From Bacteroidales bacterium (GTDB lineage: Bacteria; Bacteroidota; Bacteroidia; Bacteroidales; UBA3663), in NCBI GenBank assembly GCA_017561935.1, contig JAFZBE010000047.1, forward strand, positions 83,680 through 147,679: a stretch of DNA of 64,000 bases. The letters are read 5' to 3'. Of the stretch, positions 1 through 64,000 are shown piece after piece. Positions within the stretch are counted from its first letter, which is position 1. Every line of letters begins with the position of its first letter. Both the position numbers and the translations under genes were made by a program. The notes below the pieces were generated by a model. The model was not told where the DNA came from. It was given only the letters and a program-made list of their open reading frames with translations, and made no database searches.

Positions 1-44
1 TAAAGGGCCCATATGTCTTCGTATATGTATGTAAGGATAAGAAA

Positions 45-293
45 ATGAACAAGAACACATATCGTTATTTCATTCTGTCAAGAAGTATGGTCATTGAGTT
101 GATTTATATAGCACATAACTATTACGTAAATGTTTTTCATAAAAACGAAAAACTAGTAATGTCAGCGCCCGCTGGTTTTAATGTTAGTTGGTTGGAAGGG
201 AAACCAGAATTCTCTCCAAAAAATAAAACCCATTTTGGAAATCCTATCACTAAATCGTGTGAAAACGAGTGGAAGAACATTTGGGAAGAATAA
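45..293 (+). CDS. Hypothetical protein (82 aa)
   Basis: Short open frame with an ATG start and an ordinary composition, on the same strand as the 463-residue hypothetical gene that starts 75 bp downstream. A mildly hydrophobic stretch lies around residues 14-28; I see no clear signal peptide, catalytic motif or family signature. It may belong to the accessory region whose other part lies before the window. A second frame overlaps its 3' half (181-429), but this frame ends before the downstream gene and is the better candidate. Function unknown. Confidence 0.4.
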   Translation: MNKNTYRYFILSRSMVIELIYIAHNYYVNVFHKNEKLVMSAPAGFNVSWLEGKPEFSPKNKTHFGNPITKSCENEWKNIWEE

Positions 294-367
294 GTTATTA
301 TATATTATTCTGGATGGAATATTTGTTATTAAAAACTATGCTGCGGTTCTAGGATTATCAAAAGTAT

Positions 368-1759
368 ATGAGTGTTTGTGTATCTTTCAAAAAGGGAAAA
401 TCCATTCAACCAAAGGATTTATTCGATAAATTGATGAAGTATGGTGAAGCCATTATCATCACGTCTGATGAGTTCCCACATCTAAGGTTTGGCATTTATA
501 AGGAAAGCCTTCGTGGTGTCGAGGTTAATGATTGGGAAGATGAATATGAAGTCAGAATATGCACTTGTTCATCGCATGCCGATTATCGTCTGTTCGTTCT
601 CACTATTGATGCGCTTATGGATTTGTTGTCGGCTCCAGCATATGCTGAAGGAGATGACTCCCCTATCTACAATGCGTTCAAGACTTTCGATGCCGAATGG
701 ATTGAAAGAGAAATAATATCAGGTTGGAAGACGATTTGTACATTCTCCAAATATGAGGAAGCACCCGTCTTGTTCGGCCTATTTTTCAAATTCTGTGTCG
801 GGCCACATGTATTGAATTCTTTTGACATTAACATATGTAAGCCAGACTGTGCCAAATTCCAGAAACTTGAGCAATACCTTGTCGTTATACAGTGGGGTTT
901 TTCAAACTCGAAGAAGACGAAGACGAATCTGGCTATCCCCAGTTCTGACAACAAGGAAAAGTTAACGATTTCTTACATTGCTATTGAAAACAACAAACTG
1001 GATGATTTCGATTATGTTCAACAGGAATCACTATTTGGGATAGTTGACATGGACAATGACGATTCGGTAATCATTCGATTTGAAGATCTTCATAAGATTC
1101 TCGATGATGATAGCAATTTTGCCCGATTTGACGAATACCAGATAAGGCAATGTGGCATAGTGACGGTCGAAGAAGTGAGGGGGATGTTACAACGCGCAAA
1201 AAAATACGTTCCAGCAAATTTCTTCCAAAGCCCCACTCAGCCAGGTAGGGGATATGACGAAAAACAAAATACCTTCGTATTGATGTGGAATCCAGATACC
1301 TCGGCAATAACTATGGAACAGTATGTGGAAAACATCAGAACTTTTGGGGAAGAGAAGTTATATCTAAGCATCCATGATTGGAAGGAGGCCAAAATGGGTG
1401 ATCGATTCTATATAATCTGTACAGGCGATGATTATATGAGTGTCGTCATGTCAGGTACACTGGGTTCGCACCCCTACATTTCGCCTCTATACAAAGGAAA
1501 GGGAAAAAAGACCTATGTGGTCAATTTGTCGCCTAACATGATGTTGAATCCTCAGACGGCACCCCGCCTGACTGTCGAAGAATTGGAAGCCGTTGTGCCG
1601 GATTTCATGTGGCGTGGCGGTTATTCGGGAAGGTGTTTGTCGAAAGCTCAGGCTGAGGCTATGGAAAAACTATACTGCGTTTTTTTAAAGAAACTGGAGG
1701 AAGTGGAAGATGGTATCAATATACGCGTTAAGCACGTTATGGAAACCATCAGTGTATAA
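368..1759 (+). CDS. Hypothetical protein with DUF4299-like N-terminus and PUA-like C-terminal domain
   Basis: A 463-residue soluble protein without a signal peptide. The N-terminus (MSVCVSFKKGK) and following beta-rich region resemble DUF4299-type proteins. The C-terminal part, about residues 300-445, has a WNPDTS motif, an SIHDW motif, KMGDRFYII and a VVMSGTL strand. That is the pattern I associate with Bacteroidales proteins having a PUA/EVE-like beta-barrel (WNP, then a 'GDrf' strand). The two-domain reading is inference from remembered motifs. No catalytic residues were identified. It follows the 82-residue gene on the same strand. Confidence 0.6.
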   Translation: MSVCVSFKKGKSIQPKDLFDKLMKYGEAIIITSDEFPHLRFGIYKESLRGVEVNDWEDEYEVRICTCSSHADYRLFVLTIDALMDLLSAPAYAEGDDSPIYNAFKTFDAEWIEREIISGWKTICTFSKYEEAPVLFGLFFKFCVGPHVLNSFDINICKPDCAKFQKLEQYLVVIQWGFSNSKKTKTNLAIPSSDNKEKLTISYIAIENNKLDDFDYVQQESLFGIVDMDNDDSVIIRFEDLHKILDDDSNFARFDEYQIRQCGIVTVEEVRGMLQRAKKYVPANFFQSPTQPGRGYDEKQNTFVLMWNPDTSAITMEQYVENIRTFGEEKLYLSIHDWKEAKMGDRFYIICTGDDYMSVVMSGTLGSHPYISPLYKGKGKKTYVVNLSPNMMLNPQTAPRLTVEELEAVVPDFMWRGGYSGRCLSKAQAEAMEKLYCVFLKKLEEVEDGINIRVKHVMETISV

Positions 1760-1911
1760 ATTGTGATTGGAGGATCCTTTTACTCTTCGGATACGTGAAT
1801 GAAGCGAAAGGAGATGACGTCAGGAAGCGTCACACTTTGCTGGCGAGCAGTGTCTTCCCCTTTTAGAAGTCTATGATGGGCTGCCTATACTATTGATTGA
1901 GCGATAAACAC

Positions 1912-1940
1912 AAAAAAAACTCCCGCCTTGTGGGCGGGAG
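1912..1940 (-). terminator. Intrinsic terminator for the small minus-strand gene
   Basis: An 8-bp GC stem (1920-1927 with 1933-1940, loop TTGTG) is preceded on the plus strand by eight A residues at 1912-1919, which read as a U-tract on the minus strand. It lies 50 bp beyond the stop codon of the minus-strand gene at 1992-2237. The rest of the 232-bp gap after position 1759 shows no convincing gene. Confidence 0.8.
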
Positions 1941-1991
1941 CTGTAGCCATTATAACTAAAAAATGGATTTAGGCTGATAGGGGAAAGCTTG

Positions 1992-2237
1992 TCATGTGAA
2001 GGGGACATTCAGGTAGAAGTCGCCAGCTTTTGCATTAAAAGAGGAATTGCCGAACTGCCATTCGCCGGTCTCGACAGTCAGATATCTGACATAGTCGGGG
2101 GTGTAGCGATAGATGTATCGGTTGTTTGTTCGAGACATTTCAAGTTTTCCGACTCTCTGTGTAGGTGTTTTGCCTAACTTTGAAAAAATGAATCCTGTGG
2201 CTAAGCCTAGAGGAACCCATCCTATTCGATTTTCCAT
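1992..2237 (-). CDS. Small hypothetical protein (81 aa)
   Basis: ATG-initiated frame of 81 residues. It is supported by a canonical Bacteroidota promoter upstream and an intrinsic terminator downstream, so it probably forms a single-gene transcript. The N-terminus has a short glycine-rich hydrophobic segment (GWVPLGLATGFIFSK). The remainder is Tyr/Arg/Thr rich, with a central YIYRYTPDYVRYL stretch. I recognise no family. The two flanking signals are the main reason to accept it as a gene. Confidence 0.6.
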   Translation of the reverse strand: MENRIGWVPLGLATGFIFSKLGKTPTQRVGKLEMSRTNNRYIYRYTPDYVRYLTVETGEWQFGNSSFNAKAGDFYLNVPFT

Positions 2238-2321
2238 GTTACATTAATTTAAAATCGTGTCCGTTACTGACTGGTACCGAACGGACGGTGTTGAGGTTTG
2301 TTAATCATGTATTATGCGGTG

Positions 2322-2353
2322 CAAATATAAGAATATTTCTCTATGAATCCAAA
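2322..2353 (-). promoter_or_regulatory. Promoter of the 81-aa minus-strand gene
   Basis: On the minus strand TATATTTG (2329-2322) matches the Bacteroidota -7 box TAnnTTTG. A TTTG at 2353-2350 is exactly 20 nt upstream, the usual -33 spacing. It is divergent from the promoter of the MEMO/AMMECR1 gene, about 40 bp away. Confidence 0.75.
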
Positions 2354-2391
2354 TTATTTGGTTTGTTTTTAACAAATTTATTCGAAAAATG

Positions 2392-2423
2392 TTTGCATCG
2401 AACGGAAATTTATGTTATATTTG
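2392..2423 (+). promoter_or_regulatory. Promoter of the AmmeMemoRadiSam genes
   Basis: TTTG at 2392-2395 and TATATTTG at 2416-2423 are spaced by 20 nt, a perfect -33/-7 Bacteroidota promoter. An in-frame ATG at 2412 overlaps the -7 box, so it cannot be the start of the transcribed gene. The next in-frame ATG, at 2457, is the likely start. Confidence 0.8.
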
Positions 2424-2456
2424 CACTCGAATTACCAATATTTAGCGTTGAAGCAC

Positions 2457-3998
2457 ATGAAAAAGTGGCTCTTCACATTGTTCATCTTTTTAATCGCAAC
2501 TACTATGGAAGGCAAGATCAGACGTCCGGCTGTGGCTGGACAATTCTACGCAGGTGGTCAGAAACAACTGCTTGCCGATGTCAACAATTGTTTCGAAGCA
2601 TGCAAGGACATACGGCCGATGCCGCGTGTGCAGGCTGTCATCGTGCCTCATGCAGGATATGTATTCTCGGGAGCGACAGCAGCCTCGGCTTTCAGCTGCA
2701 TCGATCCAGCCACCCAATATGAACACATCTTCCTGCTGGGCCCCAGTCATCATGTTTATCTCGACAAGGCTTCGGTAGAAGCGGAGTACGATGCCTACAA
2801 TACGCCCTTAGGGAATGTGAAGGTGGATAAGGAACTCGGACAGCAGATCATTTCGTCGAACACCGTTTTTACCTGCGATGAGCGTGCGCACAACAAGGAG
2901 CATTGTCTGGAGGTGCAACTTCCTTTGCTGCAGGGACATTTCATGGAGATGCCTCCCATCGTACCTATCGTCATTGCGACGCAGAACTGGCAGAAATTGC
3001 AGGAGATTGCTGAAGCCCTGTTGCCTTACTTCAACGAGAAGAATCTCTTTGTGATAAGCAGTGATTTCTCGCACTATCCGTCGTACAAGGATGCACAGAA
3101 GGTGGATGGTGCCACGGGCGATGCCATCAAGACGGGTAGCGTTTTAAAGTTTATCGAAGCGCTTGAGAAGAACGAGAATATGGGCATCCGCAATCTGGCT
3201 ACCAGTGCCTGTGGCGAGGCAGCCATCGCCGTGCTCCTGATGATGTGCGAGGATAGCAAGGGAATACAGATACACCACATCCGCTACTGCAATTCGGGTG
3301 ATTCGGATTATGGAGGACACGATCGCGTGGTGGGCTATCATTCATTCTCCTTTACCAGGGAGGAGAAGGGCGCACGTGTGCCTACCGTGCCTGCGTTTGA
3401 GGAAGAAGCCTCACCCCAGTCCTCTCCTAAAAGAGAGGGGGCAAAAGACGGGGATGAGACATCGGGGTTCCAGTTGTCGGACGATGAGAAGGCTATGCTC
3501 AAGAAGATTGCCTACGAATCTATTCGCCTCTCCTTTTACGGCAAGACCTACAAGCCGGAGAATCTCTCGCCTACCTTGAAGATGAAATGTGGCGCCTTTG
3601 TGAGCCTGCATAAACATGGAAGGCTGAGGGGCTGCATCGGACATTTTGGCGAGGATCATTCCCTGGGCGAGATAGTCGCCCAAATGGCGAGGGCTGCGGC
3701 TTTCGAGGATCCGCGCTTCAACAGTGTACGGGAGTCGGAGCTTGATGACATCGACATCGAGATTTCGGTGCTCACGCCGATGAGGCGGATCAAGAGCCTC
3801 GACGAATTCGTGTTGGGCAAACATGGCATCTATATCCGCAAGGGCTGGCGTTCGGGGACTTATCTGCCACAAGTGGCTGACGAGGTGAACTGGACGAAGG
3901 AGGAGTTCGTCTCGCACTGCGCTGCCGAAAAGGCCGGCATCGGCTGGAATGGGTGGAAGGATGCCGAGCTTTATGTGTATGAGGCGATCGTGTTTTAG
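2457..3998 (+). CDS. AmmeMemoRadiSam system protein B-A fusion (MEMO1-AMMECR1)
   Basis: A 513-residue fusion. Residues about 20-300 are a MEMO1 domain with the expected metal-site residues: H65 in PHAGY, H98/H99 in GPSHH, D203 and H206 in SSDFSHY, and C252 in the SACG motif. Residues about 340-513 are an AMMECR1 domain (KCGAFVSLHKHGRLRGCIG). The N-terminus is hydrophobic (KKWLFTLFIFLIA) and could be a signal or anchor, which is unusual for MEMO proteins. The linker (about 318-335) is encoded by a palindromic repeat inserted in frame. The radical SAM partner starts 77 bp downstream. The biochemical role of the system is not established; the fusion and pairing are directly visible. Confidence 0.9.
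   Translation: MKKWLFTLFIFLIATTMEGKIRRPAVAGQFYAGGQKQLLADVNNCFEACKDIRPMPRVQAVIVPHAGYVFSGATAASAFSCIDPATQYEHIFLLGPSHHVYLDKASVEAEYDAYNTPLGNVKVDKELGQQIISSNTVFTCDERAHNKEHCLEVQLPLLQGHFMEMPPIVPIVIATQNWQKLQEIAEALLPYFNEKNLFVISSDFSHYPSYKDAQKVDGATGDAIKTGSVLKFIEALEKNENMGIRNLATSACGEAAIAVLLMMCEDSKGIQIHHIRYCNSGDSDYGGHDRVVGYHSFSFTREEKGARVPTVPAFEEEASPQSSPKREGAKDGDETSGFQLSDDEKAMLKKIAYESIRLSFYGKTYKPENLSPTLKMKCGAFVSLHKHGRLRGCIGHFGEDHSLGEIVAQMARAAAFEDPRFNSVRESELDDIDIEISVLTPMRRIKSLDEFVLGKHGIYIRKGWRSGTYLPQVADEVNWTKEEFVSHCAAEKAGIGWNGWKDAELYVYEAIVF
3408..3456. repeat. In-frame palindromic repeat element (copy 1)
   Basis: A 6-bp perfect stem, CCTCTC (3421-3426) with GAGAGG (3433-3438), is flanked by GCCTCACCCC on one side and GGGGGC on the other. 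It lies inside the coding sequence at the junction of the MEMO1 and AMMECR1 domains. On the minus strand it reads like the element at 46290-46332 inside the rRNA methyltransferase gene: stem, then GGGG-type arm, then GAGGCTT. It keeps the frame open. Confidence 0.6.
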
Positions 3999-4009
3999 CA
4001 GAGAGAGCC

Positions 4010-4070
4010 CCTAGATACTCTAGCTCATCTAGTAGTCTAGATAGTCTAGAGATTCTAGAAAATCTAGAAG
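4010..4070. repeat. CTAG-rich tract upstream of the radical SAM gene
   Basis: Seven CTAG tetranucleotides occur in about 60 bp, mostly as TCTAGA or TCTAG variants spaced 7-10 bp apart. They fill the 77-bp gap between the MEMO1-AMMECR1 gene and the radical SAM gene. A shorter tract of the same type precedes sufS. Confidence 0.75.
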
Positions 4071-4075
4071 AAAAG

Positions 4076-4942
4076 ATGAAAGAGTGCAGATATTATGAGA
4101 AGCAGGATGATGGGCGGGTGAAGTGCCTGCTTTGTCCCCATGGATGCATCACGGGGGAGGGGCAGCATGGGCTGTGCGGGAGCCGAAGGAACAAGGGAGG
4201 CGTGATGGTGAGTGACGTCTATGGCAAGCCGTGTTCGTTGGCCGATGATCCCATCGAAAAGAAGCCACTCAATCGTTTCCATCCTGGCACACGTTGTCTG
4301 TCGCTGGCCTGCACGGGCTGCAACTTCCGGTGCTTGAATTGCCAGAACCATGAGATTTCGCAGGCTTTGCCCAACGAGGTCGATTATTACGCATTGTCTC
4401 CGCAACAAATCGTTGAGCTGGCTATGCAGCATCACATCCCAGGCATAGCCTACACCTACACCGAACCGCTCACCTATATCGAATATATCGCTGATATCGC
4501 CACCTTGGCCCATGAGCATGGCCTATGGAACATCCTCGTCTCGGCAGGATTTATCAACCAGGAGCCGATGCGGGACCTGGCTCCGCTCATCGATGCTGCC
4601 AACATCGACTTAAAATCGTTCTCGGACGACATCTATCGACGCGTGAGTGGAGGACATCTGCAGCCCGTACTCGATACGCTGCAGATACTGCATGAGGCGG
4701 GCACACATCTCGAGATCACAAACCTGCTGATTCCCGAAGTGAACGACGACATGGACATGATACGGCGAATGTGCCAGTGGCTCGTCGAGCATAATATGCA
4801 GGACTGTCCGCTCCACTTCAGCCGCTTCTTCCCCCGTTACAAGATGCGGGACAGCTACCCCACACCGAAAAACACCCTCCTCAAAGCACGTGATATTGCG
4901 CTTGAGGAGGGCATCAAGTGGGTGTATCTTGGAAATATTTGA
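4076..4942 (+). CDS. amrS: AmmeMemoRadiSam system radical SAM enzyme
   Basis: A 288-residue radical SAM protein. The 4Fe-4S motif CNFRCLNC is at C82, C86 and C89 (CxxxCxxC). An N-terminal cysteine cluster (C17, C20, C24, C34) is typical of this subgroup and may bind a second metal. It also has the family's TRCLSLACTGC context and the IPGIAYTYTEP segment. It follows the MEMO1-AMMECR1 fusion in the same orientation, which is the genomic signature that names the system. The substrate is unknown. Its stop codon abuts the stop codon of the convergent pectate lyase gene with no base between, so there is no separate terminator. Confidence 0.92.
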   Translation: MKECRYYEKQDDGRVKCLLCPHGCITGEGQHGLCGSRRNKGGVMVSDVYGKPCSLADDPIEKKPLNRFHPGTRCLSLACTGCNFRCLNCQNHEISQALPNEVDYYALSPQQIVELAMQHHIPGIAYTYTEPLTYIEYIADIATLAHEHGLWNILVSAGFINQEPMRDLAPLIDAANIDLKSFSDDIYRRVSGGHLQPVLDTLQILHEAGTHLEITNLLIPEVNDDMDMIRRMCQWLVEHNMQDCPLHFSRFFPRYKMRDSYPTPKNTLLKARDIALEEGIKWVYLGNI

Positions 4943-7900
4943 TTACTTCATCTTGATTGTTCCGTCCTGAATGACCATTCCACTATGGTTGCTATTGACT
5001 CTTTGACCCCATAGATTATAGGAGGGAGAATTGGAAAGGGGATGGGTGTCGGGATGAACTTCAGAGATGCCTTCTTCGTCGCTTGGCCACATCTTGAGGG
5101 CATAGATCAGCATGTCGCCTGTGGTAGCAATGATTTTTACCGTGCTGAGGTGATTGGGATTCACTTCAGCCTCGACTACGTTCGAAGCCACATTCTTGCC
5201 TTTAGCGTCAGGGCCGACAACGATCTCAGCCTCACCTGTTTCTACATCGGTGACGGTGACTGTGAGGTTGGTGGCTGCTCCTCCCGTGCCGCTGTAGTAG
5301 AACTTCACGCGTTTACATGCCTGGAGGAAGTAGGTCATGTTCTTCTCGGTGCCCACTACGTAGGAATAGCTTGAGCCATCGCTGCCCATAGGTACGAAGG
5401 GATAGACTCTCTCGTCGGTCACCGGGTCGATGAACGCGCGGATGCCGCTGGCCGCATTCTTAGCCTGCACCTCGTTGGCCGAGGGGTTGTAGTACTTCAT
5501 CCACTGGTCATATCCGTCGCGTATCTGCACCTTGTTCTTGTTGCCCTTCACGCCCTCGGTGTCGAGGAAGATGCAGTCGGGCGAAAGCAGGAGCTGCCAT
5601 TCGTAGCCTTCGGTAGCCACGGGTTTGTAATAAATGGTGTCGGCGGGAGCAGACTTGTAGAGGCGTACAGCATTCAGTGTACTGTTCCCGTCGGTGAGAG
5701 GCGCATCGAGGGCGAAGGTTTGGTTGAAGTCGAGCATGTGTGTGACAAGCGAGAGGGCACCTGTCGCACTCTTGTATTCCAATCTTGCCATCGCACACTC
5801 CTTTAAATAATAGGTCATGGCATCGTCCTTGCGGCTGATCCATGAGCAGTACATGTCCTTGACCTGTGTCGAACCGTAGTCGCCTACGGTGCCAAGGCTG
5901 TCGGTGAAGAGCACTGAAGCGACGGTGAGGTATTCGCAGTCATAGCCAGGAGTCGAGATGGGCGAATGGTACTGTCCGCTGGGACGGTTGGTTTCGACGA
6001 TGTCGGCATCGGTAGCCGTGAAGGTGATATAGTCGATGTGGGCTCGACTCTCGTTGAGGCCGCCATTGACATAGCCAGCCACGAAGTCGATGCGGATGGG
6101 ATCGCCCTTACGGAGATAGACGGTGTGGCGCGTCTGACGCGTGCTGAACTTGTATTCCTGGTCACTGGTGAGCCATGCGTCGATGAGCTTATCGCCCACG
6201 GTAACACCGATGAGGTTGGGTCCGAGGGTCTGGTCGTAGGATGTGGTCGAGATGGCATAGGTGCCATCCTCACCATCCCAGATGCCCATCAAAGCACCGG
6301 GACCCTGATCGCCAACGGTGGCAGCATAGCTTGATGCGCCGCCAAGGTTCTCAAAGAAGGCGATGCCCGAGCGGTACATCAACTCGGCCTCGTTCTTGCC
6401 CGGGAGCAATGCCCTGGCTGGAGTTGAGAATGACCATACGTCGCCAGTCTGCTCCGTGCCGTCGGCCTTCACCGCATCCACGCGCCAGTAGTAGGTCTTG
6501 CCCAACAGGAAGTCGTACTTCGTGCTTGTCAGCGCAGTGATCTGGTCGATGAGGGCGAGTGCGTCGGCCGTCTCGCCTACATATACCTTATAGCTCGTAG
6601 CATCGAAGGCGGGACACCACGAGAGCTGCATGTTGGTACAGAAGGTAGACGATGAAGATGGCCAGCGGAGCCACGGACGAGTATCACCATCGGCGGGATA
6701 AGGCTTTGTCGGAACTGCGGCAGCCGTGGTGAACTGTGAGATAGGCGATGAATGCTCGGAGCCATCGACGGTGACGATGACTTGCCAATAATAGGTCGTC
6801 AGGGGTTGGAGCTCGATATCGTCGGCCGCAGTCTCGACAAGATTGTCGCGCTCGGTGCCGATGAGCACACGGGCAGCAGTCACGCCCTCGATGCTGCCCC
6901 ATGTGAGGCGGCGGGTGACCGACACGTCGATAGCGCCATTGCCCGGATTGAGGATGGGCTCGTATTCGATGCCTTCCTTGGGACCCACGCCATCGGGTGT
7001 GGTAGCAGGGACATCCTGGGTGTCGTTGAGGTCGAAACTATAATTATAATAGGAAAGAGGGCTGTAGCTGATGTCGGTGAACCGTTGGGAATAGTTGTTG
7101 CCGGGATTGCCTTTGGCGAAGAAGGAGTTGCGGTCGGTGAGATAGCCGCAGTAGGGTAGGACATCGGAGTACTGGTTGTTGAATGGGTGGTTGGCCGTGA
7201 CGGTGAAGTAGTTGTTCTCGGAAAGCACCTGTGCCTGCGAGTGGAAGCCGATGCAGTAGCTTGAGATGTCGGTCCAATAGCAGTTATAAACATGGGCGCG
7301 ACCGTAGCCGATGCGCGGATTGCGCTGCACGTTGTTGGCAAACCAGCAGTGAGCGTAGGTGACGTGTTCGCGGCCATAGTCCTCGAAGTGGCAGGTGCCC
7401 GAATTGACGATCGACACCTTGTCGTGGTCATGCAGCTTGGTCCAGCTGCACGTCATGTAGTCGGAGCCGAGGGTGAAGTCGAGCAGTCCGTCGTAGGAGT
7501 TGGAGAGGTCGCAGTGGTCGATCCAGATATGGTGACAACCACGCATGGCGAAGCCGTCCTCACGTCCCTTAGTGAGGATGATGTTGCGGAAGATGACGTT
7601 GCTCTGGTTCTTCATGTCGATGCAGATGCCATTGAGCGCCTTGCCGGCACCGGCACCGATGATGGTCTTGTTGGAACCTACCGATATGACATCGTTGAGA
7701 TCCTCCATGCCGCCACCTGTGATGTCGGCGTCGAGGATGATGACGTAAGGGGCAGGGCCCTGCACGTACCGTTCGAAGTCGGCACGCGTGCTGACACGCA
7801 CCACGGGGCCTGTGCCGCCGCCGGTGATGCCGTCGTTGCCAAGATCGGAATAGTTGACAAAGCCCATTGGGCCATTGCCAAGTTGTGCCACGGCCATCGC

Positions 7901-7945
7901 CGTGCTACAGATGAGGAGCGTGATGCTTGCGAAAAGGGTTTTCAT
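4943..7945 (-). CDS. Secreted polysaccharide lyase family 1 (pectate lyase) with accessory domains
   Basis: A 1000-residue exported protein with signal peptide MKTLFASITLLICSTAMAVA. Residues about 25-290 form a right-handed beta-helix PL1 domain (WIDHCDLSNSYDGLLD, then GREHVTYAHCWFANNVQRNPRIGYGRAHVYNCYW), which cleaves pectate/polygalacturonate by beta-elimination. It is followed by two fibronectin-like repeats with the TYYWQV and TYYWRVDAV patterns (about 330-510). A beta-sandwich module resembling carbohydrate-binding modules lies at about 515-655. The end (YNLWGQRVNSNHSG...IQDGTIKMK) resembles the short C-terminal motif common on Prevotella surface proteins, which may direct export or anchoring. 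It faces two xylan-type enzymes transcribed divergently. Confidence 0.9.
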   Translation of the reverse strand: MKTLFASITLLICSTAMAVAQLGNGPMGFVNYSDLGNDGITGGGTGPVVRVSTRADFERYVQGPAPYVIILDADITGGGMEDLNDVISVGSNKTIIGAGAGKALNGICIDMKNQSNVIFRNIILTKGREDGFAMRGCHHIWIDHCDLSNSYDGLLDFTLGSDYMTCSWTKLHDHDKVSIVNSGTCHFEDYGREHVTYAHCWFANNVQRNPRIGYGRAHVYNCYWTDISSYCIGFHSQAQVLSENNYFTVTANHPFNNQYSDVLPYCGYLTDRNSFFAKGNPGNNYSQRFTDISYSPLSYYNYSFDLNDTQDVPATTPDGVGPKEGIEYEPILNPGNGAIDVSVTRRLTWGSIEGVTAARVLIGTERDNLVETAADDIELQPLTTYYWQVIVTVDGSEHSSPISQFTTAAAVPTKPYPADGDTRPWLRWPSSSSTFCTNMQLSWCPAFDATSYKVYVGETADALALIDQITALTSTKYDFLLGKTYYWRVDAVKADGTEQTGDVWSFSTPARALLPGKNEAELMYRSGIAFFENLGGASSYAATVGDQGPGALMGIWDGEDGTYAISTTSYDQTLGPNLIGVTVGDKLIDAWLTSDQEYKFSTRQTRHTVYLRKGDPIRIDFVAGYVNGGLNESRAHIDYITFTATDADIVETNRPSGQYHSPISTPGYDCEYLTVASVLFTDSLGTVGDYGSTQVKDMYCSWISRKDDAMTYYLKECAMARLEYKSATGALSLVTHMLDFNQTFALDAPLTDGNSTLNAVRLYKSAPADTIYYKPVATEGYEWQLLLSPDCIFLDTEGVKGNKNKVQIRDGYDQWMKYYNPSANEVQAKNAASGIRAFIDPVTDERVYPFVPMGSDGSSYSYVVGTEKNMTYFLQACKRVKFYYSGTGGAATNLTVTVTDVETGEAEIVVGPDAKGKNVASNVVEAEVNPNHLSTVKIIATTGDMLIYALKMWPSDEEGISEVHPDTHPLSNSPSYNLWGQRVNSNHSGMVIQDGTIKMK

Positions 7946-7991
7946 GACAGTGTGCGTTTAAGAAAAAGGTCTGAAAGAAGAGTTTGCGCTG

Positions 7992-7999
7992 CAAATATA
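7992..7999 (-). promoter_or_regulatory. -7 box of the pectate lyase gene
   Basis: TATATTTG on the minus strand (7999-7992) lies about 47 nt upstream of the ATG at 7945. The expected -33 position has CTTG (8023-8020) instead of TTTG, an acceptable variant. Confidence 0.65.
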
Positions 8000-8079
8000 G
8001 CGAATAATCTGATAACGTGCAAGAAAAATGGATGAAAATGTGTGGATTTATTCGTTTTTTAGGGAAAATATGGAGATTG

Positions 8080-8111
8080 TTTGGCAGATTGAGAAATATT
8101 AATTACCTTTG
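8080..8111 (+). promoter_or_regulatory. Promoter of the SASA-type esterase gene
   Basis: TTTG at 8080-8083 and TACCTTTG at 8104-8111 are spaced 20 nt apart, a full Bacteroidota promoter. It is divergent from the pectate lyase promoter and about 70 nt upstream of the esterase ATG. The GH115 gene 86 bp after the esterase has no promoter of its own that I can see, so the two may be co-transcribed. Confidence 0.75.
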
Positions 8112-8180
8112 CAGCAAGCATTTTAAGACACACTTGATTTACTTTCTATTTGACTCCTTTTTAACTGTAACACTACTGTC

Positions 8181-8987
8181 ATGTTGAAAAGACTTGTAAT
8201 AAATGTTTGCCTCTGCCTATGTGCAGTAGTTAGTGCCATTCAATTCGTCGCTTGCAATGACAGGGATGATTATGACATCTATCTCCTTGTCGGTCAGTCG
8301 AATTGTGCAGGACGAGGTTATTTTCTTCCCGAGGATACGTTGAACGTTCTCGAGGGTGTTTGGCTGCTGAATGATGAACTTGTACCAGAGCCAGCTGTAG
8401 CTCCTCTCAATCGATACAGCAACATCCGCAAGGACATTAGCATGCAGATGATTGGCCCAGGTGTGGGTTTCGGTCCTGCCATCTATCAGAAGACAGGGCG
8501 TAAGGTTTTGCTGGTGCAGAATGCGCGTGGAGGCAGTGCCCTCAAGTCATGGCAGGTGGGAGGAGATGGTGTGGTGTCGTATCTCGATTCGGCACTGGTA
8601 AGGGCTGTCCCTGCATTGAAGTATGGTAAGTTGAAAGGCATTGTTTGGCACCAGGGGGAGACGGATATCACGAATGGAACGGCAGGGGATATCTATGTGG
8701 ATCGATTCTCGAAGATGATTGCTGCACTCAGAAATGGTCTGGGCGTGGGTGACGAAGTGCCTGTCGTCGTGGGCGAAGTGGGACAATGGGCGTGGGAGGA
8801 TTCAGCCAAAATTGAGGCATTCAATCACGGCACCCTCGATCGCCTTACCCGCGAAGTCCCAAATTGCCGAAAAGTCACGAGCGACGGATTGGGTTATCGT
8901 ATGCCCGACAATCCTGGCGATCCTCACTTCAGCCGTGATGCTGCCATCGAACTCGGCAAACGCTATGCTGAGGCAATGTTACAATAA
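8181..8987 (+). CDS. Carbohydrate acetylesterase lipoprotein (SASA/CE6-like SGNH family)
   Basis: A 268-residue lipoprotein with a hydrophobic leader ending in a lipobox whose cysteine is C25 (FVAC). The domain is SASA/CE6-like: the nucleophile motif GQSN gives S40, the oxyanion/binding block is WHQGETD (H157-E160), and the last block is DPHF (D247, H249), which supplies the catalytic Asp/His. Such enzymes remove O-acetyl groups from xylan or sialic acids. The GH115 neighbour favours acetylated glucuronoxylan; that substrate is inferred. The stop codon is followed by an 86-bp gap. Confidence 0.85.
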   Translation: MLKRLVINVCLCLCAVVSAIQFVACNDRDDYDIYLLVGQSNCAGRGYFLPEDTLNVLEGVWLLNDELVPEPAVAPLNRYSNIRKDISMQMIGPGVGFGPAIYQKTGRKVLLVQNARGGSALKSWQVGGDGVVSYLDSALVRAVPALKYGKLKGIVWHQGETDITNGTAGDIYVDRFSKMIAALRNGLGVGDEVPVVVGEVGQWAWEDSAKIEAFNHGTLDRLTREVPNCRKVTSDGLGYRMPDNPGDPHFSRDAAIELGKRYAEAMLQ

Positions 8988-9073
8988 GAACCCACATAAT
9001 TAATTAGATGTAATAATGCCTTTGATATATGGAGTTTTGGCCATAATAGACTACATCTGTATAAAAATAATAA

Positions 9074-11410
9074 ATGAGAAAGATTGCATTATTCCTATTC
9101 CTGTCGCTGGTACTTCTCGGCATCGAGTTGTGCTATGGCACCCCAGCCAGAAAGGACTTCGTAACAAGACGAGGAGAGCCCATCTACATACAATGTGACA
9201 CGGCCGGTTCCGAAGCTGTGATGAAAACTGCCTTGGAGATGCTGGCACACGATTGTGCCGCTGTGCTCGATGCCGAACTGCGCATCCGTCCCACCCTGGA
9301 TAGCATCGCTAAGCAAGGATCTTTCATCGTGATAGCTTCCCAAGCACTTGAAGGTTGGGAACATTTCAGCCTGCAAGCTAGGGCAGGGAAACTCTTTCTC
9401 GGGGCATCGGACGCACATGGCATGGCCTACGGCCTGCTGGAGTTGTCGCGGATGATGGGCGTTTCTCCCTGGGAATGGTGGGCAGATGCCACCCCCAGGA
9501 AACGGGATGAGCTTCGCATCGCCGAAGGCACGACAATTTATGAAGCGCCCGATGTGCCATTCCGTGGCATCTTCATCAACGACGAGGATTGGGGACTGAT
9601 GCCGTGGAGCACGCATACCTATGAGCCAACAGATGAGCCTGGACGGATTGGTCCGAAGACCTATGCCCGTGTCTTCGAACTGCTGCTTAGACTGCGCGCC
9701 AACACCATCTGGCCTGCCATGCACGAAGTTACGGTGCCTTTCTTCCTCGTGCCCGGCAATCGTGAGACGGCAGCACGTTACGGCATCTATATGGGCGGCA
9801 GTCATTGCGAGCCGATGGCCTGCAGTGCAGCAGGAGAGTGGAGGCGAAGAGGCATTGGAGACTATGACTATGTGCACAATGCGAATGAAGTTTATCGCTT
9901 CTGGGAGGACCGTGTGCGGGAGGTGAAGGACCAGGAGATATTATACACCATTGGTATGCGCGGTGTGCATGACGGCGCCATGCAGGGGGCAAAGACAGTC
10001 GAGGAGCAGAAGGAAGTCCTGACCAGGGTTTTCGAGGACCAGCGAAAACTGCTGGCACAGTATGTCAATAAGGACGTGAGCCAGGTTCCTCAGGTGTTTA
10101 TCCCGTACAAGGAGGTGCTCGATGTCTATAATGCGGGACTGGTGGTGCCTGACGACGTTTGCCTGATGTGGTGTGACGACAATTATGGATATATCCGTCA
10201 TTTCCCGACCGAGGCAGAGGCTGCACGAGCAGGAGGCAACGGTATCTATTACCACGTTTCTTATTGGGGACGTCCGCACGACTATCTTTGGCTTGGAACC
10301 TTCAGCCCAGGTCTGCTTTATCAGCAGATGAGGCTGGCCTACGACAAAGGCATCCGAAAGATATGGATTCTCAATGTGGGCGACATCAAGCCGGCAGAAT
10401 ATCAGACAGAGCTCTTCATGGACATGGCCTGGAACATCGATAAGGTAAACAAGATGGGCGTAAAGGCCCACGAAAGGCAGTTCTATGCCCGTGAGTTCGG
10501 TGAAGTCTTGGCTCATGAGATACAGCTCGTGATGGAGGAGTCGTATCGGTTGGCGTTTGTCCGCAAACCGGAATTCATGGGAAATACGCGGACGGAGGAG
10601 GCTGATAGGCAGTATTGGAGCACAGTATGCGACCTGCCTTGGAGCAAGAACTACATTGATCTGCGACTGGCCGATTATCGGGCGCTCTCAGACAGGGCTG
10701 AAGAAATCGAACAAAGGATTCCTGCCGACCGAAAAGATGCCTTCTTCCAGCTGGTGAAGTATCCCGTTCAGGCGGCCGACCAGATGAACCGGAAGATTCT
10801 GTATGGACAGTATGCGCGTCATGGCATGATGTCGTGGGAACAGAGCGATGCTGCCTACGACAGTATATCGCGCCTTACGCGCGTGTATAACACGGGTATA
10901 TATAATGAGGGGAAGTGGAACAAGATGATGGACTTCAAGCCACGTTCACTGAGCGTCTTCGACCAAGTATCGCATTCGACGACAGATGCGCCTTTGGCTG
11001 AGGACATGGTTTGTCGGAAGAAATGGAACGGAACTGATGGCAAGGGTATTTTTATCGCATGCGAAGGACTAGGATATGAAGGACGTGCTATCCAACTGCG
11101 TCCTAATGAGACGGTGAGCTTTGTGTTTATTAGTGATGAGGAGCTGGATTCGGTGACTGTTGAACTACACTTGTTGCCAACTCATCCGGTGGATGGAGAA
11201 CATTTGTCGTTGGAAGTGGCGATAGACAAACAGAAAGCGGTTACTGTGGACTACCTCACAAAGGGGCGCAGCGAGGAGTGGAAGGAGAATGTCTTGAACA
11301 ACCAGGCCGTAAAGACGCTTACTTATGCCATCAAACGTGGGAAAAAGCATACTTTGAAGTTCAAAACTCCTTACGAAGGCATCGTGGTGGATCAGATTTT
11401 CATACGATAA
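9074..11410 (+). CDS. GH115 xylan alpha-1,2-glucuronidase (exported)
   Basis: A 778-residue protein with signal peptide MRKIALFLFLSLVLLGIELCYG. The body matches GH115: GMAYGLLELSRMMGVSPWEWWAD, FRGIFINDEDWGLMPWS, RLRANTIWPAMHE, MWCDDNYGYIR, and YYHVSYWGRPHDYLWLGTFSPGLLYQQM. GH115 enzymes remove 4-O-methyl-glucuronic acid side chains from xylan. It is somewhat shorter than many family members: a truncated C-terminal accessory region follows the core at about residue 620. With the upstream esterase it fits side-chain removal from glucuronoxylan. No SusC/SusD pair is in this window, so it is not a classical complete PUL here. Confidence 0.92.
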   Translation: MRKIALFLFLSLVLLGIELCYGTPARKDFVTRRGEPIYIQCDTAGSEAVMKTALEMLAHDCAAVLDAELRIRPTLDSIAKQGSFIVIASQALEGWEHFSLQARAGKLFLGASDAHGMAYGLLELSRMMGVSPWEWWADATPRKRDELRIAEGTTIYEAPDVPFRGIFINDEDWGLMPWSTHTYEPTDEPGRIGPKTYARVFELLLRLRANTIWPAMHEVTVPFFLVPGNRETAARYGIYMGGSHCEPMACSAAGEWRRRGIGDYDYVHNANEVYRFWEDRVREVKDQEILYTIGMRGVHDGAMQGAKTVEEQKEVLTRVFEDQRKLLAQYVNKDVSQVPQVFIPYKEVLDVYNAGLVVPDDVCLMWCDDNYGYIRHFPTEAEAARAGGNGIYYHVSYWGRPHDYLWLGTFSPGLLYQQMRLAYDKGIRKIWILNVGDIKPAEYQTELFMDMAWNIDKVNKMGVKAHERQFYAREFGEVLAHEIQLVMEESYRLAFVRKPEFMGNTRTEEADRQYWSTVCDLPWSKNYIDLRLADYRALSDRAEEIEQRIPADRKDAFFQLVKYPVQAADQMNRKILYGQYARHGMMSWEQSDAAYDSISRLTRVYNTGIYNEGKWNKMMDFKPRSLSVFDQVSHSTTDAPLAEDMVCRKKWNGTDGKGIFIACEGLGYEGRAIQLRPNETVSFVFISDEELDSVTVELHLLPTHPVDGEHLSLEVAIDKQKAVTVDYLTKGRSEEWKENVLNNQAVKTLTYAIKRGKKHTLKFKTPYEGIVVDQIFIR

Positions 11411-11715
11411 TTGCTTACACATTATTTAAAATAGAGTGCACTTCACTTTCATTTTTCAGGGAAGAGTGCTCTTCTTGTGTCTATTTTCCAATTTCGAACG
11501 TTTATTTTGTCAATCGAAACTATCATTTTTGCCCAAAACGGGGGCGCTTGAGCAACCGATTGCACGATTTTGGTTGTTTTTTGATTGAGTGAACGAAAAA
11601 CCCCCTACCTTTGCAGCGTCAAAAGACAAAAGAAACTACAAAAAAGAAACAAAACTACTTTTATCGCGTTAATTAATTGCTTTTTATTTTAACAATTAAA
11701 AAAATTATTAAAGGT
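11411..11715. other. Intergenic leader region with promoter
   Basis: 305 bp without a protein gene. It contains a compact palindrome, GAAGAG-TG-CTCTTC (11461-11474), just after the GH115 gene. A second inverted repeat, TTTCGA/TCGAAA, lies about 11492-11519. The promoter at 11580-11613 follows, and then an A/T-rich leader up to the small membrane ORF at 11716. Confidence 0.5.
11580..11613 (+). promoter_or_regulatory. Promoter of the microprotein / small exported protein transcript
   Basis: TACCTTTG at 11606-11613 matches the -7 box. TTTG at 11580-11583 is 22 nt upstream, slightly longer than usual. The leader before the 27-residue ORF is about 100 nt. Confidence 0.65.
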
Positions 11716-11799
11716 ATGAAAAATCTTTTTATTTCAATGGGTGCCACAATGGCAGTGTATCTGCTGCTGACTTGGCTGTTTTTATCAATTGTGTTCTAA
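11716..11799 (+). CDS. 27-aa single-span membrane microprotein
   Basis: ATG at 11716 and TAA at 11797-11799 encode 27 residues. The sequence is MKNLF followed by an uninterrupted hydrophobic helix (MAVYLLLTWLFLSIVF), i.e. one transmembrane span with a short positive N-terminus. AAAGGT lies just before the ATG. It sits between a good promoter and the 132-residue exported protein, 64 bp before it. The ORF is too short to be certain. The alternative is a non-coding leader. Confidence 0.45.
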   Translation: MKNLFISMGATMAVYLLLTWLFLSIVF

Positions 11800-11863
11800 T
11801 TGAGTCACTTTATTTACTATTTACTATTATTGTTTAACTTATTTAAGGTATTAGAAATTAATT

Positions 11864-12262
11864 ATGAAAAAGATGATTATCGCAGTTGCAGCCATCATGA
11901 TGGCCGCTGCAAACATAATTGCTCAGGAGAAGGTTGAAACTGTAAACAACGTAACTCCTATCAGCTACGATTTCAATATAAATATGCGTTCTTTGTCACG
12001 TTATCTGGACCTCACTCAGGAGCAGATAGAGGTGATGGAGTATGCTTCGGAGAACTTTGGTTATTCGATCAAGCGTTTGGAGCGCACAAAGGAGGAGAAG
12101 CGAGGCGCTCGTATGCAGAAAGCGCTTAACATCAACCTCGCATACGCCCACAAGTTCCTTGATGACAAGCAGTATCGCAAGTACCTTGCTCTGATGAACA
12201 ACTCGCTGAAGAACAAGGGCCTGGATACCCTGCTCAAGGAGGAATCGCTTGCCAGCAAGTAA
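11864..12262 (+). CDS. Small exported protein, weakly Spy/CpxP-like
   Basis: 132 residues with signal peptide MKKMIIAVAAIMMAAANIIAQ. The mature part is highly charged and predicted helical. It carries DLTQEQIEVM (about residues 49-58) and later LDDKQYRKYLALMNNSLKNKGL. The 'L-T-x-x-Q' element followed by basic helices is reminiscent of periplasmic Spy/CpxP proteins; this is a weak resemblance only. It is probably cotranscribed with the 27-residue membrane ORF and ended by the hairpin at 12309-12344. Confidence 0.7.
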   Translation: MKKMIIAVAAIMMAAANIIAQEKVETVNNVTPISYDFNINMRSLSRYLDLTQEQIEVMEYASENFGYSIKRLERTKEEKRGARMQKALNINLAYAHKFLDDKQYRKYLALMNNSLKNKGLDTLLKEESLASK

Positions 12263-12308
12263 GCAATCAAGTGTCTCTTAATTAGTAAACACAAATTTAT
12301 ATTGAAGA

Positions 12309-12344
12309 AGCGCCCCAGTGTTCCGTTAGGAATGCCGGGGCGCT
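12309..12344. terminator. Bidirectional hairpin between convergent genes
   Basis: AGCGCCCC (12309-12316) pairs with GGGGCGCT (12337-12344), and a nested TTCC-GTTA-GGAA tip lies in between. It lies between the plus-strand exported protein and the convergent minus-strand gene. T-runs are weak on both sides, so termination is inferred from position and stem strength. Confidence 0.65.
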
Positions 12345-12389
12345 GTTCGTTAGCACTTGCTTTCGGGTTTAGGTGGTAGATCGATGTGA

Positions 12390-13166
12390 TCAATGGACAT
12401 CGATGCCATCGAAATAGATTTCGGTGATGGCTGTGTCGTCGTACTTCGTCCCGGGATAGACATCGAGGATAGTGAATCGGATACGGATGGGCTCAGAGCC
12501 TGGCTCGGTGCCTTCCTTACGGTTCCAGCCGATTTCTCCCACGTCGAAATACTGATCGGCATAGACGTCGTCGAGATGCAACGTGGTGAACTTCTGATCG
12601 TTGATGGTGACCTCCAATTTCTTGACACGGCCGTTCTGCTCCCATGCCTGACGGGTGCGGTAATATCCGTTGCAGACAATTATCGTGGTGATGCGCGGAT
12701 TGTTGGCGGGAACCTGATATTCGATCCACTCTCCAATGCCATTGCCGGCTTTGCCCTCTACCCATGCGGTCTCGTAGCTGAGGTCGGCGGCATTGTTGGC
12801 ATCGTAGCTGAACTGGCCTTGGGATCGAAGGGTGGTCGAAGCAAAGACGGTGTCGTACTGGCAGCCACAATAGAAGCTGCAGCCACCGCCGAGGATGTCG
12901 TAGATGTCGGCAAGGGTGTCGTCGTATTCGACAGCTTCGAGCTGCTCTTGCGTGATTTCGCCAGCCTCATATTTCGCGCACATCTTCTCGTAATTCGCCG
13001 CACGGTCGTTGAATTCCTGAATAGCCTTGGGTGAGAAGTCGTGGAATTCGCCTTTGGTGGGATAGAGGTCCTTATCGACAGGCGTGGTGATGGTACTGAT
13101 GTCTTGGGCCTTGAGTAAGGCGACATTCGTCATCATGAGGAGTGCAGAAAGGAAAACCTTCTTCAT
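12390..13166 (-). CDS. Exported protein with NADase-type glycan-binding / discoidin-like domain
   Basis: 258 residues with signal peptide MKKVFLSALLMMTNVALLKAQ. After a helical segment (about 45-90) comes a GGGCSFYCGCQYD cysteine motif. A beta-sandwich domain follows (SYDANNAADLSYETAWVEG, GEWIEYQVPANNPRITTIIVCNGYYRTRQAWEQNGRVKKLEVTIND). The pattern 'N-A-D...TAWVEG...GIGEWIEY...NGY' is that of NADase-type glycan-binding domains related to discoidin. No enzymatic domain is attached. A glycan-binding role in the periplasm or at the surface is inferred. Confidence 0.7.
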   Translation of the reverse strand: MKKVFLSALLMMTNVALLKAQDISTITTPVDKDLYPTKGEFHDFSPKAIQEFNDRAANYEKMCAKYEAGEITQEQLEAVEYDDTLADIYDILGGGCSFYCGCQYDTVFASTTLRSQGQFSYDANNAADLSYETAWVEGKAGNGIGEWIEYQVPANNPRITTIIVCNGYYRTRQAWEQNGRVKKLEVTINDQKFTTLHLDDVYADQYFDVGEIGWNRKEGTEPGSEPIRIRFTILDVYPGTKYDDTAITEIYFDGIDVH

Positions 13167-13573
13167 GGGAACAATGTTTTAAGTTTCGTTGATGGTGATG
13201 AAGCGTAAGCCGCTTCTAATTTCGAGGGCAAAGATAGGGTATTTTTTGCATGTTTGCAACTTTTATGACAAAAATCTGTAAAAATCCGAACTCATGCTTG
13301 TCATTTTTGTGTATTGTGCTATCGGCGAGACCCCTTTTTTGACCAGAAGACGAAGAAAAATCCTCATGTCAAGACGTGGAAAAACTGCTGGGGAAATGGG
13401 GCGAAAAAGCCGTGCTTTTAAACTCAATTTGAACGAGTTAGCGTGTCCTGAATTTGGGCATTTTGGCGATTTCACCCTCAAAAATTGCCATGTGGATATG
13501 CCGAATATGCCGAAAAGTGAAAAAGTTTTAAAGAAATTGATGCGCAATCCATTGTTATTTAAATAATATTTTA
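13167..13573. other. Intergenic region between divergent genes
   Basis: About 400 bp with no gene I accept. The 90-codon plus-strand frame at 13294-13566 has atypical composition and ends against the rpsL promoter. Apart from the minus-strand promoter at 13229-13236, I see no clear element. Confidence 0.5.
13229..13236 (-). promoter_or_regulatory. -7 box of the glycan-binding-type gene
   Basis: TATCTTTG on the minus strand (13236-13229), about 62 nt upstream of the ATG at 13166. A GTTG near 13260-13257 is at the -33 spacing. Confidence 0.65.
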
Positions 13574-13581
13574 TACCTTTG
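13552..13581 (+). promoter_or_regulatory. Promoter of the rpsL ribosomal operon
   Basis: TACCTTTG at 13574-13581 matches the -7 box; TTG at 13552-13554 is at the -33 spacing. The following leader of about 100 nt contains a small hairpin, GGGCT (13603-13607) with AGCCC (13613-13617), loop ATGAG. This is probably the main promoter for the long ribosomal block. Confidence 0.75.
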
Positions 13582-13679
13582 CACCCGCTAAATCGCACGC
13601 GAGGGCTATGAGAGCCCGAGGTGAACGGATTTTGCATGAGAGTTAAACAAACAAATTATCGTCTAAAAGTAAAAACAAA

Positions 13680-14075
13680 ATGCCTACTATTCAACAGTTA
13701 GTAAGAAAAGGTCGCGTAGTTCTGGAAGACAAGAGCAAGTCACCGGCCCTGGCATCATGCCCACAGCGTCGTGGCGTTTGTACTCGTGTTTACACCACTA
13801 CTCCTAAGAAACCTAATTCTGCTATGCGTAAGGTGGCACGTGTGCGTTTGACTAACGGCAAGGAAGTAAATGCCTACATCCCAGGCGAGGGTCACAACCT
13901 TCAGGAGCACTCCATCGTCATGGTACGTGGCGGTCGTGTGAAGGACCTTCCAGGTGTACGTTATCACATTGTGCGCGGCACGTTGGATACTGCTGGCGTA
14001 AATGGTCGCACACAGCGTCGTTCGAAGTACGGTGCCAAGCGTCCTAAGGCTGGTGCAGCTCCAAAGAAGAAGTAA
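13680..14075 (+). CDS. rpsL: 30S ribosomal protein S12
   Basis: 131 residues, full length. It has the invariant [21 protein letters not shown] region of the decoding-centre loop and [12 protein letters not shown]. The lysines at 43-44 are the wild-type residues, so no classical streptomycin-resistance substitution is seen there. First gene of the str segment. A 166-nt spacer to rpsG can form competing hairpins. Confidence 0.98.
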
Positions 14076-14101
14076 TCTGCGCAGAGAGAAAACAAGTTTC
14101 A

Positions 14102-14138
14102 AACCTTTTACACAAGTTGGTAAAGGCTCTTAAAGGTT
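14102..14138 (+). promoter_or_regulatory. Mutually exclusive stems in the rpsL-rpsG spacer
   Basis: CCTTTTAC (14104-14111) can pair with GTAAAGG (14120-14126). The overlapping AACCTTT (14102-14108) can instead pair with AAAGGTT (14132-14138). The two structures cannot coexist. In E. coli the S12-S7 intercistronic region is the S7 autoregulatory site, so a similar role is plausible here but inferred. Confidence 0.4.
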
Positions 14139-14241
14139 GAGTAATCCCGCCCGCATAAACCCAGTGATGGACCAAGCGTGATAGGCAAGGATGAAGATTC
14201 CCAGCAAGAGAAACAACCAAACATTAAACAATCAAAACAAA

Positions 14242-14721
14242 ATGAGAAAAGCAAAGCCGAAGAAGAGAGTTGTCCTTCCGGATCCTGTCTTCAGCGAAGT
14301 TAAGGTAACCAAGTTCGTCAACCATCTGATGTATGATGGCAAGAAGAGCATTGCGTTCACTATTTTCTACACCGCAATGGAAATCGTCGGCAAGAAGATG
14401 GCCGAGAAGGAGGGCATCAGCGCCCTTGAGGTGTGGAAGAAGGCTCTCGACAACATCACCCCACTCGTCGAGGTTAAGTCAACACGTATCGGTGGTGCCA
14501 CCTATCAGGTTCCTACTGAGATCCGTCCCGACCGTAAGGAGTCGATCTCGATGAAGAACATGATCATCTACAGTCGCAAGCGTGGTGGCAAGACCATGGC
14601 TGATAAGCTCGCCGCCGAGATCATGGATGCTTACAACGAGCAGGGTGGCGCATTCAAGCGCAAGGAGGATATGCACAAGATGGCTGAGGCCAACCGTGCA
14701 TTCGCCCACTTCAAGTTCTAA
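14242..14721 (+). CDS. rpsG: 30S ribosomal protein S7
   Basis: Start chosen at ATG 14242 ([15 protein letters not shown]), which matches the usual S7 N-terminus. An upstream in-frame ATG at 14191 would add 17 residues from the structured spacer and is rejected. 159 residues, matching the roughly 158-residue Bacteroidota form. S7 nucleates assembly of the 30S head and binds 16S rRNA. It contains [16 protein letters not shown] and [15 protein letters not shown]. fusA follows after 38 bp. Confidence 0.97.
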
Positions 14722-14759
14722 ACAGAGCCTTCATACATATTTTATTTTTATTATATAAT

Positions 14760-16889
14760 ATGGCAAATCCAAAAGACGCTGCATTGAAGTACACGCGTAA
14801 CTTCGGCATCATGGCCCACATCGATGCCGGCAAGACCACTACTTCAGAGCGCATTCTTTTCTACACCGGCAAGACTCACAAGATAGGTGAGACGCACGAC
14901 GGTTCTGCCACCATGGACTGGATGGCCCAGGAGCAGGAGCGCGGCATCACAATCACCTCGGCTGCCACTACTGCCTACTGGAACTTTCAAGGAGAAAAAT
15001 ATAAGTTCAACCTGATTGACACTCCAGGCCACGTTGATTTCACCGTTGAAGTGGAGCGTTCGCTCCGCATCCTCGATGGAGCTGTGGCAACTTACTGCGC
15101 TGTAGGTGGCGTTGAGCCTCAGTCGGAGACCGTTTGGCGTCAGGCCGAGAAGTACAATGTGCCTCGTATCGCCTACGTCAACAAGATGGACCGTTCGGGT
15201 GCTAACTTCCTGGACGTTGTCGATCAGATGCACGAGATGCTTGGTGCCAATGCTTTGGCAGTCCAGCTCCCCATCGGTTCGGAAGAGACCTTCAAGGGCA
15301 TCATTGACCTTGTTGAAATGAAGGCCATCTACTGGCACGATGAGACGATGGGTGCCGAGTATGAGGTTGACGAGATCCCAGCCGACCTCGTTGCCGAGGC
15401 TCAGGAATACCGCGACAAGATCGTGGAGCAGGTAGCCAACTATGACGACGCCCTCATGGAGAAGTACTTCGAGGATCCCGCTTCGATTACCAAGGAGGAG
15501 ATCTATGCAGCACTTCGCAAGATGACCATTGCTCAGGAAGTGTTCCCAGTACTCTGCGGTTCGTCGTTCAAGAACAAGGGTGTTCAGCCACTCCTTGATG
15601 CCGTGGTTCGTTATCTGCCTTCGCCAGTCGATACTCCAGCTATCGTAGGACATGATGCGAAGGATCCCGAGAAGGAGATCGAGCGTCATCCCAGCTATGA
15701 CGAGCCGATGTCGGCCCTCGCATTCAAGATCGCTACCGACCCATACGTAGGCCGTCTGTGCTATTTCCGCGTATATTCGGGCACCATTGAGGCTGGCTCG
15801 TACGTTTACAATCCGCGTTCGAACAAGCGTGAGCGTATCAGCCGTCTGTTCCAGATGCACTCCAACCACCAGAATCCCATGGAGGAGATCGGTTGCGGCG
15901 ACATCGGAGCAGGTGTAGGCTTCAAGGACATCCGTACGGGTGATACCCTTTGCGACGAGAACAATCCTGTAGTGCTTGAGTCGATGGAGTTCCCCGATCC
16001 AGTGATCGGCATCGCTGTTGAGCCCAAGTCGCAGAAGGATCTTGACAAGCTCGGCATTGGCCTCGCCAAGCTGGCTGAGGAGGATCCGACCTTCACCGTC
16101 AAGACCAACGAGGATACGGGACAGACCGTCATCTCGGGCATGGGTGAGCTTCACCTCGACATCATCATCGATCGTCTGAAGCGCGAGTTCAAGGTTGAAT
16201 GCAACCAGGGTCGTCCACAGGTATCGTACAAAGAGTCGATCAAGGGCATCGTTACCCGTCATCGCGAGGTTTACAAGAAGCAGTCGGGTGGCCGTGGCAA
16301 GTTCGCAGACATCATCGTTACCGTTGGCCCAGCCGACGAGGGCGTTACCGGACTTCAATTCGAGAGCATCGTCAAGGGTGGTAATGTGCCTGCCGAGTTT
16401 ATCCCATCGGTACAGAAGGGCTTCACAGCAGCCATGAAGTCGGGCGTTTTGGCCGGTTTCCCCGTTGACTCGCTGAAAGTCACCCTTGAGGACGGTAGTT
16501 TCCATCCCGTCGATTCCGATCAGCTCTCGTTCGAACTTGCTGCTAATTTCGCCTTCAAGGCATGCTGCGAGAAGGCTCAGCCCATCCTCCTCGAACCTAT
16601 CATGAAGGTGGAGGTAGTTACTCCTGAGGAGTCAATGGGTGACGTCATCTCTGACCTCAACAAGCGTCGTGGTCAGGTGGAGGGCATGGACAGCACCCGT
16701 TCAGGTGCACGTGTCGTTAAGGCCTTCGTCCCACTCGCTGAGATGTTCGGATATGTAACAGACCTTCGTACCATCACTTCCGGTCGTGCAAGCTCCACGA
16801 TGGAGTTCCACCACTATGCCGAGGTAGATAAGGGCAATGCCCGCAAGGTACTCGAGGAGTGCGGCGGACGCGCTGACCTCATCAAGTAA
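14760..16889 (+). CDS. fusA: Translation elongation factor G
   Basis: 709 residues, full length. The GTPase domain has [12 protein letters not shown] (G1, residues 19-30), the [11 protein letters not shown] switch, DTPGHVDFT (G3) and VNKMDRSGA (G4). Domains II-V follow, with [16 protein letters not shown] and the [13 protein letters not shown] loop. It catalyses ribosomal translocation. It sits between rpsG and rpsJ, as in the classical str operon, but tuf is absent from this position. Long antisense frames opposite it are codon-mirror artefacts. Confidence 0.98.
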
Positions 16890-16940
16890 TCAAGGTCGTA
16901 AAGATCAATTATTAATTAACGTAAATTCTTAAAACCAAAT

Positions 16941-17246
16941 ATGGATCAGAAAATTCGTATTAAGTTGAAGTCTTTCGACCACATGCTCGTTGACAAGTCA
17001 GCTGAGAAGATCGTAAAGACCGTGAAGTCAACAGGTGCCAAGGTAAACGGCCCTATTCCGTTGCCAACCTTGAAGCGCATCTTTACTGTTAACCGCTCGA
17101 CCTTCGTGAACAAGAAGAGCCGTGAGCAGTTCCAGCTCTGCGCCTACAAGCGTCTCATTGACATCGTGTCGGCTACTCCACGCACCGTGGAGGCTCTGAT
17201 GAAGATCGAGCTGCCTTCAGGTGTTGAGGTTGAGATCAAGGTATAA
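16941..17246 (+). CDS. rpsJ: 30S ribosomal protein S10
   Basis: 101 residues, starting [25 protein letters not shown]. The conserved [28 protein letters not shown] region is complete. It is a 30S head protein that in bacteria also acts as NusE in antitermination. It starts the S10 part of the block, 51 bp after fusA. An unusually long 187-nt spacer separates it from rplC. Confidence 0.98.
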
Positions 17247-17433
17247 TCACTACAACTGTATCGGGTAGGGGGAGGTGACCCCTCCCTCCACCTTCTAAAC
17301 CGGGATAGACCCTGGAAAGGGGAAATTTCGGCCCTAAATTATCGAAATACAAATCATTTTTTATATTATTAACCGCCTGTGGAACGTTTTCGGAACGAAG
17401 GCATTCCCGCCAGGCACAACAAGTAACTGAAAT
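17247..17433 (+). promoter_or_regulatory. Long structured spacer between rpsJ and rplC
   Basis: 187 nt without an ORF. A GC-rich part (17262-17290) has GGGAGG/CCTCCC and AGGTG/CACCT pairings. An A/T-rich stretch and a second GC-rich segment precede rplC. No good -7 box is visible. In many bacteria an L4-responsive leader precedes the S10 operon. Here a structured leader sits inside it, ahead of rplC-rplD (L4). The role is inferred. Confidence 0.35.
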
Positions 17434-18054
17434 ATGCCAGGATTATTAGGCAAGAAAGTCGGAATGACTTCCGTCTTCAGTGCTGATGGCAAGAACGTGC
17501 CATGCACTGTTATTGAAGTAGGTCCTTGTGTTGTGACTCAGATCAAGACGATCGAGAAGGATGGTTATGAAGCTGTACAGGTCGGCTTCGAGGAGACCAC
17601 TGAGAAGCATGTCTCCAAGCCAGTGATGGGTCACCTCAAGAAAGCAGGTGTTGCTCCAATGAAGCACCTTGCAGAGTTTAAGGGTTACGAGAAGCAGTAT
17701 CAGCTCGGTGATGTGATCACCGTTGGCGATCTCTTCGGTGACGTCGAATTCGTAGATGTTGTCGGCACCTCCAAGGGTCACGGCTTCCAGGGCGTTGTGA
17801 AGCGTCATGGTTTCGGTGGCGTAGGTCAGACTACACACGGTCAGGACGATCGTCTGCGTAAGCCAGGTTCTATCGGCGCATGCTCCTATCCAGCACGCGT
17901 GTTCAAGGGTCTCCGTATGGGTGGCCAGATGGGTAATGTACAGGTGACTGTACAGAATCTCCAGGTGTTGAAGGTTATTCCTGAGCACAACCTCCTCCTC
18001 GTGAAGGGCAGCGTGCCAGGAGCAAAGGGTTCACTTTTAACGATTGAGAAGTAA
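17434..18054 (+). CDS. rplC: 50S ribosomal protein L3
   Basis: 206 residues, starting [15 protein letters not shown]. It has the typical [18 protein letters not shown] loop, which reaches toward the peptidyl-transferase centre, and [14 protein letters not shown]. The TAA stop overlaps the ATG of rplD (TAATG), so the two are probably translationally coupled. Confidence 0.98.
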
Positions 18055-18674
18055 TGGAACTGAAAGTATTGAACAAGGAAGGTAAGGAAACCGGTCGTAC
18101 CGTTGTCCTCAACGATGAGGTTTTTGGCATTGAGCCCAACAACCATGTAATCTACCTCGCTGTTAAGCAGTTCCTTGCTGACCAGCGTCAGGGTACCCAC
18201 AAGTCAAAGGAGCGTAGCGAAGTCAGCGGTTCGACCCGCAAGCTCGGTCGCCAGAAGGGCGGCGGCGGTGCACGTCGTGGTGACATCAACTCGCCAGTGC
18301 TCGTCGGTGGTGGTCGTGTCTTCGGCCCAAAGCCCCGCGATTACAGCTTCAAGCTCAACAAAAAAGTGAAGGCTCTCGCTCGTAAGAGCGCCCTCTCAAC
18401 CAAGGCTGCAGAGAACGCAATTGTCGTAATTGAGGACGTTAAATTGGAAACTCCATCTACCAAAGCAATTGCTAACATCGTTAAAAATCTGCAGGTTGCA
18501 GAAAAAAAGGTCGCATTTATTTGCACAAGTGAAAATAAAAACGTACTTTTGTCTGCTCGAAACCTCAAGAAAGTCAGCGTCCTGCCAGCAGATTCACTCA
18601 ACACCTATAGCGTGATGAACTGCGGCACACTCGTGATTTCAGAGAGCGCTGTTGAAACAGTTAACAACCTCTAA
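18054..18674 (+). CDS. rplD: 50S ribosomal protein L4
   Basis: 206 residues. It shares one base with the rplC stop codon. The exit-tunnel loop is present ([36 protein letters not shown]). L4 is the autogenous repressor of the S10 operon in E. coli; whether that applies here is unknown, but the structured spacer before rplC is suggestive. rplW starts 14 bp later. Confidence 0.98.
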
Positions 18675-18688
18675 AGCAAGTAACAGAC

Positions 18689-19024
18689 ATGGCAATTCTG
18701 ATTAAACCCATCGTAACTGAGAAGATGACGAAGATCACAGACAAGTCATCTGAAGCTCGCAAGAAGAAGGATGGTAGCGCTCCTGTTAACGTCGTTTACG
18801 GTTTCTATGTTGACACCAAAGCCAACAAGATTCAGATTAAGCAGGCTGTAGAAGAGAAGTTCGGAGTGACTGTTGAGTCGGTGAACACCATCAACTACCC
18901 CGGCAAGGTCAAGAGCCGCTACACCAAGAAGGGTCTGCAGGTCGGCAAGACTGCCGCTTACAAGAAGGCCTATGTGACCCTCAAGGATGGCGATACGATT
19001 GATTTCTACGCTAACATCAACTAA
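18689..19024 (+). CDS. rplW: 50S ribosomal protein L23
   Basis: 111 residues, about 10-15 longer than many bacterial L23 proteins. The extra residues form a charged insertion after MAILIKPIVTEKMTKI (TDKSSEARKKKDGSAPVN). The VYGFYVDTKANKIQIKQAVEEKFGV and VNTINYPGKVKSR blocks are conserved. L23 lies at the tunnel exit and docks SRP and trigger factor. A 134-nt structured spacer follows. Confidence 0.97.
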   Translation: MAILIKPIVTEKMTKITDKSSEARKKKDGSAPVNVVYGFYVDTKANKIQIKQAVEEKFGVTVESVNTINYPGKVKSRYTKKGLQVGKTAAYKKAYVTLKDGDTIDFYANIN

Positions 19025-19029
19025 GTAAC

Positions 19030-19112
19030 TATATTCACTAACTTCGGCCGCCCTCCGGGCGCAGCAAAGTTGTTCGAAAGCCCATCGCGATACGTCGGAT
19101 GGTAACTCGGAA
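19030..19112 (+). promoter_or_regulatory. Two stem-loops in the rplW-rplB spacer
   Basis: Stem-loop 1: AACTT (19030-19034) with AAGTT (19057-19061), enclosing CGCCC (19039-19043) and GGGCG (19047-19051). Stem-loop 2: CCATC/GATGG enclosed by GTTC/GAAC, spanning about 19072-19112. An in-frame ATG at 19099 lies within this structure and is rejected as the rplB start. Regulatory meaning unknown. Confidence 0.4.
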
Positions 19113-19158
19113 CTTCAGCAATTGCGTTCTGCGACGGCCGAGAATGCTAAAACAAACA

Positions 19159-19986
19159 ATGGCAATCCGCAAATTCAAGCCCACAACTCCGGGCCAGAGA
19201 GGCAAAGCTATTAGCGCATTCGATGAGATTACCGCTAAGAAGCCCGAAAAGTCTCTCACAGTCGGTAAGACCAAGACTGGCGGACGCAATAACCAGGGCC
19301 GCCTCACCATGCGTTACATCGGTGGTGGTCACAAGCAGTCTTACCGTATCATCGATTTCAAGCGCAACAAGGATGGCGTACCGGCTGTAGTCAAGTCTAT
19401 CGAGTACGATCCTAACCGCAGCGCTAACATCGCCCTTCTCTACTATGTAGATGGCGAAAAGCGTTACATCCTCGCACCTAACGGCCTCAAGGTAGGCGCT
19501 CATGTTGAATCAGGTGCTGAGGCTCTTCCAGAAGTTGGCAACGCACTTACGCTTAAGGACATTCCAGTAGGTACAGTCATTCACAACATCGAGCTCCGCC
19601 CGGGACAGGGTGCCGCCCTTGTTCGTTCTGCTGGTAACTTCGCTCAGCTTACTTCAAAAGAAGGTGACTATGCTATCATCAAGCTTCCTTCAGGCGAAAC
19701 CCGCAAGATCCTTGCCACCTGCAAGGCAACCATCGGTTCGGTAGGCAACTCTGACCACGCACTCGAGAAGAGTGGTAAGGCAGGTCGCTCTCGCTGGTTG
19801 GGCCGTCGTCCACACAACCGTGGCGTCGTAATGAACCCAGTCGATCACCCGATGGGTGGTGGCGAAGGTCGTCAGTCTGGTGGTCACCCACGTTCTCGTA
19901 AGGGTCTCTACGCTAAGGGTCTGAAGACACGCTCACCAAAGAAGCAGTCTTCGAAGTACATCATCGAGAGAGCTAATAAGAAGTAA
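19159..19986 (+). CDS. rplB: 50S ribosomal protein L2
   Basis: Start set at ATG 19159 ([15 protein letters not shown]), the normal L2 N-terminus; the longer frame from 19099 translates the hairpin spacer. 275 residues. The peptidyl-transferase-associated segment [24 protein letters not shown] is intact, including the conserved histidine in NPVDHP. L2 binds 23S rRNA and helps join subunits. Confidence 0.98.
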
Positions 19987-20018
19987 TTTTGAAGTAACAC
20001 ATTATTTAATATAATAAT

Positions 20019-20285
20019 ATGAGTCGTTCCTTAAAAAAAGGCCCGTTTATTAGCGTTAAGCTCGAGAAGAAGATCCTTGCCATGAATGAGTCCGGCAAGA
20101 AGGCTGTAGTAAAGACTTGGTCTCGTGCTACCACGATCTCTCCTGATTTCGTTGGTCACACCATCGCTGTTCACAACGGTAACAAATTCGTTCCAGTATA
20201 TGTAACTGAGAACATGGTAGGTCACAAGCTCGGTGAGTTCTCAATGACTCGCACATTCCGTGGCCACTCTGGTAATCGCAAGTAA
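20019..20285 (+). CDS. rpsS: 30S ribosomal protein S19
   Basis: 88 residues, starting [19 protein letters not shown]. It contains [44 protein letters not shown]. It is a 30S head protein that contacts S13. 32 bp after rplB; standard S10-operon order. Confidence 0.98.
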
Positions 20286-20316
20286 TATAGGGTCTTACTA
20301 AAACAATTCAAGAACA

Positions 20317-20718
20317 ATGGCTAATAGAAAACAAAACTCTGCCAATAAGCTGAAGGAAGCCCGTAAGAACACCTATTTTGCTAAGTATAACAACATCCCA
20401 ACCTCTCCACGCAAGATGCGTCTCGTAGCTGATATGGTACGCGGCATGGAGGCTTTCAAGGCTTTGGGTGTCCTTCACTTCTCCAACAAGGAGGCTGCTG
20501 CCCGTGTTGAGCTTCTTTTGAAGTCCGCTATTGCTAACTGGGAGGCCAAGACTGGTCAAAAGGCTGAGGCCGGCCAGCTCAAGGTGAGTGAAATCTTCGT
20601 TGACGAAGGTGTCACCATCAAGCGCCTTCGCCCTGCACCCCAGGGTCGTGCCTACCGCGTTCGCAAGCGCTCTAACCACGTGACTCTTTACGTAGATACA
20701 ATTAACAAAGAAGCTTAA
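20317..20718 (+). CDS. rplV: 50S ribosomal protein L22
   Basis: 133 residues, longer than the roughly 110 of E. coli because of an N-terminal extension ([21 protein letters not shown]) ahead of the core [15 protein letters not shown]. The beta-hairpin region [29 protein letters not shown] lines the exit tunnel near the macrolide site; no deletion is seen in it. Confidence 0.97.
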
Positions 20719-20729
20719 TATTCTCTAAC

Positions 20730-21479
20730 ATGGGACAGAAAATTTCTCCAATTTCAAATCGTCTGGGCATCATCCGTGGTTGGGATTCCAACTGGTTTGC
20801 TTCTAAGAACTGTGGTGATACCATCGTAGAGGATGCTAAGATTCGCAAGTATCTCAATGCACGTCTTGCAAAGGCAAGCCTTTCCCGCATTGTGATTGAA
20901 CGTACACTCAAGCTCGTCACCATCACTATCTGCACTGCCCGTCCGGGAATCATCATCGGCAAGGCTGGCAGCGAAGTGGATAAGTTGAAGGAGGAGCTGA
21001 AGTCTATAACTGATAAGGATGTTCAGATCAACATCTACGAGATCAAGAAGCCTGAAGTTGATGCCGCAATCGTAGCAAACAACATCGCACGCCAGGTAGA
21101 GGGTAAGGTTGCTTACCGTCGTGCCGTCAAGATGGCTATCCAGTCGGCCATGCGTGTAGGTGCTGAGGGCATTAAGGTTCAGTGTTCGGGTCGTCTCAAT
21201 GGCGCTGAAATGTCGCGCAAGGAGATGTACAAGGAGGGTCGTACCCCACTTCACACTTTCCGTGCAGACATCGACTACGCACTGGCTGAGGCTATCACCA
21301 AGGTAGGTGTGATCGGCATCAAGGTATGGATCTGCCGCGGTGAAGTCTATGGCAAGAAGGATCTTGCTCCAAACTTCGCCAAGCAGAAGGAAACTGGACG
21401 TCCACAGGGCGAAGCCCGTGGCGAGCGTCGTGGTCGCCGTGATGGCGAGCGTCGTGGCGGTTTCCGTAACAAAAAATAA
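20730..21479 (+). CDS. rpsC: 30S ribosomal protein S3
   Basis: 249 residues. The KH domain has the [18 protein letters not shown] loop. The C-terminal domain includes [31 protein letters not shown]. It ends in a strongly basic Arg/Gly tail ([15 protein letters not shown]). S3 forms part of the mRNA entry channel. 11 bp after rplV. Confidence 0.98.
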
Positions 21480-21507
21480 ATAATAACGATTTAGAAGCTT
21501 TAAAACA

Positions 21508-21942
21508 ATGTTACAGCCGAAAAGAACTAAATACCGTCGTCAGCAGAAGAACAACCTCAAGGGCAACGCCCAGAGAGGTAATCAGTTGGCGTTCGGTTCA
21601 TTCGGAATCAAGACGCTTGAGAATAAGTGGATCAATTCGCGTCAACTTGAAGCCGCTCGTGTCGCTATCACCCGTTATATGCAGCGTGAAGGCCAGCTCT
21701 GGTGCCGCGTGTTCCCCGACAAGCCTTATACTCGCAAGCCTGCCGATGTCCGAATGGGTAAAGGTAAGGGTGATCCGGAAGGCTGGGTAGCTGATTGCAA
21801 CCCCGGTCGTATCCTCTTTGAGATTGATGGTGTGCCTTTCGAGGTAGCTAAGGAGGCTCTCCGCCTTGGTGCCCAGAAGCTCCCTGTCCAGACCAAGTTT
21901 GTCGTTCGTCGCGACTATGATCCAGAACTTGTCGTTCTCTAA
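21508..21942 (+). CDS. rplP: 50S ribosomal protein L16
   Basis: 144 residues, starting [14 protein letters not shown]. It contains [29 protein letters not shown], the loop near the A-site tRNA elbow, and [22 protein letters not shown]. Conventional position between rpsC and rpmC. Confidence 0.98.
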
Positions 21943-21959
21943 AACAAACAACCACTACA

Positions 21960-22163
21960 ATGAAGACTTCAGAACTTAAGAATCTTACAACTGAGGAACT
22001 GCAAGGTCGTATTGCTGAGACGAAGGCAAAGCTGGAATCACTTGAGTTCAACCATGCCATTGCCCCTCTGGACAATCCTATGGTAATCCGCACTACCCGT
22101 CGTGATGTCGCCCGTATGCTGACGGAACTCAACAACCGCACTGCCGCTGCTCAGGTTGAATAA
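21960..22163 (+). CDS. rpmC: 50S ribosomal protein L29
   Basis: 67 residues, starting MKTSELKNLTTEELQGRIAETKAKLE. It is an alpha-helical hairpin protein near the tunnel exit. The family's TTRRDVARMLTELNNR C-terminal helix is visible. 17 bp after rplP. Confidence 0.96.
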   Translation: MKTSELKNLTTEELQGRIAETKAKLESLEFNHAIAPLDNPMVIRTTRRDVARMLTELNNRTAAAQVE

Positions 22164-22205
22164 GCATCCTCACAACTCAATTTTATTTTAGAACAGATTT
22201 TTTCA

Positions 22206-22463
22206 ATGGAAACAAGAAATCTTAGAAAAACTAGAATGGGCATCGTCTCCAGCGATAAGATGGACAAGACCATCACCGTTACTGTGAAGTACAAGGAGAA
22301 GCACCCAATCTATGGTAAGTTTGTCAACAAGACAAAGAAATACCACGCTCATGACGAAAAGAATGAGGCCCAGGTAGGCGATCGCGTCCTCCTGATGGAA
22401 ACTCGTCCGCTGAGCAAGACAAAGCGTTGGCGTTTAGTAGAAATCCTCGAAAAGGCTAAGTAA
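22206..22463 (+). CDS. rpsQ: 30S ribosomal protein S17
   Basis: 85 residues, starting [25 protein letters not shown], with [21 protein letters not shown] and the C-terminal [17 protein letters not shown]. It is an OB-fold protein binding 16S rRNA. Six bases separate it from rplN. Confidence 0.97.
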
Positions 22464-22468
22464 ATATT

Positions 22469-22834
22469 ATGATACAGACTGAATCTAGACTTAAGATCGC
22501 CGATAACTCCGGTGGTAAAGAGTGCCTCTGCATCCGCGTGCTGGGTGGCACTGGTCGCCGATATGCATCTGTAGGTGATATTATCGTAGTGACTGTGAAG
22601 AGTGTTGTTCCTTCTAGCGACATGAAGAAGGGTACCGTCAGCAAGGCCATTATCGTACGTACCAAGAAGGAGGTTCGCCGTCCTGATGGTTCCTATATCC
22701 GCTTTGATGACAACGCCTGTGTTCTTTTGAACAACGCTGGTGATATGCGTGGATCACGTATTTTCGGCCCTGTTGCCCGTGAGCTCCGTGCTGCTAACAT
22801 GAAGATTGTTTCACTTGCACCTGAAGTGCTCTAA
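22469..22834 (+). CDS. rplN: 50S ribosomal protein L14
   Basis: 121 residues, starting [27 protein letters not shown]. It contains [16 protein letters not shown] and [14 protein letters not shown]. It is an interface protein forming bridges to 16S rRNA. First gene of the spc segment. Confidence 0.98.
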
Positions 22835-22850
22835 TAACGTAAATGCAGAT

Positions 22851-23135
22851 ATGAATACATTGAACGTAAAGAAGGGTGACCTCGTAGTTGTTAACTCAGG
22901 TGAGCACCAGCACAAGACCGGTAAGGTCCTTTCGGTGAATGTTGAGAAGAAGACTGCTATCGTCGAAGGTATCAACATCGTGAAGAAGAGCACCAAGCCA
23001 AATGCAAAGTATCCTCAGGGCGGCATCATTGAGAAGGAGGCTCCTATCCATGTCTCCAAGCTCAATCGCATCAATGAGAATGGCAAGGCCATCCGTTCGA
23101 CCGGAAAGGTCACCAACATTAAAATCAACAAGTAA
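22851..23135 (+). CDS. rplX: 50S ribosomal protein L24
   Basis: Start chosen at ATG 22851 (MNTLNVKKGDLVVVNSGEHQHKTGKVL). The longer frame from 22806 overlaps rplN and adds residues unlike L24. 94 residues with a KOW motif (GDLVVVNSGEHQHKTGKV). It is an early assembly protein of the 50S subunit. Confidence 0.95.
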   Translation: MNTLNVKKGDLVVVNSGEHQHKTGKVLSVNVEKKTAIVEGINIVKKSTKPNAKYPQGGIIEKEAPIHVSKLNRINENGKAIRSTGKVTNIKINK

Positions 23136-23152
23136 TTAAGGAGGTCTAAATA

Positions 23153-23707
23153 ATGGCAAATACTGCATCACTTAAGCAATATTACAAAGAGACCATCGTT
23201 CCTGCACTCACCAAGCAGTTTGGTTACACCACTGTTATGCAGGTGCCCCGTCTCGAGAAGATTGTCATCAACGAGGGCCTCGGTATGGCTGTTGCTGACA
23301 AGAAGATCATTGAAACTGCTATCGCCGAACTTACCGCCATCACTGGCCAGAAGGCTGTCCAGACTCTTTCGAAGAAGGACATCGCCCAGTTCAAGGTTCG
23401 TAAGCAGATGCCTATCGGTGTTCGCGTCACCCTTCGTCATCAGATGATGTACGAGTTCCTCGAGCGTCTGATTCGTGTGGCTCTCCCACGTATCCGTGAC
23501 TTCAACGGTATCGAGTCCAAGCTTGATGGTCGTGGCAACTATACTCTCGGTATCACCGAGCAGATTATTTTCCCTGAAATCAACATCGACAGCATTCAGC
23601 GCCTGCTTGGTATGAACATCACTTTCGTGACTTCTGCCAGGACTGATGAGGAGGGCTATGCTCTGCTGAAGGAGTTCGGTCTTCCATTCAAGAACGCTAA
23701 AAAGTAA
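23153..23707 (+). CDS. rplE: 50S ribosomal protein L5
   Basis: 184 residues. It contains [40 protein letters not shown] and [22 protein letters not shown]. It binds 5S rRNA and contacts P-site tRNA. It is preceded by AAGGAGG at 23138-23144, an unusually strong Shine-Dalgarno-like match for this phylum, where such sites are generally weak. Confidence 0.98.
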
Positions 23708-23716
23708 GATTAAGAT

Positions 23717-24004
23717 ATGGCAAAGATTTCAATGGTAGCCCGTGAGGTTAAGCGTCAGGCTCTTGTAAAGAAGTATGCTGCCAAGCGTGCAGAACTCAAG
23801 AAGCGTGCTGCTGCCGGTGACTATGAGGCCGTTCAGGAGCTTCAAGCTCTTCCAAAGAATGCTTCTCCAGTTCGCCTTCACAACCGTTGCAAGGTGACTG
23901 GCCGTCCAAAGGGATATATGCGTCAGTTCGGTCTTTCTCGTATCCAGTTTCGTGAGATGGCTTCTGCCGGTCTCATCCCTGGTGTCAAGAAGGCTAGCTG
24001 GTAA
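23717..24004 (+). CDS. rpsN: 30S ribosomal protein S14 (zinc-independent long form)
   Basis: 95 residues, the long form. Only one cysteine is present in the [28 protein letters not shown] region, so the CxxC pairs of the zinc-binding short form are absent. 9 bp after rplE. A 131-nt spacer with two hairpins separates it from rpsH. Confidence 0.97.
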
Positions 24005-24038
24005 TCCGGTGGACCCACACTCTCTCTGATACAATAGA

Positions 24039-24118
24039 ATATCAGCGGGCCTAAAGACCCGCCGATATTTGCGTATATTGTTTTTTTATTAAATATTGTC
24101 CGGAGGTTCCGGATCAAT
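24039..24118 (+). promoter_or_regulatory. Hairpin plus T-run in the rpsN-rpsH spacer
   Basis: ATATCAGCGGG (24039-24049) pairs with CCCGCCGATAT (24058-24068): 11 positions with one mismatch, loop of 8. Seven T residues follow at 24081-24087. A second hairpin, TCCGGA-GGT-TCCGGA, lies at about 24099-24113. It looks like a partial terminator/attenuator inside the spc segment, or a processing site. Function inferred. Confidence 0.45.
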
Positions 24119-24135
24119 TTAACAAACAAAATCAA

Positions 24136-24531
24136 ATGACTGATTCAATTGCAGATTTTTTGACCCGTCTTCGCAACGCCATCGCCGCTAAGCATCGTGT
24201 TGTTGAGATTCCAGCGTCAAACTTGAAGAAGGAGATTTGCAAGATCCTCTTCGAGAAGGGTTACATCATGAACTACAAGTTCATCGACGATGGCCCACAG
24301 GGTACTATCAAGGTTGCCTTGAAGTATGATCCTGTAAACCACGTGAGTGCTATCAAGAGTCTTACTCGTGTATCCACCCCAGGTCTCCGCAAGTATGTGG
24401 GCTATAAGGATTTGCCACGTGTCCTCAATGGACTCGGCATCGCCATCCTTTCCACTTCGCGCGGCGTCATGACCGACAAGGAGGCTGCTGCCCAGAAGGT
24501 TGGTGGTGAGGTGCTGTGTTACATCTATTAA
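24136..24531 (+). CDS. rpsH: 30S ribosomal protein S8
   Basis: 131 residues, starting MTDSIADFLTRLRNAIAAKHRVVEIP. It has the C-terminal GLGIAILSTSRGVMTDKEAAAQKVGGEVLCYIY. S8 binds 16S rRNA helix 21 and is the spc-operon autorepressor in E. coli. 18 bp before rplF. Confidence 0.98.
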   Translation: MTDSIADFLTRLRNAIAAKHRVVEIPASNLKKEICKILFEKGYIMNYKFIDDGPQGTIKVALKYDPVNHVSAIKSLTRVSTPGLRKYVGYKDLPRVLNGLGIAILSTSRGVMTDKEAAAQKVGGEVLCYIY

Positions 24532-24549
24532 TGAAAGGAGGTATAAGCT

Positions 24550-25104
24550 ATGTCAAGAATTGGTAAATTGCCTATTACTATTCCTGCAGGTGTAACTGTC
24601 ACTGTGAAGGATAATGTTGTTACCGTTAAGGGTAAGAACGGCGAGATGAGCCAGGAACTTACTGGCGGTATCCAGCTCGGCATTGAGGATGGTAAGATCG
24701 AATTCACCCGTCCGAATGAAGAGAAACAGACCAAGGCTCTGCACGGCCTCTATCGCTCGTTGATCAACAATATGATCATCGGATGCAGCGAAGGTTTCAA
24801 GAAGGAGCTTCAGCTCGTGGGTGTTGGTTATCGTGCCAGCAACACAGGCAATGTCCTTGAGCTTTCCCTCGGTTATTCTCATGCCATCTACATGGTTCTC
24901 CCCAAGGAGGTCAAGCTGACCACCAAGAGTGAGCGTAACCAGAACCCATTGATTACTTTGGAGTCTTGTGATAAGGCACTGCTCGGTCTGATTTGCACCA
25001 AGATTCGTTCTTTCCGCAAGCCAGAGCCATACAAGGGCAAGGGTGTCCTCTATGTAGGTGAGGTTGTTCGTCGTAAGTCTGGCAAGTCTGCCGGTGCTAA
25101 ATAA
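24550..25104 (+). CDS. rplF: 50S ribosomal protein L6
   Basis: 184 residues, starting MSRIGKLPITIPAGVTVTVKDNVVTVKGKNGE. The C-terminal signature PEPYKGKGVLYVGEVVRRKSGKS is present. It is a two-domain RNA-binding protein near the factor-binding site. AAAGGAGG precedes the ATG (24534-24541), another strong Shine-Dalgarno-like site. Confidence 0.98.
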   Translation: MSRIGKLPITIPAGVTVTVKDNVVTVKGKNGEMSQELTGGIQLGIEDGKIEFTRPNEEKQTKALHGLYRSLINNMIIGCSEGFKKELQLVGVGYRASNTGNVLELSLGYSHAIYMVLPKEVKLTTKSERNQNPLITLESCDKALLGLICTKIRSFRKPEPYKGKGVLYVGEVVRRKSGKSAGAK

Positions 25105-25127
25105 TTAACCTTTTAAATTAGACGATT

Positions 25128-25469
25128 ATGATTACTAAGAAAGAAAGAAGAATTAAGATTAAGCACCGTATTCGCAAGAAGGTTAATGGTACTGCCAGCC
25201 GTCCACGTCTGACCGTATTCCGCAGCAACAAGGCTATCTATGCACAGGTTGTCAACGACCTTGAGGGCAAGACCCTTGTATCTGCAGGCTCAAAGGGTAT
25301 TACCGAGGGCAACAAGACTGAGGTTGCCAAGAAGGTAGGCCTGGCTGTCGCTGAGAAGTGTGCAGCTGCCGGCATCACTGAGGTTGTTTTCGATCGCAAT
25401 GGTTATCTCTATCATGGCCGCGTACAGGCTTTGGCAGAGGGCGCTCGCGAAGGTGGTCTCAAATTCTAA
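25128..25469 (+). CDS. rplR: 50S ribosomal protein L18
   Basis: 113 residues with [30 protein letters not shown] and [28 protein letters not shown]. It binds 5S rRNA with L5. Only 3 bp separate it from rpsE. Confidence 0.98.
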
Positions 25470-25472
25470 TAA

Positions 25473-25988
25473 ATGACAGATATGATTCGAGTAAAGAATG
25501 CCAATGATATCGAGTTGAAGGACCGTTTGGTTGCTATCAATCGTGTTACTAAGGTTACCAAGGGTGGCCGTACCTTTACTTTCGCCGCTATCGTTGTAGT
25601 AGGTGATGGCAATGGTATCGTAGGTTACGGTCTTGGTAAGGCAGGCGAAGTTCAGGCTGCCATTGCTAAGGGTGTTGAGTCCGCTAAAAAGAACCTCGTT
25701 AAGGTTCCCGTGCTCAAGGGTACTATTCCTCATGAGGTAGCTGCCCGTTTCGGCGGTTCTGAGGTTCTCCTCATTCCCGCTTCCGAGGGTACCGGCATGA
25801 AGGCAGGTGGCGCTATGCGTCCTGTTCTTGAGAGTGCTGGTGTAAAGGATGTCCTCTGCAAGTCGAAAGGCTCTTCCAACCCCCACAACCTCGTAAAGGC
25901 TACTATTCAGGCTCTCTGCGAGCTTCGTGATGCCAAGATGGTTGCTGAGAATCGCGGTGTTTCACTTGATGTTGTATTCAAAGGTTAA
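25473..25988 (+). CDS. rpsE: 30S ribosomal protein S5
   Basis: 171 residues with [47 protein letters not shown] and [34 protein letters not shown]. An alternative ATG three codons in is possible. It is involved in decoding fidelity and in the mRNA entry helicase. Confidence 0.98.
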
Positions 25989-26005
25989 TAAATTCCAGGA
26001 AAATT

Positions 26006-26182
26006 ATGGCAACAATTAAAGTAAAGGCTATTCGCAGCCGCATCAACTGCCCTAAGACTGAGAAGTTGACCCTTGATGCACTCGGACTGACCCGCATTGG
26101 TCTGGTCCGCGAGCTTCCTGACAACGAGTGCACTCGTGGTCAGATTCGCAAGGTCGCTCATCTCGTCGCTCTTGTTGACTAA
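26006..26182 (+). CDS. rpmD: 50S ribosomal protein L30
   Basis: 58 residues between rpsE and rplO, the normal place for L30. The translation begins MATIKVKAIRSRINCPKTEK and continues with LDALGLTRIGLVRELPDNECTRGQIRKVAHLVALVD. ATG at 26006, stop TAA at 26180-26182. 17 bp after rpsE. Confidence 0.95.
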   Translation: MATIKVKAIRSRINCPKTEKLTLDALGLTRIGLVRELPDNECTRGQIRKVAHLVALVD

Positions 26183-26273
26183 TTAAAAAATCCCCGGGTG
26201 GGATATGGCGACAATAGGGAAACCAAGTCATGTCCCCTCCATATCACTAACTTAATATATAAGTGTAAAGAAT
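26183..26273 (+). promoter_or_regulatory. Spacer between rpmD and rplO with a possible stem-loop
   Basis: 91 nt without an ORF. GATATGG (about 26202) and CCATATC (about 26241) form a 7-bp stem around a loop of roughly 30 nt. The other joints here, except the spacers noted separately, are shorter. The function is not known; it may affect rplO-secY expression. Confidence 0.3.
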
Positions 26274-26726
26274 ATGAATTTAAGTAATTTGAAGCCAGCC
26301 GCTGGTTCTGTAAAGACCCGTAAGCGTATTGGCCGTGGTGCAGGTTCCGGTCTCGGTGGCACTTCAACCCGTGGTAACAAGGGCGCAAAGCAGCGTTCCG
26401 GCTATAAGAAGAAGATCGGTTTCGAAGGTGGTCAGATGCCTATCCAGCGTCGTCTGCCTAAGTTCGGTTTCAAGAACATCAACCATGTTGAGTATAAGGC
26501 TATCAACCTTTCTACTCTTGATGCCCTGGCAACTGCCAAGTCGCTCACCAAGATTGATGTTCAGACTCTTCATGAGGCTGGTCTTGTAGCCAAGAAAGAT
26601 CTTGTTAAGATTCTTGGTAAGGGTGCCCTCAGTGTAGCACTCGAGGTTTCTGCTCACGCTTTCTCAAAGAAGGCTGAGGAGGCTATCGTTGCAGCTGGTG
26701 GCACAGTAGTAAAAGTTAACGCATAA
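26274..26726 (+). CDS. rplO: 50S ribosomal protein L15
   Basis: 150 residues, starting MNLSNLKPAAGSVKTRKRIGRGAGSGLGGTSTRGNKG. It has the glycine-rich N-terminal arm and GFEGGQMPIQRRLPKFGF. Late 50S assembly protein. 5 bp before secY. Confidence 0.98.
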   Translation: MNLSNLKPAAGSVKTRKRIGRGAGSGLGGTSTRGNKGAKQRSGYKKKIGFEGGQMPIQRRLPKFGFKNINHVEYKAINLSTLDALATAKSLTKIDVQTLHEAGLVAKKDLVKILGKGALSVALEVSAHAFSKKAEEAIVAAGGTVVKVNA

Positions 26727-26731
26727 ACGTC

Positions 26732-28060
26732 ATGAGAATAGTTGAGACATTCAAAAACATTTGGAAGATTGAAGAGCTCCGTACTCGTATCCTTTGGACG
26801 CTCGGTCTCGTTGCAATCTATCGTCTAGGTTGCTTCATAGTTCTTCCGGGTATCGATGCCAGTCTGCTCGACGAGCTGCACAATCAGACACGCGGCGGCC
26901 TTATGGCACTCCTGGATATGTTCTCTGGTGGAGCATTCTCGAATGCCTCAATCTTCGCTTTGGGTATTATGCCCTACATCTCTGCTTCGATTATCATCCA
27001 GCTTCTGACGATGGTGCTCCCATCGCTCCGCAAGCTTTCGATGGAAGGAGAGAGTGGTCGTAACAAGATCAATCAGTACACGCGTCTGCTCACAGTAGTT
27101 GTGCTCATTTTCCAGAGCTTCGCTTATCTGACCAACCTTCGTTATCAGATCGGTCCGGCTATTGTTAATCAGGGCTGGTGGTTCAACTTCAGCAGCATCA
27201 TTATCCTGACAGCAGGCTCAATGTTCGTGATGTGGCTTGGCGAGCGTATCACCGACAAGGGTATTGGCAACGGTATCTCGTTCCTTATCATGATCGGTAT
27301 CATCGCACGCTTCCCTACTGCAATTTCGCAGGAGTTTGTACAGGCTGCCTCTTCAACCGGCAACCTCGTGCTCTTCCTTCTCGAGATTGTGTTCCTCCTT
27401 ATCGTGATTGGTATCAGCATTCTCTTGGTACAGGGTACCCGCAAAGTGCCTGTACAGTACGCTAAGCAGATTCGTGGTAACCGTCAGTACGGTGGTGTTC
27501 GTCAGTATATCCCTCTCAAGGTGAATGCTGCAGGCGTAATGCCTATCATTTTCGCACAGGCTATCATGTTCATCCCTCTTGTGTTTGCAGGTTTTGCAAG
27601 CCAGAACACTGCAAGCTTCTGGTCAAGCTTCTTTGACAATACAACGTTCACTTATAACTTTGTATTTGCAATCTTGATCATTGTCTTCACCTATTTCTAC
27701 ACCGCCATCACAATGAATCCTCAGCAGATGTCGGATGCGATCAAATCTCAGAATGGCTTCATCCCGGGCATCAAGCCTGGCAAGAAGACCACCGAGTTCC
27801 TTGACAAGATCATGTCGCGTATCACCCTCCCAGGTTCTATCTTCCTGGCATTTGTGGCTATCCTCCCCTGTTTCGCACGTATCCTCGGCGTTACTCAGGA
27901 GTTCTCACAGTTCTTTGGTGGCACGTCACTCCTGATTCTTGTGGGTGTAATCCTCGATACGCTTCAGCAGATTGAGTCGCACCTGATGATGCATCATTAT
28001 GACGGTCTGATGAAGAATGGCAAGATCAAAGGTCGCACAGGTTCTGTAGCTGCTTATTGA
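26732..28060 (+). CDS. secY: Protein translocase subunit SecY
   Basis: 442 residues with about ten transmembrane helices. Conserved elements are RLGCFIVLPGID in TM1, MPYISASIIIQLLTMVLP in the plug/TM2 area, WLGERITDKGIGNGISFLIM, and a basic cytosolic loop before TM7 (RKVPVQYAKQIRGNRQYGG). It forms the SecYEG channel in the inner membrane. Standard spc-operon position between rplO and map. Confidence 0.98.
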   Translation: MRIVETFKNIWKIEELRTRILWTLGLVAIYRLGCFIVLPGIDASLLDELHNQTRGGLMALLDMFSGGAFSNASIFALGIMPYISASIIIQLLTMVLPSLRKLSMEGESGRNKINQYTRLLTVVVLIFQSFAYLTNLRYQIGPAIVNQGWWFNFSSIIILTAGSMFVMWLGERITDKGIGNGISFLIMIGIIARFPTAISQEFVQAASSTGNLVLFLLEIVFLLIVIGISILLVQGTRKVPVQYAKQIRGNRQYGGVRQYIPLKVNAAGVMPIIFAQAIMFIPLVFAGFASQNTASFWSSFFDNTTFTYNFVFAILIIVFTYFYTAITMNPQQMSDAIKSQNGFIPGIKPGKKTTEFLDKIMSRITLPGSIFLAFVAILPCFARILGVTQEFSQFFGGTSLLILVGVILDTLQQIESHLMMHHYDGLMKNGKIKGRTGSVAAY

Positions 28061-28070
28061 TAATCTCGCT

Positions 28071-28853
28071 ATGATATTTCTGAAGACTGACGAAGAAATA
28101 GAGCTGATACGACAGGCTAATCAACTGGTTGGACAAACACTTGGCGAAGTCGCCAAGTGGGTCCAGCCAGGTGTTACTACTCTTAAGCTTGACCAGATTG
28201 CAGAAGAGTTTATTCGAGATCACGGCGGAGTCCCTGGTTTCAAGGGTTACGATGGATTTCCCGGCACACTCTGCATCGAAGTCAATGACGAGGTAGTACA
28301 CGGATTCCCCTCCGACTATGAACTTAGGGATGGAGATATCGTTGGATGCGACTGCGGCGCAGTCATCAACGGTTTCAATGGCGACAGCTGTTACACCTTC
28401 CCGGTAGGCGAGGTTGATGAGCAGGTGCTCCGCCTGTTGCGTACAACAAAAGAGAGTCTCTATGTCGGCATCGAACAGGCCAAGGTCGGTAATCGCGTGG
28501 GCCATATCGGTTATGCTGTGCAGGATTACTGCGAGAAGCGAGGCTATACTGTCGTTCGTGAGCTTACAGGTCATGGCATTGGTCACGGTCTTCATGAGGA
28601 TCCGGATGTCCCCAACTATGGACGCCGCGGTGTCGGATCGCTTCTCCGTCCGGGGATGTGCATCTGCATCGAGCCGATGATCAACATTGGATCGAGGAAT
28701 GTCACCATCGACCGCAACGGATGGACGGTGCGTACTCGCGACCACAAGTGGTCGGCTCACTACGAGCATTGTGTCGCAATCCGCGAGGAGAAGACTGAGA
28801 TCCTTTCCACCTTCGACTATATTCAAGAAGTATTAGGCGATAGATTTATCTAA
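28071..28853 (+). CDS. map: Methionine aminopeptidase type I
   Basis: 260 residues. Metal ligands are visible in the order D, D, H, E, E: GCDCGAVINGFNGDSCYTF, HGIGHGLHEDPDVPNYG, CIEPM and HYEHCV. It removes N-terminal methionine from nascent proteins in the cytosol. The secY-map-infA order is typical. 10 bp after secY. Confidence 0.97.
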   Translation: MIFLKTDEEIELIRQANQLVGQTLGEVAKWVQPGVTTLKLDQIAEEFIRDHGGVPGFKGYDGFPGTLCIEVNDEVVHGFPSDYELRDGDIVGCDCGAVINGFNGDSCYTFPVGEVDEQVLRLLRTTKESLYVGIEQAKVGNRVGHIGYAVQDYCEKRGYTVVRELTGHGIGHGLHEDPDVPNYGRRGVGSLLRPGMCICIEPMINIGSRNVTIDRNGWTVRTRDHKWSAHYEHCVAIREEKTEILSTFDYIQEVLGDRFI

Positions 28854-28875
28854 GTAAAATTTCAAAAAATATTGA

Positions 28876-29094
28876 ATGGCAAAACAAGCAGCAATTGAAC
28901 AAGATGGTACCATCGTTGAAGCACTTTCGAACGCTATGTTCCGCGTAGAGCTCGAAAATGGACACGAGATTACCGCCCATATTTCTGGCAAGATGCGTAT
29001 GCATTATATCAAGATCCTGCCAGGTGACAAGGTTCGAGTAGAGATGTCGCCATACGACCTCTCGAAAGGCAGAATTTCTTTCCGCTACAAATAA
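28876..29094 (+). CDS. infA: Translation initiation factor IF-1
   Basis: 72 residues, starting [41 protein letters not shown]. It has the OB-fold ending [23 protein letters not shown]. It binds the 30S A site during initiation. rpmJ follows after 12 bp. Confidence 0.98.
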
Positions 29095-29106
29095 AAATCT
29101 TACGAT

Positions 29107-29223
29107 ATGAAAGTAAAAGCATCGCTTAAAAAGCGCACTCCAGATTGCAAAATCGTCCGTCGTCGCGGCGTTTTGTACGTAATTAACAAAAAAAATCCCA
29201 AATTTAAGCTACGTCAGGGATAA
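29107..29223 (+). CDS. rpmJ: 50S ribosomal protein L36 (zinc-independent form)
   Basis: 38 residues, starting [20 protein letters not shown] and ending NPKFKLRQG. Only the first of the zinc-ligand positions is a cysteine (C14); the C-x2-C...C...H set is absent, so this is a C-minus form. Located between infA and rpsM, as expected. Confidence 0.95.
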
Positions 29224-29229
29224 ATTACG

Positions 29230-29237
29230 TATATTTG
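29230..29237 (+). promoter_or_regulatory. -7 box ahead of rpsM (alpha operon)
   Basis: TATATTTG directly after the rpmJ stop codon, 40 nt before the rpsM ATG. A clear -33 TTTG is not present. It suggests an internal promoter for rpsM-rpsK-rpsD-rpoA-rplQ. Confidence 0.6.
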
Positions 29238-29277
29238 CAGGCATTTTTCGCAAAAAACACAACTTATTTAAACTTAT

Positions 29278-29658
29278 ATGGCAGTTAGAATTGTAGGCGT
29301 AGATCTCCCGCAGAACAAGCGTGGAGAAATCGCGTTGACTTACATCTATGGTATCGGCCGTAGCGCCGCAAATACCATTTTAATGAATGCTGGTGTCGAT
29401 AAAGACATCAAGGTAAAAGATTGGACTGATTCACAGGCCGCCGCTATTCGTGAGTATATCGGTGCCAACTACAAGGTAGAAGGCGATCTTCGTTCTGAAG
29501 TTCAGTTGAACATTAAGCGTCTCATGGATATCGGCTGCTACCGTGGTATCCGTCATCGTCTTGGCTTGCCAGTTCGTGGCCAGAGCACTAAGAACAACGC
29601 TCGTACACGTAAGGGTAAGAAGAAGACTGTTGCCAACAAGAAGAAGGCTACAAAGTAA
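29278..29658 (+). CDS. rpsM: 30S ribosomal protein S13
   Basis: 126 residues, starting [29 protein letters not shown]. It has [31 protein letters not shown], the tRNA-contacting tail. First gene of the alpha segment, behind the internal -7 box. Confidence 0.98.
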
Positions 29659-29680
29659 TCTGTTAAAGTAGAAGAAAACT

Positions 29681-30070
29681 ATGGCAAAGAAAACAGTTGC
29701 AGCTAAAAAGCGTAATGTGAAGGTTAGTGCTAATGGCCAGCTTCACGTACATTCGTCGTTCAACAACGTTATCGTTTCACTCGCTAACAGCGAGGGTCAG
29801 GTGATCTCTTGGTCATCTGCCGGTAAGATGGGCTTCAGAGGTTCGAAGAAGAACACTCCATATGCTGCTCAGATGGCAGCTCAGGATTGCGCAAAAATCG
29901 CCTACGATCTTGGTCTTCGCAAAGTGAAGGCTTATGTTAAGGGTCCAGGTAATGGTCGTGAGTCGGCTATCCGTACCATCCATGGCGCTGGTATCGAGGT
30001 AACTGAGATTATCGACGTAACACCACTTCCACACAACGGTTGCCGCCCACCAAAGCGTCGCAAAGTATAA
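29681..30070 (+). CDS. rpsK: 30S ribosomal protein S11
   Basis: 129 residues with the conserved [43 protein letters not shown] and C-terminal [18 protein letters not shown]. Platform protein of the 30S subunit near the mRNA exit. Confidence 0.98.
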
Positions 30071-30124
30071 TGTGTGATTATTGTGGTTTTTTAATTAATT
30101 TAATGCTTAAATTGTAAAAAAACT

Positions 30125-30730
30125 ATGGCAAGATATACTGGACCTAAAACCCGCATTGCCCGCAAACTTGGCGAGGCTATCTATGGACCAGACAAGGTTC
30201 TCGCAAAGAAGAACTACGCCCCTGGTCAGCATGGCCTTAATCGTCGTAAGAAAACTTCCGAGTATGGCACTCAGCTTAAGGAAAAGCAGAAGGCTAAATA
30301 TACCTATGGTGTGCTCGAATCACAGTTCCGTCGTCTCTTCGAGAAGGCTGAGCGTACTAAGGGCGTTACCGGTGAGGTGCTCCTTCAGCTTCTTGAGAGC
30401 CGTCTCGATAACATCGTTTACCGTTTAGGTATCGCTCCAACCCGCGCTGCTGCTCGTCAGCTCGTCCTCCACAAGCATGTAGTCGTTGACGGTAAGGTTG
30501 TCAACATCGCATCCTATAGCGTTAAGCCCGGCCAGATCGTTGGCGTACGCGAGCGCTCTAAGGCTCTTGAGGTCGTTGATAACGCCCTTGCTGGCTTCAA
30601 CCACAGCAAGTATCCATGGCTTGAGTGGGACCAGAATTCACTCAGCGGCAAGTATCTCCACACCCCTGAGCGTGCTGATATCCCTGAGAACATTCAGGAG
30701 CAGCTCATTGTCGAATTGTACTCTAAATAA
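30125..30730 (+). CDS. rpsD: 30S ribosomal protein S4
   Basis: 201 residues, starting [26 protein letters not shown]. It lacks the N-terminal zinc cysteines. It has the S4 RNA-binding domain ([34 protein letters not shown]). It nucleates 30S assembly and represses the alpha operon in E. coli. Confidence 0.98.
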
Positions 30731-30744
30731 TAAATAGTCCATAT

Positions 30745-31737
30745 ATGGCGATTTTAGCATTTCAAAGACCCGAAAAGGTTATCATGTTGGAATCTGACCA
30801 GTTCTCTGGCAAGTTCGAATTCCGACCTCTGGAACCAGGCTACGGCATTACTGTTGGTAATGCTTTACGCCGAATTCTGCTTTCGTCACTCGAAGGCTTT
30901 GCTTTCACCAGTGTTAAAATTTCAGGTGTTGAGCACGAGTTTGCGACCATTCCGGGTGTATTAGAGGATGTTACCAACATCATCTTGAACCTCAAGCAGG
31001 TCCGCTTGAAGCAGATCGTCGAAGGAACAGAGAGCGAAACCATCACCGTTAAGGTTAAGAATTCAGAAGTTCTCAAGGCAAGTGATTTGCACATGGGAAT
31101 GACTGCATTCGACGTCCTTAATCCTGACTTGGTTATCTGCCACATGGACTCTAGTGCAAGTTTTGATATCACATTGACCATCAACAAGGGTCGCGGTTAT
31201 GTTCCTGGAGAGGAGAACCGCAATCCCAATGCTGAGGTAACTACTATTGCTATCGATTCCATCTTCACACCTATCCGCAACGTGAAGTACACTGTTGAAC
31301 CCTATCGTGTTGAGCAGCGTACCGACTACGAGAAACTGGTGATTGAGGTGACTACCGATGGCTCAATTCATCCAAAGGATGCATTGCGTGAAGCTGCAAA
31401 GATCTTGATCTATCACTTCATGCTCTTCTCCGATGAGAAGATCGCTATTGAGACCACAGAAACTGACACCAACGAGGAATTCGATGAGGAAGTACTCCAC
31501 ATGCGTCAGCTTCTCAAGACCAAGCTCACCGATATGGATCTTTCTGTTCGTGCCCTCAATTGCTTGAAGAGCGCTGAGGTCGAGACCCTTGGCGAGCTGG
31601 TTGTATTCAACAAGACCGACCTTCTCAAGTTCCGTAACTTTGGTAAGAAGTCTCTCACCGAGCTTGAGGAGCTCCTCCAGAGTCTCAACCTGTCGTTCGG
31701 AATGGATATCACCAAATATAAACTTGATAAAGATTAA
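30745..31737 (+). CDS. rpoA: RNA polymerase alpha subunit
   Basis: 330 residues. The N-terminal dimerisation domain contains [22 protein letters not shown]. The C-terminal helix-hairpin-helix domain (alpha-CTD) contains [41 protein letters not shown]. Complete. rplQ follows after 8 bp. Confidence 0.98.
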
Positions 31738-31745
31738 TTACAACA

Positions 31746-32216
31746 ATGAGACATAATAAGAAATTCAATCACCTTGGACGCACCAAGTCTCATCGTGAGG
31801 CTATGCTCGCCAACATGACTGTTTCGTTGATCAGGGCTAAGCGCATCAACACCACAGTTGCCAAGGCTAAGGCACTGCGTGTTTACGCTGAACCAATCAT
31901 CAATCGCGCTAAGGAGGATACTACCAACAGCCGTCGTATCGTCTTCTCTTACCTCCAGGATAAGGAGGCTGTGAAGGAGCTTTTCGGCGACATCGCAGTG
32001 AAGATCGCTAACCGTCCCGGTGGCTATCTGCGCATCCTTAAGCTCGGCCAGAACCGCCTCGGTGACAATGCCGAAATGGCAATGATCGAGTTCGTGGATT
32101 ACAATGAGAACCTTCTTAAGGACAATGTCGAGAAGAAGGCCAAGACTCGTCGTTCACGTTCGAAGAAGGCTGCTGAGGCTGCTCCCGCTGCCGAACCAGA
32201 AGCAAAGGCTGAGTAA
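31746..32216 (+). CDS. rplQ: 50S ribosomal protein L17
   Basis: 156 residues: the standard roughly 120-residue L17 core ([24 protein letters not shown]) plus an Ala/Glu/Lys-rich C-terminal tail ([17 protein letters not shown]). Last gene of the ribosomal block, followed by an intrinsic terminator. Confidence 0.97.
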
Positions 32217-32250
32217 TCGGTACTTTCGGGCATCATGCCCAAACAATGAT

Positions 32251-32290
32251 AAAGCCCGTACAAGTTCTCTTGTATGGGCTTTAGTTTTCC
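32251..32290 (+). terminator. Intrinsic terminator after rplQ
   Basis: A 14-bp stem (32251-32264 with 32269-32282, one G-U pair, loop TTCT) is followed by TTAGTTTT. It closes the ribosomal super-operon. Confidence 0.85.
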
Positions 32291-32311
32291 CATCGAGCAC
32301 TGGAGACTATT

Positions 32312-32350
32312 TTTTTTCTAGTTTCTCTAGAGGCTCTAGATATTCTAGAT
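32312..32350. repeat. CTAG-rich tract upstream of sufS
   Basis: Four CTAG tetranucleotides (CTAGTT, CTAGAG and two CTAGAT) occur in about 40 bp. The tract is directly upstream of the sufS start and preceded by eight T residues. It is the same type as the tract upstream of the radical SAM gene at 4010-4070. Confidence 0.7.
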
Positions 32351-33571
32351 ATGCTGGACATAAATTCTATCCGAAAGGATTTCCCTATTATCGAAAGCAC
32401 GGTCTATGGCAAGCCTCTTGTCTATCTCGACAATGGTGCCACTACCCAGAAACCGCTTTGCGTCATCGATAAGCTTCGCGACGGTTATCTGCATCACAAT
32501 GCTAATGTGCATCGTGGTGTGCATTTCCTGAGCCAGGATGCCACCGATTTGCATGAAAGTGCTCGTCAACGTGTGCAGCAGTTCCTCAATGCCCGTGAGA
32601 GCGCCGAGATCATCTTCACTCGTGGAACCACTGAAAGCATCAATCTTGTGGCTTATTCGTTTGGTGAGGCTTTCATGAACGAGGGCGATGAGGTGATTGT
32701 CACCGATATGGAGCATCACTCCAATATCGTCAGTTGGCAGCTGCTTCAGGCACGCAAGGGTATAGTAATCCGTCATGCACGCCTTAATGAACTACAGGAA
32801 TTGGACTTGGAGCATCTTCAAAGTCTCTTCTCCGAGCGTACCAGGCTGGTTAGCCTGACACACGTGTCAAATGTACTGGGAACCGTCAATCCCGTCAAGA
32901 AGATCATTGATTACGCTCATAGCAAGAATGTGCCTGTCCTTGTTGATGGTGCACAGTCGGTTCCACATCTCAAGGTGGATGTTCAAGCCCTCGATTGCGA
33001 CTTCTTTGTTTTCTCTGGCCATAAGATCTATGGTCCTACAGGTGTAGGTGTGCTCTATGGCAAGCGTGAATGGCTTGACAAGATGCCTCCATATCAGGGA
33101 GGTGGCGAGATGATTAAGACGGTGTCGTTCGAAGTCACAACCTTCAACGAACTGCCCTACAAGTTTGAGGCGGGTACGCCAGACTTCATCAGTACTGTGG
33201 CTTTGGCAACAGCGCTCGATTATGTCGAGGCTATTGGTCTGGATGATATCATGGAATATGAGCACCAGTTGCTCACGTTCTGTACGGACGAGTTCCACAA
33301 GATTCCCGGTATGCGAATTTTCGGCAATGCGCATGAGAAATCAGCAGTGATGAGCTTCCTTGTGGGAGATATTCATCACTATGATATGGGCATGTTGCTT
33401 GACAAGCTGGGTATCGCTGTTCGTACGGGTCATCATTGTGCAGAGCCATTGATGCATAGTCTGGGGATACTTGGCACCGTGCGTGCAAGTTTCTCCTTCT
33501 ATAATACCGAAGAAGAGATAGAGAAGCTCGTAGCGGGCATCCGGCGTGTGTCCAAGATGTTTGGAATGTAA
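32351..33571 (+). CDS. sufS: Cysteine desulfurase, SufS type
   Basis: 406 residues, PLP-dependent fold type I. The Schiff-base lysine is K225 in FSGHKIYGPTG. The persulfide cysteine is C363 in RTGHHCAEPLM, on the short loop typical of SufS (group II). TEMEHHSN-type residues (TDMEHHSNIV) and the VDGAQSVPH motif are present. It releases sulfur from cysteine for Fe-S cluster assembly. The sufBCD genes are not in this window, although sufS often follows them in Bacteroidota; here it stands alone after the ribosomal operon. Confidence 0.95.
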   Translation: MLDINSIRKDFPIIESTVYGKPLVYLDNGATTQKPLCVIDKLRDGYLHHNANVHRGVHFLSQDATDLHESARQRVQQFLNARESAEIIFTRGTTESINLVAYSFGEAFMNEGDEVIVTDMEHHSNIVSWQLLQARKGIVIRHARLNELQELDLEHLQSLFSERTRLVSLTHVSNVLGTVNPVKKIIDYAHSKNVPVLVDGAQSVPHLKVDVQALDCDFFVFSGHKIYGPTGVGVLYGKREWLDKMPPYQGGGEMIKTVSFEVTTFNELPYKFEAGTPDFISTVALATALDYVEAIGLDDIMEYEHQLLTFCTDEFHKIPGMRIFGNAHEKSAVMSFLVGDIHHYDMGMLLDKLGIAVRTGHHCAEPLMHSLGILGTVRASFSFYNTEEEIEKLVAGIRRVSKMFGM

Positions 33572-33611
33572 TTTGATTCGGCAGATCTCTCCTTCTTGAA
33601 GCGCTGATACG

Positions 33612-33652
33612 AAAAAACGGCATGACCATTGTTGATCGATTGGTCATGCCGT
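33612..33652. terminator. Bidirectional terminator between sufS and murI
   Basis: A perfect 12-bp stem, ACGGCATGACCA (33617-33628) with TGGTCATGCCGT (33641-33652). On the minus strand it is followed by a U-run (six A residues at 33612-33617 on the plus strand), suiting murI. It is also usable for sufS. Confidence 0.8.
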
Positions 33653-33672
33653 AGTTCGTTAATGACGTTACT

Positions 33673-34617
33673 TTACCAGATCAGTTTTTCTGCCTGGATC
33701 TTTACGCCCTTGCCGATGAGTTGGGAACCAAGTTCCTCGAATCTTCCAGTGTCCCCCGACGTAAGGTACATGGCGCTACCTTCGGTGGAAAGACGAGCCT
33801 TCATCTCAGGATGTCGAACGAGATAATCCTTCAAGCTATATGCCACCGGCTTGCCCTGTGGCATCAGGATGATCTCGGGATGGTCAAGCTCCTGGAGTAC
33901 CGTTTGAATGAGTGATGTAATCAATGGGTAATGTGTGCATCCGAGGATGATAGTGTCAATTTCAGGATCTTGATCAAGAAGTTCCGCCAGGTCATTCTTT
34001 ACGATGCCGTGCATCTCCTTCATCTTACCCGCCTCGATCATGGGCACCCAGTCGGGACATGCTCGGGAAGTGAGAATGACGGGATTGGGGTTACTGGCTA
34101 CAATCTTCGAGTTTTCATGCACGTAGAATGACGGCTCCGTGGGCTCTGTCGTGGTGGCATTCCCTTCCACTTGGGAGAAATAGGCGGGATCCTTGGCGAT
34201 CTCGAGGTCGTATGAATGCGAAGAGACTGTCGCAATAGTTCCGATAAGTCCGATATGTCGGGAATAAGTGAGATGTTCGACTCGTTCCACGGTTGGGCGT
34301 ATTACTCCCAGCACACGTCGTGTCGGATCGTCGCTCACGGGCAAATCCTTGCGTTGAATGGTTCGCAGAGCTCTTGCCGATGCCGTATTGCAGGCGAGGA
34401 TAACGAGCGGACAACCCATATCGAACATGCGGAAGACCGCCTGACGCGTAAAGTGATAAACCTTGTCGTAAGGTAGATCACCGTAAGGGGCACGTGCATT
34501 GTCGCCCAGGTAGATGTAATCATACTCGGGGAGGACGTGGCGTATTTCTCGGAAGATGGAAAGACCTCCGAAGCCACTATCGAAAATTCCTATTGGGCCT
34601 GATTGTTTCTGATTCAT
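33673..34617 (-). CDS. murI: Glutamate racemase
   Basis: Start set at ATG 34617 (MNQKQSGPIGIFDSGFGGLS). The upstream in-frame start at 34644 lies within the promoter. 314 residues, larger than the usual roughly 265 because of an insertion around residues 140-182. Catalytic cysteines are C76 (ACNTAS) and C227 (GCTHYP); D13/S14 lie in DSGFGG. It makes D-glutamate for peptidoglycan. The -7 box ends 4 nt before the ATG, so the mRNA is probably leaderless. Confidence 0.93.
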   Translation of the reverse strand: MNQKQSGPIGIFDSGFGGLSIFREIRHVLPEYDYIYLGDNARAPYGDLPYDKVYHFTRQAVFRMFDMGCPLVILACNTASARALRTIQRKDLPVSDDPTRRVLGVIRPTVERVEHLTYSRHIGLIGTIATVSSHSYDLEIAKDPAYFSQVEGNATTTEPTEPSFYVHENSKIVASNPNPVILTSRACPDWVPMIEAGKMKEMHGIVKNDLAELLDQDPEIDTIILGCTHYPLITSLIQTVLQELDHPEIILMPQGKPVAYSLKDYLVRHPEMKARLSTEGSAMYLTSGDTGRFEELGSQLIGKGVKIQAEKLIW

Positions 34618-34621
34618 GCTG

Positions 34622-34653
34622 CAAATATAAAGCTTTTTCTCCAATTGTACAAA
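34622..34653 (-). promoter_or_regulatory. murI promoter, apparently leaderless
   Basis: On the minus strand TTTG (34653-34650) and TATATTTG (34629-34622) are spaced 20 nt apart. Only 4 nt (CAGC) separate the box from the murI ATG. Confidence 0.8.
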
Positions 34654-34668
34654 AAATATATGCTAAAT

Positions 34669-34699
34669 TTTGTTTTTCACTTATTTTTCTTTATCTTTG
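34669..34699 (+). promoter_or_regulatory. Promoter of the DUF4450 gene, apparently leaderless
   Basis: TTTG (34669-34672) and TATCTTTG (34692-34699) are spaced 19 nt apart; 4 nt (CCCC) precede the ATG at 34704. It is divergent from the murI promoter, with the two -33 elements about 15 bp apart. Confidence 0.8.
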
Positions 34700-34703
34700 C
34701 CCC

Positions 34704-37700
34704 ATGAAACGCGCACTATTTTACATTCTATCTCTGCTGCTGACAGTATCTGCCATCGCGGCAGACCAGCGTGATTTACAATACCGTCCCGAAGGTCGAG
34801 GCTTTGTTTGTGAGAATGGATGGAACCGCTATTCCCGTGCTCTTTATGGGTCGCATGCCAATTGGAGGCTTGAAACCAGCGACCGTCCCCTTTTTGCAAC
34901 CTATGACAAGGGTAAGGCTTGGAATATCCAGCTCTACCTGCAGGTGGGCGATTGTCTTTATGCCCTTGACTCCACGTCCTATTGCCGCGCATATTATGAA
35001 GGTGGTCAGCGTGAGTACGTGGTTCGTGATGAATCGTGGCATGGAGGCGAGCTCCGTGTGTTGGCGATAGCAGGGCATGAAGGTAATAATGCCCTTTGGC
35101 AATTCGAGGCAAAAGGTTTCGCCAAGAGTGTTTCGGGCAAAAAAAAGACATTGAAGCTTATCGCCCTTCGAAGACCTATTGCCCAGATGAAGATGAAGCG
35201 CAATGGAGATCTGGGAACCGATCCGCGCGAGAATTTCGAGGCATTATTCCCATGCCCCGATTCGCTGCGTCAGCAGTTGGCTTGGGATGCATCGGGAACA
35301 ACCTATCTGCGCCTTGTCGATAACGACCGCCTTGTTTTGGCCGATTTTCAAGAGGGTGCCCGTCTTTTGCAGGAGGAGAATGTTTTCCATGAGCAATTGA
35401 TCGGACAATTGAGTTTTGAGACACCCGATCCTCTCATCAACACCCTTGGCCCGACACTGATGGCTGCCGCCGACGGATTGTGGGATGGCTTGACTTGGCA
35501 ACATGGCTGTATCGGCTGGCGCACACCGCTCGCCGGTTGGCGCGGAGGGTATGTGGGCGATGTGACGGGTTGGTTCGATCGTCAGCTCAGCCATTTCCGT
35601 GCATACGCCCGCAGCATGGTCCGCGACATTGAGCCCATCTATCCGCATCCCGTACAGGATACGACCAAAAACCTGGCACGTTCGGCCGAAAAGTGGGGAA
35701 CGCCGATGTATAGCAACGGCTACATCTGTAAGTTACCTAATGATGACCGAAAGATGAGCCACTATGACATGAACCTGAATTATATCGACGAACTCCTCTG
35801 GCATTTCCAGTATGATGCCGACACAGCACTCATGCGCGAGTTCTGGCCCACGCTGAAACTCCACCTTGAGTGGGAGAAACGCAATTGGGATCCCGATGGT
35901 GACCATCTCTACGATGGTTATTGCTGCATCTGGGCCAGCGATGCCCTCTATTACAATAGTGGAGCCGTGACCCATGCGTCGGCTTATAACTATCGTGGCA
36001 ATCTGCTCATCGCACGTATAGCCGAACTTATTGGAGAGGATCCCACTCCTTATCGCGAGGAAGCTGAAGCCATTCTCGATGCCATGAACCATCGCCTATG
36101 GCTTCCCGCCGATAATGAGGTTGACGGACATTGGGCAGAGTTTCAGGATTTCATGGGACTGAAGCGCGTTCATGCCGATCCGGCCATCTGGAGCATCTAT
36201 ACCCCCATCGATTGTGGAGCATGTTCGCCTGAACAGGCATATCAGGCGACAAGGTGGGTAGATGCCTGCATTCCGCATATCCCTTTGAATATCTCAAGTT
36301 CGGAATATGCAGTCCCAACGGACGGTTTGTTTACTATCAGCACTTCCGACTGGATGCCCTATGCCTGGAGCACCAACAATGTGGCTCATGAGGAAGTGGC
36401 CAATATGGCTTTGGCATATTTTATTGCCGGACGTCGCGAGATGGGCTATCGGCTGCTCTATAGCGACTTGCTCGACGAGATGTGCGCTGGTGCCTGTCCC
36501 GGCAACTTCGGCCAGATCAGTTATTACGACAAGGCACTCAAGGAGGCTTATCGTGACTTCGGGGACAACGTGGGCATCACATCACGCGCTTTCATGCAGG
36601 GGCTTTTCGGTATTCGTCCGGATGCCCTCTACGGTCGCTGCTATCTTCAGCCCGGGTTCCCGCCAGAATGGACTTTTGCCAATGTCAGGACTCCCTATTT
36701 CAGTTATCGTTTCCATCGTGAGGATGGAGAAGATATCTACGACATCGAGCAGCACTTCCCACAGACACTACAAGTCATCCTGCGTTTGCCATTGGGCGAT
36801 GGACGTTTCCTGGAGGTGAAGGGTAATAATGATGGTGTGCAGCGCATCGTCGTGCCCACCAGCACTGTGCCTGCACATGATCAGCCCGCAGCCAAGCCTT
36901 ATCGTCCTGCACTCGATGAGACTGCACTTGGTTTGGATGATATTACGCCGGTTGCAACTGGCCGCCATGCTTACCTTCAACTGAGCGATTATTACAATGC
37001 TTCTGTCGATGATATTTATCGTCAGCAATATCTGTCTCCACGTTCACCTTATACTACGCTTGAAATTCCCTCTCAGGGCATGGGCGACTGGTGCGTGCCG
37101 TTGATGACCGCGACGATTGAGGATGATGGTCTTCGCAAGGTTATCACATCGGACAATGTCTTTGATACTGGTCTTGGTCTTAATTTCCGCTTGCCGAAGG
37201 AAGGCCTGAATGTGCTTTATACGTCCCTTTGGGACAATTTCCCCAATAGTATGAATATTTCCGTCAAAAAGGAACGCATCGATGCAGGGGCGGGCAGCTT
37301 GGATAGAGGAACAAGGTTTTCTTACGCTTACCTTCTCCTCGCAGGCAGCACCAACAACATGCAAAGCCGCATCGACAACGGACTTGTCATTGCAAACTAT
37401 ACGGATGGTAACGCTGATACATTGCATTTGACGAATCCTTATAACTGGTGTCCGATTGAGCAAGACTATTATTTCGATGATCATGCATTCTGGAGTACGA
37501 AACAGCATCCTTATCGTGTGCATCTAGGTAGCGGGAAGGTGTCGCGAAATCTTAAAATAGATCTTCAGAATGCCGGTGAGGACAATGGTGCCGTTAATAT
37601 CCACGTCACCGATTTCGATGCCGACACGCCGATTGCCAAAGGTTTGAGCATCCCCGATGGTGCGGCGCAGCTCCTCAAGATGCCGCTCGATTCGGCGCGA

Positions 37701-37778
37701 CAACTCGAAAGTTTCACGTTGTGTGCGCTCTCTAATGACGTAGTCATTGGATTGATGGCAATTACATTGGAGCAGTAA
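34704..37778 (+). CDS. Exported DUF4450 protein, predicted six-hairpin glycosidase fold
   Basis: Start set at ATG 34704 (MKRALFYILSLLLTVSAIAADQ, a signal peptide). A much longer upstream frame crosses the murI promoter and is rejected. 1024 residues. The N-terminal beta-rich region is followed from about residue 240 by an (alpha/alpha)6-type segment (ADGLWDGLTWQHGCIGWRTPLAGWRGGYVGDVTGWFDRQ, SHYDMNLNYIDELLWHFQYDADTALMREFWP). The pattern matches DUF4450 proteins of Bacteroidales, thought to be glycoside hydrolases. The substrate is not known. No polysaccharide-utilisation partner is adjacent. Confidence 0.8.
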   Translation: MKRALFYILSLLLTVSAIAADQRDLQYRPEGRGFVCENGWNRYSRALYGSHANWRLETSDRPLFATYDKGKAWNIQLYLQVGDCLYALDSTSYCRAYYEGGQREYVVRDESWHGGELRVLAIAGHEGNNALWQFEAKGFAKSVSGKKKTLKLIALRRPIAQMKMKRNGDLGTDPRENFEALFPCPDSLRQQLAWDASGTTYLRLVDNDRLVLADFQEGARLLQEENVFHEQLIGQLSFETPDPLINTLGPTLMAAADGLWDGLTWQHGCIGWRTPLAGWRGGYVGDVTGWFDRQLSHFRAYARSMVRDIEPIYPHPVQDTTKNLARSAEKWGTPMYSNGYICKLPNDDRKMSHYDMNLNYIDELLWHFQYDADTALMREFWPTLKLHLEWEKRNWDPDGDHLYDGYCCIWASDALYYNSGAVTHASAYNYRGNLLIARIAELIGEDPTPYREEAEAILDAMNHRLWLPADNEVDGHWAEFQDFMGLKRVHADPAIWSIYTPIDCGACSPEQAYQATRWVDACIPHIPLNISSSEYAVPTDGLFTISTSDWMPYAWSTNNVAHEEVANMALAYFIAGRREMGYRLLYSDLLDEMCAGACPGNFGQISYYDKALKEAYRDFGDNVGITSRAFMQGLFGIRPDALYGRCYLQPGFPPEWTFANVRTPYFSYRFHREDGEDIYDIEQHFPQTLQVILRLPLGDGRFLEVKGNNDGVQRIVVPTSTVPAHDQPAAKPYRPALDETALGLDDITPVATGRHAYLQLSDYYNASVDDIYRQQYLSPRSPYTTLEIPSQGMGDWCVPLMTATIEDDGLRKVITSDNVFDTGLGLNFRLPKEGLNVLYTSLWDNFPNSMNISVKKERIDAGAGSLDRGTRFSYAYLLLAGSTNNMQSRIDNGLVIANYTDGNADTLHLTNPYNWCPIEQDYYFDDHAFWSTKQHPYRVHLGSGKVSRNLKIDLQNAGEDNGAVNIHVTDFDADTPIAKGLSIPDGAAQLLKMPLDSARQLESFTLCALSNDVVIGLMAITLEQ

Positions 37779-37867
37779 AAATATCTCGGATAAATGTTAA
37801 GTGAAACTGTAAGATTGTAAAAAAAGGGTCGTTGATTGCTTAAAAATCATAATATCAGCGTTCAAAA

Positions 37868-37899
37868 TTTGGGATTTTGAGGATATTTTAGTAAATTTG
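37868..37899 (+). promoter_or_regulatory. Promoter of the DUF2723 gene
   Basis: TTTG (37868-37871) and TAAATTTG (37892-37899) are spaced exactly 20 nt apart, with a 39-nt leader to the ATG at 37939. Confidence 0.8.
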
Positions 37900-37938
37900 C
37901 GCCCAAATTATATAATAATAACCAATCAATAAACTATC

Positions 37939-40900
37939 ATGATCAAGCAATACAAGTTGCTTAACAACATCCTTGGATGGATTGCTTTTGTGGTGGCAGC
38001 ATTCACCTACCTCAACACGGTGGAGCCTACTGCATCCTTCTGGGATTGTCCGGAGTTCATCACCTGTGCTGCTAAGGGCGAGGTGGGTCACCCTCCCGGA
38101 AATACTTTCTTCAACCTTACTGGACGTTTCTTCGTTAACTTTGCAGGTGGCGATATGGCACAGGCTGGCCTTTGGGTCAACCGTATGTCTGCGCTCTTCT
38201 CGGCAGGTGCTATCCTCTTCCTCTTCTGGACGATTACCGCACTCACCAAGAAGGTCGTATGTCGCAACAACAAGACTGCCAACGAAATGACATGGAGCCA
38301 GGCCATCACCATCCTTCTCTCCGGTATGGTAGGAGCTCTGGTTTACACTTGGTCCGATACCTTCTGGTTCTCGGCTGTCGAGGCAGAGGTCTATGCCTTC
38401 TCGTCATTCATGACGGCTCTGGTATTCTGGTTGATTCTCAAGTGGGAGAGCCGGAGTGCGGGCGTCGAGGGCGATCGCTACATCATCCTTTTGGCCTATA
38501 TCATCGGCCTTTCCATTGGCGTTCACCTTTTGAACCTCCTCTGCATCCCTGCTATCGTGCTGGTTTATTACTTCAAGAAGAAGCCCAATGCCGAACTCAA
38601 GGGAACCCTCGGTGCGTTGATCCTTTCAGTCTTCATCATTGCCTTCATTCTTTATGGCATGATTCCTGGCTTCATCAAACTGGCCGGTCAGATCGAACTC
38701 TTTGCTGTCAACACCCTTGGCTGTCCGTTCAACACGGGTACTGTGCTCTACTTCTTCTTCGTGCTGGCACTTCTTGCCTTTGGTGTCTGGAAGAGTTACA
38801 AGAAGGATACTTCCGATCGTACCTTGCGTATTCTGCTTGCAGCGGGCGTCGTACTTTGCGGTATGCCTTTCGTCGGTGATGGTTGGCTGCTTGGCATCGT
38901 CCTTTCTATTGCCTTCGTTGTCGGTATCTTCGCATGGAAGAAACTGAATGCTCGTCTGGCCAGCAACATTTTGCTGTGCTTGCTTACCATCCTTATCGGT
39001 TACTCCACCTTTGCACAGATTATCATCCGTTCATCGGCCCAGTTACCCATGGACCAGAACTCTCCCGACGAGATCTTCTCGTTCACCAAGTACCTGAATC
39101 GTGAGCAGTATGGTGAGAATCCACTGTTCTTCGGCCAAACTTTCGCCAGCGATGTGAAGCGCGATTCCAGTGGTGCGCCGATAGTCAAGGAAGGTTCTCC
39201 CATCTACACCAAGGTGGTCAAGACCAATCCAGACGATCCCGATAAATATTTCGTGAGCGGTCATAAGGAGACCTACGAATATAATTACACCACATTCTTC
39301 CCACGTATGTACTCCAAGCAGGGTAATCACGTGGACGGCTACAAACAGTGGAGCAACTTCAAGGGACAGAAGGTGCGTGTCGATGGCAAGACCATCACCG
39401 TTCCTACTTTCGCCGAGAACATTCAGTACTTCCTGAGCTATCAGGTCAACTTCATGTACTGGCGTTACTTCCTTTGGAACTTCTCAGGTCGCCAGAGCGA
39501 CGTTCAGAGCTACGGCGAGATTGACCGTGGCAACTGGAATACCGGCATCAAGTTCATCGATAAGATTCTGGTGGGCGATCAGGACCACATGCCTGCATCC
39601 ATTAAGGATAACAAGGGACACAATGTCTATTACATGCTGCCCCTCCTTCTTGGTCTTCTTGGTTTGCTTTGGCAGGCATTCTCGGGACAGAAGGGTATCC
39701 AGGGGTTCTGGGTTGTGTTCTTCCTCTTCTTCATGACAGGTTTGGCCATCGTGCTTTACCTCAATCAGACTCCATATCAGCCTCGTGAGCGAGATTACGC
39801 TTATGCGGGTTCGTTCTATGCTTTCTCTATCTGGGTGGGTATGGGTGTCGCTGGTTTGGTTGCCATCGTCGAACATCTGACCAAGAAGCAGAGCGCTGTC
39901 ATTTCAACCATTCTCGGTGTGCTTTGCCTCGGCGTACCGTTCCAGATGGTAGGCCAGAACTGGGACGATCACGATCGTTCGGACCGTTTCACTGCTCGCG
40001 ATTTCGGCAAGAACTATCTCACCTCTCTCGAGCCCAATGCCATCATCTTTACCAACGGCGACAACGATACCTTCCCGTTGTGGTACAATCAGGATGTTGA
40101 GGGTTATCGCACCGATGTGCGTGTCTGCAACCTTTCGTATCTGCAGACCGATTGGTATATCAACCAGATGAAGTCGCAGGCCTACGAGTCCGATCCGCTC
40201 CCGATTTCGTTCACACCTGCACAGTATGTGGCCGACAAGCTCAACTATGCTTATGTGAGCGATGAGACCGATGGCCGTGAGGCTTCGTTTGCAGCTGTGA
40301 TGGACCAGTTCTATAAGGAAAAGCTTCGCAAGTACGATGACGTGCCTATCATTCCTGCCACCAAGATGTACATCGACGTCGATTCGGCTGCTGTGGCCAA
40401 TTCGCCGGTCATCGATACTCCCGACAAGAGCCTTATTTCGAAGCGTATGCACATCGACCTGTCGAACAAGCGCTACATCACCAAGAACGAGATAGCCGTG
40501 CTGTCAATGATTGACAACATCGCACGCGACGGCTGGAAACGTCCGATCTATTTCGCTACCACTGTCGGTTCCGAAATGTACCTCTCGCTCAATCGCTACT
40601 TCCGTCTCGTCGGTTTGGCTTATCAGATTGTACCTCTTGAGCATGGTGGTACCAGTTCCTGCGATATCGACAAGACCTACGACAACATGATGAACAAGTT
40701 CGTGTGGGGCAACATCCAGGATCCCAACATCTATCTTGACGAGAACAACCGCCGTATGTGCCGCACCCAGCGTATGATGTTCGTCACCATGATCGACGAG
40801 CTTCTCGAGCATGGCGATACAGCACGTGCCCTTGCCGCTACCGAATACTGCGACAAGACCATCCCGTCGTGCAACGTGCCTTACGACTATACTGCGCTCA

Positions 40901-41181
40901 CCCTTGCCCAGACCTATTATCTCTGCGACAAGATGGAGGAGGGAAGTCGTATCGTAGGTGATATCCTGGCACAGAACGAAGATTACCTCCAGTGGGTATT
41001 CCGTCTTGAGAAGCCCGAGATTCAGGGTGTGGGTCGTACCATCCGTGAGCAGTTGCTTACGATGCGCGATGCCCTTCAGATGGCTCAGGATGCCGGCGAT
41101 CATCAGTTCGACGAGGAATATACCGAAAAGTTCCATAAGTACTTCGATCTGGCGTACGACAAGTACAAGTTGCTTAAGTAA
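37939..41181 (+). CDS. DUF2723 (GT117/TMEM260-like) integral membrane protein
   Basis: 1080 residues. Roughly the first 350 are polytopic membrane sequence. The DUF2723 signature near the N-terminus is SFWDCPEFI (residues 33-41) followed by GHPPGN. More membrane spans occur around residues 550-670. A long soluble C-terminal region has TNGDNDTFPLWYNQDVEGYRTDVRVCNLSYLQTDWYI and ends in TPR-like helices. The family is related to human TMEM260, a protein O-mannosyltransferase, and is classed as GT117. A periplasmic protein- or glycan-glycosylation role is therefore plausible but inferred. A GTG-started deacetylase gene follows after 9 bp. Confidence 0.85.
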   Translation: MIKQYKLLNNILGWIAFVVAAFTYLNTVEPTASFWDCPEFITCAAKGEVGHPPGNTFFNLTGRFFVNFAGGDMAQAGLWVNRMSALFSAGAILFLFWTITALTKKVVCRNNKTANEMTWSQAITILLSGMVGALVYTWSDTFWFSAVEAEVYAFSSFMTALVFWLILKWESRSAGVEGDRYIILLAYIIGLSIGVHLLNLLCIPAIVLVYYFKKKPNAELKGTLGALILSVFIIAFILYGMIPGFIKLAGQIELFAVNTLGCPFNTGTVLYFFFVLALLAFGVWKSYKKDTSDRTLRILLAAGVVLCGMPFVGDGWLLGIVLSIAFVVGIFAWKKLNARLASNILLCLLTILIGYSTFAQIIIRSSAQLPMDQNSPDEIFSFTKYLNREQYGENPLFFGQTFASDVKRDSSGAPIVKEGSPIYTKVVKTNPDDPDKYFVSGHKETYEYNYTTFFPRMYSKQGNHVDGYKQWSNFKGQKVRVDGKTITVPTFAENIQYFLSYQVNFMYWRYFLWNFSGRQSDVQSYGEIDRGNWNTGIKFIDKILVGDQDHMPASIKDNKGHNVYYMLPLLLGLLGLLWQAFSGQKGIQGFWVVFFLFFMTGLAIVLYLNQTPYQPRERDYAYAGSFYAFSIWVGMGVAGLVAIVEHLTKKQSAVISTILGVLCLGVPFQMVGQNWDDHDRSDRFTARDFGKNYLTSLEPNAIIFTNGDNDTFPLWYNQDVEGYRTDVRVCNLSYLQTDWYINQMKSQAYESDPLPISFTPAQYVADKLNYAYVSDETDGREASFAAVMDQFYKEKLRKYDDVPIIPATKMYIDVDSAAVANSPVIDTPDKSLISKRMHIDLSNKRYITKNEIAVLSMIDNIARDGWKRPIYFATTVGSEMYLSLNRYFRLVGLAYQIVPLEHGGTSSCDIDKTYDNMMNKFVWGNIQDPNIYLDENNRRMCRTQRMMFVTMIDELLEHGDTARALAATEYCDKTIPSCNVPYDYTALTLAQTYYLCDKMEEGSRIVGDILAQNEDYLQWVFRLEKPEIQGVGRTIREQLLTMRDALQMAQDAGDHQFDEEYTEKFHKYFDLAYDKYKLLK

Positions 41182-41190
41182 ACCAATAGC

Positions 41191-41802
41191 GTGTTCATCG
41201 AGCAACCACCCACATGGTTTCGTCGTTTGATGTTTCAAGACAGTTTTTGGCGGATTCCTTCTCAGCCAAAATGCGTCTATCTGACATTCGACGACGGTCC
41301 TACACCCCAGGTAACCCCTTGGGTGTTGGATGTGCTTGCACGATATGGTATCAAAGCCACCTTTTTCTGTGTCGGTGAAAACGTTGCACGCTATCGTGCC
41401 GTCTTCGAACAGGTCAAGGCCTCGGGTCATCGTCTTGGCAATCATACGATGAACCATATCTCGGCGCTTACATACGAGTCGAAAGCTTACCTCGCCAATG
41501 TCGAGAAGGCAAACGTGCTCATCCAGTCCGACCTCTTTCGTCCGCCTCATGGATGGCTTCGCTTCGGCCAGGCTTCGCTGCTCCAGAAGAAATATCGCAT
41601 CATTATGTGGGATGTGGTGCCACGCGACTATTCCAGTCGTCTTAATGCACAGGATGTCATCAACAATGTGAAGAAGTATGTGCGCAATGGTTCCATCATC
41701 ACGTTCCACGACCAGCCTAAGTCGTGGCGAAATATTCAGGAGGCGCTTCCTGCCTCCATCGAATATCTGATGGAGCAGGGGTATGAATTCCGGATGCTCT
41801 AA
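41191..41802 (+). CDS. Polysaccharide deacetylase family protein (NodB domain)
   Basis: 203 residues from a GTG start (MFIEQPPTWFRRLMF), the start usual for Bacteroidales members; an ATG 13 codons later is the alternative. Catalytic motifs: TFDDGP (D34, D35), HTMNH (H85, H89), RPPHGW, and ITFHD near the end. It removes N- or O-acetyl groups from a polysaccharide. There is no signal peptide. It is 9 bp after the DUF2723 gene, so the two are probably cotranscribed and may act on the same envelope glycan. Confidence 0.88.
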   Translation: MFIEQPPTWFRRLMFQDSFWRIPSQPKCVYLTFDDGPTPQVTPWVLDVLARYGIKATFFCVGENVARYRAVFEQVKASGHRLGNHTMNHISALTYESKAYLANVEKANVLIQSDLFRPPHGWLRFGQASLLQKKYRIIMWDVVPRDYSSRLNAQDVINNVKKYVRNGSIITFHDQPKSWRNIQEALPASIEYLMEQGYEFRML

Positions 41803-41812
41803 GTTAAAACAG

Positions 41813-41842
41813 CGGGCGTGTCAAACTCATTTGGCACGCCCG
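41813..41842. terminator. Hairpin between convergent deacetylase and ispD genes
   Basis: CGGGCGTG (41813-41820) pairs with CACGCCCG (41835-41842), with an additional C-G pair inside and a loop of about 12 nt. It overlaps the last codons of ispD at 41827. A weak T-run suggests imperfect termination. Confidence 0.6.
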
Positions 41843-42519
41843 TTCAGTATCTTCTCCGCTAAAATGAGATCTTCGGGATAGGTAATCTTGATGTTGGTCG
41901 TTTCGCCCGCCACCACGTAGATTGGCACGTCGGGAAGATAACGGAAGACGACACCGCAGTCATCCGTAGTGACGAAGTTGGGATCCTTGAGCCCTATCTC
42001 ATACGCCTTGGCAATGGTCTCCAGCTCGAAACATTGGGGTGTCTGTACGTTGCGCAGCATCGAACGGGGAGTGATACGGCAGATTGCTCCTTCGTCGTTG
42101 ACTTCCACGATGGTGTCGGTGCATGGTATGGCAACATCGACAGCCTTATAGGTCTTGAGTGCTTCGATGCAATTGGTGATTATGGTATTGGAGACAAGTG
42201 GACGAACGGCATCGTGTATCAGCAGGTTTACGTTTGTTTGTCCCCGATAGCAAGCGATGGCAGCCAGCGACGAGTCGTAGCGTTCCTTTCCACCGGGCAC
42301 GATGTGCTTCACCTTCGGATAGGGGGCCGCAATCTCGCAGATTTGGTCCTTGAAGTCGGCATGGGCCACGATGACAATCTCATCGATGCCTTCATGCTGA
42401 TGGAAGGCACGGATGGAGTGTTCGAGAATACTGCGTCCGGCTATCTGGATGAATTGCTTGGGTGTCGGACCTCCCATACGGCGGCCACTGCCACCTGCCA
42501 ATAAAACTGCTGCGTTCAT
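41827..42519 (-). CDS. ispD: 2-C-methyl-D-erythritol 4-phosphate cytidylyltransferase
   Basis: 230 residues, starting MNAAVLLAGGSGRRMGGPTPKQFIQIAGR, the nucleotide-binding loop. It has IVPGGKERYDSSLAAI, LIHDAVRPLVS, TPQCFE and TDDCGVV. The fold is shared with ribitol-5-phosphate cytidylyltransferase (TarI). The divergent neighbour dxr, the preceding step of the MEP isoprenoid pathway, favours IspD. The -7 box ends 4 nt before the ATG, so the mRNA is probably leaderless. Confidence 0.88.
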   Translation of the reverse strand: MNAAVLLAGGSGRRMGGPTPKQFIQIAGRSILEHSIRAFHQHEGIDEIVIVAHADFKDQICEIAAPYPKVKHIVPGGKERYDSSLAAIACYRGQTNVNLLIHDAVRPLVSNTIITNCIEALKTYKAVDVAIPCTDTIVEVNDEGAICRITPRSMLRNVQTPQCFELETIAKAYEIGLKDPNFVTTDDCGVVFRYLPDVPIYVVAGETTNIKITYPEDLILAEKILNGRAK

Positions 42520-42523
42520 ACCG

Positions 42524-42555
42524 CAAAGATATATTTTTTTCGTTGTCGAAACAAA
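42524..42555 (-). promoter_or_regulatory. ispD promoter, apparently leaderless
   Basis: On the minus strand TTTG (42555-42552) and TATCTTTG (42531-42524) are spaced 20 nt apart; 4 nt (CGGT) separate the box from the ATG at 42519. Confidence 0.8.
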
Positions 42556-42626
42556 TAAAAAAACGAAATTTTACCCTTTGAGTCATAATTTTCCTGAATA
42601 TGTGCGGAAATATCAAAAATATTTAG

Positions 42627-42634
42627 TATTTTTG
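42627..42634 (+). promoter_or_regulatory. -7 box of the dxr promoter
   Basis: TATTTTTG at 42627-42634, about 50 nt upstream of the dxr ATG. No TTTG at -33. Confidence 0.65.
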
Positions 42635-42684
42635 CACCCTGAAATCTGAGTGTATCAGGTTTTTATTTATAGAATAACAAGATT

Positions 42685-43905
42685 ATGCGTAATATAGCAA
42701 TCCTCGGCAGTACGGGAAGCATTGGGCGGCAGACCTTGGAGGTTTGTGCCGAACATCCCGATCTTTTCAGCGTATATGCCATTACTGCCAATCGTTCGGC
42801 AGATTTGATTATTGAGCAGGCTCGCCAGTTCCATCCCGAGGTCGTCGTCATTGCCGACGAGACCTGTTACGACAAGGTGCGTGAGGCGCTGAGCGACTTG
42901 CCCATCAAGGTTTGGACGGGTGCTGAAAGTCTTTGTCAAGTGGTGACTGCTGGTCCTATCGATGTTGTCGTCACCGCTATGGTGGGCTTTGCTGGTCTGC
43001 GTCCAACCGTAGCCGCCATCAAGGCGCAGAAGATGTTGGCGCTTGCCAACAAGGAGACGCTTGTTGTGGCTGGTCAGTTGATCGAAGGTCTTTGTGCCGA
43101 ATACCAGGTGCCTATCCTGCCTGTCGATTCCGAGCATTCGGCCATCTTCCAGTGCCTGCAGGGCGAGAGTATTGCCCGTGGTTGCTTCCCTTGGCTCAAG
43201 AAAGACAACGAGAACGCCGAAAAGCCTCATTATCTCGACAATCCCATCGACAAGCTCATTATCACTGCTTCCGGTGGCCCGTTCCGCACCTTCACGATGG
43301 AACAGATGCGCGACGTGACGGCAGCACAGGCGCTCAAGCATCCCAATTGGGACATGGGAGCCAAGATTACCATCGACTCGGCTTCGATGATGAACAAGGG
43401 TTTCGAGGTGATCGAGGCACGCTGGCTCTTTGGTATGAACACCGATCAGATTGAGGTGGCTGTTCATCCGCAGTCCATCGTTCATTCGATGGTTCAGTTC
43501 AGCGATGGTGCCATCAAGGCGCAATTGGGCTGCCCCGATATGAAGGTGCCTATCGCCTACGCACTCAGTTATCCCGATCGCATGCCATCGCAGATCAATG
43601 GTAAACTCAAGATCGAGGATTATGCCCATCTCACCTTCGAGCGTCCCGACTTGGAACGATTCCCCAACCTGCGTCTTGCATTCGAGGCTTTGTCAACTGG
43701 CGGCGACCGCACATGTGTGCTCAATGCGGCCAACGAGGTGACAAACGAGGCTTTCCGTCGCGGTCAATGCAAGTTCCTGCAGATGGCTGAGGTCAACGAG
43801 AAGACGGTGGCTGCCATGCCTTTCGTGGCAAGTCCTTCGCTCGAAGATTATTTTGAAATCGATGCCGAAGCGCGCATCAAGGCTCGTGAGATCCTGGGTA
43901 TCTAA
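42685..43905 (+). CDS. dxr: 1-deoxy-D-xylulose 5-phosphate reductoisomerase
   Basis: 406 residues. NADPH-binding GSTGSIGRQTLEV (residues 8-20); LALANKETLVVAG; the metal-binding PVDSEHSAIFQCL motif; TASGGPFRTF; and HPNWDMGAKITIDSASMMNKG. Second enzyme of the MEP pathway, divergent from ispD. A short A/T-rich tandem repeat separates it from rseP. Confidence 0.97.
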   Translation: MRNIAILGSTGSIGRQTLEVCAEHPDLFSVYAITANRSADLIIEQARQFHPEVVVIADETCYDKVREALSDLPIKVWTGAESLCQVVTAGPIDVVVTAMVGFAGLRPTVAAIKAQKMLALANKETLVVAGQLIEGLCAEYQVPILPVDSEHSAIFQCLQGESIARGCFPWLKKDNENAEKPHYLDNPIDKLIITASGGPFRTFTMEQMRDVTAAQALKHPNWDMGAKITIDSASMMNKGFEVIEARWLFGMNTDQIEVAVHPQSIVHSMVQFSDGAIKAQLGCPDMKVPIAYALSYPDRMPSQINGKLKIEDYAHLTFERPDLERFPNLRLAFEALSTGGDRTCVLNAANEVTNEAFRRGQCKFLQMAEVNEKTVAAMPFVASPSLEDYFEIDAEARIKAREILGI

Positions 43906-43950
43906 TTGTTAATTGTTGATTATTCATTGTTAATTATTCATTGTTAATTG
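43903..43950. repeat. Short A/T-rich tandem repeat before rseP
   Basis: About three imperfect copies of a 14-15 bp unit containing ATTGTTAATT fill the gap between the dxr stop and the rseP TTG start; the start codon itself lies in the last copy. This repeat type can change length by slippage, which could alter spacing to the start codon. Confidence 0.6.
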
Positions 43951-45306
43951 GAAACGATATTATTCAAGGCCCTGCAGCTCATCATTTCGCTGTCAATTCT
44001 GGTATTTGTGCATGAGCTGGGACACTTCATGTGGGCCCGTATCTTTAAGGTTGGTGTCGAGAAGTTCTATCTTTTCTTCGATGCCGGCAGTTTCTCATTC
44101 CTCAAGTGGAACAAGGAAGGAATCTTCGTTTGTAACAAACGGGTCAGCTCCAAACCTAATCCCAGCGAGACTGAATATGGTATCGGTTGGGTTCCGTTGG
44201 GTGGCTATTGTGCCATTGTCGGTATGGTCGATGAGACGCACGATGCTGAACATGCCGAAACCGACCGCGCTGATGGATATGCCAAGCGTGGCAAGTTCGC
44301 ACAGTTCATGATCATGGTGGGCGGCGTGCTCAACAACCTGATTCTGGCAGTCATCATCTATATTTGCATGGCATGGCACTGGGGGTCGGATATCATCAAG
44401 ATTGAAGACTTGCCTTTTGGTGTCGAGTATTCCGAGTATGCCCAGCAGATTGGATTTCGTCCCGGGGACCAGATTCTTGCTGTCGATGGAAAAACCACCG
44501 ACTACACACGTCTTGGCAGCGCCTTGCTGTTGGCCAACGATGTCACCGTACGTCGCGATGGACAGGAGGTAAAGATTGTCTTGCCCGACACCATCGGTCA
44601 GGTGTTCTTGCGCGATAATCTCCAGCTTGAACTCTTTGCCATTGCCCGTATGCCTTTTGTCATCGATTCAGTCTTGACTGATAGCCCAGCCCAGAAGGCG
44701 GGACTGATGGCTGGCGACTCGTTGACGATGCTTCGTCATGAGGTCACCTTGGCCTTGAAGGCGCATAAGGGCGATACGCTTACGGTGAATTTCTACCGTG
44801 GCGATTCCTTGATGTCGGCTACAATGCGGGTGAGCGACGAGGGCATGATGGGAGCATTCTTCCGCAACTACATGACCGACGATGTCTTCACCCACATCGA
44901 CTACTCTTTCTTCGAGTCGATACCTGCGGGCATCAAGCGCGGCTGGAACATGCTTTACAACTACGTGCGCCAGTTCAAACTTGTCTTCACCAAGGAGGGC
45001 GCCGAGTCGTTGGGCGGCTTTGGCACCATGGGCTCCATCTTCCCCGATACATGGCAGTGGTTGCAGTTCTGGTCGATGACGGCCTTCTTCTCCGTGGCAT
45101 TGGCCTTCATGAACATCTTGCCTATCCCGGCTCTTGATGGTGGACACATCTTCATCTTGCTCATCGAAGCCATCATCCGTCGTCCCATCAGCGACAAGGC
45201 CAAGGAACGTGCCGAGATTATCGGCTTTGCTATCGTCATTGCGTTGATACTCTTCGTCAACCTCAACGACATCTGGAAGTTCATTATCCAACCCATGTTC
45301 GGCTAA
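43948..45306 (+). CDS. rseP: RIP metalloprotease, RseP type (site-2 protease)
   Basis: 452 residues from a TTG start (METILFKALQLIISLSILV), matching the usual N-terminus of the family; no nearby ATG fits. Zinc motif HELGH at H22, E23 and H26 in the first membrane helix; PDZ-like segment GFRPGDQILAVDG at about 172; and second zinc motif MNILPIPALDGGH near residue 391. It cleaves membrane-anchored regulators such as anti-sigma factors. 12 bp before the methyltransferase gene. Confidence 0.93.
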   Translation: METILFKALQLIISLSILVFVHELGHFMWARIFKVGVEKFYLFFDAGSFSFLKWNKEGIFVCNKRVSSKPNPSETEYGIGWVPLGGYCAIVGMVDETHDAEHAETDRADGYAKRGKFAQFMIMVGGVLNNLILAVIIYICMAWHWGSDIIKIEDLPFGVEYSEYAQQIGFRPGDQILAVDGKTTDYTRLGSALLLANDVTVRRDGQEVKIVLPDTIGQVFLRDNLQLELFAIARMPFVIDSVLTDSPAQKAGLMAGDSLTMLRHEVTLALKAHKGDTLTVNFYRGDSLMSATMRVSDEGMMGAFFRNYMTDDVFTHIDYSFFESIPAGIKRGWNMLYNYVRQFKLVFTKEGAESLGGFGTMGSIFPDTWQWLQFWSMTAFFSVALAFMNILPIPALDGGHIFILLIEAIIRRPISDKAKERAEIIGFAIVIALILFVNLNDIWKFIIQPMFG

Positions 45307-45318
45307 CGTTCGGGAGCT

Positions 45319-46647
45319 ATGATTACTATCATATTGAAGCATAGGAAGGAGGAATCGTTGCTGAGATTTCATCCCTGGGTTTTCTCTGGTGCCATCTACA
45401 GGATGGAGGATGAGTTCGGCAACGAGATACAGCCCGAGGAAGGCGACTGGGTGCGTGTGGTCTCTTCGCAGGGTGAATTCCTCGCCTTGGGACAGTATCA
45501 GATTGGCTCAATCGCTGTTCGCATCTTCTCGTTCGATGAGAATGAGTTCGACGAAGAGTTCTTCCTGCGTCGTTTGCAGTCGGCCTACGCGTTGCGTCGG
45601 TCGCTCGGCTTGATTCGCCCCGACAACAATGCCTATCGTCTGGTGCATGGCGAGGGTGACGGACTCCCGGGACTCATCATCGATGTCTATGCTCACACGG
45701 CTGTGATGCAGGCTCATACGGCAGGCATCCACTATATACGGCAGGCGCTGGCCGAAGACTTGATTCGTGTTGCGGGAGCCGAGATTCGTAATGTCTATTA
45801 CAAGTCGGAGACGACTTTGGGCTATAAGACCGAGGCGCGACAGGAGGCTGAGGCCGAAGGAGCGTCGGTGAACGGATATCTGATTATCGATGGCAAGCCT
45901 GTCGAAGATGCCGCACAAGGCCGTGCGCTCGAACAGACCATTAGTGACGTGGCACTTGAAAACGGTTTGAAGTTCCATGTAGATTGGCTCAAGGGGCAGA
46001 AGACCGGATTCTTCGTCGATCAGCGTGAGAATCGCGCTCTTGTAGAGCGTTTCGCCCGTGGACGCAAGGTACTCAATATGTTCTGCTATACGGGAGGCTT
46101 CTCGTTCTATGCCATGCGGGGTGGTGCTGAGCTTGTGCATTCCGTCGATGTATCGAAGCAGGCCATCGGTTTCACGAATGCCAATGTGGAATTGAACTAC
46201 CCTAATGATCCGCGTCATCAGGCATACGTGGCCGATGTGTTCGATTTCCTCAAGGATCCCTCCCGCTTCATCGGGAACCACGGGGATTCTTTCTCCCCTT
46301 CCAGCAGGGAAGGGGTCGGTGGAGAGGCTTTCCCCTACGATCTCGTCATCCTCGATCCTCCAGCCTTCGCCAAGCATCGCAAGGTGCTGCACAACGCGCT
46401 TCGCGGCTATCAGAAACTCAATGCCAAGGTGCTTGAGAAGATGCCTTCGGGAAGCATCCTCTTCACTTTCTCCTGTTCGCAGGTGGTGACGAAGGAAGAC
46501 TTCCGCTGCGCAGTGTTCAGCGCAGCCGCTCAGACAGGCCGTCGCGTTCGCATCCTCTATCAGCTCCATCAGCCTGCCGACCATCCCATCAGTATCTACC
46601 ATCCCGAGGGCGAATACCTCAAGGGTCTGGTACTCTATGTTGAGTGA
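45319..46647 (+). CDS. Class I rRNA methyltransferase, RlmI-like (PUA domain)
   Basis: 442 residues. N-terminal PUA-like domain (HPWVFSGAIYRMEDEFGNEIQPEEGDWVRV); RlmI-type central domain (YRLVHGEGDGLPGLIIDVY, VYYKSE, GQKTGFFVDQRENR); SAM-binding VLNMFCYTGGFSFYAM; and the DLVILDPPAFAKH motif. RlmI methylates C1962 of 23S rRNA in E. coli; the position here is inferred. Residues about 321-338, just before the DPPAF motif, are encoded by an in-frame palindromic repeat (46290-46332) and have no counterpart in the family. Confidence 0.88.
   Translation: MITIILKHRKEESLLRFHPWVFSGAIYRMEDEFGNEIQPEEGDWVRVVSSQGEFLALGQYQIGSIAVRIFSFDENEFDEEFFLRRLQSAYALRRSLGLIRPDNNAYRLVHGEGDGLPGLIIDVYAHTAVMQAHTAGIHYIRQALAEDLIRVAGAEIRNVYYKSETTLGYKTEARQEAEAEGASVNGYLIIDGKPVEDAAQGRALEQTISDVALENGLKFHVDWLKGQKTGFFVDQRENRALVERFARGRKVLNMFCYTGGFSFYAMRGGAELVHSVDVSKQAIGFTNANVELNYPNDPRHQAYVADVFDFLKDPSRFIGNHGDSFSPSSREGVGGEAFPYDLVILDPPAFAKHRKVLHNALRGYQKLNAKVLEKMPSGSILFTFSCSQVVTKEDFRCAVFSAAAQTGRRVRILYQLHQPADHPISIYHPEGEYLKGLVLYVE
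46290..46332. repeat. In-frame palindromic repeat element (copy 2)
   Basis: CCCCTTCC (46295-46302) pairs with GGAAGGGG (46308-46315), loop AGCAG, followed by TCGGTGGAGAGGCTT. It is the same layout as the minus strand of 3408-3456. It lies inside the methyltransferase domain and adds about 16 residues without breaking the frame. Confidence 0.65.
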
Positions 46648-46670
46648 GCTTCTATGGACGAATATTATTA

Positions 46671-46757
46671 TTCTACGGACTTATAGGACTCAAGGGACTT
46701 TTTGCATATTATCCTTGTTCGATAAGCTTGTCCTTTAAGTCCAAAAAGTCCGTAGAA
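46671..46757. repeat. Palindromic array unit 1
   Basis: Begins TTCTACGGACTT and ends AAGTCCGTAGAA. The two 28-bp arms are imperfectly complementary and each contains a GGACT/AGTCC-type subrepeat. The tip carries CTTGTTCGATAAG. It lies just upstream of the GxxExxY gene. Confidence 0.85.
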
Positions 46758-46773
46758 ATATTAAACCACGAGT

Positions 46774-47154
46774 ATGGATAGAAATTATACATATAGGATA
46801 TTGCGTTGCGCCTACAATGTCTATGACGAACTGGGACCTGGTCTTTTGGAGAGCATCTATGAGGAAGCCTTAGTACATGAACTGCAAATACAAGGTTTTA
46901 AGGTAGAGCGTCAGGTACCTGTTCCTGTTATATATAAGGATAAAAAACTGCCAACCAGTCTTCGTCTTGACCTTATGGTTGACAATCAGGTTATTATTGA
47001 ACTGAAGTCTGTATCTGAATACCGCAAGCTATTTGAGAAACAGCTCTATACTTATTTGCGATTAACAGGGTGCGAATTGGGTTATGTTATCAATTTTAAT
47101 GAGGAAGACCTTCGCGACGGAATACATACAGTTGTGAACCCCTATGTGCAATAG
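46774..47154 (+). CDS. GxxExxY family protein (PD-(D/E)XK nuclease superfamily)
   Basis: 126 residues. The family motif GLLESIY is at G23, E26 and Y29. The nuclease core is visible as RLDLMVDNQVIIELK: D66, then E76-x-K78 in two strands, followed by Q90/Y92 in the next helix (EKQLYTYLRLTG). That is the order D...ExK...QxxxY of PD-(D/E)XK nucleases. The activity is unproven for the family. The gene is embedded in the palindrome array: unit 1 ends 16 bp before it and units 2-5 follow. It may be mobile or act on those palindromes; this is inference. Confidence 0.85.
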   Translation: MDRNYTYRILRCAYNVYDELGPGLLESIYEEALVHELQIQGFKVERQVPVPVIYKDKKLPTSLRLDLMVDNQVIIELKSVSEYRKLFEKQLYTYLRLTGCELGYVINFNEEDLRDGIHTVVNPYVQ

Positions 47155-47183
47155 TTCACCAGCCCTCTGTTAATCGTAATTTA

Positions 47184-47664
47184 TTCTACGGACTTATAGG
47201 ACTCAAGGGACTTTTTAGCAATGATTCCCAAATATGACAAGCCAGTCCTTCAAGTCCCCAAGGTCCGTAGAAAAAAGAACCCCCCAAGACGTGCATTGTA
47301 TATTCTACGGACTTTTAGGACTAAATGGACTAATTATCCCAGTTCGACAAGTCAGTCCTTTAAGTCCTTAAAGTCCGTAGAAAAAGACTATACCCAATGC
47401 ATGCGTTTTTTATTCTACGGACTTAAAGGACTATAAGGACTTTTTGCATAATTTACTTGTTCGACAAGCCAGTCCTTTAAGTCCATAAAGTCCGTAGAAT
47501 AAAAAGAATATACCCAAGGCGTGCGCTTGCATCTTCTACGGACTTATAGGACTATAGGGAATAATTATCCCAGTTCGACAAGCCAGTCCTTTAAGTCCTT
47601 AAAGTCCGTAGAAAAGAAGAAGACATCAAGCCTATTCCATTAAGTCCCCAAAATCCGTAGAATT
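47184..47664. repeat. Palindromic array units 2-5 plus a half unit
   Basis: Full units at 47184-47272, 47303-47382, 47413-47499 and 47534-47613 each start TTCTACGGACTT and end (A)AGTCCGTAGAA. A right-arm remnant lies at 47639-47662. The start-to-start period is 119, 110 and 121 bp. Spacers of about 30 bp are also partly conserved (ACCCAA, TGC). The loops carry TTCGACAAG. This fills the 544-bp gap up to folA. Since the spacers repeat too, it is not CRISPR. Confidence 0.88.
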
Positions 47665-47698
47665 AATATATACTCCGTAGATAAAAACGAATTTCCCC

Positions 47699-48199
47699 AT
47701 GAACATCATCGTAGCAGCCTCCGAAAACAATGCCATTGGCAATCAGGGAACTATGCCATGGCATCTGTGTGCCGACCTCCAGTACTTCAAGCAGCTCACG
47801 ACTGGACACACCGTGATTATGGGTCGCAAGACTTACGAGTCCATCGGTCGTCCCTTGCCGCGTCGCCGCAATGTAGTAGTGACTCGCAGCCTTTTCCATA
47901 TCTCTGCTGAGGTGATGAGCAACCTCAAGCCTGGCACCAGCATAGAAGTTTATCATTCGCTCGCCGAGGCCATCGAGAAGTCGCCCGCCGACAGCTTCGT
48001 GATAGGAGGGGCACAGATCTACAACCAGGCTTGGAATGAAGCCGACTGCATCTATCTTACCCGCGTCCACACCGTCATCGAAGAGTTTGACTCCACCATT
48101 CCTCCCATTCCCGAAGGCTTTGTCTGCGTAAGCAGCCAGGATGTCGAGGCCGACGAAAACAACGATTTCCCCATCACCTTCGAGGTTTGGAAACGCTGA
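47699..48199 (+). CDS. folA: Dihydrofolate reductase
   Basis: 166 residues, starting MNIIVAASENNAIGNQGTMPWHLCADLQYFKQLT. A cysteine replaces the usual proline after PWHL. TVIMGRKTYESIGRPLPRRRNVVVTR is the NADPH-binding segment, and SFVIGGAQIYNQA and DFPITFEVWKR close the fold. It reduces dihydrofolate to tetrahydrofolate. The usual partner thyA is not adjacent; the upstream neighbour is the palindrome array, whose half unit ends 35 bp before the ATG. Confidence 0.96.
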   Translation: MNIIVAASENNAIGNQGTMPWHLCADLQYFKQLTTGHTVIMGRKTYESIGRPLPRRRNVVVTRSLFHISAEVMSNLKPGTSIEVYHSLAEAIEKSPADSFVIGGAQIYNQAWNEADCIYLTRVHTVIEEFDSTIPPIPEGFVCVSSQDVEADENNDFPITFEVWKR

Positions 48200-48262
48200 T
48201 TGCTCACCGATTCGTATCTTTCACACTTTATTATAAATAATTCGAGTTTCGCATTTTCATAA

Positions 48263-48411
48263 GGTCGGCCTACGGCCTCAAAATTATAAGAAAATTAATT
48301 TCAAAAATTAAAATAACTGCACGTCGCTTAGTGTCTATGAAATATTCATCTGCGTTTTTCGTATAATTTTTTGATTCTATTTTTCTATAATTTTGAGGCA
48401 GTATGCCGACC
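48263..48411. repeat. MITE-like element with about 31-bp terminal inverted repeats
   Basis: The left arm starts GGTCGGCCTACGGCCTCAAA (48263 onward) and the right arm ends TTTTGAGGCAGTATGCCGACC (48381-48411). Their roughly 31 bp are complementary with about three mismatches and enclose about 85 bp of A/T-rich non-coding DNA. No transposase is inside. Next to it, 48424-48456 holds direct AATTCG repeats of a kind frequent in this phylum. Confidence 0.65.
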
Positions 48412-48460
48412 CTAAAAATTCATGTCAATTCGCGGTAATTCGTGTTAAATTTTCCCAAAT

Positions 48461-48905
48461 AGAACGTCAACGTTCGTAGATGTTCCATTTCTGAATGAAG
48501 ATGGAGCGTCAACGTCCGTAGGCGTTCCATTCCCGAACGAAGATGGAGCGTCAACGTCCGTAGATGTTCCATTTACGAACGAAATTGGAGCGTCAGCGTC
48601 CTTAGATGTTCCATTTACGAACAAGATAGAGCGTCTACGTCCGTAGATGTTCCATTTCCGAATGAAGTTGGAGCGTCAACGTCCGCAGATGTTCCATTTA
48701 CGAACGAAGTTGGAGCGTCAACGTCCGTAGATGTTCCATTTCCGAACGAAGTTGGAGCGTCAACGTCCGTAGATGTTCCATTTCCGAACGAAGTTGGAGC
48801 GTCAACGTCCGTAGATGCTCCATTTACGAACGAAGTTGGAGCGTCAACGTCCGTAGATGCTCCATTTCCGAACGAAGTTGGAGCGTCAACGTCCGTAGGC
48901 GCTCC
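48461..48905. repeat. Tandem array of eleven 42-bp hairpin units
   Basis: Units start at 48461, 48503, 48545, 48587, 48628, 48670, 48712, 48754, 48796, 48838 and 48880. The period is 42 bp, except one 41-bp step. The first 26 nt of each unit fold: GGAGCGTC and GATGTTCC pair, then ACG with CGT around a TC tip, with one A/A mismatch. The remaining 16 nt is an unpaired linker (ATTTCCGAACGAAGTT). Changes between units mostly keep pairing (G-U to G-C, or U-A to U-G). Confidence 0.88.
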
Positions 48906-48919
48906 ATCTACGAACGAGA

Positions 48920-49075
48920 TAGAGCAATAGTGTCCACAAGCATTAGTATATCGCGATGGGGGTAGTATCAAGTGTCCACAAGTAGCATCACCTTGCGAGA
49001 GTCGTTGTACTATCTGAACACAGTTAATGCAATATTGCGACTTTATGGTACTATTTGTGCACAAGTAGTGTTACA
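48920..49075. repeat. Degenerate 41-44 bp repeat next to the hairpin array
   Basis: Three to four weak copies of a unit containing TGTCCACAAG or TGTGCACAAG, TTGCGA and GTACTAT follow the 42-bp array directly. It may be a decayed second array. There is no ORF worth reporting. Confidence 0.4.
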
Positions 49076-49233
49076 AAGAAATTTTATTGATTTCACTCTT
49101 TGACTATTTTCGGTGCCATTCTTTTTTTCGATAGATTTCACGTTAGGAATTGTGGAGATGAAATCTATACATTGCAAATTCGGCGGTTATCAACCATTTT
49201 ACTCATTATTTATTATTATTATCTATGTTAATA

Positions 49234-49264
49234 TTGCGTTCTTCCGTTGTTTTGTGTATTTTTG
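49234..49264 (+). promoter_or_regulatory. Promoter of the candidate structured RNA
   Basis: TATTTTTG (49257-49264) matches the -7 box exactly. TTG at 49234-49236 is 20 nt upstream. It points into the non-coding stretch that ends with the terminator at 49567. Confidence 0.7.
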
Positions 49265-49266
49265 CA

Positions 49267-49567
49267 ATGCATGTTCGTATTTATTTAACATGCACTATTT
49301 AATGGAAAAGCGTCACACGATGCTTTGTCAATTGGCTATCTGAAATTACCACATTAGATTGCAAGTCATTGACAAATGCGGAGTTGATGCCACGGGTTTG
49401 CTGCAATAGTCTCCCGGAGTGTGCGTGAAGGCTTACATAGCCTTCTACGCACCTTTTGGGAAGCTAAGCATTACAACCAGCGTGGGTATCACTCTGTTCG
49501 TCAACTTGCAGGGCTGTGGTAGGCCTCAGATAGCGGACGGGCAGAAGGTGGATACCCACGTTTTTTT
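49267..49567 (+). ncRNA. Candidate structured RNA of about 300 nt (possibly 6S-like)
   Basis: No ORF spans this region, yet it is densely foldable. TGCATGTT/AACATGCA (49268-49294); AAGCGTC/GATGCTT (49308-49325); TGTCAAT/ATTGACA (49326-49374); a closing stem TGCCAC (49388-49393) with GTGGTA (49516-49521), plus CTGCAA (49401-49406) with TTGCAG (49506-49511); TCCC (49412-49415) with GGGA (49458-49461); and a 12-bp hairpin with one bulge (49421-49452). It ends with CGTGGGTATC/GATACCCACG (49481-49490 and 49551-49560) and seven T residues. Closing stem, open centre and apical hairpin recall 6S RNA, but I cannot confirm the family. Confidence 0.5.
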
Positions 49568-49626
49568 ATGTGGATAACCTAAAATAATGCCACCAAAGGG
49601 TATAATGGTGGGCTAACTATTGTATT

Positions 49627-50001
49627 ATGACTTGGAATGACTTTACACACATTGAGAAAAAAGCCATCTTGAAATCTGCTATGATCCTTGCTCAAGCTAA
49701 TGGAAGAATTAATTATTCGCAGAGTATGTATCTTAATACCTTATTGATTAGGATGGACGAGCCACAATCTATCATTGATGAGGTAGAATCAATGTGGAAA
49801 TTGACTATGCGTCATTATTTGAAATCCATGAGTTCGGAAAAGAAAGAGATTGTTATATCAATATGGTATGATATGGCAAGTCGTTCTTTTGGAGGAGAAA
49901 CGTTTTCAGCTGTTAAATCTTTTACATATTATCCTGATATTCTTCCTGTCGTAAAAGAATTGGCAAGAGATTGTAATATTGATATTAGTATTTATGTTTA
50001 A
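49627..50001 (+). CDS. Hypothetical protein (124 aa), first of a small-protein operon
   Basis: 124 residues, cytosolic and helical. KKAILKSAMILAQANGRINYSQSMYLNTLLIRM resembles the N-terminal helices of TerB-like/tellurite-resistance-type proteins, but this is too weak to name. It lies 59 bp after the terminator of the candidate RNA. Two other small genes and a FISUMP-like lipoprotein gene follow, in the same direction with short gaps, suggesting one transcript. Confidence 0.6.
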   Translation: MTWNDFTHIEKKAILKSAMILAQANGRINYSQSMYLNTLLIRMDEPQSIIDEVESMWKLTMRHYLKSMSSEKKEIVISIWYDMASRSFGGETFSAVKSFTYYPDILPVVKELARDCNIDISIYV

Positions 50002-50046
50002 GATAGATTAAAAATTGCTTCTTTCGAACTAAAACAAACAATCATT

Positions 50047-50376
50047 ATGGGCTTTTTCACAAAAGATACCGAGGCAGATGCCTTGGAAAAAATCGAGTGC
50101 ATTAATAGAGAAATGCGTGAGATTAGTGCCTCAATGCACTTGAATTACGATATGATTGACGGTAGAAATCGCTCCAAGATAAAAGGTCATTATAATAAAA
50201 TAGTGTCCTGCCTCAAGAGTTATGAGAGAATCAAATCTAATCTTTCCGAAATGGAGCGAGTGATGCTGTTAGGAGCAACTGTGAATCTCTGGAATGGAGA
50301 GCAAGTCGGGGTTCTAATGTGGGAATTGCATTTGAACGACATTTTGAGACAATTATACAATGAAATTAACTACTAA
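50047..50376 (+). CDS. Hypothetical protein (109 aa), coiled-coil-like
   Basis: 109 residues, starting MGFFTKDTEADALEKIECINREMREISASM; mostly charged helix, then a shorter hydrophobic C-terminal part (LLGATVNLWNGEQVGVLMWEL). No signal peptide. It shares the MGFF start with the next gene. Family not recognised. 45 bp after the previous gene and 12 bp before the next. Confidence 0.6.
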   Translation: MGFFTKDTEADALEKIECINREMREISASMHLNYDMIDGRNRSKIKGHYNKIVSCLKSYERIKSNLSEMERVMLLGATVNLWNGEQVGVLMWELHLNDILRQLYNEINY

Positions 50377-50388
50377 AACATAAAAATC

Positions 50389-50685
50389 ATGGGTTTTTTT
50401 AATTCGATGCGAACCATTGGCGAGATTAATGGCCTTTTAAAGGACTTTGAGAATCAAGTAACAATAACCCAAGGGCAAGTTGGGAGTGGTGCATCAAAAG
50501 CTACACTGAATAATAGTCTTAATGTGATGAAATCCATTCATCAGCAACTGATAGATAAGTTCGGTAATAGTTCTGGTGCAAGAACGGCTACATATACCAT
50601 CTTTGGTGACAAAATGAGGATGGATGGTATTTTGACTTATACGAGAAATGTAATACTCAATCTAAATGCTATAATAAATTCATAA
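50389..50685 (+). CDS. Hypothetical protein (98 aa)
   Basis: 98 residues, starting MGFFNSMRTIGEINGLLKDFENQV. A helical first half is followed by a Gly/Ser/Ala stretch and TYTIFGDKMRMDGILTYTRNVILNLNAIINS. No signal peptide or known motif. Only 3 bp separate it from the lipoprotein gene, so the four genes are likely translated from one mRNA. Confidence 0.6.
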   Translation: MGFFNSMRTIGEINGLLKDFENQVTITQGQVGSGASKATLNNSLNVMKSIHQQLIDKFGNSSGARTATYTIFGDKMRMDGILTYTRNVILNLNAIINS

Positions 50686-50688
50686 CAT

Positions 50689-52041
50689 ATGAGAACACGT
50701 TCAAATAAAAGTTTTTGCTTTAGAAAGAGAAATCAACTATGGCTTCTCTTATCTATTATCGGTATAATTATGACCGCTTGTTCAAGTGATAGTGAAGATA
50801 TAGATTCTCCAGATCCAGAACAGGGGTCGGGTGGTTCAAGAGACCCTTTATTTCCTGTTGCTGAAGCTGTCGATCTCGGATTGCCAAGTGGAACAAAATG
50901 GGCAAGTTGGAACATCGGTGCATCTGCCCCAGAGGATTTTGGCGGTTATTATGCTTGGGGAGAGATAGAGGAGAAGGACTTCTATAATTGGAGCAATTAT
51001 TCCCATTGTGATGGGGATTATAGTAATTGCCATTATATCGGTTATGATATTTCAGGAACAGAATACGATGTTGCTCATGTGAAGTGGGGAGGCTCTTGGA
51101 GGATGCCGACAGATGTTCAGATAGATGAATTGATTGATAATTGTTATCTGGATTTCATAGATGAAGTCGGTAAAAAGGGAGTGCTTTTCACTGGGCCAAG
51201 CGGAGCATCGATTTTCCTTCCTGCTGCTGGTGTCCGAGAAGATAAGGCCCGAAATGTCGGCACTCATGGATGTTATAGCTCATCAACTTCATACACGAAA
51301 GATTATGATGATGGATCTTGTGATCTTAGCTTCGAGCTAAAATCTAACTATTGTAACGGAGGCGCTGGAAATCGTGACGCTGGTTGCACTGTCCGTGCTG
51401 TTTTGATTGATGAATCAAAGGAAATCAAAGAAGTACGCCTTTCTTGCCCTAATGATAATCATCCACACATGATTGATCTTGGGTTGCCATCAGGAACAAA
51501 GTGGGCTTGTTGCAATGTGGGTGCCTCAAAACCTGAAGATTTTGGGGGGTATTATGCTTGGGGGGTTACTGAGGAGAAAAACTTCTTCAATGATAGTGAA
51601 TTTTATGGATATACTTGGGATGGATATTATGACTATTCAAATTTTGGTGACGATATAGCTGGCACAGACTATGATGTAGCTCACGTAATGTGGGGAGAAT
51701 CATGGAGGATGCCGTCGAAAGACCAAATACAGGAATTAATGGATAACAGCACCATGGTTTCGGCTAAATTGAATAGTGTTTTTGGAAATTATTTCATAGG
51801 TCCTAATAATTCGGTAATCTTTCTCCCCAATGCTGGACGCTATTATAACTATGATGATAGTATCAGGGGCATAGGTTCTGACGGTGAATATTGGTCATCT
51901 TCACTTCTCCCACCTTATAATCTTTCTTACTGTACAGTCACTCCCTATTACATTACTTTTTTTCACCTCAGGTATTGGACGTGGGGTTATGTATTTTTAA
52001 ATCAGATAGGGAAGTCTTCTGTGCGCGCTGTCTGCCCGTAG
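50689..52041 (+). CDS. Lipoprotein with two FISUMP-like modules
   Basis: 450 residues. The basic N-terminus is followed by a hydrophobic stretch and a lipobox (IMTACSS), so the mature protein is probably lipidated. Two modules of about 180 residues follow (about 60-237 and 250-450). Each begins with DLGLPSGTKWA, then C/SWN-GAS, GGYYAWG, YDVAHV-WG-SWRMP, a TGP or GPN strand, FLPAAG or FLPNAG, and a closing V-R-AV. This is the pattern of the Fibrobacter succinogenes major paralogous domain. No activity is known. Four paralogues follow in the same orientation. Confidence 0.8.
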   Translation: MRTRSNKSFCFRKRNQLWLLLSIIGIIMTACSSDSEDIDSPDPEQGSGGSRDPLFPVAEAVDLGLPSGTKWASWNIGASAPEDFGGYYAWGEIEEKDFYNWSNYSHCDGDYSNCHYIGYDISGTEYDVAHVKWGGSWRMPTDVQIDELIDNCYLDFIDEVGKKGVLFTGPSGASIFLPAAGVREDKARNVGTHGCYSSSTSYTKDYDDGSCDLSFELKSNYCNGGAGNRDAGCTVRAVLIDESKEIKEVRLSCPNDNHPHMIDLGLPSGTKWACCNVGASKPEDFGGYYAWGVTEEKNFFNDSEFYGYTWDGYYDYSNFGDDIAGTDYDVAHVMWGESWRMPSKDQIQELMDNSTMVSAKLNSVFGNYFIGPNNSVIFLPNAGRYYNYDDSIRGIGSDGEYWSSSLLPPYNLSYCTVTPYYITFFHLRYWTWGYVFLNQIGKSSVRAVCP

Positions 52042-52085
52042 TTCCATTCATGTGATGAAATCAACAAATAAAACTGGTAAAGCTT

Positions 52086-52784
52086 ATGAGAACAGATTAT
52101 TTGACAATACTCTTTTGCCTTTTGACAATGAATGTTTCCTTTTCATGTTGTCACAATGGTGATTCTATTGATGAAGAATCAAATGGTAATAATGGTGCCT
52201 ACGGCTTTTGTCCTGATGATAATCATCCCCATAAAATAGATCTCAGGCTTCCTTCGGGTACAAAATGGTCATGCTGTAATGTCGGCGCAAACACTCCTGA
52301 AGAACATGGTGGCTTTTTTGCTTGGGGTGAAGTTAAAGAAAAAAGTTCTTACTCAAGAGAAAATTATGAATATGACAATAGCTATGAGGCTGGTTTTGAG
52401 TATATAGGCGATGACATTGCAGGTACGATATATGATGTGGCATATGTTAATTCAAAAGGCAAATGGAGAATGCCATCATTAGAACAAGTTACTGAATTGA
52501 TTATTATATGCGATTGGGAATGGCGCGCCATAAATGGAGTCAATGGGCAATTGGTAATTGGCCCCAATGGTAATACCATCTTTTTGCCGGCATCAGGTTG
52601 GCATTGGGACAATAGTTTTCAAGGAAAAGAAGAAGAGGGATTCTATTTCACTTCGACGCTAAGTTCATATAATGACGAAGCACTTGTGCGTGCTTGTGGT
52701 CTAGAATTTAATAGTAAGGAAGTTAAACCAGATAATTATTTAGACAGAAGTGCGGGTTGCACAGTGCGACCAGTTTGCCCGTAG
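52086..52784 (+). CDS. Exported single-module FISUMP-like protein
   Basis: 232 residues. The N-terminal signal region (TDYLTILFCLLTMNVSFSCC) has cysteines that could act as a relaxed lipobox. One module: IDLRLPSGTKWSCCNVGANTPEEHGGFFAWGE, WRMPSLEQ, GPNGNTIFLPASG and AGCTVRPVCP. It is the second gene of the paralogue cluster, 44 bp after the first. It shares the C-C substitution after KWS with the second module of its neighbour. Confidence 0.75.
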   Translation: MRTDYLTILFCLLTMNVSFSCCHNGDSIDEESNGNNGAYGFCPDDNHPHKIDLRLPSGTKWSCCNVGANTPEEHGGFFAWGEVKEKSSYSRENYEYDNSYEAGFEYIGDDIAGTIYDVAYVNSKGKWRMPSLEQVTELIIICDWEWRAINGVNGQLVIGPNGNTIFLPASGWHWDNSFQGKEEEGFYFTSTLSSYNDEALVRACGLEFNSKEVKPDNYLDRSAGCTVRPVCP

Positions 52785-52830
52785 TCAATAATTGAAGAAG
52801 TAATAACTAATTACTCCAAAAAAATCCATT

Positions 52831-53304
52831 ATGAAAAGGTTAATCCTACTTTTATTCTATTTTTGCTTGTGCAGCATGATATGGGCGAAAGATTATCTGC
52901 TTGTGATTGACTTCACCGATGGCACGAATATTTCTTTCGCTCTCGCAAAACAACCAGTTCTCACGTTCGCTGATAAAAGTCTTTGCGTCAGTATGGAGGG
53001 CCAGAAGTCTGAGTTTGAGTTGTCGGATGTCTTAAATTTTCATTTTAAGGAAGATCCTTCGGATATCCGTTCTACACGTGTAGATAATGACTATACGATC
53101 AGTTGGCAAGGAGATGATTTTCTCGTAATCTCTCATGTTTCGCCTTCGACAAAGATTCGTCTCTATGGCATAGATGGAACCTTTTATCAAGGTCGTGTCA
53201 ATGTCGATGGAGATCATATCGTAGTTTCACTCTCTGACCTCCCTAAAGGCATCTATCTAATCAATATGAATAATTGTAGAACCATCAAAATCAATCGAAA
53301 ATGA
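52831..53304 (+). CDS. Exported protein with T9SS-like C-terminal motif
   Basis: 157 residues with signal peptide MKRLILLLFYFCLCSMIWA. The N-terminal half (DYLLVIDFTDGTNISFALAKQPVLTF) resembles the short pre-domain seen at the N-termini of the two FISUMP-like proteins at 53301 and 54091. The C-terminus (IRLYGIDGTFYQG...LSDLPKGIYLINMNNCRTIKINRK) has the 'G-iY-i' pattern of type IX secretion sorting domains. The stop codon overlaps the next ATG (ATGA), implying coupled translation. Function unknown. Confidence 0.7.
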   Translation: MKRLILLLFYFCLCSMIWAKDYLLVIDFTDGTNISFALAKQPVLTFADKSLCVSMEGQKSEFELSDVLNFHFKEDPSDIRSTRVDNDYTISWQGDDFLVISHVSPSTKIRLYGIDGTFYQGRVNVDGDHIVVSLSDLPKGIYLINMNNCRTIKINRK

Positions 53305-54011
53305 AAAAGCTTATTATTTTGGCCATGGTTGTGGTATTGGGAGTATCTTTTGTCTCATTGGCGCAAGATGTTATCGTCATCAGAATGAAAGACAATTTGG
53401 TCCGAAATATTAAAGTGGAGGAAGTTCGAAAGGTAGTTGTTTGTGATATTAATAGTTTTTGTCCTATTGCTGAAGCCATTGACCTCGGTCTCCCTTCGAG
53501 AACAAAGTGGGCGAGCTGGAACGTTGGAGCCTCCGCACCGGAGGAAAATGGTGGTTTCTATGCTTGGGGTGAGACAGAGATAAAAGAAGTCTATACTCAG
53601 GATACATATAAATACTATGATGAGGGCTCATTTGTCGACATTGGTAATGAAATAGCTGGCACTGAATACGATGTAGCTCATGTGAAATGGGGAGGGGAGT
53701 GGAGAATGCCTTCTAGTGAACAAATGAAAGAATTATTTGATAACTGTAGTAAGAAATGGGCACCTCAGAATGGGGCGAGAGGTTATCTTTTCACAGGTCC
53801 AAATGGAGCATCAATCTTTCTTCCTGCTGCTGGTTATCAATGGAATACCAATAACGATTTTGAGTCATTCGACGGTTTCTATTGGATATCTTCGTCTGAA
53901 AGATATGAATCTTGGGCTGCATACTATGTGTCTGTTAGCTCAGAAGACTACGATGAGGGTCGTATGTTTAATCGCTCTTTCGGGCTTTCTGTTCGTGCAG
54001 TTTGTCCATAG
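53301..54011 (+). CDS. Exported single-module FISUMP-like protein
   Basis: 236 residues with signal peptide MKKLIILAMVVVLGVSFVSLAQ and a short pre-domain (VIVIRMKDNLVRNIKVEEVRKVVV). One module follows: IDLGLPSRTKWASWNVGASAPEENGGFYAWGETE, WRMPSSEQ, GPNGASIFLPAAGYQW and LSVRAVCP. Overlaps the preceding gene by 4 bp. Confidence 0.78.
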   Translation: MKKLIILAMVVVLGVSFVSLAQDVIVIRMKDNLVRNIKVEEVRKVVVCDINSFCPIAEAIDLGLPSRTKWASWNVGASAPEENGGFYAWGETEIKEVYTQDTYKYYDEGSFVDIGNEIAGTEYDVAHVKWGGEWRMPSSEQMKELFDNCSKKWAPQNGARGYLFTGPNGASIFLPAAGYQWNTNNDFESFDGFYWISSSERYESWAAYYVSVSSEDYDEGRMFNRSFGLSVRAVCP

Positions 54012-54090
54012 TCTCAAAATAGAAATGCACAGTGCAAAACGCATTGATATACAGCTAATACAAATAAACTAATCCTCAAAAACTATCATA

Positions 54091-55365
54091 ATGAAGAAGT
54101 ATATATTATTGGCCAGTCTTGTGTCTATAGGAATATCCTTTGCTTCACAGGCACAGAACATGTTGGTTATTGAGATGAATGACAATTCTGTTTATAAAAT
54201 TAAAGAGAATAATATCCGAGATATTACATTCTGTTCATCTGCAGAAGAAACTGATGATTTTGTTGCATATTTTTCTTGTCCTGATGACAACCATCCGCAT
54301 TTAATTGATTTGGGGTTACCATCGGGCACAAAGTGGGCTTGTTGCAACATTGATGCCAATTCGCCTGAAGAACATGGAGGGCATTTTGCATGGGGTGAGA
54401 CAGAAGAAAAGAGTTATTATGATTGGACGACATACGAAATATATACATGGGATAGAAAAGAAGAAATTACTGATACAAAATACGATGTGGCACATATCAA
54501 GTGGGGTGGATCATGGGTGATGCCAACAGATAAACAGGTTGATGAATTATATAAGAAATGCCATTGGAACTGGATAAGCCAGAATGGTGTTTATGGTTGC
54601 CTTGTTACAGGTCCTAATGGAGGCAGTATCTTCCTGCCAGCTGCTGGTTATTGTCAGTATGACCGTATCTGTGATGCAGGGTCGTTAGGTTCATACTGGT
54701 CATCGTCATCAGTACATGATAAATTAGTAGCATATGGCTTTAGTTTCAATTCTGATTACTGGAGCGCAGGTTACTTCTCCATCCAACGGGGAGGACTATC
54801 TGTCGGAAATTCTGTGCGCGCAGTTCACATGCCAGTAGCCCAAGCCATCGACCTCGGATTACCTTCGGGCACAAAATGGGCTAGCTGGAATGTAGGAGCT
54901 TTTAGTCCAGAGGAGCCTGGTGGTTACTTTGCTTGGGGAGAGACGGAGATTAAAAATGATTATAGTAGCGAGACATATTATAACAACGGCTATTTTAACC
55001 CCAATGACGATATAGGAGCCACAGACTATGACGTGGCTCATGTGATGTGGGGAGGCTCATGGAGGATGCCCTCAGTAGATCAAGTCAAGGAACTATTCGA
55101 CAATTGCTCATGGTCGTGGACTACTCAAGGTCGTGTGAATGGCATATTGGTTATAGGTCGAAATGGAAACACAATCTTTTTGCCTAGCATTGGTTATTAT
55201 GTGAGAGATGATCTCTATGGGGGATCCTACTATGGCAGCTACTGGTTGTCGTCACGCATCTGGAGCCTACCGCAATACCTTGACTTCGATCTATACTTGA
55301 ACCCCGACTGCCGCGACGGCCGTACTCCTTACTGCGGACTAACTGTGCGTGCTGTTTGTCAGTAG
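54091..55365 (+). CDS. Exported protein with two FISUMP-like modules
   Basis: 424 residues with signal peptide MKKYILLASLVSIGISFASQAQ. A short pre-domain (MLVIEMNDNSVYKIKENNIRDITF) is followed by two modules, about 60-245 and 248-424. The first has the KWACCN variant, the second KWASWN. The variants suggest domain duplication or shuffling between cluster members. 79 bp after the previous gene. Confidence 0.78.
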   Translation: MKKYILLASLVSIGISFASQAQNMLVIEMNDNSVYKIKENNIRDITFCSSAEETDDFVAYFSCPDDNHPHLIDLGLPSGTKWACCNIDANSPEEHGGHFAWGETEEKSYYDWTTYEIYTWDRKEEITDTKYDVAHIKWGGSWVMPTDKQVDELYKKCHWNWISQNGVYGCLVTGPNGGSIFLPAAGYCQYDRICDAGSLGSYWSSSSVHDKLVAYGFSFNSDYWSAGYFSIQRGGLSVGNSVRAVHMPVAQAIDLGLPSGTKWASWNVGAFSPEEPGGYFAWGETEIKNDYSSETYYNNGYFNPNDDIGATDYDVAHVMWGGSWRMPSVDQVKELFDNCSWSWTTQGRVNGILVIGRNGNTIFLPSIGYYVRDDLYGGSYYGSYWLSSRIWSLPQYLDFDLYLNPDCRDGRTPYCGLTVRAVCQ

Positions 55366-55389
55366 TTTCTTATTATTTTTGGATGGGTT

Positions 55390-55494
55390 ATGAAAAATAT
55401 ATTACATAGAGGAAGGGTTCAGGCACAAGGTGGCGGTATAGAAAAGTCTTATAATTCGGCGAGAGAAACTCCTATAACAAAAATAGAAGTATAG
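55390..55494 (+). CDS. Possible 34-aa ORF or remnant gene
   Basis: ATG at 55390 and TAG at 55492 encode 34 residues beginning MKNILHRGRVQAQGGGIEKS. I associate the RVQAQGGGIEKS segment with the N-terminus of longer Bacteroidales hypothetical proteins, so this may be a truncated copy. The remaining 150 bp before the next gene contain no clear element. Confidence 0.3.
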   Translation: MKNILHRGRVQAQGGGIEKSYNSARETPITKIEV

Positions 55495-55648
55495 ATAATT
55501 TGGAGCAAAAGTTAACTCCTACAGAATTGAGATAAAGGACGGAATGCTTTCAACGCGTATGTTTATTTGTGTCTCGTGAGCCTTCAACAAGAATATGTGC
55601 TACAGTGTTTCATTCGTGTACTCCAATTCCGCATAAAAGATATCGAAA

Positions 55649-56320
55649 ATGAAAAAAACTGTATTATTGATATTACTTGTTGCTGTGGGCATGTCGTTGG
55701 TTGCACAGGCACAGGACAATAGTAATCATGGGATGTTTTTTCACTCACTTGAAGAAGATTCAAGTTGTCCCATAGCTGAGGCCATCGACCTGGGCTTGCC
55801 TTCGGGTACGAAATGGGCGAGTTGGAATGTTGGATCTTCTGCTCCTTGGGAGTATGGTGATTATTTTGCCTGGGGTGAAACGGAGTCGAAAGAGGATTAT
55901 AGTTGGAGTACTTATAAATATTGTGACGATTCGTACTCTACATGCCAACACATTGGAGTTGAAATAGCTGGCACCAAATACGACGTGGCGCATGTGAGGT
56001 GGGGGGGCTCATGGAGAATGCCTTCACTTGAGGATGTTAAAGAATTAATCAGCTGCTGCTCGAGAATGTGGATAAAGCAAAATGGTGTTTTTGGCACTTT
56101 GGTCATTGGCCCAAATGGAGCATCAATCTTTCTTCCTGCTGCTGGTCACCGTTGGCAAGACAATCTTATTAATGAAGGATTGATAGGGTGCTACTGGATA
56201 TCAACCCTCTACCCGTACCATGAATACGAAGTGTACAATCTCAGTTTCAATTCTGGCTATTGGTATTGGACCAACAATTATCGTTCTTATGGCTTTTCTG
56301 TACGCCCTATCTGCCCATAG
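55649..56320 (+). CDS. Exported single-module FISUMP-like protein
   Basis: 223 residues with signal peptide MKKTVLLILLVAVGMSLVAQAQ and no pre-domain. One module: IDLGLPSGTKWASWNVGSSAPWEYGDYFAWGETESKED, WRMPSLED, GPNGASIFLPAAGHRW and YGFSVRPICP. Last member of the paralogue cluster, separated from the previous one by 283 bp. Confidence 0.78.
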   Translation: MKKTVLLILLVAVGMSLVAQAQDNSNHGMFFHSLEEDSSCPIAEAIDLGLPSGTKWASWNVGSSAPWEYGDYFAWGETESKEDYSWSTYKYCDDSYSTCQHIGVEIAGTKYDVAHVRWGGSWRMPSLEDVKELISCCSRMWIKQNGVFGTLVIGPNGASIFLPAAGHRWQDNLINEGLIGCYWISTLYPYHEYEVYNLSFNSGYWYWTNNYRSYGFSVRPICP

Positions 56321-56425
56321 TTTCAGAATTAAGTGCAACCTTGATTAAGTACACCCAAAGCGAAAATTTGGAAGCCGAGTTGCAGACGAGGCAACGCGGC
56401 ATGTCCTTATATGATTTGAAATGAA

Positions 56426-56470
56426 ATGCTTCCGAGACATTGGATATAAGTTAGTCTCGGAAGCATTATT
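56426..56470. terminator. Strong hairpin after the FISUMP-like cluster
   Basis: A perfect 13-bp stem, ATGCTTCCGAGAC (56426-56438) with GTCTCGGAAGCAT (56454-56466), followed by TATTT. It ends the cluster and may also serve the minus-strand remnant at 56490. Confidence 0.8.
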
Positions 56471-56489
56471 TGGGCAGTGGTTATACTAT

Positions 56490-56752
56490 TCAATCAAAAA
56501 CCAATTGCAACTGCATCGGCTTTTTTCTGTGTATTCTTCCTCTCGAATCTTGCTTGCCATTTTCGATAATTAGCGATACATAATAATTGATTTCGGAAAT
56601 ATTATGAGCTTGATATGATTGCAGGAGCTTATCGGCAAGGTCCTCTGGAATAGATGAGACAATAGGTATTCTCAACTTCTTGAGATATTGACTTTGCCAG
56701 CGAGGGTAGGAGTCTATTTTGATAGTTTCGGATACGTTTCGTGTTATAATTC
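56490..56752 (-). pseudogene. Fragment resembling the C-terminus of a restriction-modification protein
   Basis: On the minus strand an open frame without an ATG encodes TIKIDSYPRWQSQYLKKLRIP, then a helical stretch (SSIPEDLADKLLQSYQAHNISEINYYV), ending QLQLVFD. The 'YPRWQSQYLKKLRIPI' pattern resembles the ends of Eco57I/N6-type DNA methylase target-recognition regions. A stop codon precedes it, so only the 3' end of a lost gene remains. This identification is tentative. The frame can start at a TTG (56675), giving 61 residues. Confidence 0.35.
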
Positions 56753-56790
56753 ATCCGAAACTCATGAAAAAAGTGCGTTTCGGATGAATT
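56748..56790. promoter_or_regulatory. 14-bp perfect inverted repeat upstream of the ATPase promoter
   Basis: AATTCATCCGAAAC (56748-56761) and GTTTCGGATGAATT (56777-56790) are perfect complements around a 15-nt centre. TTTCGGAT and TTTCGGAA recur nearby (56726 and 56801). It lies just upstream of the -7 box at 56817, a position suited to an operator; it could also be a repeat end. Confidence 0.5.
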
Positions 56791-56816
56791 TCATTTGTTT
56801 TTTCGGAAATAGTTGC

Positions 56817-56824
56817 TATCTTTG
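56817..56824 (+). promoter_or_regulatory. -7 box of the ATPase gene
   Basis: TATCTTTG at 56817-56824, 24 nt before the ATG at 56849. An upstream in-frame TTG at 56813 overlaps this box and is not the start. Confidence 0.7.
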
Positions 56825-56848
56825 CGCTGTCAAATCATAATAAACTCT

Positions 56849-58294
56849 ATGGAAAACAATCGTATCATTGGTCGTAGTTACGAACAACACATTCTTCAGA
56901 ATATTTGTGAAGAGAAAGAGGCGAGGCTTGTTGCTGTGTATGGCCGCCGTCGTGTAGGTAAGACTTATCTTGTAAAGAATTTCTTTGGAGAGAAGTTCGA
57001 CTTCTTTTTCACTGGTAGCTTTGAGGCTTCCATGCAAGTTCAACTTACACTATTTGCGGGTGCTTTAAAGGAATATAGTGGCGAGGCAAGAGCGCTTCCT
57101 AAAGATTGGTTTGAAGCCTTCGAACAATTGAAGTCATACCTTGTCACATTGAATAAGGAGCGTGTGGTCGTATTCCTTGACGAATTGCCCTGGATGGACA
57201 CTCCTCGTTCGAACTTCTTGACGGCTTTCAGTTATTTTTGGAATACGTGGGCATCTATGCGCGATGGCATGAAACTGGTGGTGTGTGGTTCGGCTACATC
57301 ATGGATGCTTGACAAAGTGGTTGGCGACAAGGGAGGATTGTATGGTCGTTCATCAAGGTCGATTTATATTGCTCCATTCAACCTTTATGAGGTGGAAAAA
57401 TTCTTGTCAGAACGAAAAGGCATCATCTGGAATCGTTATCAGATATTAGAAGCCTATATGATTTTTGGAGGCATCCCATACTATCTTGATATGTTGGAGA
57501 AAGGATTGCCGTTCGAACAAAACATTGACAATCTGTTTTATCGAAATGGTGCACCTCTGCGTACAGAATATGAGTTTTTATTTCGTTCGTTGTTCAAATC
57601 ATCGTCCATCTATCGTCAAGTGGTTGAGACGGTTGCCAAGAAGAACAAGGGTCTCACATTGAAAGAAATCAAAGAAGAACTTAAGTTGGGAGATGGAGGG
57701 GCCATTTCCATAGTGCTGGATAACCTCTGTAAGTGTGATTTTATCCGAAAATATTCAGCATACGGGAAAAAAGAACAGGGAAGTCTCTTTCAGTTGACGG
57801 ACTTGTTCTGTCTTTATCATCAGAAATTCATCGGAGGCAAGACCGGACTTGATGAGCACTATTGGTCCAATATCAAGGAAAGTGCACGGCTTGCTTGGGC
57901 TGGATATGCATTCGAGCAGGTATGCCTCCATCATATCAGCCAGATTAGAGGGAAATTGAGTATCAAGGGTGTGATGACAAATGTTTGCACCTGGTCTTTA
58001 CCCAAACATACTGATAAGGATGGCACGGTATGGCCTGGGGCACAGATTGACTTGCTCTTGTGCCGTGGCGACCATGTGATTGATGTATGTGAGATGAAAT
58101 ATTGCCAGACCCTTTTTACACTTACTGGTGATTATGAGAAGAGGATGAGGGAACGGAATGAGACGTTTGTGCATTTCACCAAGACGACAGATGCAATACA
58201 TACCATCCTGATCACAACGTATGGATTAAGGGAGAATTTGTATTCGGGAAGCATTTATTCTACGGTAACCATGGATGACTTGTTTATGGAATGA
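56849..58294 (+). CDS. AAA-family ATPase with C-terminal DUF234-like nuclease domain
   Basis: Start at ATG 56849 (MENNRIIGRSYEQ); 481 residues. Walker A is GRRRVGKT (32-39), and Walker B is VVVFLDELPWMD with D111/E112. FGGIPYYLDMLEKG and a winged-helix-like part follow. The C-terminal region has a PD-(D/E)XK-like core: D401 (AQIDLLL) and E415-x-K417 (CEMKYC). This is the architecture of archaeal-type ATPases with DUF234, abundant and variable in Bacteroidales. The biological role is not established; a nucleic-acid or defence-related function is often suspected. A perfect inverted repeat lies upstream. Confidence 0.88.
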   Translation: MENNRIIGRSYEQHILQNICEEKEARLVAVYGRRRVGKTYLVKNFFGEKFDFFFTGSFEASMQVQLTLFAGALKEYSGEARALPKDWFEAFEQLKSYLVTLNKERVVVFLDELPWMDTPRSNFLTAFSYFWNTWASMRDGMKLVVCGSATSWMLDKVVGDKGGLYGRSSRSIYIAPFNLYEVEKFLSERKGIIWNRYQILEAYMIFGGIPYYLDMLEKGLPFEQNIDNLFYRNGAPLRTEYEFLFRSLFKSSSIYRQVVETVAKKNKGLTLKEIKEELKLGDGGAISIVLDNLCKCDFIRKYSAYGKKEQGSLFQLTDLFCLYHQKFIGGKTGLDEHYWSNIKESARLAWAGYAFEQVCLHHISQIRGKLSIKGVMTNVCTWSLPKHTDKDGTVWPGAQIDLLLCRGDHVIDVCEMKYCQTLFTLTGDYEKRMRERNETFVHFTKTTDAIHTILITTYGLRENLYSGSIYSTVTMDDLFME

Positions 58295-58422
58295 TGAATT
58301 GTATATCTTATGGCGCAAAGGGTTCCATGAATTATTTTTTTAAGTGTTCGCCTGAGTTTACCTTTTCCCCCTTTTTGCACATACTGTTGTAATCACAATC
58401 AATTCAAAAAGTGAATAGGAAT

Positions 58423-58929
58423 ATGACAAAAGGGAAGAAAATCGTTGCTGGCCTAATTATCATTCTGGCAGCGATAGTTGTCATGATGTTGTTGCCGACG
58501 AAGATACAAAATCCTGTGGAGGGTTGTGGCAAGGAGAGTTACAATCCTCAGTCATTCTGGCATCCATGGGGTGACCACAAGCACCGGGGCATCGACATCT
58601 TTGCACGTAAGGGTACACCTGTACATCCTGCAATTGGGGGCATCGTGGTGGCTACAGCACATAACAGGGGCGCAGGCGGAAACTGCATCTTGGTGCTTAG
58701 TTCCGGCCTGCGCCTGCATTACTATGCTCATCTGAGCGAGATTGATACCCACGCTGGGGCCATCGTTAACCGTAAATCTGTCATCGGGAAGGTCGGAGAT
58801 ACGGGTAATGCAAAGGGTAAGCAACCGCATCTACATTACAGTATCTCCACCATTATTCCGCAAGGCGATTGGCGCTTGGATCCAAGGTTCCATATTATCT
58901 TTGTCAATCCAATTAAGGAGATGGAATAG
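58423..58929 (+). CDS. Membrane-anchored M23 family peptidase
   Basis: ATG at 58423 preferred (MTKGKKIVAGLIIILAAIVVMMLL), giving 168 residues; a GTG four codons upstream is possible. A single N-terminal transmembrane anchor precedes a LytM/M23 domain. Zinc and catalytic residues are H54 and D58 (HRGID), H103 (YYAH) and H136-x-H138 (PHLHY). Such enzymes cut peptidoglycan cross-links. Small for the family: essentially only the catalytic domain. It converges with the metallophosphoesterase gene, leaving 15 bp. Confidence 0.88.
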   Translation: MTKGKKIVAGLIIILAAIVVMMLLPTKIQNPVEGCGKESYNPQSFWHPWGDHKHRGIDIFARKGTPVHPAIGGIVVATAHNRGAGGNCILVLSSGLRLHYYAHLSEIDTHAGAIVNRKSVIGKVGDTGNAKGKQPHLHYSISTIIPQGDWRLDPRFHIIFVNPIKEME

Positions 58930-58944
58930 CAATCTTGCATTTCA

Positions 58945-60036
58945 TTACTCCTTTCTAAGCACCAGTACCGAAATCTCGGGAGGGATTCCGATGCGGACGC
59001 GCGGTCCGACACAGCCGATGCCAGTGTTGACGTAAAGATATTGTGGATTGCCCGTCTGGTATTCGGGATAGGGCTGGGTAGGGTCTTCGGTTTGTTGACG
59101 TGCATCGTAAAGCCCTATCCATTCGGAGTACTTCCATCGTGCGGGACTCCATGAGCCAATCTTGCATTGTGTGGCGTGGGTGTGACCTGCCAACGCGAGA
59201 TCAATATGTGTGCGGGGCAGCACCTCCTTGCGCCAATGCGTCGGATTGTGGGTGAGGAGCACGGAGAAGAGAGAATCTGCGGCTGCGATGCCTCCCAATG
59301 GTGCCATGGCCTTGTCCAAATCACCGTATGTACTGAACGGCGGTTCGCCGATATTTTCTACACCAATTAATGCAATCTGTTGTGATGTTGTGTCGCCAGG
59401 CTGGCGACTCAGCATCACACAATTGTTCTTGAGCATGTGCCATCCCGCTTCTTCCTGGAGCATGATGAGGCTGTCAACGTCAGCATTACGACGACTTTGG
59501 TCGAAGCCTCGCACGTAATCGGCGTAGTCGTGATTACCCAAGATGCTATAGACGGGAACAAATCCCTGTCCATCGTGCCGCTTGATGCTGGCAATGTCGG
59601 CGATGGCCTGTCTGAAGGGTACGGCATCGGCAGCACGCAGGGTGACGAGGTCGCCCGTGAAGACTATCACGTCGGGCCGTGTCGCTGCAATGCTGTCAGT
59701 CAATTTCTTGAGGAAAGTGCTTCCCTCATCCTTATCGAACGAGTCGAGATGGAGGTCCGAGATCTGTGTGATGCGATAGCCATCGAATGATTCGGGAACG
59801 CGTGGCGATACAATCTGCACCTCATGAACTACAATTTGGCGTCGCGTGATGTAATGTCCCACAAGAGAGGCAATGCCCACTATGAGAAACATGACACAGA
59901 GGATGATCCGATTGACGAGGTGAGCTGTTGCCTTCTGTAGAAAGATCCTGAGCGTCCAATAGATGAATACATCTATCAGCAGCAATAGCAGAACCACAAA
60001 TGCAACGATGATGCCGTAGAATATGAGTCTTTGCAT
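58945..60036 (-). CDS. Metallophosphoesterase with N-terminal membrane spans
   Basis: 363 residues. Two N-terminal hydrophobic segments (about 5-27 and 42-62), then a calcineurin-like phosphoesterase domain: DLHLD (D94, H96), GDLV (D129), GNHD (N168, H169), LTHNPTHW and GHTHATQ (H285, H287). The set resembles YkuE/YaeI-type membrane phosphoesterases. The substrate is unknown. It lies 5 bp downstream of the GH51 gene and is probably cotranscribed with it. Confidence 0.88.
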   Translation of the reverse strand: MQRLIFYGIIVAFVVLLLLLIDVFIYWTLRIFLQKATAHLVNRIILCVMFLIVGIASLVGHYITRRQIVVHEVQIVSPRVPESFDGYRITQISDLHLDSFDKDEGSTFLKKLTDSIAATRPDVIVFTGDLVTLRAADAVPFRQAIADIASIKRHDGQGFVPVYSILGNHDYADYVRGFDQSRRNADVDSLIMLQEEAGWHMLKNNCVMLSRQPGDTTSQQIALIGVENIGEPPFSTYGDLDKAMAPLGGIAAADSLFSVLLTHNPTHWRKEVLPRTHIDLALAGHTHATQCKIGSWSPARWKYSEWIGLYDARQQTEDPTQPYPEYQTGNPQYLYVNTGIGCVGPRVRIGIPPEISVLVLRKE

Positions 60037-60041
60037 TTACT

Positions 60042-62090
60042 TTACTTGAAGATGTAAACTTGGAAGGTCTTGGCTCCGATGGTGATATCACGTGAAGAGG
60101 CATCGAACGCAGCCTTGACAGGGACAACTGAATCGGGGTGATCGAGAGAATTCTCGGCATCCAGGTTGTCGCTATGCAGCGTGATGACTTCTGCGGAAGC
60201 AAACTGCGCAGCCTTTTTCTTGTTGAGTAGATTGAGGTGGATAGATGTCGGAGTGTCGGATACATTGGCCACTTTGACGATGACTGAGCCAGCCGTCTCA
60301 TCGACCACGGCGCTTGCAAAGAGTCCGTCTTGCCCATCCTGTCCGGCTACAGGCTTGCCAGCCATGGTGAGCGGTAGGACACGCGTACCTTTATAATGGC
60401 TATAGAGCTGTTGGACATAGTAGCTGATGGAACGGAACGAACGGAAGTTGTCGAACCAGATAAGGTCGGGACGCCATTGCCAACCCTTCACATGGGCAAA
60501 GAGTGGGGCGTAGGTGGCCATGTGTACGATGTCGGCATTGCGTTCGATACCCGTGAGGAAAGCTGCCTCGTAGAGCGAGGTCTCGAAGTGGTTGCATTTC
60601 TTCTCCTTACCATCGGCATATTTGCCCTTGCCGTGACAGGCATATTCTCCTGCAAAGACTTTCGGCCCCTTGCGGTCGTAGCTGTCGTAGCGAAGACCAT
60701 GCGTGAGGAACCACTCCTCGTCGCGATAGAAGTGTTCGTCGTAGAGATCCACGCCCAGTTGCTTCATGCGAGGCTGCAACAGGTCGAAGTCCCAACCCTC
60801 GGAGTTGGGGCCTGTGGTGCCGATGATCTTGATCTCGGGACACTTCTTGCGAAGCACCTCGATGAATCGGGCTAGACGCTTGGTGTAGGCGGGATTGTCC
60901 TTGTAATCCCACTGCTCGTTGCCGATGGCAAGGAACTTGAGGTTGAAGGGCTCAGGGTGTCCCATCTCAGCACGAAGCTTGCCCCATGTGGTGGTGACGT
61001 CGCCATTGGCAAACTCAACGAGATCGACCGCATCCTGAATGTACGGATCAAGGTCTTCGACAGCTACATGATATTTTGCCTCATCCTTGATGTCATTCTC
61101 GTACTGACAGGTCATACCGCAGTTGAGCACGGGGAGAGGCTCGGCACCAAAATCTTCACTGAGCTGGAAATACTCGAAGAAGCCTAGACCGTAGGACTGA
61201 TAGTAGTCGGGATAGAAGCGATAGTCGAACTCAAACTGCCAGCGGTTGAGGTTCAGTGGGCGGTTCTCGACGGGACCTACGGTGTTCTTCCATTGGTAAC
61301 GGTCGGCGAGGTCCGTGCCTTCAACGATGCAGCCGCCGGGGAAACGGAAGATGCCTGGGTGAAGGTCGCAAAGCGCCTGGGCAAGATCCTGACGCATGCC
61401 TCCAGGACGATCCTTCCACGTCTTGGCAGGGAAGAGGCTCACATGTTCGAGGTCGAGACTCGGCCCATCAACGGCATCCTGTGGCTTGCGGAATTTGCTG
61501 TTGCGAAGGAATATGCGGAGCACGCCATCCTCACAGGTGGCGAAGGGAGTGAGATCGGCTTCATATTTCGCCCATTCATTGCCTTCGACAGTAATTTTGG
61601 CTGAGGCCAGCTTATGCTGATTGATGTCGAGTGCTTTGTCGCAGAGCTGCACCTCGAAATAGGCCTGGTTGCCCTGTCCTTCGGGTACGCGGGCATAGAC
61701 CGAGAACTTATAGGTCTCACCTTTTTTGACAGAGATGCCGAAGAAACCCTCGTTCTCAAGGGCGGTATGCTTGACGCGATGGCCCGAGAAGTGGAGGCGC
61801 GCATAGTGCGGATTGCGCTCGAAGGGGCCATCATCCAGAATCTCGACATTGCCTGTGGTGTTCCATCCCATCCAGGGATCATCAAACTCGAACGAGCGGT
61901 TCTTGACCATCTCGGCATAGAGGCCGCCATCGGCTCCGTAGTTGATGTCCTCGAAGAAGATGCCGTACATTGTAGGTTGGATTACTGCACCAGGCTTGGC
62001 TGTCTGGATGTCGAAGGTATGTGTCGTTTGAGCTGTGGATGTTCCACAGATAAAGGCTCCAAGGAGGAGTAGGGTGGTAATGGTTTTCAT
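60042..62090 (-). CDS. Exported GH51 alpha-L-arabinofuranosidase
   Basis: 682 residues with signal peptide MKTITTLLLLGAFICGTSTAQ. N-terminal CBM-like beta-sandwich at about 60-220, then a (beta/alpha)8 barrel: acid/base E392 in AIGNEQW and nucleophile E482 in VFAGEYAC, plus FRFPGGCIVEGTD and YDEHFYRD. A C-terminal beta domain closes the protein. It removes arabinose side chains from arabinoxylan or arabinan. It fits the xylan/pectin enzymes at 5-11 kb, though it is 50 kb away. Confidence 0.93.
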   Translation of the reverse strand: MKTITTLLLLGAFICGTSTAQTTHTFDIQTAKPGAVIQPTMYGIFFEDINYGADGGLYAEMVKNRSFEFDDPWMGWNTTGNVEILDDGPFERNPHYARLHFSGHRVKHTALENEGFFGISVKKGETYKFSVYARVPEGQGNQAYFEVQLCDKALDINQHKLASAKITVEGNEWAKYEADLTPFATCEDGVLRIFLRNSKFRKPQDAVDGPSLDLEHVSLFPAKTWKDRPGGMRQDLAQALCDLHPGIFRFPGGCIVEGTDLADRYQWKNTVGPVENRPLNLNRWQFEFDYRFYPDYYQSYGLGFFEYFQLSEDFGAEPLPVLNCGMTCQYENDIKDEAKYHVAVEDLDPYIQDAVDLVEFANGDVTTTWGKLRAEMGHPEPFNLKFLAIGNEQWDYKDNPAYTKRLARFIEVLRKKCPEIKIIGTTGPNSEGWDFDLLQPRMKQLGVDLYDEHFYRDEEWFLTHGLRYDSYDRKGPKVFAGEYACHGKGKYADGKEKKCNHFETSLYEAAFLTGIERNADIVHMATYAPLFAHVKGWQWRPDLIWFDNFRSFRSISYYVQQLYSHYKGTRVLPLTMAGKPVAGQDGQDGLFASAVVDETAGSVIVKVANVSDTPTSIHLNLLNKKKAAQFASAEVITLHSDNLDAENSLDHPDSVVPVKAAFDASSRDITIGAKTFQVYIFK

Positions 62091-62132
62091 TGTATAGAAG
62101 GAATAGGAGTGATCGGAATAATGGAGCTGCCG

Positions 62133-62690
62133 CTAATCGTTTTCAAATTTCAGTTCGCCGTTTTTCCAGGCCTTGTACTTGTCGGCAAGGAGTGCGATGA
62201 ATTTGCTGATCTGTTGCATGGCGACCTTGGTGGGTTCGCTGATCTCACGTTTCTGCATGTTGAGGATCATAAGTCCGTAGAGTGCGGTGAAGCAGGTGTC
62301 GAGTTCGCCGAGTTTTTTCTCGCCTTCTTTACCACGCAGTTCCACAATATAGGGGAGGGTGGAGTAGAAGCAAGAGGTATAGATGGCATCGTGGCCTTCC
62401 TTGAGCATGCGCAAATGCAAGTCTGTCATATCGCTAACGACATTTTCGTTGATTTGCAGGTGCCCGCTTTGGCGTTTGCCTTCGGTGAGCATCATGTCAC
62501 GCAGTTCGAGATACCATTGTCGGATAGCGGGGAGCTGTTCGTCGGGCACGATACCTCTGAAACGGCTTATCAGAAGCTGGTCGATACGATCTTCGTCCAA
62601 GTCGCATGCCCGAAGTAAGTCCTCGACCTGCCACATGTAAAGCAGATACTCGGCGATGTTTTCTTTTCTCTTTTGTTGTGCAATAATCAT
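62133..62690 (-). CDS. DUF4924 family protein
   Basis: 185 residues, all helical, starting MIIAQQKRKENIAEYLLYMWQVEDLLRA, with DLHLRMLKEGHDAIYTSCFYSTLPYIVELRGK. This matches the Bacteroidota DUF4924 family of unknown function. It starts 9 bp after the RelA/SpoT stop codon, so it is likely in the same operon. No catalytic residues were recognised. Confidence 0.82.
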   Translation of the reverse strand: MIIAQQKRKENIAEYLLYMWQVEDLLRACDLDEDRIDQLLISRFRGIVPDEQLPAIRQWYLELRDMMLTEGKRQSGHLQINENVVSDMTDLHLRMLKEGHDAIYTSCFYSTLPYIVELRGKEGEKKLGELDTCFTALYGLMILNMQKREISEPTKVAMQQISKFIALLADKYKAWKNGELKFEND

Positions 62691-62699
62691 TGTCGGGTA

Positions 62700-64000
62700 T
62701 TATTTGTTTTTTATGTGTGCCTTGTCGATGCCGTGTACTTTCTTGAGTTCGGCACACATCTTATTGACGACTTTGGTATCGCCGGTGTTGAATGTGATAT
62801 ATCCTTTGAATAGGCCATCCTTGCATTCAATATGGATATTGACGATGTTGCATGAGCATACTTCGCCGATGACGTGAGTGATGGTGTTGAGCAGACCTTG
62901 TGTGTCGATGCCTGAGAGCTCGATGGTGGTGGAACGTGGAACGTACTCTTCCTTGGGTGGTTGGACTTTCTTTTTTTTCGTCTTGGTGACCATGCCAATG
63001 AGGTTGGAGAACATGCCCTTCTTCTTGGTCTCATCGGGAGTCGCTGGTTCAATCTGATTATTGGCCCTCAGCCAGCCACGAATCTTGGCACGCGCTTTAG
63101 TGGTGGTTACCCAGTTGAACCATTCCTTGGTTACCATCTCCTTTTCAGAAGTGATAATCTCGACCTGCTGGCCGTTCTCAAGTGTGGTGTTGAGAGGTTT
63201 CAGTTCGTGGTCTATGCGCGCCGCTTCGGCATGGATGCCAATATCGGTGTGGATGGTGAAGGCAAAGTCGAGGGCAGTGGCTTCCTTGGGCAGTTGTGTC
63301 AGCTCGCCTTTCGTGGTGAACACATAGATTGACTTCGAGAGCACGTTGAGGTTGATTTGCGCAAGGAAGTCCATCGCATTGGGCGCAGGATTGTCGAGGA
63401 TGTCCTTGATGTCCTTCATCCATTTGCCGAGATCATTGTCCGAAATCTTTCCCGACTTGTACTTCCAGTGGGCGGCATCGCCTTCTTCGGCTTTTTGGTT
63501 CATCCTTTCCGAACGAATCTGCACCTCGATCCAGTTGTTGTCGGGACCCATGATGGTTACCTGCAGTGCCTGATAGCCCGATTCCTTGGGATGTGATATC
63601 CAGTCACGAATGCGGTCGGGGTGTATCTTGTAGATGCTGGTCAAGACATTATATATGCGCCAGCAGTCGGTCTTCTCGTTCTCGGGGCTGGAGGGTGTGA
63701 ATACGATGCGGGCTGCGTAAAGGTCATAGATTTCGTCGAAGGAGATGTGTTTCTTCTGCATCTTGCGCCAGACCGAATAAATCGTCTTGATGCGATAGGT
63801 GAAGGTGTATTTCAGACCAAGGTCATCGAGCAGGGATTTGACAGGGGCAGCAAACGTTGTGAAGAGCAGCTTGTAGTTCTCTTCTGCTTCCTGCATTCGA
63901 CTCTTGAGCATCTCGTATTCTTTCGGATGATTGTATTTCAAGCCCAAGTCCTCGAGTTCCTTCTTGATGTTGTATAGTCCGAGACGATCGGCGATGGGGG
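62700..64000 (-). CDS. RelA/SpoT family (p)ppGpp synthetase/hydrolase, partial
   Basis: At least 433 residues are present; the N-terminal (HD hydrolase) part lies beyond the window end. The frame is open to position 64000. Visible in order: end of the HD region (ADRLGLYNIKKELEDLGLKY), synthetase domain (RIKTIYSVWRKMQKKHISFDEIYDLYAARIVF, HPKESGYQALQVTIMGPDNNWIEVQIRSERMN), TGS domain (YVFTTKGELTQLPKEATALDFAFTIHTDIG) and C-terminal ACT domain (STTIELSGIDTQGLLNTITHVIGEV). It controls the stringent response. DUF4924 follows 9 bp downstream. Confidence 0.95.
   Translation of the reverse strand, partial: PIADRLGLYNIKKELEDLGLKYNHPKEYEMLKSRMQEAEENYKLLFTTFAAPVKSLLDDLGLKYTFTYRIKTIYSVWRKMQKKHISFDEIYDLYAARIVFTPSSPENEKTDCWRIYNVLTSIYKIHPDRIRDWISHPKESGYQALQVTIMGPDNNWIEVQIRSERMNQKAEEGDAAHWKYKSGKISDNDLGKWMKDIKDILDNPAPNAMDFLAQINLNVLSKSIYVFTTKGELTQLPKEATALDFAFTIHTDIGIHAEAARIDHELKPLNTTLENGQQVEIITSEKEMVTKEWFNWVTTTKARAKIRGWLRANNQIEPATPDETKKKGMFSNLIGMVTKTKKKKVQPPKEEYVPRSTTIELSGIDTQGLLNTITHVIGEVCSCNIVNIHIECKDGLFKGYITFNTGDTKVVNKMCAELKKVHGIDKAHIKNK

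Follow-up and report, generated by a model that had tools for sequence, protein, structure and literature searches.

A predicted nuclease gene among GGACT palindromes

The window, by which we mean the whole stretch of 64,000 nucleotides analysed (G000:C65:83680-147679), comes from an assembly of 3.34 Mb that is 77% complete and that, judged by its genes, probably belongs to Bacteroidales. Between an rlmI-like gene (45319-46647) and folA (47699-48199) it contains an element in which one small gene is surrounded by palindromes:

46671-46757, no strand: palindromic unit 1, 87 bp, upstream of the gene; folding z -5.9
46774-47154, + strand: predicted GxxExxY PD-(D/E)XK nuclease gene, 126 aa; TIGR04256 (E 8.3e-41), PF13366 (E 2.3e-39), D66/E76/K78, pLDDT 94.9
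47184-47272, no strand: palindromic unit 2, 89 bp, 29 bp past the stop of the gene; folding z -2.7
47303-47382, no strand: palindromic unit 3, 80 bp; folding z -6.9
47413-47499, no strand: palindromic unit 4, 87 bp; folding z -7.1
47534-47613, no strand: palindromic unit 5, 80 bp; folding z -5.5
47636-47663, no strand: half unit, right arm only; family D3

The preliminary description of this locus had reported five palindromes of 80-89 bp and a half unit, all with GGACT subrepeats, around a GxxExxY gene; coordinates and counts confirm this layout, and the gene is intact. Unit 1 ends at 46757, 17 bp upstream of the gene start at 46774, and the four units downstream follow one another in tandem, as described, with starts 119, 110 and 121 bp apart and partly conserved spacers. 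The repeats are concentrated at this place: the window has 10 copies of TACGGACTT where 0.15 would be expected, and 9 of the 10 are within the array; for GGACTNNNNGGACT there are 18 copies where 0.04 would be expected, and 17 belong to the array.

Folded as single DNA strands, the five units give z scores of -2.7 to -7.1 relative to dinucleotide shuffles. The arm of a unit consists of three GGACT blocks with four variable bases between them (9-nt GGACT-N4 subrepeats), and the units are imperfect hairpins: the GGACT blocks pair, and the 4-nt spacers between blocks are mostly unpaired. In 18 GGACT palindromes the complementarity of spacers between arms is 51/144 against 62.5 (sd 4.9) for re-paired spacers, and so below chance in what is one modest test, devised after the data were seen. 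Since the spacers are less complementary than re-paired ones, it is the GGACT blocks, rather than a perfect stem, that seem to be retained.

The protein matches TIGR04256 over its full length (139 bits, cut-off 35) and a single Pfam family, PF13366 (PDDEXK_3; 134.8 bits, cut-off 22). To our knowledge, members of this GxxExxY family have only been described as predicted nucleases, without an assigned role. The D66...E76-x-K78 core that had been pointed out earlier is present together with the GxxExxY motif (G23, E26, Y29), and all three core residues are invariant across 62 relatives. A search of the PDB by sequence gave no significant match. The AlphaFold model is confident, and its nearest solved fold is that of Cas4 SSO0001 (Z 9.6, rmsd 3.7, 101 aligned residues, 21% identity), followed by the Holliday junction resolvase Hjc at a Z within the range of a merely common fold (7.1, 86 aligned) and a weak match to I-Bth0305I. 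From sequence and model, the protein is predicted to be a Cas4/Hjc-like PD-(D/E)XK nuclease, which differs from Cas4 and Hjc in its lack of CRISPR context and its length of only 126 aa. PADLOC gave only a marginal Cas4 match (E 0.02), which does not place the locus in a known anti-phage defence system, and no known RNA family matched near its gathering score.

The family occurs on 8 of 72,556 plasmid records, several of which carry chromosome-like operons around the gene, such as a Sphingomonas fab operon with the order fabD-GxxExxY-fabG (L349). At the sensitivity of the search, none of 50,697 phage records contains it, and no PHROG match was obtained.

GGACT palindromes accompany one clade of the gene

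We counted GGACT palindromes by pattern searches of genomes. The genome of the window (G000) holds 31 matches to the nested GGACT pattern in about a dozen places, mostly as solo palindromes free of genes. At four places (L002, L022, L026 and L035), a palindrome of another family (GGTCGCTTCGCTCAAAATC...) carries the GGACT palindrome at its tip. The same genome carries three true GxxExxY genes, each in a different setting: the window gene among GGACT palindromes, a second (L008/L088) between arrays of a 128-bp CACAGAT palindrome and a third (L007/L083) flanked by inverted repeats of other types. On contigs C36, C43, C58 and C67, several GGACT palindromes are found about 1 kb or less from a contig end, which suggests that the repeats break assemblies and are undercounted.

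The association of palindrome and gene that the preliminary description had proposed to look for in related genomes is present: GGACT palindromes are numerous in 3 of 60 genomes (31, 58 and 24 matches), and these are exactly the three that have a GxxExxY gene of the DRNYTY clade, namely those of the window, G004 (L112) and G010 (L104). The other 57 have 0-1 matches, and a reversed control pattern gives 0-4 per genome across the 60. Within the genus the exact rank p for this co-occurrence is 1/455, which is somewhat optimistic because G000 and G004 share ancestry: the gene of G004 also adjoins folA, and so is probably the same insertion as in the window, inherited by both. The gene of G010 is at a different site, with folA on contig C5 and the gene on C4. 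Most GGACT copies of G010 lie in an array around the gene, and those of G004 are spread over many contigs. A second repeat family, TCAAGAATTAGAGAA, has 33, 30 and 5 matches in the three gene holders (p 4/455) and is less clean than GGACT: G008, a genome 69% complete in which the gene was not detected, has 15 copies.

These counts bear on the possibility that the palindromes are older host repeats, invaded by a homing-type nuclease gene that cuts a recognition motif within them. Genes located inside arrays or at palindrome tips would fit such an invasion, PD-(D/E)XK homing nucleases are known, and the fold match to I-Bth0305I, weak as it is, points the same way. However, the cognate GGACT palindromes are nearly absent where the gene is absent, and the repeats therefore do not look like an independent property of the host; we consider homing improbable.

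Turnover between sister species

Comparison with a sister species (G007, whose folA is 97% identical to that of G000) reveals occupied and empty sites. A PF05635 element with arms GAGTTTGAGGGGTTTGAG / CTCAAACCCCTCAAACCC and the GxxExxY element L083 both correspond to empty sites in G007. Solo GGACT palindromes are absent there or, at L020, replaced by an ACGAATT palindrome; the alignments at L013, L002 and L026 are untidy within the gap, and all they establish is the absence of the GGACT palindrome. A MITE or DNA transposon would have terminal inverted repeats and a target-site duplication: inverted repeats are present, but no clean duplication could be read from the comparison of occupied with empty sites.

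The slot between rlmI and folA is itself variable. In G002 it is without a spacer, G007 carries another solo palindrome there, and the slots of G001, G006, G008, G011 and G012 contain periodic repeats of other kinds. A gap inferred by sequence to lie between xylA and xylB contains different GxxExxY genes with different repeats depending on the species, and another gap holds a PF05635 gene in G009 and a GxxExxY gene in G008 and G010.

Inverted flanks are a general feature of GxxExxY loci

To score the architecture at any locus, we aligned the 200 bp upstream of a gene with the reverse complement of the 200 bp downstream, and took a score of at least 20 as the threshold. The 60 GxxExxY loci of order-level relatives have a median score of 22 and 62% of them reach the threshold; for other ORFs in the same loci the median is 11 and the 99th percentile 20, with 4 of 246 reaching it. 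The strongest outlier among these controls (L087) is a gene of PF05635, a four-helix-bundle family of 23S intervening sequence (IVS) proteins, not known as a nuclease. Half of a second set of 26 GxxExxY loci, a few of which overlap with the first, also pass. The flanks of GxxExxY genes further display an excess of 8-10-nt periodicity (z about 4-6).

The structure recurs across phyla: 44 of 76 GxxExxY loci (58%) score at least 20 against 0 of 154 control ORFs, in a sample that was retrieved with a closer alignment set (A2) and is biased to the GPGLLES subfamily. Bacteroidota contribute 20 passes among 39 loci and other taxa 24 among 37, including Cyanobacteria (3/3), Chloroflexi (4/4), Planctomycetes (3/4), Desulfobacteria/Geobacter (5/6) and Nitrospirota (2/2). 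With names of taxon groups as given in the sequence records, 9 of the 14 sampled groups pass; a locus from Gemmatimonadota that scores 60 brings the number to ten. About 40% of GxxExxY loci remain below the threshold.

The repeat sequences vary from locus to locus, and what is common is the layout: arms made of nested 8-10-nt repeats, inverted around the gene. Examples are the Nostoc arms CTCACGCAAAGGCGCAAAGGCGCAAAG (L276) and, in the cultured Bacteroides finegoldii, the arms CCACAGAGGACGCAGAGGACACGGAGG around a gene that adjoins radA (L348). The radA slot of Phocaeicola, which holds an unrelated gene, did not provide a clean empty counterpart to the B. finegoldii element. The pairing of gene and palindromes is general, extending over about ten phyla, and looks like an overlooked, tiny and fast-changing genetic element, not a local oddity. 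Six of the 80 loci from across phyla (L240, L242, L248, L249, L257 and L277) have a GxxExxY gene broken by in-frame stops; such stops would fit the decay of mobile-element genes, and errors of metagenome assembly are also possible.

Flank repeats follow the protein

We compared the repeats in the flanks of pairs of GxxExxY genes with the identity of their proteins. For relatives at different sites, flank repeats are common to 85% of pairs with at least 70% protein identity, 42% of pairs at 55-70% and 0-8% of those below (permutation 0/500). Across phyla, with same-site pairs excluded, sharing rises with protein identity from 0 through 13 and 41 to 76% (permutation 0/500). In the top identity bin, same-site pairs included, the inner flanks are shared in 86% of cases against 16% for DNA 450-600 bp away in the same genomes. 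Since this more distant DNA is not shared likewise, base composition and taxonomy do not explain the covariation, which could reflect either recognition of the repeats by the protein or transmission of the two together as one unit. For PF05635, a sample of only 15 loci gave no signal of covariation between protein and repeat.

Together with the co-occurrence in relatives and the flank structure in three sets of loci, this covariation backs the link between GxxExxY genes and palindromes on which the preliminary description rested. It also bears on a more trivial account, by which repeat-rich intergenic gaps simply accommodate repeats as well as small dispensable genes, the two being functionally unrelated. 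These genomes are indeed rich in gene-free periodic intergenic repeats, three of them in the window (4011-4068, 43903-43950 and 48465-48917). Against this coincidence, ParE toxin genes of the same genomes, another small gene family, never reach the flank threshold (0/20), and controls restricted to genes with gaps on both sides do so in 2 of 75 and 0 of 26 cases; the match between motif and protein clade is far above that of DNA 450-600 bp away, and the same structure is found in Cyanobacteria, Planctomycetes, Chloroflexi and further groups. We disfavour this account and give it very little probability.

PF05635 genes and relation to known systems

GxxExxY genes are not the only ones found in this architecture: outside rRNA, 18 of 26 loci of PF05635 genes pass the flank score (L132-L161 in relatives; L143 is G000:C22:22448). 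Their arm motifs differ from those of GxxExxY loci (e.g. GAGTAGAT, GAGTTTGAGGG and AACAATGTAC). The architecture thus does not require GxxExxY, and the nuclease may not be the only driver.

In the IVS of 23S rRNA, terminal inverted repeats enclose an ORF, and mobility has been proposed (PMC4990558). The window element resembles these IVS with S23/IVP ORFs in being a stem-loop that is bounded by terminal inverted repeats and contains a small ORF, and in its patchy distribution. It differs in its nested short repeats, in a gene of PF13366, which is unrelated to PF05635, and in its location between protein genes, the rlmI-like gene and folA, and not in 23S rRNA, for which reason we do not count it as an IVS.

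The main rival to a nuclease-driven element is nonetheless an IVS-like one: a selfish intergenic hairpin, moved by machinery encoded elsewhere such as a reverse transcriptase or host recombination, in which GxxExxY and PF05635 proteins are accessories that bind, protect or process the hairpin as RNA or DNA, as proposed for the ORFs of 23S IVS. Its strongest argument is the PF05635 result, as both families are found in palindromes of one kind and can take up the same slot. The repeats and proposed mobility of IVS also favour it, as does the orientation of the genes: most are co-oriented with both neighbours in tight, operon-like gaps, in 32 of 50 and 42 of 68 cases (the fabD-GxxExxY-fabG order being one example), so that they would be transcribed. 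Weighing against it, the invariant active site of GxxExxY suggests catalysis on nucleic acid, the spacers of the GGACT arms show less complementarity than expected by chance, which a stem under selection for perfect pairing would not, and the window element is not in rRNA. On balance we regard the IVS-like hairpin as a serious and rather unlikely explanation.

The position of a nuclease gene among palindromes had suggested a likeness to REP/RAYT pairs, in which a gene product acts on hairpin repeats. In REP/REPIN-RAYT systems (REPtrons) the gene is flanked by its own palindromes, solo copies lie elsewhere in the genome and are mostly intergenic, and gene variants are repeat-specific (PMC3733652). 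The likeness holds in part: the window gene is flanked by its own palindromes and solo copies lie elsewhere in the genome, gene variants go with particular repeats, and the location is mostly intergenic. It does not hold for the protein, a predicted PD-(D/E)XK nuclease where RAYT is a Y1 HUH transposase (PF01797), or for the form of the repeat. REPs are 20-40 bp long and marked at one end by GTAG or CGTC, whereas GxxExxY palindromes are 80-130 bp with nested 8-10-nt subrepeats; the window units, 80-89 bp and symmetric, have GTAG only inside their mirrored ends, and other GxxExxY repeats are without GTAG. A RAYT acting as hidden driver was also rejected: the single Y1_Tnp of the genome is on another contig, one that lacks GGACT palindromes. 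In its protein family and in the form of its repeat the element departs from a RAYT system, and REP/RAYT serves only as an analogy. Genes accompanied by palindromes of their own are a known kind of arrangement; in the open-licence papers searched, we found none that links GxxExxY to repeats or describes these repeats in a bacterial context.

A nuclease that may drive its own palindromes

We favour the reading that the window element is one member of a widespread, sequence-diverse group of small mobile elements, in which a GxxExxY nuclease lies among palindromes of its own type and drives their spread, and we put its probability at about 0.47. Two observations support it most strongly: motif and protein covary, and genomes that lack the gene have almost no GGACT palindromes. 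The PD-(D/E)XK protein would bind the tandem motif of its own palindromes and nick or trim the hairpin or cruciform that they form, and would thereby promote, in trans, the copying and insertion of palindromes into intergenic gaps and the tips of other palindromes. It would work as RAYT does with REPINs, using a nuclease of Cas4/Hjc type.

A broader proposal can be put forward only tentatively: GxxExxY proteins may be the dedicated nucleases of a mobile-element class undescribed in the literature searched and present in about ten phyla, each recognising the 8-10-nt subrepeat of its own palindromes and driving their spread; with a sister class built on PF05635, such elements may account for a large part of the periodic hairpin repeats that lie between bacterial genes (CGCAAAGN, CACAGAG, ACGAATT, GGACT and similar). 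GxxExxY, a common family without known function, gains a concrete candidate substrate in its own flanking palindromes, and short periodic intergenic palindromes that differ even between sister species gain a candidate source. If the nuclease does drive the palindromes, it would be a second, unrelated solution to the role of RAYT with REPINs. The findings may also bear on how the IVS of 23S rRNA move, because the IVS ORF family occupies the same kind of element.

Other repeats in the window and related genomes

Downstream of folA, the window contains a solo palindrome of 155 bp (48260-48414, ends GGTCGGCCTACGGCCTCAAAATTATAAG) with no gene inside; palindromes of this family flank a different GxxExxY gene in one of the related genomes (L125, G004:C26). 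It is followed at 48465-48917 by a 42-bp tandem repeat with 10.8 copies at 90% match (GGAGCGTCAACGTCCGTAGATGTTCCATTTCCGAACGAAGTT), which overlaps a repetitive reading frame on the minus strand. The short periodic repeats at 4011-4068 (9-nt, CTAGATAAT) and 43903-43950 (7/14-nt, TAATTATTCATTGT) resemble arms seen elsewhere, and the latter immediately precedes a reading frame at 43948.

A fourth PF13366 match in the genome of the window (L010, 27 bits) covers profile positions 51-111 only and was not counted as a GxxExxY gene. Beside this gene with its partial PF13366-like match lies an 8-copy array of 42-bp palindromic units (L010 975-1436; G000:C57), possibly another pairing of repeat and gene. 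Further arrays of 36-42 bp are found near folA in G003 and G005 (L194 and L195).
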